Positions 1 to 36,082 of a stretch of DNA of 36,082 bases are shown piece after piece. Numbering within the stretch: the stretch's first letter is position 1; every line of letters begins with the position of its first letter. Under the pieces are notes generated by a model. That model had not been told where the DNA came from and did not search any database. It saw only the letters and a program-made list of their open reading frames with translations. The stretch spans positions 1-36,082 of the forward strand of contig JAABTD010000022.1 of assembly GCA_011390065.1 (NCBI GenBank), read 5' to 3'. Source of the DNA: Desulfobacteraceae bacterium. Lineage in GTDB: Bacteria > Desulfobacterota > Desulfobacteria > Desulfobacterales > JAABSP01. The position numbers and the translations under genes are program-made.

Positions 1-1872
1 CTGCTCGATCTCGCTCCGGGATCGGACTTCGGACAGCCAGGTATTAAAAGTTTTGAATTGCTTCTGCTGCAGGAGCTGCTGTTTCACAGCAGCCTTTTCC
101 TTCTCGAAGGCCGCCGCATCCGGGGTCGTGCGCGCGCTGAAACGGATCACGTACACGCCCTGTCTCCCCTTTAACGGTTTTTCAGGATACGGAGTCTTTT
201 CGGACAGCCCAAAGGCGGTCTCCGCCATCGCCTGCTCATAACCGATGCCGGGAACCGATCCTTCCCGTTTAAAAAATTCGGTGGTCTCCACGGTGATCCC
301 TTCCCGTCCTTCGGCAACCATCGCCATGTCCCCGCTTTCCTTCGCCGCTTCGAGGAACGCCTGCGCCGCCTCGAGCGCCAGCTCCGACTGTTTTTCCGCT
401 ATCACATCAGCGCGGACCGTGTCCTCTACATCCGCAAACGGGGCTTGTTTCTCCGGAGCCTTCTCGATCGTCTGGATAAGGTAATAGCCGTCGCCGAAAT
501 CCTGGATATCGCTGATCTCCATGATCTGGAGTTCAAAGGCGGTTGCAGAGAACCGGGACGGGTTTTTGACCCCTTTTTCCGGTCCTTTCGAGGTGAACCA
601 GTCGGTCTCATGGGCCGTCAGGTTCCGGGCTTCGGCGATGAGCGACAAATCGTCCCCGTCGAAGGTGGCGTCGTAAACCGCCTCGGCGGCGTCATAGGCC
701 AGGGTTTTGGCCCTTTCCCCCACCAGTTTTTGCCGGATGGCGTCGCTCGCCTCAGCCAAGGACTGGACGGATTCCGGGTTGGTCTCCTCTACCTTTATAA
801 TGTGCCAGCCGAATCGGGTCAGAACCGGTTCGCTGATCTCGCCGGCCGACATGGAAAAGGCCTTGTCGGAAAAGGGCTTGACCATATCCCCCTCTTTGAA
901 TTCGCCCAGATCGCCCCCCCTGTCTGCGGAGGGCCCTTCGGAATGCGCCTTTGCCAGTTCGGCAAAATCCTGGCCGCTTTTGGCCATCTCCATGATCTCT
1001 GCGGCCCGTTCCTTTTTCTTCTCGACGGCCTCCGGTGGATCGTCCGATTCGGTTTTAATGAGGATATGTCGGGCTCTGACAGTGGCCGGAGATTTGAATT
1101 CATCCAGATGGGATTCGTAATAAGCGGCGATCTCGCCTTCCGTTGCGGCCACCTCGCCCTCATAATTCCGGGGGTCGAAATATAGATAGGCGGCCCTGGC
1201 TTTGGGTTCGATGGTATAATTCTCCCTGTTCTCTTCGAAGTGGGCCGCCACTTCCTCTTGACCCGGAGTGTAAGGAAAGGCGGTCGGGTCGAAGCGCGCG
1301 TAGTCGATCTTTACCTCGGCATTTTTCCACTCGAAATACTGCCGGGCCTCAGGGTCCGACACCTTGACAGCCCCCAGAATACAGGCCCCACGTTTCTGAG
1401 TCAACAGCGACTGCCGCTGGAGGTTCTCGAAGGTTTCAGGTGTAAGACGGTTGCTCTCGAGCACTCGCCGGTACAGATTCCGATCAAACCGGCCGTTGCG
1501 CTGGAAAGCGCCGATTTCGCCGATGGCGCTGGCCAGCTCTTCATCGGTCACCCGGAAATCGAGGCGGCGCGCCTGCTGAATGATCAATCGCTGCTCGATG
1601 AGACCGTCCAGGGCCTGCTGATCCAATTTGAGCATGTCGAGGGTCTGGGAATCCAGGCGATCCCCGTACATCTGTCGGTACCGTTCCACCAGATTGTTGT
1701 AGGCGTCCCGGTACTCCTCCATGGTGATGAGTTCCCCGTTAACCTCGGCCACCTTGGAGAGCTGTTGAGCCCCGTAGTTCCCCACCCCCCAGAGAACAAA
1801 TACCACCACGATGGCCCCTAAAATGATTTTAATAAACCAGCTTGTCGCATGTTCCCGCATTACACTCAGCAT
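1..1872 (-). CDS. ppiD: PpiD/SurA-type periplasmic peptidyl-prolyl cis-trans isomerase (3' end outside window)
   Basis: Membrane-anchored foldase that assists newly exported proteins in the periplasm. The frame is open from the ATG at 1872 to the left edge (624 codons, no stop), so the C-terminus is missing. Residues 13-30 form one N-terminal membrane anchor (IILGAIVVVFVLWGVG) after a short basic stretch. A SurA-like N-terminal region follows (about 35-200). A parvulin-type PPIase domain lies at about 262-361, with typical RARHILIK, GGDLGEF and GWHIIKVEE segments. A second, degenerate parvulin-like region runs to the edge. This order (TM, SurA_N, parvulin, C-terminal helices) is that of PpiD, whose usual length is about 620-640 residues, so little is probably lost. 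It is transcribed leftwards from its own promoter (1938-1966), divergently from the CoA-transferase gene. The family call is firm; PpiD rather than another SurA_N-type foldase is inferred from the anchor. Confidence 0.88.
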   Translation of the reverse strand, partial: MLSVMREHATSWFIKIILGAIVVVFVLWGVGNYGAQQLSKVAEVNGELITMEEYRDAYNNLVERYRQMYGDRLDSQTLDMLKLDQQALDGLIEQRLIIQQARRLDFRVTDEELASAIGEIGAFQRNGRFDRNLYRRVLESNRLTPETFENLQRQSLLTQKRGACILGAVKVSDPEARQYFEWKNAEVKIDYARFDPTAFPYTPGQEEVAAHFEENRENYTIEPKARAAYLYFDPRNYEGEVAATEGEIAAYYESHLDEFKSPATVRARHILIKTESDDPPEAVEKKKERAAEIMEMAKSGQDFAELAKAHSEGPSADRGGDLGEFKEGDMVKPFSDKAFSMSAGEISEPVLTRFGWHIIKVEETNPESVQSLAEASDAIRQKLVGERAKTLAYDAAEAVYDATFDGDDLSLIAEARNLTAHETDWFTSKGPEKGVKNPSRFSATAFELQIMEISDIQDFGDGYYLIQTIEKAPEKQAPFADVEDTVRADVIAEKQSELALEAAQAFLEAAKESGDMAMVAEGREGITVETTEFFKREGSVPGIGYEQAMAETAFGLSEKTPYPEKPLKGRQGVYVIRFSARTTPDAAAFEKEKAAVKQQLLQQKQFKTFNTWLSEVRSRSEIEQ

Positions 1873-1937
1873 TGCGCGTTACCCCTTGCTTCTGAATTTA
1901 GATGGATTCAAGCCGTTGTAAAATGTATAAATTGATA

Positions 1938-1966
1938 ATTTTATTAATTACGCCTTTGTTTGTCAA
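1938..1966 (-). promoter_or_regulatory. sigma70-type promoter for the ppiD-like gene
   Basis: Read on the minus strand, TTGACA (1961-1966) is followed after exactly 17 bases by TAAAAT (1938-1943). The -35 is perfect and the -10 matches five of six. The spacer is AT-rich and the distance to the ATG at 1872 allows a leader of about 60 bases. Predicted from sequence only. Confidence 0.7.
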
Positions 1967-2081
1967 CAACTTCATTTCTCTTCGCCATCGACGCCGTCCG
2001 CTCGAAAAGGCAGGATCGGGCACTCCCCGCGCCCGGACCTGAAACCGGCAGGAATCCGGCGCGGAGACCTTCCGGTTCCTC

Positions 2082-2110
2082 TTGATTAAGGTCCACGGAT
2101 ACGATACATT
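2082..2110 (+). promoter_or_regulatory. possible promoter for the CoA-transferase gene
   Basis: TTGATT (2082-2087), 17 bases, TACATT (2105-2110). Each box matches four of six consensus bases. It is the best-spaced pair on the plus strand in the 320-base gap 1873-2193. A TATAAA at 2117-2122 is an alternative -10 but has no matching -35. Confidence 0.35.
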
Positions 2111-2129
2111 ATGCAGTATAAAATTGAGC

Positions 2130-2164
2130 GCCTGTCCGAATCAAACAGGCCCAAAGGGCTTTTT
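2130..2164 (+). promoter_or_regulatory. overlapping hairpins, possible attenuator
   Basis: Hairpin A pairs GCCTGT (2130-2135) with ACAGGC (2145-2150). Hairpin B pairs AGGCCC (2147-2152) with GGGCTT (2156-2161) around an AAA loop, including one G-U pair, and runs into a short T tract (2160-2164). The hairpins share 2147-2150, so only one can form at a time. This is the arrangement of an antiterminator/terminator pair, in the leader of the downstream gene. Hairpin B is short, so this is a suggestion only. Confidence 0.3.
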
Positions 2165-2193
2165 CAAATTTATTTCAGCCAAAGAAGGATCCA

Positions 2194-4074
2194 ATGGCCA
2201 AAGAAACCAGCTACTGGGCAGACAACTACGTCGAAAAGCGGCGGGACGTCAACGACGCGATGAAAAAAATCAAAGCGGGCAAGCGAATCTTCATCGGCTC
2301 TTCCTGCGGCGAACCCCAATTCCTGGTCAAGGCGCTGTGGGAAACTTCCAACTACTTCACCGACCTGGAAATCGTTCGCCTGCTTGCCCTGGAAAGCACT
2401 CCGCTGACGCTTCTCGCCAGCAAACCCCAGGGCCGGTCCCTCAATATCCGATCCTTTTATCTGGGATCCGCCAAAGACAAACGACTGGCCGAAAACATGC
2501 GGTTTATCACGCCCATAAACCTGTCGGCCATCCCCCGGCTGTTCAAGAGCCGGATGTTGCCCATCCATGTGGCCCTCATCCAAGTAACGCCGCCCGACGA
2601 CTTCGGGTGGATGAGCCTGGGGGTGTCGGTGGACATCACGCTGGCCGCGGCCCTTTCGGCGGATCTGGTCATCGCCCAGGTCAACGAAAAAATGCCCCGG
2701 GTTCTCGGACAGAGTTTTATCCACGTCAACGATATCGATGTCTTCGTTGAACACGACGAGGAGGTGTTGACCGTCCGGCCCCTGCCGGAGCTGGAATCGG
2801 CCAACGCCATCGGCCGGCTCATCGCCCGGTTCATCGAAGACGGCTCCACCATCCAAATCAGTCTCGGCGCGACCTCCCAGGCCACGCTGCTGGCCCTGTC
2901 GGACAAAAACGACCTGGGGGTCCACACCCAGTACATCACCGACGACATCATGAACCTGGTGGCCAAGGGGGTCATTACCAACTGGAAAAAGGGATTCAAC
3001 GAGGGCAAGATGGTGGCGTCCGCGGCCATGGGCAGCAGCATGCTCTACGAGTTTCTCCACGACAACCCCTCCATCGACTTCCGGCCTTCCGACTACGTCA
3101 ACGATCCGGGGATCATCGCCCAGCACAACAAAATGGTCTCCATGAACGTGGCCATGGCCATGGACCTGACCGGACAGGTGGCCTCGGACGCCCTGCCCCA
3201 CAACCATTTCTCCGGGGTCACCGGCATGCTGGATTTCGTGCGGGGATCTTCCACGGCGCCCGGCGGCAAATCCATTCTGATGATGACCGCCACCAGCGCC
3301 GACGGCCAGCACAGCCGCATCGTCCCCAGGCTCGACGACACCGCGGTGGTGGTGCCCCGGGGCGACGTCCACTACGTGATCACCGAATACGGCGCCGTCA
3401 ACCTTTTCGGCAAGAGCCTCCAGGAGCGGGCCATGGCCATGATCAGCATCGCGCATCCGGAATTCCGGGACATCCTGTTTTACAAGGCCAAGGAAATGGG
3501 GCTGTTGGGGCCGGAACGGAGTCTCAAAGAGTCGATCCACGGCATTTATCCGGCCCGCCTGGAGGAAATTCGGGAGATCGACGGCCAGGAGGTGACCATC
3601 CGTCCCATCAAACCGGTGGACGAGCGGCGGATCCAGGAGCATTTCTACACCCTGGAAAAAGACGACGTGATCTCCCGGTTTTTCCACGAAAAGACCAGTT
3701 TTCTCCGGGACGACATCGAGGACATCCTCCAGATCGACTATGTCCACGATCTGACGGTCGTGGCGCTGGTGGGGGAATTCGGCTTCGGACGGGTTGTGGG
3801 CGTGGGAGAATACCTGATCGATCCGGCCCGGAACATGGCGGAGGTGGCCTTTTCCATCAGCCGGGAGTTCCAGGGAAAAGGGCTGGGAAAGATTCTCATC
3901 AAAAAGCTGGCCGAAGCGGCGCGGGAAAACGGCATCGCCGGGCTGATGGCCTATACGTCGCCGGAGAACCAGGGGATGGTCCAACTCTTCAAAACCCTCC
4001 CTTACAAGGTCAACACCGCCTTTGACGAGGACATGATTGTGTTGAATTGCCGGTTTGACGAGCCGGTGGATTAA
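2194..4074 (+). CDS. acetyl-CoA hydrolase/transferase family protein fused to a C-terminal GNAT acetyltransferase domain
   Basis: 626 residues. The N-terminal part (about 10-465) is a class I CoA-transferase of the acetyl-CoA hydrolase/4-hydroxybutyrate CoA-transferase family, which moves CoA between carboxylic acids. Recognisable stretches are DLTGQVASD, HSRIVPRLD, GDVHYVITEYG and IAHPEFRDILF. The C-terminal part (about 470-620) is a GNAT domain with the acetyl-CoA-binding motif Q560-G-K-G563-L-G565, resembling the GNAT domain of protein lysine acetyltransferases. In the family the catalytic Glu lies in a G-[IV]-H-T-E motif; here the motif reads GVHTQ, with Gln at residue 246 (codon CAG at 2929-2931). 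CoA transfer by the usual glutamyl-CoA intermediate is therefore doubtful. An AAGGA ribosome site lies just before the ATG. The fusion architecture is known from sulfate reducers; the exact substrate cannot be read. Confidence 0.87.
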   Translation: MAKETSYWADNYVEKRRDVNDAMKKIKAGKRIFIGSSCGEPQFLVKALWETSNYFTDLEIVRLLALESTPLTLLASKPQGRSLNIRSFYLGSAKDKRLAENMRFITPINLSAIPRLFKSRMLPIHVALIQVTPPDDFGWMSLGVSVDITLAAALSADLVIAQVNEKMPRVLGQSFIHVNDIDVFVEHDEEVLTVRPLPELESANAIGRLIARFIEDGSTIQISLGATSQATLLALSDKNDLGVHTQYITDDIMNLVAKGVITNWKKGFNEGKMVASAAMGSSMLYEFLHDNPSIDFRPSDYVNDPGIIAQHNKMVSMNVAMAMDLTGQVASDALPHNHFSGVTGMLDFVRGSSTAPGGKSILMMTATSADGQHSRIVPRLDDTAVVVPRGDVHYVITEYGAVNLFGKSLQERAMAMISIAHPEFRDILFYKAKEMGLLGPERSLKESIHGIYPARLEEIREIDGQEVTIRPIKPVDERRIQEHFYTLEKDDVISRFFHEKTSFLRDDIEDILQIDYVHDLTVVALVGEFGFGRVVGVGEYLIDPARNMAEVAFSISREFQGKGLGKILIKKLAEAARENGIAGLMAYTSPENQGMVQLFKTLPYKVNTAFDEDMIVLNCRFDEPVD

Positions 4075-4114
4075 CCCTTTTTCGTTATCATTGGCACAAG
4101 AGAGAGGATTAAGT

Positions 4115-4239
4115 ATGGGGAAAAAAATGACATGGGAAGAAATGAAAAAAAATATCCTGATGAATGGCTGCTTATCCGTGACGAACCGACGGCCTGTTCC
4201 GCGCCCCTTTCCCTGTGTGGGAAGGGGAGAGGTTCATAA
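4115..4239 (+). pseudogene. frameshifted, truncated remnant of a small conserved hypothetical gene (TWEEMKKKYPDEW motif)
   Basis: The ATG at 4115 opens MGKKMTWEEMKK, then hits a run of eight A (4145-4152). In the next frame the sequence continues KYPDEWLLIRDEP and stops at TAA 4237-4239. Joined, this gives the start of a small protein family known by its T-W-E-E-[IM]-K-x-x-Y-P-D-x-W-[VL]-L motif, often found among mobile or toxin-antitoxin genes. One A too few explains the break. The restored frame also ends early, at about 42 residues, well short of the roughly 100 expected, so the gene is probably dead. Transcriptional slippage on the A8 run, or a sequencing error, could restore the frame but not the missing C-terminus. 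Confidence 0.55.
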
Positions 4240-4248
4240 AGAAATACT

Positions 4249-4533
4249 TTGAAATACAATTTTGAATGGGACCCAAAAAAAGCGAAGACCAACAAGCAAA
4301 AGCATAAAGTGAGCTTTCAGCGGGCTACGGCAATTTTCCGCGATCCTTGCATGATTTCGATATTTGATGATGAACATAGCGAGGATGAAGGCCGATGGAT
4401 AACGATCGGAACAGATGCAAATGGAATATTGATCATTGTTTCACATACTTTTCAAAATATACATCAAGCACTGTGCAGTGTCCGCATTATTTCGGCCCGC
4501 AAAGCAACTAAGAAGGAGACAAGCCAATATTAG
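4249..4533 (+). CDS. brnT: BrnT family type II toxin
   Basis: 94 residues from a TTG start at 4249. BrnT is a ribonuclease toxin with a RelE-like fold that blocks translation and is neutralised by BrnA. The protein shows the family signature from end to end: FEWDPKKAKTNKQKHKVSF at the start, the FRDP and D-x-x-H-S-E-D-E-x-R segment in the middle, IGTDANG, and RIISARKATKKE near the C-terminus. It appears full length. The antitoxin gene follows after 11 bases in the usual toxin-first order. The neighbourhood is AT-richer than the flanking metabolic genes and full of decayed toxin-antitoxin remnants, which suggests horizontal acquisition. An ATG start is not available close by, so the TTG is inferred from where the family homology begins. 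Confidence 0.85.
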   Translation: MKYNFEWDPKKAKTNKQKHKVSFQRATAIFRDPCMISIFDDEHSEDEGRWITIGTDANGILIIVSHTFQNIHQALCSVRIISARKATKKETSQY

Positions 4534-4544
4534 GAGATAAATCA

Positions 4545-4757
4545 ATGAAAGATGAATATGATTTTTCCAAAGGGGAACGGGGCAAATTTTATCATCCTGC
4601 GGCTGAATTTAACACACCCATTTATCTTGAACCAGAACTATCCGATTTTATCGAAGAGATTGCTTTTAAGAAAGGTGTTGACATGAATGATATCGTCAAT
4701 GATTGGCTCAAAAGAGACGTGGCGCTAATAAAAAGCGTCAGCGAAAAAGGGGTATAA
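4545..4757 (+). CDS. brnA: BrnA-type antitoxin
   Basis: 70 residues, ATG at 4545 preceded by a good TTAGGAG ribosome site. It follows brnT by 11 bases, so the two are almost certainly cotranscribed. The start MKDEYDFSKGERGKFYHP is typical of antitoxins paired with BrnT-like toxins, and the C-terminal half (about 25-62; YLEPELSDFIEEIAFKKG, DIVNDWLKRD) fits a ribbon-helix-helix/CopG-like fold used for DNA binding. Such antitoxins usually bind the promoter and the toxin and repress their own operon. No operator could be identified. It appears intact. Confidence 0.78.
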   Translation: MKDEYDFSKGERGKFYHPAAEFNTPIYLEPELSDFIEEIAFKKGVDMNDIVNDWLKRDVALIKSVSEKGV

Positions 4758-4792
4758 GAAAGCAACGATTTTCAATAGATCAAATTCTCGAA

Positions 4793-4996
4793 ATGACAGC
4801 TTCATCCAAAGGCGAGTGGTCCGACACGGTCATGGAAGAAAGTCTAAATATTTACAGTAAAACAGAAAATCTGATTCAGATTTCAGAATTGGGGCGAATT
4901 GAATTTCTCTCGACGGTCCACGGAAAATACAGAAAAAGGAACATTTCTTGCAAAATTTTTGAAAACATATCGCATTTGAGCAATATAAGGATATGA
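4793..4996 (+). pseudogene. possible VapC-like (PIN-domain) toxin fragment
   Basis: An open frame of 67 codons whose middle part (LIQISELGRIEFLSTVHGKYRKRN) resembles the central stretch of VapC toxins, which usually reads like ISELARVEFLSALHRKVREG and carries one conserved acidic residue (here the E of RIEF). The N-terminal strand with the first catalytic Asp (LDTSALVKLY-type) and the C-terminal catalytic segments are absent. If the similarity is real, this is an internal fragment. No convincing ribosome site precedes it. It could instead be a random open frame. Confidence 0.35.
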
Positions 4997-5009
4997 AGGA
5001 TGCAAAACA

Positions 5010-5255
5010 ATGATAAAATTTGATCGAATCACCATCAATCCAGACCAAATGAGCGGGCAACCCTGCATCCGGGGAATACGTCTCACAGTCCGGCGGATTG
5101 TCGAGCTTGTCGCCACATATCCCGACCGGGATGAATTGCTCCGGGAGTAGCCGGAGTTGGAAGAGGAAGATATTCGTCAAGCGTTGCGATATGCGATGAC
5201 ATATCTTGACGACCGTGTTCTGGAACTTCCCGTTGATCATGAAACTGCTGCTTGA
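5010..5255 (+). pseudogene. DUF433 family antitoxin gene with an in-frame TAG stop
   Basis: Translation from ATG 5010 gives a clear DUF433 protein: MIKFDRITINPDQMSGQPCI, RGIRLTVRRIVELVATYPDR, then DELLRE followed by a TAG codon (5148-5150). The same frame continues PELEEEDIRQALRYAMTYLD and ends at TGA 5253-5255. In the family the interrupted position is normally Tyr (LLxxYPxLxxEDIxxAL), so one base change (TAT or TAC to TAG) explains the stop. DUF433 proteins are antitoxins for DUF5615 PIN-like toxins, and a broken copy of such a toxin overlaps the 3' end. Read-through by suppression or pyrrolysine insertion is conceivable but has no support in this window. Confidence 0.8.
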
Positions 5256-5308
5256 CCAGGGGGCTTCCCCGCTCCGCGGCGGAACTGCTCAACATGGCGG
5301 ACAATTAA
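5239..5308 (+). pseudogene. frameshifted and truncated DUF5615 (PIN-like) toxin remnant
   Basis: The ATG at 5239, overlapping the end of the DUF433 gene by 17 bases, opens MKLLLDQG. A run of five G (5259-5263) then carries one base too many. In the shifted frame the sequence continues LPRSAAELLNMADN and stops at TAA 5306-5308. MKLLLDQGLPRSAAELL is the usual start of DUF5615 toxins, which normally run to about 110-120 residues. Only about 22 codons remain, so the toxin is dead by both frameshift and deletion. The reading frame of the upstream remnant runs on into the next gene, which could mislead start prediction for 5335-5802. Confidence 0.72.
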
Positions 5309-5334
5309 AGGGCTGCAACCTTACGGAGATGACC

Positions 5335-5802
5335 ATGGACCGATCAGACATCGAACATGTCCTGGAAAAATGCGAGTTTTTCGAGGGCCTGGACAAAACC
5401 GACATCGAAAAGATCGCCGCACTGTGCGACACGGAAAATTACGAGCCCGGCGAATATGTGTTTCAGCAGGGGGATTTCGGCGATCACCTTTACATCATCG
5501 CCAACGGCCACGTTTTCCTGGAGCGGTCCATGGACCTGGGCTCGCGGAAAGGCAGCGTGATGATCGGCGCCCTGGGCCGGGGCCGCGTGCTGGGTTGCTG
5601 GTCGACCCTGCTGGGAGAGCCCCATTTCCTCATGTCGTCGGCCACCTGCCAGAAACCCACCACGGTGGTCGCCTTCCGGGGAGCCGATCTCCGGGAGATC
5701 ATGTTGTCCAATACAGACCTGGGGCTCAATGTGATGGAAAAATTCTGCTTTCTGCTGCGGGACCGAATCCAGTCGGCCTACGGGGCCCTGGAAAAAATTT
5801 AG
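5335..5802 (+). CDS. cyclic-nucleotide-binding-domain protein (Crp N-terminal-like, no DNA-binding domain)
   Basis: 155 residues from ATG 5335, chosen because GGAG (5325-5328) lies six bases upstream and family homology begins there; a longer frame from 5206 only picks up the toxin remnant. The protein is a single double-stranded beta-helix domain of the Crp/Fnr sensor type (about 13-130: EPGEYVFQQGDFGDHLYIIANG). It ends after the C-helix and has no helix-turn-helix. The phosphate-binding cassette is not canonical: the usual F-G-E-x-[AS]-L-L and R-[TS]-A are replaced by LGCWSTLLGE and MSSATC (86-105), so cAMP binding is unlikely. Its stop abuts the ATG of the NuoE-like gene, so it heads the redox operon and may sense another ligand or dock to the complex (inference). 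Confidence 0.8.
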   Translation: MDRSDIEHVLEKCEFFEGLDKTDIEKIAALCDTENYEPGEYVFQQGDFGDHLYIIANGHVFLERSMDLGSRKGSVMIGALGRGRVLGCWSTLLGEPHFLMSSATCQKPTTVVAFRGADLREIMLSNTDLGLNVMEKFCFLLRDRIQSAYGALEKI

Positions 5803-6372
5803 ATGGAGTCAGCTGCCATGGAAGATGATGCTGCCGCAGCGACTGCCGCTGCTGAAGCGGAAGAGAAAGCGATACTATCGGATATCGAACAGAAAATCAA
5901 ATGCTTCGGAAAGGATCGGGGACGTCTCATCCCCATCCTCCAGGCCATCCAGGAAGAACATCAGTATCTGCCCGAAGGGGCCATCCAGATGGTGGGGCGT
6001 CATCTGGAAATCCCCGCCAGCGAGGTTTACGGCGTAGCCACCTTTTACAACGCCTTCCGGTTCAACCCGCCCGGCAAGCATCCCATCAAGGTCTGCCTGG
6101 GCACCGCATGCCACGTCCGGGCCGGAGACATCATCCTGGAAAACTTCGAGCGGAAGCTCGAAATCAAGGAAGGGCAGACCACCCCGGACCGGGAATTCAG
6201 CATCGAACGGGTGGCCTGCGTGGGGTGTTGCGCCCTGGCGCCGGTGGCCCTCATCGGCGAAACGGTCCACGGCCACATGGCGCCCAGCAAGGTGGAAGGG
6301 CTGCTGATGCGCATCCAGATTGAAAAAGAAAAGGAAGAAAGGGAAAGGAAACAGGATGAATCCGCCCAGTGA
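5803..6372 (+). CDS. nuoE: NuoE-like/HndA-like [2Fe-2S] subunit of an NAD(P)-linked oxidoreductase
   Basis: 189 residues. The thioredoxin-like ferredoxin subunit of complex I and of NAD(P)-dependent hydrogenases and formate dehydrogenases, where it shuttles electrons next to the FMN subunit. After a short alanine/glutamate-rich start comes the helical domain (PILQAIQEEHQYLPEGAIQ; PASEVYGVATFYNAF), then the four cluster ligands C98, C103, C139 and C143 in the usual Cx4C ... Cx3C pattern. The highly charged tail (IEKEKEERERKQDE) overlaps the start of the NuoF-like gene by 17 bases, which implies translational coupling. Met6 (5818) is an alternative start. No hydrogenase or quinone-reducing subunits follow, so the module belongs to another partner. 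Confidence 0.87.
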   Translation: MESAAMEDDAAAATAAAEAEEKAILSDIEQKIKCFGKDRGRLIPILQAIQEEHQYLPEGAIQMVGRHLEIPASEVYGVATFYNAFRFNPPGKHPIKVCLGTACHVRAGDIILENFERKLEIKEGQTTPDREFSIERVACVGCCALAPVALIGETVHGHMAPSKVEGLLMRIQIEKEKEERERKQDESAQ

Positions 6373-8299
6373 CAACGGGCCCCAGGCGGTCTACGCGGCC
6401 ATCCGGGCCGAAGCCGATGAGCGTTTAGAGGCTTTCCGCACAGCGCCGGTCCCACGGATTCACATCGGCATGGCCACCTGCGGCATCGCTTCCGGCGCCA
6501 TGGAGACCAAGGCGGCCTTTGAAGAGGCCCTGGCTGCCCAGAACATCGAAGCAAAAATTCATTCGGTGGGATGCATCGGCCACTGCTATGCAGAGCCCTG
6601 GGTCATCATCGACTATCCGGATTCCGGGTTTCCGCCCATCTTCTACCACAACGTCACCCCCGGCAAAGCCAAGATGCTGGCCAAACTCTTCCTCCTGGAA
6701 GGAGACCCCCGATTCGAGCATGTTTACGGGGCCACCGAAGAAAACGAAATGATCCCCTGGGTGGGGGAGTTTCCCCGCTTCAACCGGGAAAAACGACTCA
6801 TCACCGAAAAATGCGGCAAGGTCGATCCCGAGGAGATCAACGACTACATTGCGGAAAAGGGGTATGGCGCCCTGGCCAAGGCTCTGGAAGGATCGCCCGA
6901 ATCGGTCATTCAGGAAGTGAGCGACGCCCGCTTGCGGGGACGGGGCGGCGCCGGGTTTCCCACGGGCAAAAAATGGCAACTGGCCCGGTCGGCTGAGGGC
7001 GGGAGCAAGGTGGTCATCTGCAATGCGGACGAAGGGGATCCCGGCGCTTACATGGACCGGACCCTGCTGGAGAGCAACCCTCACCAAATGCTGGAAGGGA
7101 TGATCCTCTGCGGTTACGCCGTGGGCGCCCACCGGGGGATCGTTTATGTCCGGTCCGAATATCCCCTGGCGGTCAGCATCCTCCGGACCGCCATCGACCA
7201 GGCCCGGGAAAAGGGGGTTTTGGGCGAAAACATTCTGGGCAGCGGGTTCAACTTCGATATCACCATCTTCCAGGGATCCGGAGCATTTGTGTGCGGCGAG
7301 GAAACGGCGCTGATCCGATCCATCGAAGGCAGCCGGGGCATGCCCCAACACCGCCCCCCCTATCCTGTGGTCAAGGGATTGAATGGAGAACCCACGGTCA
7401 TCAACAACGTCAAGACGCTGGCCTCAATTCCGCCCATCATCGAAAACGGCGCGGAATGGTTTGCCTCCATCGGCACGGAGAGCAGCACCGGCACGGCGGT
7501 CTTTTCCGTGGTGGGGGACGTGGTCCATCCGGGTTTGGTGGAGATTCCCATGGGGGTGACCCTCCGGGAGCTGATCTTCGATATCTGCGGCGGAATCCAC
7601 AAAAAAAAGAAATTCCATGCCGTCCAAATCGGAGGGCCTTCCGGCGGCTGCCTGCCCGAATCCTTCCTCGACACCCCCATCGATTACGATTCCCTGACCG
7701 ACGCCGGGGCCATGATGGGTTCCGGCGGCATGGTGGTCATGGACCAAGAGACCTGCATGGTCAATGTCTCCCGGTATTTTCTCGATTTCACCCAGAAGGA
7801 ATCCTGCGGCAAATGCACCTTCTGCCGGATCGGGACCTACCATCTCCTGGAAATCCTCCACCGAATCACCATCGGCGAGGGAGAAGAAGGGGATCTGGAA
7901 AAACTGGAAACGCTCAGCAAAGACATCAAGGCCGGATCACTGTGCGGCCTGGGCCGGACCGCGCCCAACCCGGTGCTCACCTCCCTGGCCTATTTCCGGG
8001 ACGAATACGAAGCCCACATCAAGGAAAAAAAATGCCCCGGCCTGACCTGCCGCCCGCTGATCGCCTTTTACATCGATCTCGACAAATGCGCCCGGGGCTG
8101 CGATGCCTGCGTGGGCTGCTGCCCCACCGACGCCGTCTTCACCACCCGCACCCGGAAAAAAGGCATTGACCTGGAACTGTGCGTCAAATGCGGCGAATGC
8201 ATGGTGGCCTGCCCGCCGGAATACGACGCGGTGCGGAAGGTCTCTCCGCCGCACCTGGCCCCGGTGGTGGATCGGCCGCCGGAGGGGGAGAAGAAATGA
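6356..8299 (+). CDS. nuoF: NuoF-like/HndC-like NAD(P)H- and FMN-binding subunit with C-terminal dicluster ferredoxin
   Basis: 647 residues. This subunit oxidises or produces NAD(P)H at FMN and passes electrons to iron-sulfur clusters. Order: thioredoxin-like domain (about 30-125), FMN/NADH domain with GRGGAGFPTGKKW (195-207) and DEGDPGAYMDR (225-235), SLBB region, the NuoF-type [4Fe-4S] site C484, C487, C490, C530, then a ferredoxin extension with C578, C582, C585, C589 and C609, C612, C615, C619. The first ferredoxin site is spaced Cx3C rather than Cx2C. The thioredoxin-like domain keeps only C42, C73 and C77, so its [2Fe-2S] cluster is probably absent; this IxxGMATCG variant occurs in relatives. 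Start ATG 6356 was chosen over 6320 because purine-rich AGGAAACAGG precedes it and it limits the overlap. The length and C-terminal ferredoxin match hydrogenase-type (HndC/HydB) rather than complex I NuoF. Confidence 0.9.
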   Translation: MNPPSDNGPQAVYAAIRAEADERLEAFRTAPVPRIHIGMATCGIASGAMETKAAFEEALAAQNIEAKIHSVGCIGHCYAEPWVIIDYPDSGFPPIFYHNVTPGKAKMLAKLFLLEGDPRFEHVYGATEENEMIPWVGEFPRFNREKRLITEKCGKVDPEEINDYIAEKGYGALAKALEGSPESVIQEVSDARLRGRGGAGFPTGKKWQLARSAEGGSKVVICNADEGDPGAYMDRTLLESNPHQMLEGMILCGYAVGAHRGIVYVRSEYPLAVSILRTAIDQAREKGVLGENILGSGFNFDITIFQGSGAFVCGEETALIRSIEGSRGMPQHRPPYPVVKGLNGEPTVINNVKTLASIPPIIENGAEWFASIGTESSTGTAVFSVVGDVVHPGLVEIPMGVTLRELIFDICGGIHKKKKFHAVQIGGPSGGCLPESFLDTPIDYDSLTDAGAMMGSGGMVVMDQETCMVNVSRYFLDFTQKESCGKCTFCRIGTYHLLEILHRITIGEGEEGDLEKLETLSKDIKAGSLCGLGRTAPNPVLTSLAYFRDEYEAHIKEKKCPGLTCRPLIAFYIDLDKCARGCDACVGCCPTDAVFTTRTRKKGIDLELCVKCGECMVACPPEYDAVRKVSPPHLAPVVDRPPEGEKK

Positions 8300-8347
8300 T
8301 GTCATCATTCATAACGGCTATCCGTTGAGGAAAGGCAATCAGATTCC

Positions 8348-8941
8348 ATGGAATCCGCCATAATAGAAGAACAAAAAACGGTAAGTGAAAAACCGCACGG
8401 CCAGGCCCTCCTTTCCGGAGAAGACCTCTTCGAGATGGGGGATATCGGACGAGCGGAATTGCTGGAAGGGAAATTACGCCTCATGGCGCCGACAGGGTAT
8501 GAGCATGGCCGCAACGAACTGACCGTTGGCAAAATTATCGACGCTTTCGTCGAAAAGCAGGGTCTGGGGCATGTATTTGTCGGCGAAGTCGGCATCTACA
8601 CCCGCCGTTCTCCGGATACGGTGCGCGGAGCCGATGTCCTTTACATTTCCAAGGAGCGCTTCGCAAAAGTGCAATCGAAAAGCTACCTGGACGTCGCCCC
8701 GGAGTTGATCGTCGAGATCATCTCGCCCAGTGATCGATGGGCTGACACCATGAAGAAACTGGAAGAGTATTTCAACATCGGCGTCGAAGCCGTCTGGATC
8801 GTCGATCCCAAACATCGCACGGTTCGGGTTTACCGCTCCCCTACATCGGTGGAGCGATTCGCCGAAGGGGACGCCCTGACATGTAAAGACGTGCTGCCGG
8901 GGTTTCAGTGTTCCATCGCGGCGCTTTTCGGAACACCATGA
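8348..8941 (+). CDS. Uma2 family endonuclease-like protein
   Basis: 197 residues. Uma2 (DUF820) proteins have a PD-(D/E)xK nuclease fold; their cellular role is mostly unknown. Visible features: an N-terminal EDLFEMGDIGRAELLEGKL segment, the acidic active-site stretch GADVLYIS (about 96-103), PELIVEIISPSDR carrying the E-x-x-S-P signature (about 118-130), and the C-terminal EAVWIVDPKHRTVRVYR. It appears full length and intact. It is inserted between the NuoF-like and NuoG-like genes, which normally adjoin, with gaps of 48 and 46 bases on either side and the same orientation. No transposase, inverted repeats or target duplication could be seen. Uma2 genes often multiply in genomes, so late insertion into the operon is the likely history. 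Confidence 0.86.
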   Translation: MESAIIEEQKTVSEKPHGQALLSGEDLFEMGDIGRAELLEGKLRLMAPTGYEHGRNELTVGKIIDAFVEKQGLGHVFVGEVGIYTRRSPDTVRGADVLYISKERFAKVQSKSYLDVAPELIVEIISPSDRWADTMKKLEEYFNIGVEAVWIVDPKHRTVRVYRSPTSVERFAEGDALTCKDVLPGFQCSIAALFGTP

Positions 8942-8987
8942 TCCGACAAATCCTTAAAATCAAGAATATCCCTCAGAAATATTCAAC

Positions 8988-9620
8988 ATGGCCAAAATAG
9001 TTATCGACGGCGCGGAAATCGAAACGGAAGAAGGCGCGAACCTCCTCAAGGTTTGCCTGGACAACGACATCTACATCCCCAACCTCTGCCGGCTCGAAAC
9101 AGACGAAACGCCCCACGCGTCCTGTCGGCTCTGCTTTGTAGAAGTTGCCGGATACAAAAGCCCGGTTCCCTCCTGCACGGTGGCGGTAACGGACGAGATG
9201 GTCGTCAAAACCGATACGGAACCGGTCCGCCGCCTGCAAAAGACCGGACTCCGGTTTCTCCTTTCCACCCACAAGATCGAATGCAAGGACTGCCCCGCCA
9301 ACAAGCAGTGCGAGCTTCAGGACATCGCCAAATTCCTCAAAGTGGGCCTGAAACCCAAGGGCTTGAAACAGCGATTCCACGAAACCGATGTGGATGAGAG
9401 ACACCCTTGTTTTACGTATTATCCCAATCGCTGCGTCCTCTGCGGGAAATGCATCCGCGTCTGCCGACAGGAACACGGACAATCGACGTTGACCTTCGCC
9501 CGGCGGGGAATCGATACGGTGGTGAGTTGTTTCCAGGGCGATGATATCGAAAAATTGCCGTGTGAAGATTACAGGGCGTGTGCGGCAATTTGTCCGGTAG
9601 GGGCTTTGGAGGTGAAATAA
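8988..9620 (+). CDS. NuoG N-terminus-like iron-sulfur subunit (HndD/HydA electron-input domain without H-cluster)
   Basis: 210 residues. It contains only the ferredoxin-like front part of NuoG or of an FeFe hydrogenase. Order: [2Fe-2S] ferredoxin (C34, C46, C49, C63), the His-Cys3 [4Fe-4S] site (H95, C99, C102, C108), one regular [4Fe-4S] site (C149, C152, C155, C159), and a last site in which C192, C198 and C202 remain but the second Cys of the CxxCxxCxxxCP motif is Tyr195 (TAC at 9570-9572). The final cluster may be absent, [3Fe-4S], or use another ligand such as C181. There is no molybdopterin or H-cluster domain. With the NuoE- and NuoF-like genes it forms a diaphorase-type module that needs a separate redox partner; the nearby Kor complex or its ferredoxin is the obvious candidate (inference). 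Confidence 0.87.
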   Translation: MAKIVIDGAEIETEEGANLLKVCLDNDIYIPNLCRLETDETPHASCRLCFVEVAGYKSPVPSCTVAVTDEMVVKTDTEPVRRLQKTGLRFLLSTHKIECKDCPANKQCELQDIAKFLKVGLKPKGLKQRFHETDVDERHPCFTYYPNRCVLCGKCIRVCRQEHGQSTLTFARRGIDTVVSCFQGDDIEKLPCEDYRACAAICPVGALEVK

Positions 9621-9697
9621 CGCTCCTTGAAAAGTATTGCCTTTCGACCCGTTCGATAGCGGCAAATGCGATGCATCGATCCACCACTTAAAAACGC

Positions 9698-9726
9698 TTG
9701 ACATCCCGCCAACGAAAAACTACAAA
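9698..9726 (+). promoter_or_regulatory. promoter for the P-loop NTPase-kor-hisC-cmk cluster
   Basis: TTGACA (9698-9703), 17 bases, TACAAA (9721-9726). The -35 is perfect and the -10 matches four of six. It lies in the 179-base gap after the NuoG-like gene and leaves a leader of about 65 bases before ATG 9800. A 10-base perfect palindrome CGATGCATCG (9669-9678) lies 19 bases upstream of the -35 and could be a small operator, but it is short. Confidence 0.6.
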
Positions 9727-9799
9727 GCGAAGTTGCACTTAAAATTTTAACCGCTGACCCCGGCCCCGCCGCGTCGTCGCATCAGTCACGCATCTTTCA

Positions 9800-10513
9800 A
9801 TGGACGCATCAAAAAATCATCGCATCGACCTAAAAGGCATCGTCGTCATTGTCGGCAATTACGGAAGCGGCAAGACCGAGGTGGCCATCAACCTCGCCAT
9901 TTTTGAGAAAAAGGCGGGGACGGACGTCCGGGTGGGAGACCTGGATCTGGTCAACCCCTATTTCCGCACTCGGGAAGCCCGAACGCTTCTGAAGGACCAT
10001 GGCATCGACCTGGTCCTGCCGCCGAAGCAATATCTCTACGCGGATCTACCCATCCTGACCCCGGAAATCGGCGGCTTGATCCAACACCCCGGTGAACTGG
10101 CCATTCTGGACGCCGGCGGCGACGACGTGGGGGCCACGGTGCTGGCGGCCCTGGCCGACCACCTCCGGGGGCGGACCGTCCAGACCCTCCAGGTGGTCAA
10201 CCCCTTCCGGCCCTTTACCGACTCCATAGACGGGTGCCTTAAAATCCGCCGGGAAATCGAAGCTGCGTCCAAGCTGACCGTCACCGGCCTCGTCGGCAAC
10301 GCCAATCTCATTGACGACACCACCCCCTCTGACATTGAAGAAGGGTATGAATTCGTGAAACGGTTCTCCGCAGCCAGCGGCCTGCCGCTCTCATTCATCA
10401 CCGCCGCAACAGATCTCCTCCATCGGCTCGACCTGGGTCGGTTCACCTGCCCGGTTCTCCCCATCAACCGCCAGCTCGTGCCGCCGTGGAGACGGTCTGA
10501 ACCCGATTATTAA
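9800..10513 (+). CDS. P-loop NTPase (MinD/CobQ-like) associated with 2-oxoacid oxidoreductase genes
   Basis: 237 residues, function not established. The Walker A motif is G19-N-Y-G-S-G-K25-T26 (VIVGNYGSGKTE). A second conserved stretch is GDLDLVNPYFRTREA (46-60), and ILDAGGDD (102-109) is the Walker B-like segment. The region TVQTLQVVNPFRPF and LVGNANLIDDT recalls the MinD/CobQ/SIMIBI class, in which NTP hydrolysis drives assembly or metal and cluster handling. It lacks membrane segments and cysteine clusters. It starts the kor cluster, 20 bases before korD, and I recall similar genes next to kor/vor operons in sulfate reducers. A role in maturation or regulation of the oxidoreductase is inference. 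The start has no strong ribosome site, so translation initiation may be weak. Confidence 0.7.
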   Translation: MDASKNHRIDLKGIVVIVGNYGSGKTEVAINLAIFEKKAGTDVRVGDLDLVNPYFRTREARTLLKDHGIDLVLPPKQYLYADLPILTPEIGGLIQHPGELAILDAGGDDVGATVLAALADHLRGRTVQTLQVVNPFRPFTDSIDGCLKIRREIEAASKLTVTGLVGNANLIDDTTPSDIEEGYEFVKRFSAASGLPLSFITAATDLLHRLDLGRFTCPVLPINRQLVPPWRRSEPDY

Positions 10514-10533
10514 ATCCTAAGGAGCGAATCAAC

Positions 10534-10764
10534 ATGGCAACCTACTGCTACACGATCGACGAAGACCGCTGCAAGGGTTGCGGGCTATGCGTCGCCGTGT
10601 GTCCCAAAAAAGTCCTGGAGATCTCCAGCAAAGTCAACGCCAAGGGATATTTCCCCGCTTACCAGGCCCGTCCGGAAGACTGCATTTACTGCACGACCTG
10701 CTGCATCATGTGTCCGGATGTGGCCATCACCATTACTCAGGAAGACGAAGCGCCTGCCAGCTGA
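10534..10764 (+). CDS. korD: 2-oxoacid:ferredoxin oxidoreductase, delta (ferredoxin) subunit
   Basis: 76 residues. Small ferredoxin subunit carrying two [4Fe-4S] clusters that take electrons from the thiamine-diphosphate subunit and pass them to ferredoxin. First site C13, C16, C19, C23; second site C50, C53, C56 or C57, C60 (the extra Cys makes the third ligand ambiguous). A clear AAGGAG ribosome site precedes the ATG. It is first of four tightly packed oxidoreductase genes (delta, alpha, beta, gamma), the order typical for the Kor/Vor type rather than the fused pyruvate enzyme. Confidence 0.9.
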   Translation: MATYCYTIDEDRCKGCGLCVAVCPKKVLEISSKVNAKGYFPAYQARPEDCIYCTTCCIMCPDVAITITQEDEAPAS

Positions 10765-10782
10765 CGCCATACGGAGGAAACC

Positions 10783-11853
10783 ATGGGCAAAAAAGTCTTA
10801 ATGAAGGGAAACGAGGCGATCGGCGAAGCCGCCATCCGGGCGGGCTGCCTCAATTATTTCGCCTATCCGATCACGCCCCAGTCTGAAGTGGCCGAATATC
10901 TGGCCAAGCGCATGCCCGAAGTCGGCGGCGTCTTCGTTCAGGGAGAAAGCGAGGTGGCGGTCGGCTACATGCTCTTCGGGGCGTCCGGGGCCGGGGCGCG
11001 GGTCTTCACCACCTCGTCGAGTCCGGGGATCAGCCTCATGAGCGAGGCCATATCTTACATTGCCGGGGCCCAGTGCCCCGCCGTATTCGTCAACATCATC
11101 CGCGGCGGCCCGGGTCTGGGGGGCATCCTGCCATCCCAGGGGGATTACTTCCAGTCCGTAAAGGGCGGCGGACACGGCGATTACCGGATGCTGGTCATGG
11201 CGCCCGCTTCGGTCCAGGAAGCCGTGGAGATGATGATGGTTGCCTTTCCCCTGGCGGAAAAATACCGGAACCCGGTCATGATCCTGGGCGACGGCCTCAT
11301 CGGTCAGATGATGGAACCGGTGGAATTCCCGGACCAACTGTCCACCGAACCCAGCAACAAAGACGACTGGGCCGCCAACGGCATGGAATACCGGAGAAGC
11401 GATAAACGGAATCTGGTCAAATCCCTCTATCTCGATCCCGAACAGCTCAACAACCACAATCTCCTTCTCAAATCCAAGTACGAACGGATGAAACAGGAGG
11501 AGATCCGGTACGAAGCTTACAACACGGATAGCGATTACATCTCTCTCATCGTCAGCTACGGCACCATGAGCCGGGTCTGCAAAACCGCAATCGACAACCT
11601 CAAGGAGGAAGGGATCGAGGTGGGAATGATCCGCCCTCAGACCCTGTTCCCCTTTCCCGAAACCGCCATTCACGATGCAGCCGGCAAACCGAGCTGCAAG
11701 AGCGTCATGAGCATCGAGATGAGCATGGGCCAGATGGTCGAAGACGTGGAGCGATGCGTGAAAGGCAATCGCCCTGTGGGATGGTATGGCAAGTGCGGCG
11801 GCGATGTGCCGACGCCGGAAGAAATTATGCACGTCATTAAGGAGGGGATCTAA
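10783..11853 (+). CDS. korA: 2-oxoacid:ferredoxin oxidoreductase, alpha subunit (VorB type)
   Basis: 356 residues, normal for the separate alpha subunit. It forms half of the thiamine-diphosphate site and binds the 2-oxoacid. Typical segments: KGNEAIGEAAIRAGC at the start, the YPITPQSEVAEYLA motif (about 27-40), QGESEVAVGYMLFGASGAGA, TSSSPGISLM and RGGPGLGGILPSQGDYFQ (about 107-125). The C-terminal domain II begins near 250 (LIVSYGTMSRVCK). These sequences match the group annotated as VorB, 3-methyl-2-oxobutanoate dehydrogenase, but the substrate (2-oxoisovalerate or 2-oxoglutarate) cannot be fixed from sequence. It overlaps the next gene by one base (TAATG). Confidence 0.9.
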   Translation: MGKKVLMKGNEAIGEAAIRAGCLNYFAYPITPQSEVAEYLAKRMPEVGGVFVQGESEVAVGYMLFGASGAGARVFTTSSSPGISLMSEAISYIAGAQCPAVFVNIIRGGPGLGGILPSQGDYFQSVKGGGHGDYRMLVMAPASVQEAVEMMMVAFPLAEKYRNPVMILGDGLIGQMMEPVEFPDQLSTEPSNKDDWAANGMEYRRSDKRNLVKSLYLDPEQLNNHNLLLKSKYERMKQEEIRYEAYNTDSDYISLIVSYGTMSRVCKTAIDNLKEEGIEVGMIRPQTLFPFPETAIHDAAGKPSCKSVMSIEMSMGQMVEDVERCVKGNRPVGWYGKCGGDVPTPEEIMHVIKEGI

Positions 11854-12599
11854 TGGGAAAAACGTTTAAAAAGCCCGAAGCCCTTGCCGACGCCCATACC
11901 CATTATTGTCCGGGATGCACCCACGGCGTCATCCACAGACTGGTGGCCGAGGTGATCGACGAACTGGGCATCCGCGGCCGGACGGTGGGCATCGCACCGG
12001 TGGGATGCGCCGTGCTCGCCTACAATTATTTTACCTTCGACTTCCAGGAAGCGGCCCACGGCCGGGCCCCGGCCATGGCCACCGGAATCAAGCGGGTGCG
12101 GCCCGACCTGATGGTTTTCACCTATCAGGGCGACGGCGACCTGGCCAGCATCGGCATGGGAGAAATCATTCACGCGGCCAACCGGGGAGAGAAGTTCACC
12201 ACCATCTTCGTCAACAACGCCGTCTACGGCATGACCGGCGGTCAGATGGCCCCCACCACCATGCCGGGCCAGCGGACCACCACTTCCCCCGCCGGACGGA
12301 ACGTGGCGGAGGCGGGCATGCCCATCCAGATGGCCGAACTGATCGCCACCCTCAAGACCCCCGGCTACGTGACCCGACAGACGGTCATCAAGCCCAAGTA
12401 CATCACCCGGACCAAGAAGGCCATCAAAAAAGCCTTCGAATACCAGGTCGCCGGCAAATGCTTCAGCTTCGTCGAGGTGGTCTCCACCTGCCCCACCAAC
12501 TGGGGGATGACGCCGCTGGAGGCGGTGAAATGGTCCGAAGAGACCCTGCTCGCCTACTACAAACTGGGCGAATACAAGACCCCGGAACAGGAGGTATAG
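11853..12599 (+). CDS. korB: 2-oxoacid:ferredoxin oxidoreductase, beta (thiamine diphosphate) subunit
   Basis: 248 residues. It binds thiamine diphosphate and Mg2+ through GDGDLASIG (about 92-100) followed by VNNAVYGMTGGQ (about 120-131), the classic GDG-to-NN motif. CPGCTHG near the N-terminus (about 19-25) and VEVVSTCPTNWGM near 208-220 are also typical and include conserved cysteines. Its length fits the short beta subunit of Kor/Vor enzymes. Start and stop codons overlap or abut the neighbouring subunit genes, which supports equal expression. Confidence 0.91.
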   Translation: MGKTFKKPEALADAHTHYCPGCTHGVIHRLVAEVIDELGIRGRTVGIAPVGCAVLAYNYFTFDFQEAAHGRAPAMATGIKRVRPDLMVFTYQGDGDLASIGMGEIIHAANRGEKFTTIFVNNAVYGMTGGQMAPTTMPGQRTTTSPAGRNVAEAGMPIQMAELIATLKTPGYVTRQTVIKPKYITRTKKAIKKAFEYQVAGKCFSFVEVVSTCPTNWGMTPLEAVKWSEETLLAYYKLGEYKTPEQEV

Positions 12600-13139
12600 A
12601 TGCAACACGAAGTGATGTTCGCCGGGTTCGGCGGCCAGGGCATCCTGATGATCGGCAAGATCCTGGCCCACGCAGCCATGGAGGCGGGGCAGGAGGTGGC
12701 CTGGATCCCCTCCTACGGTCCGGAGATGCGGGGCGGCACCGCCTATTGTCAGGTGGTGATCAGCGACCGGCCCATCGGATCGCCCATCATCAAAAGCCCT
12801 CGCCACCTGGTGGCCATGAACCGCCCTTCCCTGGAAAAATTCGCCGAGGCCGTCAAGCCCGGCGGGGTCATCCTGATCAACAGCTCGTTGTGTCCCGACC
12901 GGTCGGGCCGCACCGACGTGGATGAACTGGCCGTTCCGGTGACGGACCTTGCCAAGGAACTGGGCAGCGTCCGAGCCGCCAACATCGTTGCCCTGGGCGC
13001 TTTTGCAGCCCGGAGCGGCATCGTCGATTTTGAACTGATCCGGGAGGCGGTCAAGGAGGAATTCATTCACAAGGAAAAGCTGATCCCCCTGGAGATGAAG
13101 GCCCTGGATGCGGGACGGGCCGAGGCCGAGAAGCACTAG
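12600..13139 (+). CDS. korC: 2-oxoacid:ferredoxin oxidoreductase, gamma subunit
   Basis: 179 residues. The gamma subunit completes the catalytic heterotetramer and helps bind CoA. It shows the diagnostic start FAGFGGQGILMIGKILAHAA (about 7-26) and SYGPEMRGGTAYCQVVIS (about 40-57). It begins directly after the korB stop codon (TAGATG) and ends five bases before the hisC start. Nothing is missing compared with the family's usual 180-190 residues. Confidence 0.91.
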   Translation: MQHEVMFAGFGGQGILMIGKILAHAAMEAGQEVAWIPSYGPEMRGGTAYCQVVISDRPIGSPIIKSPRHLVAMNRPSLEKFAEAVKPGGVILINSSLCPDRSGRTDVDELAVPVTDLAKELGSVRAANIVALGAFAARSGIVDFELIREAVKEEFIHKEKLIPLEMKALDAGRAEAEKH

Positions 13140-13143
13140 CGCC

Positions 13144-14241
13144 ATGGCCGCCCCACGCCCCAAGGCCCTGGAGGCCTTCGCCCGCATCCGCCCCTACGTG
13201 CCCGGCAAACCCCTGGAGGAGGTGGCGCGGGAATACGGCATCACCGATGCCGTCAAGCTGGCCTCCAACGAAAACCCCCTGGGGCCCTCCCCAAAAGCGG
13301 CGGCGGCCATACGGGAAGGGCTGACCCGGCTCCACCGCTACCCGGAAGGCGCAGCGCCGCTATTGGTCGAAAAGCTGTCGGCCCATCTCAACGCACCGGC
13401 GGAAGGCATCGTTCTGGGAAACGGCTCCGATGAGCTGATCTCCATGCTCACCCGGGTCTTCCTGGGCCCCGGCGATGAAGCGATTCTGCCGGAACCGGCT
13501 TTTCTCATGTACGACATCATGATCAACTGCGACGGGGCCACGCCGGTCCCGGTTCCGCTGACGGATTACGTTATCGATCTGGCGGCGATTCTGGACCGGA
13601 TCACCCCCCGGACCCGGATGATCTTTCTCACCAGCCCCAACAACCCCACGGGCCTGGCCCTTTCCCGATCATCCTTTGAAGCCTTCCTCGATGCGGTTCC
13701 AGAAGACGTCGTGGTGGCGATGGACGAAGCGTATGTCGAATTCGCGCGGGACCCGTCGGCGGTCAACGGCCTCGATTACATCGACCGGGGCAAGCCCGTC
13801 GCCGTGCTGAGAACCTTTTCCAAAGCCTATGGACTGGCCGGACTCCGCATCGGATACGGGGTCATGCCGGCCGACATGGCGGCGCTCCTCAACCGGATCC
13901 GGCCGCCCTTTAACACCAGCATCCCGGCCCAGCTGGGCGCCGCAGCGGCCCTGGACGATGCAGCCTTTCTGGAAAAGACCCTCCGGACAGTCCACAGCGG
14001 CCTCGATCATATCGCCGGCGTTCTCGCCGAAATGGGCGTCGAACACCTCCCCAGCCAGGCCAACTTCCTTTTTATAAAGGTTTCCATGGCCGCCGATGCT
14101 GTATTCGAGGCCCTGCTCCGGGAGGGGGTCGTTGTCCGGTCCATGACCTCCTACGGCTATCCCGACCACATTCGCGTCACTGCGGGAACGCCATCGGATA
14201 ATGCAAAATTCCTCAATGCATTGAAAAAGATTCTATCATGA
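13144..14241 (+). CDS. hisC: histidinol-phosphate aminotransferase
   Basis: 365 residues. A PLP-dependent fold-type I aminotransferase that converts imidazole-acetol phosphate to histidinol phosphate in histidine synthesis. Landmarks: KLASNENPLGPSP (about 39-51), GNGSDELISML (about 94-104), SPNNPTG (about 162-168), the PLP lysine K227 in RTFSKAYGLAGLRIGYG, and the C-terminal IRVTAGTPSDN. The ATG at 13144 was chosen because homology begins with APRPKALEAF; an upstream frame from 13108 would overlap korC. The next gene overlaps by four bases (ATGA). No other his genes are near; paralogues acting on other amino acids are possible. Confidence 0.88.
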   Translation: MAAPRPKALEAFARIRPYVPGKPLEEVAREYGITDAVKLASNENPLGPSPKAAAAIREGLTRLHRYPEGAAPLLVEKLSAHLNAPAEGIVLGNGSDELISMLTRVFLGPGDEAILPEPAFLMYDIMINCDGATPVPVPLTDYVIDLAAILDRITPRTRMIFLTSPNNPTGLALSRSSFEAFLDAVPEDVVVAMDEAYVEFARDPSAVNGLDYIDRGKPVAVLRTFSKAYGLAGLRIGYGVMPADMAALLNRIRPPFNTSIPAQLGAAAALDDAAFLEKTLRTVHSGLDHIAGVLAEMGVEHLPSQANFLFIKVSMAADAVFEALLREGVVVRSMTSYGYPDHIRVTAGTPSDNAKFLNALKKILS

Positions 14242-14891
14242 AGGGACTGCTGATCACCATTGACGGACCGGCAGGCGCTGGCAAAACCACCGTAAGCCGA
14301 CAGGTGGCGGAGCGGCTCGGCTGCCGCTACATCGACACCGGGGCGCTCTACCGGGCCGTGGCCCTGGCCGCCCGGACGGCCGGAATCGAGCCGGAAAACG
14401 ACGCCGGCCTGACGCGCCTGTGCGAGGCGCTTCACCTCGACGTGGTTCGAACCGAAACCGGCATGCGTCTTTTGGCCAACGGCGAGGATGTGACCGACCG
14501 ACTCCGGACGCCGGAGATCACCCGGCTGGCCTCGGCCGTATCGGCCCGGCCGCCTGTGAGGCACTTTCTCCTGACCGTCCAGCGGACCCTGGGCTGCGGA
14601 AAACGCGTTGTCTTTGAAGGGCGGGACATGGGTACGGTGGTTTTTCCCGACGCCGACCGGAAATTCTTTCTGGAAGCCGACATCGACGCTCGGGCGCGCA
14701 GGCGGCATTCCGAATTGGCCGCCGATTCTGATCAGACCCTGGAGGCAGTCCGGGAGGCCATCCGCCAGCGGGACGACAACGACAGCGCCCGGGCCCTGGC
14801 CCCTCTGAAACCGGCTGAAGACGCTATCCGCATCGACACCACCTTCCTTGACATTGAAGGGGTGATCGCCGCCATCCTCGCACACTGCTAA
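14238..14891 (+). CDS. cmk: (d)CMP kinase
   Basis: 217 residues, normal for the family. It phosphorylates CMP and dCMP with ATP in pyrimidine nucleotide recycling. Walker A is G-P-A-G-A-G-K-T-T (about 10-18). Other signatures: RYIDTGALYRAVA (about 31-43), FEGRDMGTVVFPDADRKFFL (about 133-152), ARARRRH-type lid residues and RQRDDNDSARALAPLKPAEDA (near 175-195). The ATG overlaps the hisC stop codon. Upstream placement next to rpsA is the common arrangement in proteobacteria. Confidence 0.94.
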   Translation: MKGLLITIDGPAGAGKTTVSRQVAERLGCRYIDTGALYRAVALAARTAGIEPENDAGLTRLCEALHLDVVRTETGMRLLANGEDVTDRLRTPEITRLASAVSARPPVRHFLLTVQRTLGCGKRVVFEGRDMGTVVFPDADRKFFLEADIDARARRRHSELAADSDQTLEAVREAIRQRDDNDSARALAPLKPAEDAIRIDTTFLDIEGVIAAILAHC

Positions 14892-14956
14892 CGCCTCAAT
14901 TTCACTAAACTGATGCATCTTCTGCTTACCCTCATCAAAAAACCTCAAAAAAAAGA

Positions 14957-14984
14957 TTGATCTTTTCTCAGTGACTGTTATATT
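14957..14984 (+). promoter_or_regulatory. promoter for rpsA
   Basis: TTGATC (14957-14962), 16 bases, TATATT (14979-14984; five of six). Transcription would begin near 14991. An ATG at 14999 would then have almost no leader, so this promoter favours the ATG at 15056 as the rpsA start. Confidence 0.55.
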
Positions 14985-15055
14985 TACAAGGTTTATACAT
15001 GCCTTACGAATGTAAGCGCATAAAAAAAAAGGCTAAGGGGGAAATATTTTTATTT

Positions 15056-16948
15056 ATGGAAGACACCATTAAAACCGATGAAACCGAACATGCAGAAGAC
15101 AGAGAAGCAACAGACCTCGCGGTGGCGGAAGCAGACGCCGATGTTTCCATGAGCGAAGAGGCTTCGGAAGAACCTTCGGACGAGGCAAGGGAGCCTACTG
15201 CGGAAGAGGCCATGGAAGCGGCCCTGGCGGATGACGAGCCCGATGACGACATCCCGCCCGAGGAAGAAAGCATGGAAGCCCTCATGGACATGTATGAGGA
15301 GAGCTTCAAACGCTTTGGCGAAGGCGAGGTGACCATGGGGAAAATCATCTCCGTGGACAAGGATCACGTCCTGGTGGACATCGGCTACAAATCGGAAGGA
15401 CAGATCGACATCCACGAATTTCTGGATGAGTCGGGCAATGTCCAGGCCGAGGTAGGCGATGCCGTCGAGGTAATGGTCGAGTTCTGGGACGACGAAGAAG
15501 AGGTCGTTCTCCTCTCCAAGGAAAAAGCCGAAAAGATCAAGGTATGGGACGCCATCAAAAACGCTTATGACGAAGACGGCGCCGTCGAGGGCGTCATCAT
15601 GAACCGGGTCAAAGGCGGCTTCTCCGTAGACATCGGGGTCCAGGCGTTTCTGCCGGGCTCCCAGGCCGATCTGCGGCCCATCCGGAACCTCGACGACATG
15701 GTGGGCAAGAGCTTCGAGTTCAAAATTCTGAAGTTCAACCGGAAACGGAGCAACATCGTCCTGTCCCGCCGCGTGATCCTGGAAGCCGAGCGGGAAGCCA
15801 TGCGGGCCGCTACCCTGGCGTCCATCGAAGAAGGCAAGGTGGTGGAAGGCATCGTCAAGAACATCACCGAATACGGCGTGTTCGTGGACTTGGGCGGCGT
15901 GGATGGTCTGCTCCATATCACGGACATCTCCTGGGGTCGGGTCAAGCACCCCTCCGAGCTGTTCGCCATCGGCGATAAAATCACCGTCAAAATCCTTAGC
16001 CTCGACATCGAAAAGGAACGCGTCTCCCTGGGCATGAAGCAGCTCACCCAGGATCCCTGGACTACGGCGGCGGAAAAATACCCGGTGAAATCCCATATCC
16101 ACGGTCGGGTGGTCAGTCTCACCGATTACGGCGCCTTTGTGGAACTGGAAGAGGGGATCGAAGGCCTCATCCACGTTTCCGAGATGTCCTGGACCCGAAA
16201 AGTCCGCCATCCCTCCAAGATGGTTTCGGCAGGCGAACAGGTGGAAGCGGTGGTCCTGGACATCAAGCCCGATCAGCGGCGCATTTCCCTGGGCATGAAG
16301 CAGGTGGTCCCCAATCCGTGGGACGTCATCAGCGAAAAATACCCCGTGGGCACCACCATCGAGGGAAAGATCAAGAATATCACCGATTTCGGTCTGTTCA
16401 TCGGCATCGACGAAGGCATCGACGGGCTGGTCCACATCTCCGACATCTCCTGGACCAAGCGGATCAAGCACCCGTCGGAACTTTTCAAGAAGGGCGACGT
16501 GGTCCAGGCCATCGTTCTCGATATCGAAAAAGACAACGAGCGGTTCTCTCTGGGCATCAAACAGCTCCAACCCGATCCCTGGGAAACGGTGGAAGAACGC
16601 TATGACGTGGGTTCCGAGATCACCGGCACCGTGACCAACGTCACCGACTTCGGCGTCTTCGTGGAGCTGGAGGAGGGGATCGAAGGATTGGTTCACGTCT
16701 CCGAGATCAGCAAGGAGAAGATCAAGACGCCCATCGGCAAATTCAATGTCGGAGATGTGCTCACCGCCAAAGTGATGAACATCAACAGCGATGAACGGCG
16801 GATCGGCCTGTCCATCAAACGGCTTGAAGATGACGACGATCAGGCACTGCTCAGCGAATACGTAAACAAGATGGGGCCGGCCACGTCCACCTTCGGCGAG
16901 ATTCTGAGGGAAAACCTTCAGGAAAAGCTCGGCGAAGAGGAAAAATAA
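15056..16948 (+). CDS. rpsA: 30S ribosomal protein S1
   Basis: 630 residues from ATG 15056. S1 binds mRNA on the small subunit and helps initiation. A strongly acidic N-terminal extension (about 1-80) is followed by six S1 RNA-binding domains: about 85-155, 170-240, 255-330, 340-415, 425-500 and 510-590. The last four are most alike, each with a GxVxNxTxFGxFVxLxxGxxGLxHxSxxS core. A second start at 14999 would add 19 mostly basic residues and has AAGG seven bases upstream; 15056 is preferred because the predicted promoter ends too close to 14999, though its AGGGGG site is 14 bases away. The gene stands alone between that promoter and a terminator. Acidic extensions of this kind are seen in deltaproteobacterial S1; their role is unknown. 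Confidence 0.93.
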   Translation: MEDTIKTDETEHAEDREATDLAVAEADADVSMSEEASEEPSDEAREPTAEEAMEAALADDEPDDDIPPEEESMEALMDMYEESFKRFGEGEVTMGKIISVDKDHVLVDIGYKSEGQIDIHEFLDESGNVQAEVGDAVEVMVEFWDDEEEVVLLSKEKAEKIKVWDAIKNAYDEDGAVEGVIMNRVKGGFSVDIGVQAFLPGSQADLRPIRNLDDMVGKSFEFKILKFNRKRSNIVLSRRVILEAEREAMRAATLASIEEGKVVEGIVKNITEYGVFVDLGGVDGLLHITDISWGRVKHPSELFAIGDKITVKILSLDIEKERVSLGMKQLTQDPWTTAAEKYPVKSHIHGRVVSLTDYGAFVELEEGIEGLIHVSEMSWTRKVRHPSKMVSAGEQVEAVVLDIKPDQRRISLGMKQVVPNPWDVISEKYPVGTTIEGKIKNITDFGLFIGIDEGIDGLVHISDISWTKRIKHPSELFKKGDVVQAIVLDIEKDNERFSLGIKQLQPDPWETVEERYDVGSEITGTVTNVTDFGVFVELEEGIEGLVHVSEISKEKIKTPIGKFNVGDVLTAKVMNINSDERRIGLSIKRLEDDDDQALLSEYVNKMGPATSTFGEILRENLQEKLGEEEK

Positions 16949-16967
16949 TCCGAGCCTGACAGTCAGA

Positions 16968-16993
16968 GGGCGGCCGATCGGGCCGCCCTTTTT
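16968..16993 (+). terminator. rho-independent terminator of rpsA
   Basis: GGGCGGCC (16968-16975) pairs perfectly with GGCCGCCC (16981-16988) around a five-base loop, followed by TTTTT (16989-16993). It sits 19 bases after the rpsA stop and three bases before the end of the convergent YciO-like gene. Confidence 0.9.
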
Positions 16994-16995
16994 GT

Positions 16996-17604
16996 TTATT
17001 CGAAAATGTCCACATCGCCGCGACCTTCCCGGATCACCTCTGGAACGTCGTCGGTCAGATCGATGACGCTGGAGGGATCCCCGGGCACGGGGCCGCCGTC
17101 GATGACAATGTCGATCCGGTTGCCGAAATGGTCCTGGATAAACGAGGGGTCCTCGAAAACCGCGCCATCCGGGGCCGTGGCGCTGGTGGAGAGGATGGGG
17201 TTGCCCAGGGTCTTGACCATCGCCTGGCAAATGGCGTGATCCGGCACCCGGATGCCGGCGGTCTTCCGGTTGGTCAGCATCATTTTGGGCACCTGCTTGG
17301 ACCCGTTAAGGACAAAGGTGTAGGGCCCCGGCAAAAGCCGTTTCATGGTCTTGTAGGCGTAATTGGAAACCTTGGCGTAATCGGCGATGTTTTTCAGGTC
17401 CGAACAGATAAAGCTGAAGGGCTTTTTCTTGTCCCGGTTCTTGAGCTGATAGACCCGCTGAATCGCCTTTTTGTTCATGATATCGCATCCGATGCCGTAA
17501 TGGGTATCGGTGGGGTAGGCGATGACGCCGCCATCCCGGAGGATGTCCACCACCTGGTCGATGAGTCGTTGCTGGGGATTTTCCGGATTGATGTGGATGA
17601 GCAT
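16996..17604 (-). CDS. Sua5/YciO/YrdC family protein (L-threonylcarbamoyladenylate synthase-like)
   Basis: 202 residues. The family makes threonylcarbamoyl-AMP from threonine, bicarbonate and ATP for the t6A37 modification of tRNA. Typical segments are GGVIAYPTDTHYGIGCD (about 25-41), KNRDKKKPFSFIC, LLPGPYTFVL, AGIRVPDH (about 118-125), and PSSVIDLTDD near the end. The usual TSAN stretch is STSATAPDG, and there is no C-terminal Sua5 domain. Both traits point to the YciO branch, whose activity is less certain than TsaC. It faces rpsA and has its own promoter (17662-17689). Confidence 0.86.
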   Translation of the reverse strand: MLIHINPENPQQRLIDQVVDILRDGGVIAYPTDTHYGIGCDIMNKKAIQRVYQLKNRDKKKPFSFICSDLKNIADYAKVSNYAYKTMKRLLPGPYTFVLNGSKQVPKMMLTNRKTAGIRVPDHAICQAMVKTLGNPILSTSATAPDGAVFEDPSFIQDHFGNRIDIVIDGGPVPGDPSSVIDLTDDVPEVIREGRGDVDIFE

Positions 17605-17661
17605 GTTCTCCGTCGCTTTCCGATGGCAGATGTACGCAGGGTTCCGCGCTTTGCTATGCCT

Positions 17662-17689
17662 TTTATCGCTGAATCCATGCCCCTGTCAA
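17662..17689 (-). promoter_or_regulatory. promoter for the YciO-like gene
   Basis: On the minus strand TTGACA (17684-17689), 16 bases, GATAAA (17662-17667). Perfect -35, four of six in the -10, and a leader of about 50 bases to ATG 17604. Confidence 0.5.
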
Positions 17690-17749
17690 GTCGCGCCATC
17701 AAGCCTGTTGGCCCCGGCCCCTTAGAATCAGACGTTTCGAAAAACCGAT

Positions 17750-17769
17750 CCATACCCAACCATACCCAA
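17750..17769 (+). repeat. tandem 10-base repeat before guaB
   Basis: CCATACCCAA occurs twice head to tail (17750-17759 and 17760-17769), directly before the TGGAGG ribosome site of guaB (ATG 17784). It could be an operator half-site pair or a chance duplication. No clear -35/-10 pair for guaB was found. Confidence 0.75.
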
Positions 17770-17783
17770 ATGGAGGCAATCTT

Positions 17784-19247
17784 ATGAACCCATCCATGCC
17801 CGAGGAAGCGTATTCATTCGACGACGTTCTCCTGATGCCGAACTATTCCGACGTCCTGCCCAAGGATGTGGCGACCACCACCCGGTTGACCCGGAATCTC
17901 GCTCTGAACATCCCCATCGTCAGCGCCGCCATGGATACCGTCACCGAAGCGCTGGCGGCCATCAGCATGGCCCGGGCCGGCGGCATCGGCTTTATCCACC
18001 GGAATCTGAGCATCGAGCAACAGGCCATGGAAGTCGATCAGGTCAAGAAGTCGGAAAGCGGCATGATCATCGACCCGGTGACCATCCGTCCGGATCACAC
18101 CATCGGCGAGGTCCAGAAACTGATGGAAAAATACCGGATCTCCGGTCTTCCCGTCGTGGAGGAAGGCGGCCTGGTGGGCATTGTCACCAACCGGGACCTC
18201 CGCTTTGAAACCGACCTGGAAAAAAAAGTTTCCGAAGTGATGACCCACAAACGTCTTATCACCGTCCCCGAGGGCATCACCTTGGAAGAATCGAAGAAAA
18301 AACTCCATGAACACCGCATCGAAAAGCTTCTGGTGGTGGACCAAAATGGCCGGCTGGCGGGAATGATCACCATTAAGGATATTGAAAAGATCAAAAAATA
18401 TCCCAATGCCTGCAAGGACAGCCGGGGCCGACTCCGGACCGGGGCCGCCGTTGGGGTGGGAGAGGATATGATGGAGCGGGCCGACGCCCTCTTGAATGCC
18501 GAGGCCGACGTCATTCTCATCGACACGTCCCATGGCCATTCCCGAAACGTCATCGATGCGGTCAAACGGCTCAAGGCGAATTTCAAGGACATCGAACTGA
18601 TCGCCGGCAATGTGGGCACCGCCGAAGGCGCTAGAGATCTCATCGAAGCCGGGGCCGACGGGGTTAAAATCGGCATCGGGCCCGGTTCCATTTGCACCAC
18701 CCGAATCGTGGCCGGCATCGGCATCCCGCAAGTCACCGCCATCGCCAATTGCCGGAAGGTGTCCGATGAGACCGGTGTGCCGCTCATCGCCGACGGCGGC
18801 ATCAAGTTCTCCGGCGACATCACCAAAGCCATCGCCGCCGGGGCGCACACGGTGATGATCGGCGGACTTTTCGCCGGCACCGAGGAAAGTCCGGGTGAGA
18901 CCATCTTCTTCCAGGGCCGCAGTTATAAAGTGTACCGCGGCATGGGCTCCCTGGAGGCCATGCAGAAGGGGAGCAAGGATCGGTACTACCAGGGTGACGA
19001 GTCCGAGGCCGACAAACTGGTTCCCGAGGGCATCGTGGGCCGGGTCCCCTATCGCGGCCCGCTTCTGGACAGCGTCCACCAGCTCGTGGGCGGCCTCAAA
19101 GCCGGCATGGGCTATGTGGGTTGTCGCACCATCGAGGAATTGCGCGAAAAAGCCCGATTCATCAAAATCAGCGCCGCCGGCATGCGGGAAAGTCATGTGC
19201 ATGATGTGATTATCACCAAAGAAGCGCCCAACTACCGGCTGGATTGA
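17784..19247 (+). CDS. guaB: IMP dehydrogenase
   Basis: 487 residues, normal length. It oxidises IMP to XMP with NAD+, the committed step of GMP synthesis. The TIM barrel is interrupted by a pair of CBS domains (about 94-210: [20 protein letters not shown] and [16 protein letters not shown]). The catalytic loop [11 protein letters not shown] carries C304. The flap and mononucleotide motifs [10 protein letters not shown] and GRVPYRGPL are intact, as is the N-terminal SFDDVLL start. A TGGAGG site precedes the ATG. dnaE begins 22 bases downstream, so guaB, dnaE and coaE probably form one operon. Confidence 0.96.
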
Positions 19248-19269
19248 TTTTCAGCGCAAGGGAGGCCCC

Positions 19270-22200
19270 ATGTCCCAACCCCGCACCGATTTTGTCCACC
19301 TCCACGTCCATACCCAGTACAGCCTTCTGGACGGGGCCATCCGCCTCGATCCCCTGATCCAACGGGCCCAGGAGTTCGGCATGACGGCCGTCGCCATGAC
19401 CGACCACGGCACCATGTTCGGCGCCGTGGAGTTCTACGAAAAGGCCACCAAGGCCGGGCTTAAACCCATTATCGGATGCGAGTGCTATCTTGCCCCCAGA
19501 AAACTCACGGACAAAACCTCGGCCGACGCCAAAGGCCTTTCCCACCTGGTGCTGCTGGCGGAAAATCAGGAGGGCTACCGGAACCTCTGCGCCTTGGCGT
19601 CTCTGGCCCAGCTCAAGGGGTTCTATTACAAACCCCGGATCGACAAAGAGGTTCTCAAGGCCCACAGCAAGGGTCTCATCGGGCTTTCCGCCTGCCTTCA
19701 GGGCGAAATCCCCAAGCTGCTCAAGCACGGCAGGACCCACGAGGCCGATGATGCGGCCCGCTTCTATCTGGAGACCTTCGGTGAAAACAATTTTTTCCTG
19801 GAGGTCCAGAACAACGGCTTGGAAGAACAGGAAATCGTCAACGCTCAGTTGCTGGAGATGAGCCGGCGCCTGTCCATCCCCCTGGTCGCCACCAACGACT
19901 GCCACTACCTTGACAAAGAAGACGTTCGGGCTCACGAGGTGCTGCTGTGCATCCAGACCGGCAAGACGGTCAAGGACGCCGACCGGTTCCAGTTCAACAC
20001 CGACCAGCTCTACTTCAAGCCGCCCCAGGTGATGGAAACGGATTTCACCGACTTTCCCGGCGCCCTGGAAAATACCGGAAAGGTTGCTGAGCGCTGCCAC
20101 ATCGAATTCGACTTCAACACCTACCATTTTCCTCAGTTCGACGCCGAGCAGAGCGCAGACATCCTTTTCGACGAGAAGGTCCGGGAAGGATACGGACGGG
20201 TCATGGAGAAAGTCCGGTCCCGCCATCCGGGGCTGGATGAAACGGTCTATGACAAGCGGCTGGACTACGAGATGTCCGTCATCAAGGATATGGGGTTTCC
20301 GGGATACTTTCTCATCGTGGCGGATTTCATCGCCTACGCCAAGGAAAACGACATCCCCGTGGGCCCCGGACGGGGATCGGCTGCCGGCAGCCTGGTGGCC
20401 TATTCCCTGGGGATCACCGATTTGGATCCCATCGAACACGGTCTGATCTTCGAAAGATTTCTGAATCCGGCCCGAATCTCCATGCCGGATATCGACGTGG
20501 ATTTCTGCATCAACGGCCGGGAGCAGGTCTTCAAATACGTCGTAGAACGATACGGCGGGGGTGATTATGTAGCCCAGATTATCACCTTCGGAAAACTCAA
20601 GAGCCGGGCGGTGATCCGGGACGTGGGCCGGGCTTTGGACATCCCCCTCAAAGAGGTGGACATCATCGCCAAGATGGTGCCGGACGTCATCAACATCAAG
20701 TTGGACGACGCCCTGAAACAGGAGCCCAAGCTGCGGGAGATGGCGGAAAGCCGGGAGGACGTGGCCGAGTTGATCCGCATCGCCCGGACCCTGGAGGGAC
20801 TGCCCCGCCATGCCTCCACTCACGCCGCCGGGGTGGTTATCGGGGACCGGCCTCTGGTGGAGTATCTGCCGTTATACCGGGGGAAAAAAGACGAAGTCGT
20901 CACCCAGCTCGACATGAAGCGGGTGGAGCAGATCGGCCTGGTCAAGTTCGACTTTCTGGGACTGCGGAACTTGACGGTGATCCAGAATACCCTTCGGTTG
21001 ATCGAAGAAGGCGGCAAGACCCCGCCTGACCTGTCGGACCTGAATATGGATGATGCGGACACCTACCGGCTGCTCTGCGCCGGCGACACCACGGGCGTCT
21101 TCCAGCTGGAAAGCTCCGGCATGAAGGACCTCCTGACCCGGCTGAAGCCGGCCTGCTTCGACGACGTCATCGCCCTGGTGGCCCTCTATCGCCCCGGCCC
21201 CCTGGACAGCGGCATGGTGGAGGACTTCGTGGAGCGGAAGCACGGCCGGAAAAAGGTGGCGTACCTGACGCCCGAGCTGGAACCGATTCTTAAAGAGACC
21301 TATGGCGTCATCGTTTACCAGGAACAGGTCATGAAGATCGCCGGCGAGCTGGCCAGCTACTCCATGGCCGAAGCCGACGGATTGCGCAAGGCCATGGGCA
21401 AAAAAATCGTCGCCATCATGGCCGAACACCGGGAGCGCTTCGTCAAAGGAGCCGTTGAAAACAGCATCCCCGAAAAAACAGCCGTCCAGATCTTCGATCT
21501 CATGGAAAAATTCGGCGGCTACGGTTTCAACAAGTCCCACAGCGCAGCTTACGCTCTCATCGCCTACCAGACCGCCTATCTCAAGGCCCATTTCCCGGTG
21601 GCGTTCATGGCCTCGCTGCTCACCAGCGAAATGCACGCCATCGACGGCGTGGTCAAGTTCATCGCCGAATGCCGGAGCCACAACATTTCGGTGCTGCCGC
21701 CGGACGTCAACGAAAGCGTCACCGCCTTCACTGTGGCGGAGGACCAGATCCGCTTCGGCCTGGCGGCGGTCAAAAACGTGGGCGAAGGCGCCATCGAGGC
21801 CATCATCGCGGCCAGGGGAGATCAGCCCTTCACCTCCATCTTCGACTTTTGCGAACGGGTGGACCTCCGAAAGGTCAACAAACGGGTGCTGGAGAGTTTG
21901 ATCCGATGCGGAGCCTTCGACGCCACCCAGGCCCGCCGGGCCCAGATGATCGCCGTCATGGAAGAGGCCCTCGATTACGGGCAGCGGGCTCAGAAGGAGC
22001 GTTCCGATCCCCAGATGGGACTGTTCGACATGACCGAGACGGCCCAGCCCCTCAACCCCCCTACGCTTCCTCGACTGGAAGAATACGAGGATCATGAGCT
22101 TCTGGCCATGGAGAAGGAATCCCTTGGTTTCTACATCACCGGGCACCCCCTGAAAAAATACGAAACGATCCTCAATCGGTTCTGCGACGCCGACACCCTC

Positions 22201-22815
22201 TCTCTAAAGGAAAAGACCGACGGGTCGGCGGTCCGCATCGGGGCCGTTATCACCGCCGTCAAAACCATCCGGACCAAGCGGGGCGACCCCATGGCCTTCG
22301 TCACCCTGGAAGATATGCGGGGTACGATTGAAATAACTGTATTTTCTGAACTTTACGAAGCCGTTGCCGACCTTCTGGGGGAGGAACAGCCCGTGATGGT
22401 GGAAGGTCAGCTCCAGCGGGATGAGAGTTCGGTCAAACTTCTGGCGGATAAAATCATCCCCATCGAAAAAGCCGAAGAGACCTGGACCCAGCAGGTGACC
22501 ATCCAGCTGGACATGACTCGGACCGACCGGGACAAACTGGAAAAGCTGCTGGAGATCCTTAAACGTCACCCCGGTTCCAGCCCCGCCGTCATCGGCCTCT
22601 TCAACCCCGGCGTGAGCAAGACCCGCATCGCCGTAGCTGAGGATATTCGACTCGCCGCAGGCCCGCCTCTCCGCGAAGCGGTGCGGGGCCTGGTGGGCTA
22701 CGATGCCGTGGAGATCGAGAGCAAGCCGCCGCAAATGGCCGCAAACGGAAATGGACAGTGGCGCAAAGGCGCAAAGGGACAACTGCGCAGAGGGGCCGGA
22801 AAGGAGGCCCCATGA
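19270..22815 (+). CDS. dnaE: DNA polymerase III, alpha subunit
   Basis: 1181 residues, the DnaE1 size. The replicative polymerase. Order: N-terminal PHP domain (HLHVHTQYSLLDG, about 9-21; MTDHGTMFGAVEFY), polymerase core with catalytic D409 and D411 in PDIDVDFC and D561 in VKFDFLGLR, the GPGRGSAAGSLVAYSLGI and HASTHAAGVVI motifs, helix-hairpin-helix region (about 860), and a C-terminal OB fold (about 985-1060). The beta-clamp-binding motif is probably QMGLFD near residue 917. The extreme C-terminus is low in complexity (GNGQWRKGAKGQLRRGAG). The stop codon overlaps the coaE start (ATGA). Confidence 0.97.
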   Translation: MSQPRTDFVHLHVHTQYSLLDGAIRLDPLIQRAQEFGMTAVAMTDHGTMFGAVEFYEKATKAGLKPIIGCECYLAPRKLTDKTSADAKGLSHLVLLAENQEGYRNLCALASLAQLKGFYYKPRIDKEVLKAHSKGLIGLSACLQGEIPKLLKHGRTHEADDAARFYLETFGENNFFLEVQNNGLEEQEIVNAQLLEMSRRLSIPLVATNDCHYLDKEDVRAHEVLLCIQTGKTVKDADRFQFNTDQLYFKPPQVMETDFTDFPGALENTGKVAERCHIEFDFNTYHFPQFDAEQSADILFDEKVREGYGRVMEKVRSRHPGLDETVYDKRLDYEMSVIKDMGFPGYFLIVADFIAYAKENDIPVGPGRGSAAGSLVAYSLGITDLDPIEHGLIFERFLNPARISMPDIDVDFCINGREQVFKYVVERYGGGDYVAQIITFGKLKSRAVIRDVGRALDIPLKEVDIIAKMVPDVINIKLDDALKQEPKLREMAESREDVAELIRIARTLEGLPRHASTHAAGVVIGDRPLVEYLPLYRGKKDEVVTQLDMKRVEQIGLVKFDFLGLRNLTVIQNTLRLIEEGGKTPPDLSDLNMDDADTYRLLCAGDTTGVFQLESSGMKDLLTRLKPACFDDVIALVALYRPGPLDSGMVEDFVERKHGRKKVAYLTPELEPILKETYGVIVYQEQVMKIAGELASYSMAEADGLRKAMGKKIVAIMAEHRERFVKGAVENSIPEKTAVQIFDLMEKFGGYGFNKSHSAAYALIAYQTAYLKAHFPVAFMASLLTSEMHAIDGVVKFIAECRSHNISVLPPDVNESVTAFTVAEDQIRFGLAAVKNVGEGAIEAIIAARGDQPFTSIFDFCERVDLRKVNKRVLESLIRCGAFDATQARRAQMIAVMEEALDYGQRAQKERSDPQMGLFDMTETAQPLNPPTLPRLEEYEDHELLAMEKESLGFYITGHPLKKYETILNRFCDADTLSLKEKTDGSAVRIGAVITAVKTIRTKRGDPMAFVTLEDMRGTIEITVFSELYEAVADLLGEEQPVMVEGQLQRDESSVKLLADKIIPIEKAEETWTQQVTIQLDMTRTDRDKLEKLLEILKRHPGSSPAVIGLFNPGVSKTRIAVAEDIRLAAGPPLREAVRGLVGYDAVEIESKPPQMAANGNGQWRKGAKGQLRRGAGKEAP

Positions 22816-23414
22816 TTACAGCCGGGCTGACGGGGGGGATCGCCACAGGGAAATCGACCGTCTCCGGATTTCTGGCCGAGGCCGGGGCGGCCGTTGTGGA
22901 CGCCGACAAGATCGCCCGGGAAGTCGTCAAGCAGCAAAAACCCGCCTGGCGAGCGGTGGTGGATCACTTCGGAGAGGAGATCCTGGCGCCCGACGGCGAG
23001 ATCGACCGGCAGCGGTTGGGCGATATCATCTTTCGATCTCCCGAGGAAAAAGAAACCCTCAACCGGATCATCCACCCCTATGTATTCCAGGAGATGACGG
23101 CGGCTGAATCGGCCATCAGAAAAAAACGTCCCGATGCCGTGATCATCCTCGACGTCCCCCTGCTCTTTGAAGTGGGCATGGACGCAAGGCTGGCGGAAGT
23201 CATCCTGGTGTACGCGCCGGAACGACGCCAGATTGAGCGTCTCATGGCCAGAAACGCCCTGGCCCAAGAAAACGCCCTGGCCCGAGTCCGATCTCAGATG
23301 AACATCGAGGAAAAAAGAGACCGCGCCACGGTCGTTATCGACAACAGCTACGATCTGGAAAGAACCCGGAAGCGGACCCTGGAAGTCTATCGGTATCTGA
23401 AAAATAAATCCTAG
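22812..23414 (+). CDS. coaE: dephospho-CoA kinase
   Basis: 200 residues, normal size. It performs the last step of coenzyme A synthesis, phosphorylating the 3' hydroxyl of dephospho-CoA. The P-loop GLTGGIATGKST lies at about 5-16, DADKIAREVV at about 32-41, the IIHPYVF stretch near 92, DVPLLFE near 115-121, and the LID arginines in ERRQIERLMARN. ATG 22812 overlaps the dnaE stop codon and is preceded by GGAGG, so translation is coupled. Confidence 0.94.
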   Translation: MITAGLTGGIATGKSTVSGFLAEAGAAVVDADKIAREVVKQQKPAWRAVVDHFGEEILAPDGEIDRQRLGDIIFRSPEEKETLNRIIHPYVFQEMTAAESAIRKKRPDAVIILDVPLLFEVGMDARLAEVILVYAPERRQIERLMARNALAQENALARVRSQMNIEEKRDRATVVIDNSYDLERTRKRTLEVYRYLKNKS

Positions 23415-23437
23415 GTGCGAAAAACTTTCCGCTCCTA
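23412..23437. repeat. imperfect hairpin between convergent coaE and RNase genes
   Basis: The arms 23412-23423 and 23426-23437 pair at 10 of 12 positions around a two-base loop. It covers both stop codons and probably serves the convergent gene ends. Its sequence (TAGGTGCGAAAA/CTTTCCGCTCCTA) resembles a diverged copy of the perfect hairpin at 32724-32750, so the two may belong to one dispersed intergenic repeat family. Confidence 0.6.
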
Positions 23438-25429
23438 AGCCGCAAACACCGACAACACATCCCTCCTCGCATCCACATGCTGCAGCGTCACCTGGGTCAC
23501 ATCCTCCGGTTTCAGGGCGAGGCCGGAGGAGAAGGGGATGGTGCATTCGATCATGTATTCGGGCAACAGGGCCAGATAGTCGTTTTTCCGGCGGGCCAGG
23601 ACCAGGGCCTCTTCCTTGCTCCCCACCTTCCCCTCCAGATATTTGAGAAGCCAGTACCGCTTCCGTCGGAACTGGAGCCGGGAAACCGCGGTCATTGGCT
23701 GTTCCAGGGCGGCGATGGCCAGGGCCACTTCCTCCTGGGTGTGAGGCGTTTCCAGCCCGAAGGCCGAGCGGATCTGACGTTGAGTGATGAGGTCGAAATA
23801 TTTCCGAATGGGCGAGGTGGCCGTCACATAAGCATCAACGCCCAGCCCTGAATGGCGCTCGGGATGGGGGCTGAGCACAAAGCGACTGAGATGCTTTCGC
23901 TGCATCCAATTCTGGAACAGCGTTCCTTCAGTGTCCTTGTACAGGCGTTCCCGAGGGGGCGGCTGGGACCGGAAGACGGCGGGGATCTCCTTTTCGGTCA
24001 GGAACCGCGCCATAAGGGCGTTGGCCATAATCATGATCTCTGACACCAGCAGCCGGCCGGGACTCTCCCGGTTAGTGCGGCTGACTTCAGGGGTTCCATC
24101 CTCCCCCAGCCAGATATTGAGTTCCGGCAGGGAAATCTGAACGGCGCCTTCCACCAGTCGCTGCTGGCGATATTTCCGGGCGATGTCGTGGAGGAGGATG
24201 ATGTCCGGATTGCCGTCGGCCATCATATTGACATCGAAATAGGAGAGTTGATGGGCGACGCGGACGATGCTGGGGGCAATCTCGTAATCGAGGACGGCCG
24301 CCTCCCGGTTGAGGCGGATCAGGATGCTGATGGCCGGCCGCAACTCTCCCGCCTTGAGGCTGCACATATCCTCGGCCAGGGTCTGGGGCAGCATGGGGAT
24401 CTTCTGGTCGGGCATATATATGGAGCTGGCTCTTGCGATGGCTTCCCGGTCGATGGGATCGTTGTGCTTGATGAAAGAACTCACATCGGCAATGTGAACC
24501 CCCAGTTCGCAATAATCCCCCATGTTCCGGATGCTGAGAGCGTCGTCGTAATCGAGGGTGTACTGACCGTCGATGGTCATCAGCTCCAGACCGGTCAGAT
24601 CCCGGCGCCCCCCGTCCAGGGAGGCCTTCGAAAGGGACCGGATCAGATCGGCGGTCCTGTCCATGACGACGTCTGAAAAATCGACCTGGACGTCGAACCG
24701 ATACAATTCGATATTCTCATCCGGTCGCCATACCCCCAACCGGACCAGCAACTGGAACAGGGGATGGCCGACCTCCACGCCGGCCCGGGCCAGCAAGGCC
24801 TTTCCCAGGTCCCAGTGGGGGCTTTCTTTTTCCAAAAGGTAGATGGAACGGAGGATCTCCGCCCATTGGGCCTGCTCAAGCGACAGCGCATCGGGCGGGG
24901 CGGTCTCTCCCTTCAGAACGCTTTGAAGCCAGTCGCCGCCGGCTTCGATGGTCCGCTGTCTGCGGGCGGCTTCCCGCTCCTGGGCCAGAATCTGCGCCAC
25001 CTGTTCCGGCGTGTGGGGAAAATATCGGTCGCTGTTGAACTTGAAATAAACCCGGTTTTCGAAGAATGCGCGGACGACGGCGGAACGGTGGTCGTCGTCG
25101 ATCTTCTCCGGAAAGCAGAATTCAGTCATTGTGTCCAGATCGATCCACTCCTGTTCCTCATGGAGGACCTCCCACAACTCCTCGATGTCCACCACCCCGG
25201 CCAATTGCCGCCGCCTTTCAGCCGACTCCTTGAGGACGTTGGTCTGCGCGATGCGGCCGGCAGCGAGATCCAGAGACGCCTCCGGCAGATATAGAAGCCG
25301 GTTCGCGCCCAGTTTCACCTCTCGATTATTTTCAGTGAGCAGCCGAAGGCGCTGGTTTTTCACCTCCAGGACCATGGCGCACATGATCCGCTGGCGGTCG
25401 ATATATTCCACAATCATTCCGGGTTCCAT
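23435..25429 (-). CDS. RNase II/R family 3'-5' exoribonuclease (RNB domain)
   Basis: 664 residues. A processive exonuclease family that degrades RNA to small products. The N-terminal half (about 1-240) is divergent. The RNB catalytic domain spans about 265-560 and keeps all four Asp ligands in the motif TIDGQYTLDYDDALS, followed by GVHIADVSSFI, YMPDQKIPMLP and DMCSLKAGELRPA. The C-terminal active-site arginine region is ATSPIRKYFDLITQRQI. A clear S1 domain at the C-terminus is not evident. It is smaller than RNase R and belongs to the divergent VacB-like RNases of deltaproteobacteria. It is convergent with coaE and divergent from the gene at 25559. Confidence 0.88.
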   Translation of the reverse strand: MEPGMIVEYIDRQRIMCAMVLEVKNQRLRLLTENNREVKLGANRLLYLPEASLDLAAGRIAQTNVLKESAERRRQLAGVVDIEELWEVLHEEQEWIDLDTMTEFCFPEKIDDDHRSAVVRAFFENRVYFKFNSDRYFPHTPEQVAQILAQEREAARRQRTIEAGGDWLQSVLKGETAPPDALSLEQAQWAEILRSIYLLEKESPHWDLGKALLARAGVEVGHPLFQLLVRLGVWRPDENIELYRFDVQVDFSDVVMDRTADLIRSLSKASLDGGRRDLTGLELMTIDGQYTLDYDDALSIRNMGDYCELGVHIADVSSFIKHNDPIDREAIARASSIYMPDQKIPMLPQTLAEDMCSLKAGELRPAISILIRLNREAAVLDYEIAPSIVRVAHQLSYFDVNMMADGNPDIILLHDIARKYRQQRLVEGAVQISLPELNIWLGEDGTPEVSRTNRESPGRLLVSEIMIMANALMARFLTEKEIPAVFRSQPPPRERLYKDTEGTLFQNWMQRKHLSRFVLSPHPERHSGLGVDAYVTATSPIRKYFDLITQRQIRSAFGLETPHTQEEVALAIAALEQPMTAVSRLQFRRKRYWLLKYLEGKVGSKEEALVLARRKNDYLALLPEYMIECTIPFSSGLALKPEDVTQVTLQHVDARRDVLSVFAA

Positions 25430-25558
25430 GGGAACCTCTCATACCAATCGGCCTTCCGAAAGTCAATGTAAGGTTGGCCGATGCGGAGAATTTCGGTAAT
25501 TTCCTACCGGAAGATAACCAGTTGCGCCCCGCGGCGATCTGTGGTAATTTTTGCAATT

Positions 25559-25891
25559 ATGAAACAATATGTCATAGATGAACTGACGCGCGACGATTAT
25601 GAAAAGCTCCGGGCTTACCTGGACGAAACCTACGGCGATTCCGGCGTGGGCGGCATTTACTGGCTCCCCCTGGCCGAAGAGATGCTCGACGGTCTCCAGA
25701 GCGCCCATGAGACCTGCAAACCCTATTATTTCGCCATTGAACTGACGCCGGATCGGTTGAGCTGCGAGCTGCTGGTGCGCACCAGTGAACGTCTCCACTG
25801 CCCCTGCATGGCCTACGCCGCCGAGGAGCAGCGGAACTGGCTCATCGCGGTTGCGGACGCCATGCTCGAAAAGCTGGGAATCCAGGTCTGA
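25559..25891 (+). CDS. small conserved hypothetical protein upstream of plsC
   Basis: 110 residues, no function recognised. ATG 25559 was chosen because the N-terminus then begins MKQYVIDELTRDDYEKLRAYL, a plausible start helix; a longer frame from 25481 runs through probable promoter sequence. The protein is acidic and soluble, with no membrane segment, and has an RLHCPCMAYA stretch near residue 80 with two close cysteines. Its TGA overlaps the plsC ATG by one base, so the two are translated together. The composition is like neighbouring genes, so it appears native. The pairing with plsC might suggest a role near lipid synthesis, but nothing in the sequence says so. Confidence 0.68.
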   Translation: MKQYVIDELTRDDYEKLRAYLDETYGDSGVGGIYWLPLAEEMLDGLQSAHETCKPYYFAIELTPDRLSCELLVRTSERLHCPCMAYAAEEQRNWLIAVADAMLEKLGIQV

Positions 25892-26604
25892 TGGCCCGAA
25901 GCTTCCTGGTCATCGGATGGACCGTCTTGAGTTCCTTCTTTCTGGGAATCATCGCGCTGGCGGTCTCTTTGACGGACAAAACCGGCAACAGCAGCCATAA
26001 GGTCGCACAGATCTGGGCGCGGTCGATTCTTCGGGTCTCCGGGGTCGGGGTCTCGGTTCGGGGGCGCCGCCATATCGATCCGGAACGTCCTATGATTTAC
26101 ATGTCCAATCACCAGAGCCTGTTCGACATCCCGGTGTTGCTGGGCCACCTGCCCGTTCAGTTCCGGTGGCTGGCAAAGGCCGAGCTGTTCCGAATTCCCA
26201 TCTTCGGTCACGCCATGCGCCGGGCCGGCTATATCAGCATCGACCGCACCGACCGAAAATCGGCCTTCGAAAGCCTGGCCCGGGCTGCGGGGATGATTCG
26301 GGACGGCGTATCGGTGCTGATCTTTCCCGAAGGAACCCGAAGCCGCAGCAATACCGTCCGCCCGTTCAAAAAAGGGGGCTTCGTCCTGGCGGTGGATTCA
26401 GGGGTGCCCGTGGCGCCGGTGATCACCCTGGGGCCCCATGAGATCATGCCCAAGGGGCAGCTGATCATCACCCCAAAAGACGTGACCGTGGAGATCCGGC
26501 CGCCCATCGATGCCGGACAGTACAGTCGCAAGACCAAGGACCGGCTGCTGGAGCGGGTCCGACGCGAAATCATCGCCGCATCCGATGGACGTCTGGAAGG
26601 ATAA
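25891..26604 (+). CDS. plsC: 1-acyl-sn-glycerol-3-phosphate acyltransferase
   Basis: 237 residues. It adds the second acyl chain to lysophosphatidic acid on the inner membrane. N-terminal hydrophobic segment at about 6-28. Acyltransferase motifs: NHQSLFD (N73-D79, the HX4D catalytic pair H74 and D79), the GYISIDRTDR stretch (113-122), FPEGTRSRS (145-153), and V-P-V-A-P-V-I near 172-178. Length matches the family. RNase J begins five bases after its stop. Confidence 0.92.
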   Translation: MARSFLVIGWTVLSSFFLGIIALAVSLTDKTGNSSHKVAQIWARSILRVSGVGVSVRGRRHIDPERPMIYMSNHQSLFDIPVLLGHLPVQFRWLAKAELFRIPIFGHAMRRAGYISIDRTDRKSAFESLARAAGMIRDGVSVLIFPEGTRSRSNTVRPFKKGGFVLAVDSGVPVAPVITLGPHEIMPKGQLIITPKDVTVEIRPPIDAGQYSRKTKDRLLERVRREIIAASDGRLEG

Positions 26605-26608
26605 GGCG

Positions 26609-28258
26609 ATGCTGAAACTCGTTGCCTTGGGGGGTCTGGGCGAAATCGGCCTCAACATGATGGCGGTCGAGTACGGCGGGACGATCATCGTGATCGACGC
26701 CGGGCTGATGTTCCCGGAAGATCATATGCTCGGGGTCGATTACGTGATCCCCGCCATGGATTATATCCGGGAGCATCGCCAGCAGGTCGCGGCCGTTCTG
26801 CTGACCCACGCCCACGAGGACCACATCGGGGCTCTCCCCTATTTCCTCCGGGAAGTCAATGCGCCGGTTTACGGCACACGGTTCACCCTGGGAATCGTCC
26901 GCCACAAGCTGGAAGAACATGGGCTGCTGTGCTCCGCCGTCCTCAACACGGTCGCTCCCGGCGACGTCCTTTCCGTGGCTCCTTTCCGGATCGAATTTAT
27001 CCGGGTCAATCACAGCGTGGTGGACGGCGTGGCGCTGTGCATCGAAACGCCTCTGGGCCGCATCATCCACACCGGGGATTTCAAGATCTCCCATACGCAC
27101 ATGTGCGGCATGACCACCGACGTCAACCGGTTCGCCCGCCTGGGGCAGGAGGGGGTGCTGGTCCTTCTGTCGGATTCCACCAACGTGGAAAAGCCCGGTT
27201 ACACCGCCTCGGACCGGGATATCGGAGAAACCCTCAGGGGGATCGTCAGCCGGAGCAGCGGCCGGGTCCTCGTAGCCCTTTTCGCCTCGAGCATCGCCCG
27301 TATCCAGCAGATTGTCGATATCGCACGGGAAACGGGTCGGAAGATCGTCGTCAACGGCCGGAGCCTCGACATCACGGTCTCCATCGCCCGGGAGTTGGGC
27401 CACCTCCGGTTCGACCCCGCCCTGGAGATCGACATCGACGAGGTCAACGACTACCCTGAAAACGAAGTGGCGATCATCACCACCGGCAGTCAGGGAGAGC
27501 CCATGTCGGCCCTTGCCCGGATGGCCTCGGGCATCCACAAGCAGATCAAGATCCGGGAAGGGGACATGGTGATCCTTTCATCCAAGTTCATTCCCGGCAA
27601 CGAAAAGGCGATTGCCAAAATCATCAACAACCTCTACCGCCGGGGGGCCGACGTGATATATGAAAAAATTTCGGAAATTCACGTCTCCGGCCACGCCTTT
27701 CAGGAAGAGCTGAAGCTGATGATCCACCTGGCCCGTCCCCGGTATTTCATCCCCATTCACGGGGAGTACCGTCATCTGGTCCTCCACGCCCGGTTGGCCC
27801 AGCGCATGGGAATCCCTTCCGCCAATGTGCTCATGGTCGAAAACGGGCAGGAAGTCCTCTTCGACGACGCGGGCGGCCGGATAGGGGAGCGGATCGCCAC
27901 CGGACGCACCCTGGTGGACGGCAAAGGGATCGGAGATGTGGGGCGTTCCATCCTCAAAGAACGGCGGGCCCTTTCCGAGGACGGGTTCGTCGCCGTCACC
28001 CTGGCCTTTGACGAGGAGACGGGAATCATCGTCTATGGGCCAGAAATCGTCTCCCGGGGGTTCGTCTTCGAGACCGAGACCGGCCATCTGCTGGACGACG
28101 CGGTCTGCGTGGTGCTGGAAGCAGTGGAGGACGTGCCGCCCGAAACCCGCAATCGGATCGAGCGGATCCGCAACCGCGTTCAGGCGGACCTGCGGCGCTA
28201 TTTCACCTTCACCATCAAACGCCGCCCCGTGATTCTGCCCTTCATCCTGGAGGTGTAG
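26609..28258 (+). CDS. rnj: ribonuclease J
   Basis: 549 residues from ATG 26609, where homology starts ([18 protein letters not shown]) and AAGG lies eight bases upstream; an ATG at 26585 is possible but overlaps plsC. RNase J is a metallo-beta-lactamase/beta-CASP enzyme with endonuclease and 5'-3' exonuclease activity in mRNA decay and rRNA processing. The zinc motif is H67-A-H69-E-D71-H72. Further metal ligands lie in HTGDFKIS. beta-CASP features are [22 protein letters not shown] and [11 protein letters not shown], and [14 protein letters not shown] precedes the ligand motif [10 protein letters not shown]. The C-terminal domain completes the usual size. RNase J coexists here with an RNase II/R protein, as in many Desulfobacterota. 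Confidence 0.94.
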
Positions 28259-28266
28259 AAGCGACC

Positions 28267-30447
28267 ATGCAGCGATCCCTGCGAAAAGACCTCATCGGGC
28301 TGTTGCTCGTTTTCGTCATCCTTTTCACCCTCGTCAGCCTGCTTTCCCACAACCCCGGCGACCCGTCGGTCCACAACGCCGCCGCCCCGGAGAAGGTCCA
28401 GAACCTCTTCGGCCTGGCAGGGGCCTATCTGTCGAGCCTGCTCATCGGACTTTTCGGGGCCGGCGCCTTCTGGATCCCGCCCCTGATTCTCCTGCTGGGC
28501 CTCCATCTGATGGGCCGGCCCCTGAAAAGCGGACTCCCGGCCCTCATCGGCGGCGGTCTTCTGCTGATCCTGGCCACCGGAACCCTGGCGGCCTTCTGGC
28601 GGGACCAGCTGCCCTTTTTCAACGGACGGATCACCGCCGGGGGCATCATCGGAATCTCCTTCAAATCGGCGCTGATCGGCGCCGTCAACCCGGTGGGGTC
28701 CACCATCATTCTGATCCTGCTGTGGATTGCGGGTCTCATGCTGGCCACGGGCTATTCCCTTGCACAGATCTGCCAAACCGGCGGAACAGCCCTGAAAAAC
28801 GCCGCCAAGAGCGCCCGGAAAGGCCAGAGCTTTTGGCAGGAACGACGGCAAAGGTCCGGGAAATCGCTGGAACAGTTCCAAACAGCCGGACCCAGGGCCG
28901 CCACGCCTCCTCCGGAAGAGACAAAACCACGCCGGTTCACCATCAAGGCCCCGGAGCTGCCGGGCCGAATCCTGACCCCCAAACCCAAGGAAATCGAATA
29001 CATCCCGGCCCGGCAGCCCGAAGCGCTTCCCGCTTCCGACTTTCTGGACGATCCTCTGGCCCGGCCCGAAGGGGTGGACGAGGCCCATCTTCAGGCCCAG
29101 TCCCGGCTCCTTGAACAGAAGCTGGAGGACTTCGGGGTCCACGGCAAGGTGACGGCGGCCACCCCCGGGCCGGTCATCACCACCTTCGAATACGTCCCGG
29201 CGCCGGGGGTCAAAATCAACAAAATCGTCAACCTCACCGACGACCTCGCCCTGGCCCTGCGGGCCCTGTCCATCCGGATTGTGGCGCCCATTCCCGGAAA
29301 AGCGGCTATCGGCATTGAGATCCCCAACGCCATCCGGGAGATCGTCCGTCTCAAGGACATCATCTGCTCCGAGGTCTTCGACAAATCCCAGTCTCCGCTG
29401 ACGCTTTGCCTGGGCAAGGACATCGTCGGCAATCCCGTGGTGGCGGATCTGGACAAAATGCCCCACCTGCTTATCGCCGGCGCCACCGGCACGGGCAAAA
29501 GCGTGGGGCTCAACGCCATGATCTGTTCGTTTCTCTACAAGGCCAACCCCGAGGAGGTGAAACTGATCATGGTCGATCCCAAACGGATCGAGTTGTCGGT
29601 TTACGACGGCATCCCCCACCTCATCACCCCGGTGGTCACCGACCCCAAAAAGGCCACCAACGCCCTTTTCTGGGCGGTCAAGGAGATGGAGCGGCGCTAC
29701 GAACGGCTGGCGGAAAAACAGGTCCGGAATATCGCTCAGTACAACCGCAAAATCGCAAAGGAGATCCCCGGCGAAGGCGAGGAACCCCCCGAGCGCCTCC
29801 CCTACATCGTGGTCATCATCGACGAACTGGCCGACCTCATGATGGTGGCCTCCCGGGACGTGGAGCTGGCCCTGACCCGTCTCGCCCAGATGGCGCGCGC
29901 TGCAGGCATCCATCTGATCCTGGCCACCCAGCGCCCCTCGGTGGACGTACTCACCGGCATCATCAAAGCGAATTTCCCCACCCGGCTCACCTTCCAGGTT
30001 TCTTCCCGGACCGACTCCCGAACCATTATCGACGCCAATGGGGCCGAGAGCCTCCTGGGCAACGGCGATTTACTGTTCCTTCCCCCGGGAACGGCCAAAC
30101 TTCAGCGGATCCACGGCCCCTACATCTCCGATGAAGAAGTGACCCGGATCACCCGGTTCTTGCGCGAACAGCAGCGACCGGACTACGACCCGTCGGTCGT
30201 GGAAACGCCTGCCAAGGGGGCGGATGCCCCGGACAAGGAAGACTACGACGATCGGTACGACGATGCCGTGGCGCTGGTCACGGAAACCCGCCAGGCATCC
30301 ATCTCCATGGTTCAGCGCCACCTGCGGGTCGGTTACAACCGGGCCGCCCGAATGATCGAAATGATGGAAAAAGAAGGAATCGTGGGGCCTTCGGACGGAG
30401 TCCGCCCCCGGGAGGTGCTGGTCCGCGGATATGAAGAGGTATTGTGA
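28267..30447 (+). CDS. ftsK: DNA translocase FtsK
   Basis: 726 residues. It pumps chromosomal DNA at the septum and helps resolve dimers. The N-terminal region has four or five membrane segments (about 10-27, 44-77, 83-104 and 118-162). A short proline-rich linker follows (about 165-260), much shorter than in E. coli FtsK, more like SpoIIIE. The motor domain has Walker A G405-A-T-G-T-G-K411-S412, Walker [12 protein letters not shown], and the [19 protein letters not shown] stretch. The gamma winged-helix domain that reads KOPS-type sites is present at the C-terminus (about 660-725). The last codons overlap the methyltransferase start. Confidence 0.95.
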
Positions 30448-31085
30448 AACCCGACGCGCGACTGCTGGCAACGGTGAAGGGGTTCCTGGCTCCTGAAGAA
30501 GGAGAACGGCTCTACGACCTGGCGCTGGAGGCCAGCAGGCGGGGTCCTTGCCTGGAGATCGGCGGATTTTGCGGCAAGTCGGCCCTTTACCTGGGCGGGG
30601 CTTGCCGGGAGACCGGAGCGACCTTGTTTTCCATCGACCATCACCGGGGGTCGGAAGAACACCAGCCCGGTGAGGAATACTTCGATCCGGCGCTCTACGA
30701 TCCCCGCCTGGGGCGGGTCAACTCCTTCTCGACTTTCATAACGACCCTTGAAAAGAACGGCCTGACGGACACCGTCGTGCCCATCGTCGCAACCTCGGCA
30801 GCCGCTGCCCGTTCATGGGCTACGCCCCTGAGTCTGATCTTCATCGATGGCGGTCACTCCTACGCTTCGGCGTTCACCGATTATAATTCATGGGCCGGTC
30901 ACATCATGCCGGGGGGCTGCCTCGCCATACACGACATCTTCATGGATCCGGCGGCAGGCGGCCAGGCGCCGCATCAAATCTACAAGATGGCGGTCGAAGG
31001 GGGTTTGTTCAAACGACTGGCCATGACCCAAACCTTGGGCGTATTGCAGCGCCGCGCCGTCGGTGAGACCCCGGACCACCGTTAG
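30444..31085 (+). CDS. class I SAM-dependent methyltransferase-like protein
   Basis: 213 residues from a GTG start overlapping the ftsK stop by four bases. The SAM-binding motif I is [15 protein letters not shown] (about 33-47), motif II region FSIDHHRG (about 62-69), and the acidic post-motif [18 protein letters not shown] (about 132-149), followed by [10 protein letters not shown]. These are hallmarks of the Methyltransf_24/CmcI/TylF-like group with a D-G-x-H motif. The substrate is unknown. Its 3' end overlaps the convergent CYTH gene by four bases, so no terminator fits between them. The link to ftsK is probably only positional. Confidence 0.8.
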
Positions 31086-31690
31086 CCGGCCGTCAGTTTT
31101 TCAAGATAAAAGCGCATATCGATGGGGCCGACGGATCTAAAATTATCGAAGGTGACGTTGGTAAACCCAAGGTCCAGATCCTTCCGGATGATGTCGAAAA
31201 TCTTCAGGTAATTGGTCAGGATTCGCTGGTCCCAGTCCAGGTTCAATCGATCGACGATGCGCCGGATGTCCGGTTTCTCTCCCTCAATCTCCAAAAAATC
31301 GCCAAAGGGCATGGCGTCGAGGCACAGGGTTGCATCACCCAGCCGATAGGTCCGGCGCCGTTTTTCATAGACCTGTTCTCTGTGAAACCCCAACGCGATC
31401 AGGATGCGGTGCATGGTTCCGAAATCGCTCACCGTCACTTCCAGTTCCCGGCGGACCTTGTATTCAGGGTCCTGGTCCGACGCATCCGATTTATAGGTTA
31501 AAGTCGCTTTCTCGTCCTGGCGGAGACGCAGCAGAACCCGGTTCCGGAGCAGGCGGTTGTCCGCATCCTCATATCGGATATTGGATTCGAAGACTTCCCC
31601 TCGGTCCACTGCGCCTAAAGACTCGATGGCCCGGCGGAGGGACGCCGCATCCAAAACATGGTATTTCACTTCGATTTCGACCGGTTCCAT
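31082..31690 (-). CDS. CYTH domain protein (class IV adenylate cyclase/thiamine triphosphatase family)
   Basis: 202 residues. CYTH enzymes form a triphosphate tunnel and act on triphosphates (cAMP synthesis, thiamine triphosphate or polyphosphate hydrolysis). The signature E5-I-E7-V-K9 is at the N-terminus. The tunnel residues recur in VLLRLRQD, LTYKSD, YKVRRELEVTV, YEKRRRTYRL, LCLDAMPFGDFLEIEGE. All core strands appear intact, so it should be active, but the substrate cannot be told; the LEIEGE end is found in both CyaB-like and ThTPase members. It is driven by an exactly consensus promoter and is divergent from rplM. Confidence 0.87.
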   Translation of the reverse strand: MEPVEIEVKYHVLDAASLRRAIESLGAVDRGEVFESNIRYEDADNRLLRNRVLLRLRQDEKATLTYKSDASDQDPEYKVRRELEVTVSDFGTMHRILIALGFHREQVYEKRRRTYRLGDATLCLDAMPFGDFLEIEGEKPDIRRIVDRLNLDWDQRILTNYLKIFDIIRKDLDLGFTNVTFDNFRSVGPIDMRFYLEKLTAG

Positions 31691-31737
31691 ATTTCTATCG
31701 CTTTCTTTAAAAATGGGGTTGTCATGACAAAAAAAAA

Positions 31738-31766
31738 ATTATATAAGGAGAAGTTTAGGGTGTCAA
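31738..31766 (-). promoter_or_regulatory. exact-consensus sigma70 promoter for the CYTH gene
   Basis: On the minus strand TTGACA (31761-31766), 17 bases, TATAAT (31738-31743): both boxes and the spacing are perfect. The predicted leader is about 40 bases to ATG 31690. Confidence 0.88.
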
Positions 31767-31790
31767 TAACCCGGAGGGGACATTTTTCTC

Positions 31791-31819
31791 TTGACACCGC
31801 CCCGTTCTTTTTTTAGATA
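31791..31819 (+). promoter_or_regulatory. promoter for rplM-rpsI
   Basis: TTGACA (31791-31796), 17 bases including a T-rich stretch, TAGATA (31814-31819). Perfect -35 and a weaker -10 (three of six; GATATT at 31816 is an alternative with a 19-base spacer). It lies back to back with the CYTH promoter, the two -35 boxes being 24 bases apart. Confidence 0.6.
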
Positions 31820-31852
31820 TTTTGGATTATTTTGACCAGAGGAGTGGATATC

Positions 31853-32287
31853 GTGAAGAAGTATACATACAGCGCAAAAAATTCAGACAATCAGGACAAA
31901 TGGTGCGTCATCGACGCCAGCGGCGCGGTGCTCGGGCGACTGGCCAGTGTGGCGGCATCCCGGCTGCGGGGCAAGCACAACCCCCTCTTCACCCCCCATG
32001 TGGACATGGGCGATCACGTCATCGTGATCAACGCCGAAAAGATTGTCCTGACGGGCCGGAAGATGGAGCAAAAAAACTACTACCGCCACAGCGGCTACAT
32101 CGGGGGGCTCAAGACCATCAACGCCAAAAATCTTATGGAGAAAAAACCCGAAGACATCGTGCGGTTCGCCGTCAAGGGGATGCTCCCGAAAAACCCGCTG
32201 GGCCGCAAAATATTTAAGAAGCTGAAGGTCTACAAAGGGGAGCATCATCCTCATGAGGCCCAGCAGCCCGAAGCGATTACACTGTAA
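31853..32287 (+). CDS. rplM: 50S ribosomal protein L13
   Basis: 144 residues from a GTG start at 31853, chosen because AGGAG (31840-31844) is eight bases upstream and L13 proteins begin near KKYTYSAK; the longer TTG-started frame from 31832 lacks a ribosome site. Signatures: [16 protein letters not shown] (about 16-31), [18 protein letters not shown] (about 51-68), [10 protein letters not shown] (about 77-86), [16 protein letters not shown] (about 107-122), [16 protein letters not shown] near the end. Cotranscribed with rpsI, the universal arrangement. Confidence 0.96.
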
Positions 32288-32310
32288 CCATATACCGGGG
32301 TATCGATCTC

Positions 32311-32706
32311 ATGGATAAACAAAACGTCTATTACGCCACAGGAAGACGCAAAACTGCGGTGGCCAAAACCTGGCTCACGCCCGGCACGGGCAGCATCACC
32401 ATCAACAATCGGTCGCTGGATGATTACTTCCCCCTGGAGTCGGCCAAAATCGTCCTGACCCAGCCCCTGACCCTGACCAACAACCGGGACAGCTTCGACG
32501 TCAAGGTGACCGTCAAGGGCGGCGGCATTAACGGCCAGGTGGGCGCCGTGCGCCATGGCATCACCCGGGCACTTCTGGAAGTCGATCCCGACCTTCGAAT
32601 CCCTTTGAAAAAAGCGGGTTTCGTCAAGCGGGACCCCCGTTCCAAAGAACGGAAAAAATACGGTCAGCGCGGCGCCCGGGCGCGGTTTCAGTTTTCCAAG
32701 CGATAA
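32311..32706 (+). CDS. rpsI: 30S ribosomal protein S9
   Basis: 131 residues. It begins [19 protein letters not shown], typical of S9, with the [19 protein letters not shown] motif (about 70-88) and the conserved basic tail ending FQFSKR, which reaches the P-site tRNA. It starts 23 bases after the L13 stop. No T-tailed terminator follows; the hairpin at 32724-32750 comes 17 bases after the stop. Confidence 0.96.
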
Positions 32707-32723
32707 GCCGTTCCTGCACGTTT

Positions 32724-32750
32724 GTAGGGGCGAAACTTTTTCGCCCCTAC
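32724..32750. repeat. perfect 12-bp hairpin (GTAGGGGCGAAA type), probable REP-like repeat
   Basis: GTAGGGGCGAAA (32724-32735) pairs perfectly with TTTCGCCCCTAC (32739-32750) around a CTT loop. There is no T tract after it, so it is not a classic terminator. It lies between the convergent rpsI and peptidase genes. GTAGGGGCG-type inverted repeats are commonly dispersed between genes in many bacteria; the hairpin at 23412-23437 looks like a diverged relative. Confidence 0.75.
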
Positions 32751-32809
32751 GCCCGCACATCAAATCGGGTCTCTCCCGCAACAAATCGGATCTATTGTTT
32801 GGAATTCCC

Positions 32810-34009
32810 TTAGACGACCATGATTTTGTCCGAAGACCGGGTCAGGGGCTCCAGCCCGTCGTCTCCGACCAGATGGGTGTTTTCGATCCCCACCACCCCT
32901 TCGCCGGGCAGAATCAGCTTGGGTTCCACAGCGATGGTCATGCCGCTTTCAAGCGTCATCTCTTGTCCCCTGGCCAGAAAGGGGTATTCATCCAGCTCCA
33001 GCCCCACCCCGTGGCCGACAAACCGGATCCGCTCTTCTCCGACGCCCATGAAATGATCGCCGTACCCCAGTTCGCCGGCCCTTTCCACGGCCGCCTCGTA
33101 GATGTCGCCGGCGCGAACGCCCGCTCCGGCCATCCGTTTGACGGTTCCCTCCACATCGAGCATCGCCATGTAGGCCTTTCCCAATCGGTCGGGCAGCCCG
33201 CCGATGGCAAAAATCCGCGTGTGGTCCGAGATATAGCCGTCTAAGCAGAAAGTGTAGTCAACCAGAATCGGCTCCCCGGCCCGGATAGGCTCAAAGCTGG
33301 GGCCCTGGGCAACGGCCGGGCCGGCGCCCGCGCCGCCCGTGGGGGAGGCGAGGAAACTGGGCATGGCGGCCCGGGGGCCGGCCATGAGGTGGCCGTAGAA
33401 CATCTCGCTGCCCCACAACCGCATGCGGACCACCCCCTGATGGCCCATCTTCCTGGCTTCGGCCTCCACCTGCCCGGCCAACTCCAGCTCGGTTGCGCCT
33501 TCCCGAATCAGCCCGGCCGTCGCCTCACAAAGACGGTCTGACAGCCGAGCCGACGCTCGGATTCGGGAGATCTCATACGCCGACTTGACCGCTCGGATCT
33601 GTCGGATTTCGTGGGAAACATCGATGATCCGGGTCCCTTCCACAATCTTGCCGAAGTTCAAATAGAGGTTGGCCGGGAGAACGTCCAGCTCCATTCCCAA
33701 CGTCTTCGGAAGGGGCAGGCCTTCTGCCGCCAGCAGTTCCGGCAACTGACGGGGGCTTTTCATGGGCACGATGCGCTCCAGAGCCGATTCGGCCTGGGCC
33801 CGGGCCAGACTTTTCCGGATCATGAGAAGAGGCCGCCCTTCTGCCGGCACATATAATTGTCCTTGCTGGATGGTCCCGGCAAAATAAAAGGAATCCGCGT
33901 TCTGCAGGATCAAGGCCCCATCGAGGCCCTTTCCTGTGAGCCGTTTCTGGAGCGCGGCGATCCGGTTCCGAAGCTCCGATTCGGGTGTGTTTTTATCGGT
34001 GTCGTACAT
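32810..34009 (-). CDS. M24 family metallopeptidase (Xaa-Pro aminopeptidase-like)
   Basis: 399 residues. Order: creatinase-like N-terminal domain (about 13-150) and a pita-bread catalytic domain (about 155-395). The five metal ligands of the M24 family are all present: D251, D262, H323, E352 and E366, within VDYTFCLDGYISDHTR, VGHGVGLELDEYP, AVEPK and GIENTH. No signal peptide, so it is cytoplasmic, probably removing N-terminal residues before proline. An AAAGGA site precedes ATG 34009. A strong terminator ends only 35 bases upstream of the start, leaving little room for a promoter. Confidence 0.9.
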   Translation of the reverse strand: MYDTDKNTPESELRNRIAALQKRLTGKGLDGALILQNADSFYFAGTIQQGQLYVPAEGRPLLMIRKSLARAQAESALERIVPMKSPRQLPELLAAEGLPLPKTLGMELDVLPANLYLNFGKIVEGTRIIDVSHEIRQIRAVKSAYEISRIRASARLSDRLCEATAGLIREGATELELAGQVEAEARKMGHQGVVRMRLWGSEMFYGHLMAGPRAAMPSFLASPTGGAGAGPAVAQGPSFEPIRAGEPILVDYTFCLDGYISDHTRIFAIGGLPDRLGKAYMAMLDVEGTVKRMAGAGVRAGDIYEAAVERAGELGYGDHFMGVGEERIRFVGHGVGLELDEYPFLARGQEMTLESGMTIAVEPKLILPGEGVVGIENTHLVGDDGLEPLTRSSDKIMVV

Positions 34010-34044
34010 CTGTTCCTTTCGAATGTCCTCAGGGTTTACGATGC

Positions 34045-34091
34045 AAAAAAACGGCGGTAGAAGGGAAACCGCGTCCCCTTTTACCGCCGTT
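34045..34091 (-). terminator. rho-independent terminator of the triple-repeat membrane protein gene
   Basis: On the minus strand the ten-base arm AACGGCGGTA (34082-34091) pairs perfectly with TACCGCCGTT (34050-34059). An inner AAGGGG/CCCTT pairing extends the hairpin, and seven T follow (34045-34051, read on the minus strand). It is 47 bases past the stop codon. Confidence 0.88.
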
Positions 34092-34137
34092 ATGATGCGC
34101 AGATCCGATCTGACGGGCCGGATGCCCTCCCCACAAG

Positions 34138-35919
34138 TTATTCCGTTTCGGCGGCCTCTTCCGTTTCTGATTCAGGCGCCGCAACCGATAGAAGCTCCTT
34201 ATAAGCCGCCATCTTCTTTTCGATGATCGGTGCATGGCGGGTTCTGCCCATGTCGATCAGGTCGTTGTTGTCCATTTGAGCCGCTTTTTCCATGTACTCG
34301 ATCGCCAACTGGTAGCCCTCGGCATTGGCCTTGCTGGCCGCAACGTCCGCCATGGTCATCATGCTGAGAATTCTCATATTCTTCTGCATGGCAAAGGCGC
34401 GCTTGGCGTTCTGGGCATCGGCGTATTTCAGGGCCTCATTAATGTAATCCTGAACCTCTTCGTAGCTGGCAACACCTTGGGAATAGAGCAGATCGTTGGC
34501 TTTATCCATATAATAATGGAAGGCGATGGGCATGACCTGTTCTCTGGCGAACACCCCTTGGATCGACTCCGGCGCTTCCACCCCCGACAACCGCACCACG
34601 CGTTCTTCGCCCAGAGGCGCAAAACTGCCTTTCCAGATCTCCAATGAATCGCCGGTGGAGCGGAGATAGTAGTTGGAGGCATTGGAAAAGCTGACGCCGA
34701 TCATGATGGCGAGGAGGACTATCGCACAGGCTGCCAGAAACTTCATCGAACTTTCCATGGGATCAGACCCTTTCTTCTGAGGGGATATGGGTGGGACCTG
34801 GGCTTCGGTCTTCTCTTTCTCCGACGGACCGATGGATTCCGATTCGTCTTCGGGACGGTAAACCGGATCCGGTCGGATTACCTTTCCGGCAGTCTCGCGC
34901 ACTTGCGCCGCAACCTCCGATTTGACCTCCTGAACCGCAACCTCTTCGGACGCCTTCACCTCCTCCGGCACAGTGGTCTCTGACGTCGGTACCGCAGGTT
35001 GCGGCTCAACCGCCGATGCCGCCGGCAGAGGCATGTCGGAGAGGTCGAACTGTCGGAACAACAACCCTTTGATCCGTTCGGCCTCTTCGCCGACAGCAAT
35101 GGGCGGAGCAGAAAATTCGCCCGTCGATCTTTGCGGCGGCGCATAGCGCTTTTCCGGCCGCCAGGTGTCGAACCGTCGGTGAAGCAACTCATCGATGGAT
35201 ATGGGTTCCGTTGCCGGCGTCGGCGCTTCGGATTTGGATTCGGGCGGCTGAACCGGCGCTTCGGCGGTCTCAGGGAGATCGAACCGTTTAAGCAGCAACG
35301 CTTTCACCCGGTCGGCATCCGCACCCGCGGCAATGGGCGGAGCCGGGGGCGCCTCGCTCTGTTGCGGCGGCGGCGCGAAATGCGCCGTCGGAACCCATTC
35401 ATCGAACCGGCGCGACAACAACTCCCGTATCGATACCGGTTTTTGGGTCACGGAAGCCTTTGCCGCCGTCTCCTTTTTGGGCGGTTTGGCCGGGACCTTT
35501 TTTGCCGGCGCTTTCGCCGCTGTTTTTTCCGCTGTTTTTTCCGCGGGCGCCGTCGTTTTCTTTATCGCGGGCGCCTCTTTCCCGGTCGGCTCCGTTCCGG
35601 GCTCGAACGTTTTCATCAGCAACGCCTTCACCCGGCCGGCGTTTTCCCCGGCAGCGATGGGCGGCGCGGCGGCAACCTCGACATCCGCCTTCGGCGGGGC
35701 GTAAAGGGCATCTGGCTGCCAAGCGTCGAATTTTTTCAGCAGCAGATCCTTCATGGTCGCCTTCTTTTTCACTTTTTTGGGTGGCGTTTTGCCGGCCGTC
35801 GCCTTCGAATCCGCAGCCCCTTTGGCCGTTGTGGTCTTCTTGGCCTTGGGACTGCTTTTGACTTTCGAGGCGGATTTTTTCTTGGCCGCGCCCTTCTTTT
35901 TGGAACTCGTTTTTGCCAT
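34138..35919 (-). CDS. membrane protein with histone-H1-like tail and three repeats, function unknown
   Basis: 593 residues; no family recognised. ATG 35919 was chosen because GAGGGG lies seven bases upstream; ATG 35937 would add MQRGFF. Residues 1-54 are Lys/Ala/Ser/Thr-rich with almost no acidic residues, like histone H1 or AlgP tails. Three repeats follow (about 56-106, 173-227 and 251-295), separated by Lys/Ala/Pro-rich linkers. Each starts with an [IM]-x-[ED]-L-L-x-[RK]-[RK]-F-D-x-W element, passes a YAPP/FAPP turn and an APPIAxG stretch, and ends in a [VI]-K-x-L-L-x-x-x-F-[DE] element. An acidic/proline region (300-400), one membrane segment (about 404-421) and a helical C-terminal domain (about 430-580) complete it. 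The positive tail should lie in the cytoplasm and the C-terminus in the periplasm. It is a single-gene unit between a good promoter and a strong terminator. Anchoring of DNA or RNA or of a partner protein is only inference. Confidence 0.8.
   Translation of the reverse strand: MAKTSSKKKGAAKKKSASKVKSSPKAKKTTTAKGAADSKATAGKTPPKKVKKKATMKDLLLKKFDAWQPDALYAPPKADVEVAAAPPIAAGENAGRVKALLMKTFEPGTEPTGKEAPAIKKTTAPAEKTAEKTAAKAPAKKVPAKPPKKETAAKASVTQKPVSIRELLSRRFDEWVPTAHFAPPPQQSEAPPAPPIAAGADADRVKALLLKRFDLPETAEAPVQPPESKSEAPTPATEPISIDELLHRRFDTWRPEKRYAPPQRSTGEFSAPPIAVGEEAERIKGLLFRQFDLSDMPLPAASAVEPQPAVPTSETTVPEEVKASEEVAVQEVKSEVAAQVRETAGKVIRPDPVYRPEDESESIGPSEKEKTEAQVPPISPQKKGSDPMESSMKFLAACAIVLLAIMIGVSFSNASNYYLRSTGDSLEIWKGSFAPLGEERVVRLSGVEAPESIQGVFAREQVMPIAFHYYMDKANDLLYSQGVASYEEVQDYINEALKYADAQNAKRAFAMQKNMRILSMMTMADVAASKANAEGYQLAIEYMEKAAQMDNNDLIDMGRTRHAPIIEKKMAAYKELLSVAAPESETEEAAETE
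35035..35169 (-). repeat. protein repeat 3 of the 34138-35919 gene
   Basis: Encodes residues 251-295: SIDELLHRRFDTWRPE, YAPP, APPIAVGEEAE, IKGLLFRQFDLSD. Confidence 0.8.
35239..35403 (-). repeat. protein repeat 2 of the 34138-35919 gene
   Basis: Encodes residues 173-227: SIRELLSRRFDEWVPT, FAPPP, APPIAAGADAD, VKALLLKRFDLPE. Confidence 0.8.
35602..35754 (-). repeat. protein repeat 1 of the 34138-35919 gene
   Basis: Encodes residues 56-106: MKDLLLKKFDAWQPD, YAPP, APPIAAGENAG, VKALLMKTFE. Most degenerate end (FE instead of FD). Confidence 0.8.
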
Positions 35920-35992
35920 AAAAAAACCCCTCTGCATCCTGAACTGTTAGCAATCGTAAGCGGGTCTCAGTCGATCAGATATCGCGATAATC

Positions 35993-36021
35993 AATATATA
36001 AGAACCCTTATACTTTGTAAA
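35993..36021 (-). promoter_or_regulatory. promoter for the triple-repeat membrane protein gene
   Basis: On the minus strand TTTACA (36016-36021), 17 bases, TATATT (35993-35998); five of six in each box. The predicted leader is about 65-70 bases. Confidence 0.72.
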
Positions 36022-36045
36022 CAATTTTTTCGAGAACGTTTTTGG

Positions 36046-36074
36046 TTGACATCGAGCGAAAATAACCGCATAAA
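36046..36074 (+). promoter_or_regulatory. divergent promoter firing out of the right edge
   Basis: TTGACA (36046-36051), 17 bases, CATAAA (36069-36074; four of six). It points to a gene beyond the window, sharing a control region with the membrane protein gene; the two -35 boxes are 24 bases apart. Confidence 0.5.
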
Positions 36075-36082
36075 TGGTTGTT

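Follow-up and report, generated by a model that had tools for sequence, protein, structure and literature searches.

The attachment of the chromosome to the cell envelope is an open question beyond a few models, and almost nothing is known about it in sulfate reducers. Membrane-anchored DNA-binding proteins as a broader kind are already known. The mycobacterial Rv3852, a histone-like, nucleoid-associated protein, has a membrane anchor and a Lys/Ala-rich arm, and lacks both a large periplasmic domain and FD repeats. Chlamydial HC2 (PF07382) is a soluble protein. RodZ consists of a helix-turn-helix (HTH), a transmembrane (TM) segment and a periplasmic domain; its HTH is used on MreB, so that the presence of an HTH in a membrane protein does not by itself imply DNA binding. 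Transmembrane transcription regulators, to which the ToxR/CadC type belongs, are usually built in the same order of HTH, TM segment and periplasmic domain (PMC10269533). YfgM is described as having one membrane helix on the N-terminal side and, after it, a TPR-like domain in the periplasm (PMC9643414).

The locus compared here with these systems lies in a window of 36,082 nt, by which we mean the whole stretch of DNA that was analysed. A preliminary description had placed an unrecognised membrane protein at 34138-35919. These coordinates were correct; the gene is read on the minus strand, from 35919 down to 34138, and is the sole copy in its 5.04-Mb assembly. A second in-frame ATG is found at 35937. 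The ATG at 35919 is the likely start because a GAGGGG box is situated 7 nt before it (35932-35927). As this box lies 5' of the gene and a strong hairpin with a T7 run 3' of the stop codon (Table 1), the gene is probably transcribed alone. Comparison with a relative of 64% identity (G001, the same match that appears as L032) gave a dN/dS of 0.26 overall and of 0.22 in the tail, indicating a real gene under purifying selection.

Table 1. Features of the gene and of the encoded protein (positions in the window)
Feature	Position	Strand	Basis or remark
Whole gene	34138..35919	minus	593 aa, single copy in genome
Ribosome-binding site GAGGGG	35927..35932	minus	7 nt before ATG at 35919; sequence
Sigma-70-like promoter match TTTACA-17-TATATT	35993..36021	minus	weak: 1 found vs 0.7 expected
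Lys/Ala/Ser/Thr tail, residues 1-54, charge +19	35758..35919	minus	composition; disorder predicted in homologue L052
Repeat unit 1, residues 55-106 (LLLKKFDAWQP...APPI...RVKALLMKTFE)	35602..35757	minus	family repeat profile
Repeat unit 2, residues 163-214	35278..35433	minus	family repeat profile
Repeat unit 3, residues 241-292	35044..35199	minus	family repeat profile
Acidic/Pro-rich linker, residues 293-386	34762..35043	minus	sequence composition
Membrane helix, residues ~387-414, ending in invariant S..N motif	34678..34761	minus	alignment and AlphaFold2
Three-stranded antiparallel sheet, residues 417-445 (YYLRSTGDSLEIWKGSFAPLGEERVVRL)	34585..34671	minus	alignment and AlphaFold2
Five-helix TPR-like periplasmic bundle, residues 459-580	34180..34545	minus	AlphaFold2, structure comparison
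Strong intrinsic-terminator hairpin and T7	34043..34091	minus	3' of the gene, parts it from the M24 peptidase gene

The Lys-rich tail, the three repeats, the acidic/Pro linker and the single membrane segment noticed beforehand are all present. From its charge the protein is predicted to have a cytoplasmic N terminus and a C terminus outside. It shares the membrane anchor with Rv3852, as well as the junction of a Lys-rich arm to the membrane helix; the two proteins come from different phyla, and the likeness noted here is one of layout. One TM helix and a periplasmic domain are also found in the ToxR/CadC-type regulators, but the protein lacks an HTH and its periplasmic domain matches no known sensor. 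No named family had been assigned to it, and Pfam and NCBIfam match no part of it.

The tail comprises 20 Lys and 11 Ala and no Glu. Among 38 family members the tails have a median length of 66 aa with 37% Lys plus Arg, 2% acidic residues and a median net charge of +23. Most of the arm-bearing members start with MGKxSLxKST and continue with a Lys/Ala-rich tail; in the family the first ten residues hardly vary, and the pattern MGK.[STN]L..[SA]T fits 35 of the 44 members with a recognised start. When 40 relatives were searched at the DNA level for the MGKxSLxKST start, at most one site per genome was obtained, inside the target gene wherever it could be placed. The Pfam model HC2 (histone H1-like) matched 12 of 33 full-length members (best E 3.8e-23). 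These matches are driven by composition, low-complexity Lys/Ala-rich sequence being common to HC2 and many family members, and the protein of the window itself gave no Pfam match at E ≤ 1, HC2 included. Arm sequence and length vary widely. In some members (L169, L177 and L178) very long EEKRLADEAAKKA or AKAEAEAK runs replace the repeats and resemble single-alpha-helix rods.

The family repeat spans 55 columns (SxKELLxKKFDxWxPxxLF...APPF...RIKxLLxKKFD), in which the F is invariant and AP and L are nearly so, and occurs in one to six copies per protein. Its profile detects the three units far beyond chance (i-E 4.8e-21, 1.6e-18 and 2.4e-22 for units 1, 2 and 3); each unit has 52 residues, and unit 3 shares 44% identity with unit 1 and 52% with unit 2. 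In the 40 genomes searched the repeat was restricted to the protein of this family, and against Pfam and PDB sequences only chance-level matches were obtained. Tail and repeat are under purifying selection, and the repeat is conserved across families. In the structure predicted for a full-length homologue (L052) the tail was disordered, as had been suspected for the arm, and the repeat formed two short helices with a pLDDT of 50-73, suggesting linear docking motifs. The repeat has the look of two paired short helical motifs within a disordered arm, not of a folded domain. It had been announced as a new repeat; its conservation in homologues bears this out, but as a motif pair rather than as a folded repeat domain. 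The possibility that the repeat is a decayed HTH was rejected (hhalign 1.5%). Genes that appeared to be split (L095; G035, G003 and G026) were interrupted by an assembly N-gap or by contig ends, so that no natural fission was found.

For the periplasmic domain, AlphaFold2 on 30 sequences gave a TM helix, a three-stranded sheet and five helices with a pLDDT of 90.9, and in the full-length homologue this domain was mostly above 90. The preliminary description had recognised the helical part, but had overlooked the sheet. Invariant in the family alignment are an S and an N where the TM helix ends, together with the G, F and P of a WxGxFxP turn. Of the kinds of search that it had proposed, profile searches returned no family and Foldseek returned nothing at E < 0.001: the domain is absent from Pfam and NCBIfam, and sequence searches of these databases and of the PDB gave chance-level matches only. 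VIA-align found many TPR-like and MIT-like bundle chains at Z 8-10, covering the helices alone; such non-specific matches are to be expected from helical bundles and are not diagnostic. Altogether no full-length match to a characterised family was obtained and homologues with conserved repeats were found, the two points on which the preliminary description had been made to depend.

The family is single-copy and widespread in the Desulfobacterales, with very few occurrences in the rest of the phylum. It was present in 46 of 58 relatives and in 164 of the 241 genomes of the class, every match listed being from the Desulfobacterales. A phylum-wide sample contained 15 matching genomes, 11 of them from this order, and clear matches outside it in two genomes only. 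Scanning 84,980 species genomes with a short motif yielded 80 loci, whose titles name Desulfobacterales and their kin or unplaced deltaproteobacteria and proteobacteria. A literature search found no description of the family. The protein belongs to a real, selected and previously unnamed family of inner-membrane proteins.

Not all members carry the arm. According to the tree, repeated loss of the arm left the periplasmic domain in place, and members with the TM helix and periplasmic domain only occur in no fewer than two well-supported clades, Desulfaltia and its kin being one. The armless version in Candidatus Desulfaltia and kin (L043, L046, L049, L055 and L065) has about 205 aa, and a repeat search of a Desulfaltia genome (G025) found none. 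Consequently, the periplasmic side forms the core, to which only some lineages add the arm, and neither the cationic arm nor any DNA tethering by it can be the universal core of the function.

An HTH replaces the tail and the repeats in L124 and L125, two distant homologues that come from two other lineages within the phylum. HTH_23 scored 34.9 and 47.6 bits in these proteins, compared with a Pfam gathering cut-off of 24.6, whereas the protein of the window has no sequence-specific DNA-binding domain in Pfam. The TM helix and periplasmic domain of the family align with those of the HTH-headed proteins over 184 columns (hhalign 99.6%, E 9.4e-24), and a reverse search from L125 recovered the target gene at E 6.4e-15. 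The HTH form was present in 12 of the 13 genomes of one other order. The HTH is the best-conserved stretch of these proteins, with a mean identity of 0.81-0.91 as against 0.2-0.6 in the linker. L124 combines the HTH with the N terminus MGKKILFEST, which resembles the family start; this MGKKxLxxST start may link the HTH form and the arm form. In the periplasmic-domain tree the HTH proteins split off on one branch (SH-aLRT 93), a split to be taken with caution since two long branches meet at this point. Two genomes of the order of G364 (G570 and G565) have shorter second copies in frames of 214 and 234 aa; the match begins past the HTH region, and these copies probably have no HTH. The HTH cousins have the cytosolic HTH, the one TM helix and the periplasmic domain of the ToxR/CadC type, and the layout of RodZ. 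However, neither they nor the protein of the window match HTH_25 or DUF4115, the Pfam models for RodZ. The periplasmic fold of RodZ also differs from that of the family.

We tentatively favour the reading that the protein is a membrane-anchored nucleic-acid tether, most likely for chromosomal DNA. The periplasmic domain and the one membrane helix would hold the long disordered cytosolic arm, and the folded domain with its sheet and TPR-like helices would be expected to bind an envelope partner. The Lys-rich, H1-like tail would bind nucleic acid, presumably DNA, without sequence specificity, and the repeated paired motif (LLxKKFDxWxP ... APPF ... RIKxLLxKKFD) could offer a multivalent docking site for a cytosolic partner. 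The related proteins would serve this purpose with a sequence-specific HTH where the family has tail and repeats. What this reading takes from direct results is the anatomy, the conservation, the repeat in one protein per genome, the predicted disorder and the homology to the HTH-bearing cousins. A cationic cytosolic tether had already been suggested in the preliminary description; the cousins independently favour a role with DNA or another polyanion, but the arm is missing in several lineages, which retain the TM helix and periplasmic domain alone. The compositional nature of the HC2 matches also speaks against tethering. The evolutionary history is best read as an exchange of the cytosolic nucleic-acid module, in which the HTH would have given way to an H1-like arm with docking repeats on what may be a tether or an envelope sensor. 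For an HTH and a histone-like arm to replace one another on one and the same periplasmic domain is unusual in evolution. It is conceivable, if rather doubtful, that the whole forms a new trans-envelope system in which two or more lineages use the one conserved periplasmic domain to dock interchangeable cytosolic nucleic-acid modules, either an HTH or an H1-like arm with multivalent FD repeats, and which in Desulfobacterales fastens the nucleoid physically to the envelope. If the tether reading is true, the chromosome may be attached to the envelope through this protein; present once each in most of the sampled Desulfobacterales genomes and equipped with a private multivalent motif, the family is a concrete, testable candidate for chromosome-envelope attachment.

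RNA, ribosomes, polyphosphate or acidic lipid would be equally plausible ligands of a Lys-rich arm. Binding to rRNA or ribosomes is reported for the basic repeats of eukaryotic p180 and for the basic tail of YidC2, and the arm might act likewise, with the TPR-like periplasmic domain as a YfgM-like chaperone at the exit of the Sec channel. We regard such a ribosome or translocon tether as unlikely on balance. Its layout of a single TM helix and TPR-like helices would be that of the Thermotoga TM1634 soluble domain and of YfgM (PMC9643414 for the latter), and the armless members would remain periplasmic chaperones. PpiD-YfgM does appear in the Foldseek list (rank 45, E 0.8) and TPR-like chains appear in VIA-align, both weak matches and the latter non-specific. 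Neither YfgM nor TM1634 matches in sequence, however, and the family has its sheet between membrane and helices. TPR_21 (PF09976), the YfgM model, is absent from the Pfam matches of the 220-aa domain and from the 25 families shown for 30 members, and the HTH heads of the cousins would be left unexplained.

The cousins might instead be one-component transmembrane transcription regulators like ToxR and CadC; the shared layout (PMC10269533) and the strong conservation of their HTH would agree with this. The Desulfobacterales form would then be a derivative exerting global regulation through its H1-like arm. We regard this reading as quite unlikely, the protein of the window being without a sequence-specific DNA-binding domain and its gene without an adjoining conserved target operon.

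The gene neighbours, whose inspection had likewise been proposed, are recurrent in part. Of 81 loci, 72 of them with enough sequence, 39 have an Opp/Dpp-type gene no more than 1.6 kb downstream. The importers that occupy this site are oligopeptide ABC transporters of two very dissimilar kinds (L038-L108; median OppB identity between the arrangements 31%). An accessory or regulator of the importer, whose periplasmic domain senses peptide or the binding protein, would fit this. We consider it very unlikely, because 21 of the 39 importers are convergent, the rest being on the same strand, and terminators often intervene; an operon with opp as a general rule was rejected, since the convergent cases form no operon. 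Opp is also absent beside the target gene and in 28 other loci, and the HTH cousin L125 adjoins polA, rRNA-processing and rng-like genes instead (names from sequence reading). A structural envelope protein, whose arm is a flexible spacer or an electrostatic membrane clamp and whose function is all periplasmic, would agree with the repeated loss and high variability of the arm, but is highly improbable given the purifying selection on tail and repeats, the conservation of the repeat across families and the nearly fixed N terminus.

Upstream, a divergent gene for a LarE-type sulfur transferase is frequent (29 of the 59 loci with enough upstream sequence, L037-L110), and pyrG and eno often lie beyond it. 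In the window an M24 peptidase gene is found 129 nt downstream of the target gene, followed by S9 and L13 on the opposite strand; some relatives have the order target-Opp-M24-S9, whereas the window has target-M24-S9-L13 without an importer. Elsewhere in the window, an acetyl-CoA hydrolase/transferase is fused to a GNAT acetyltransferase domain (2194-4074), and the genes for the DNA polymerase III alpha subunit, RNase J and FtsK (19270-30447) mark ordinary core chromosome.
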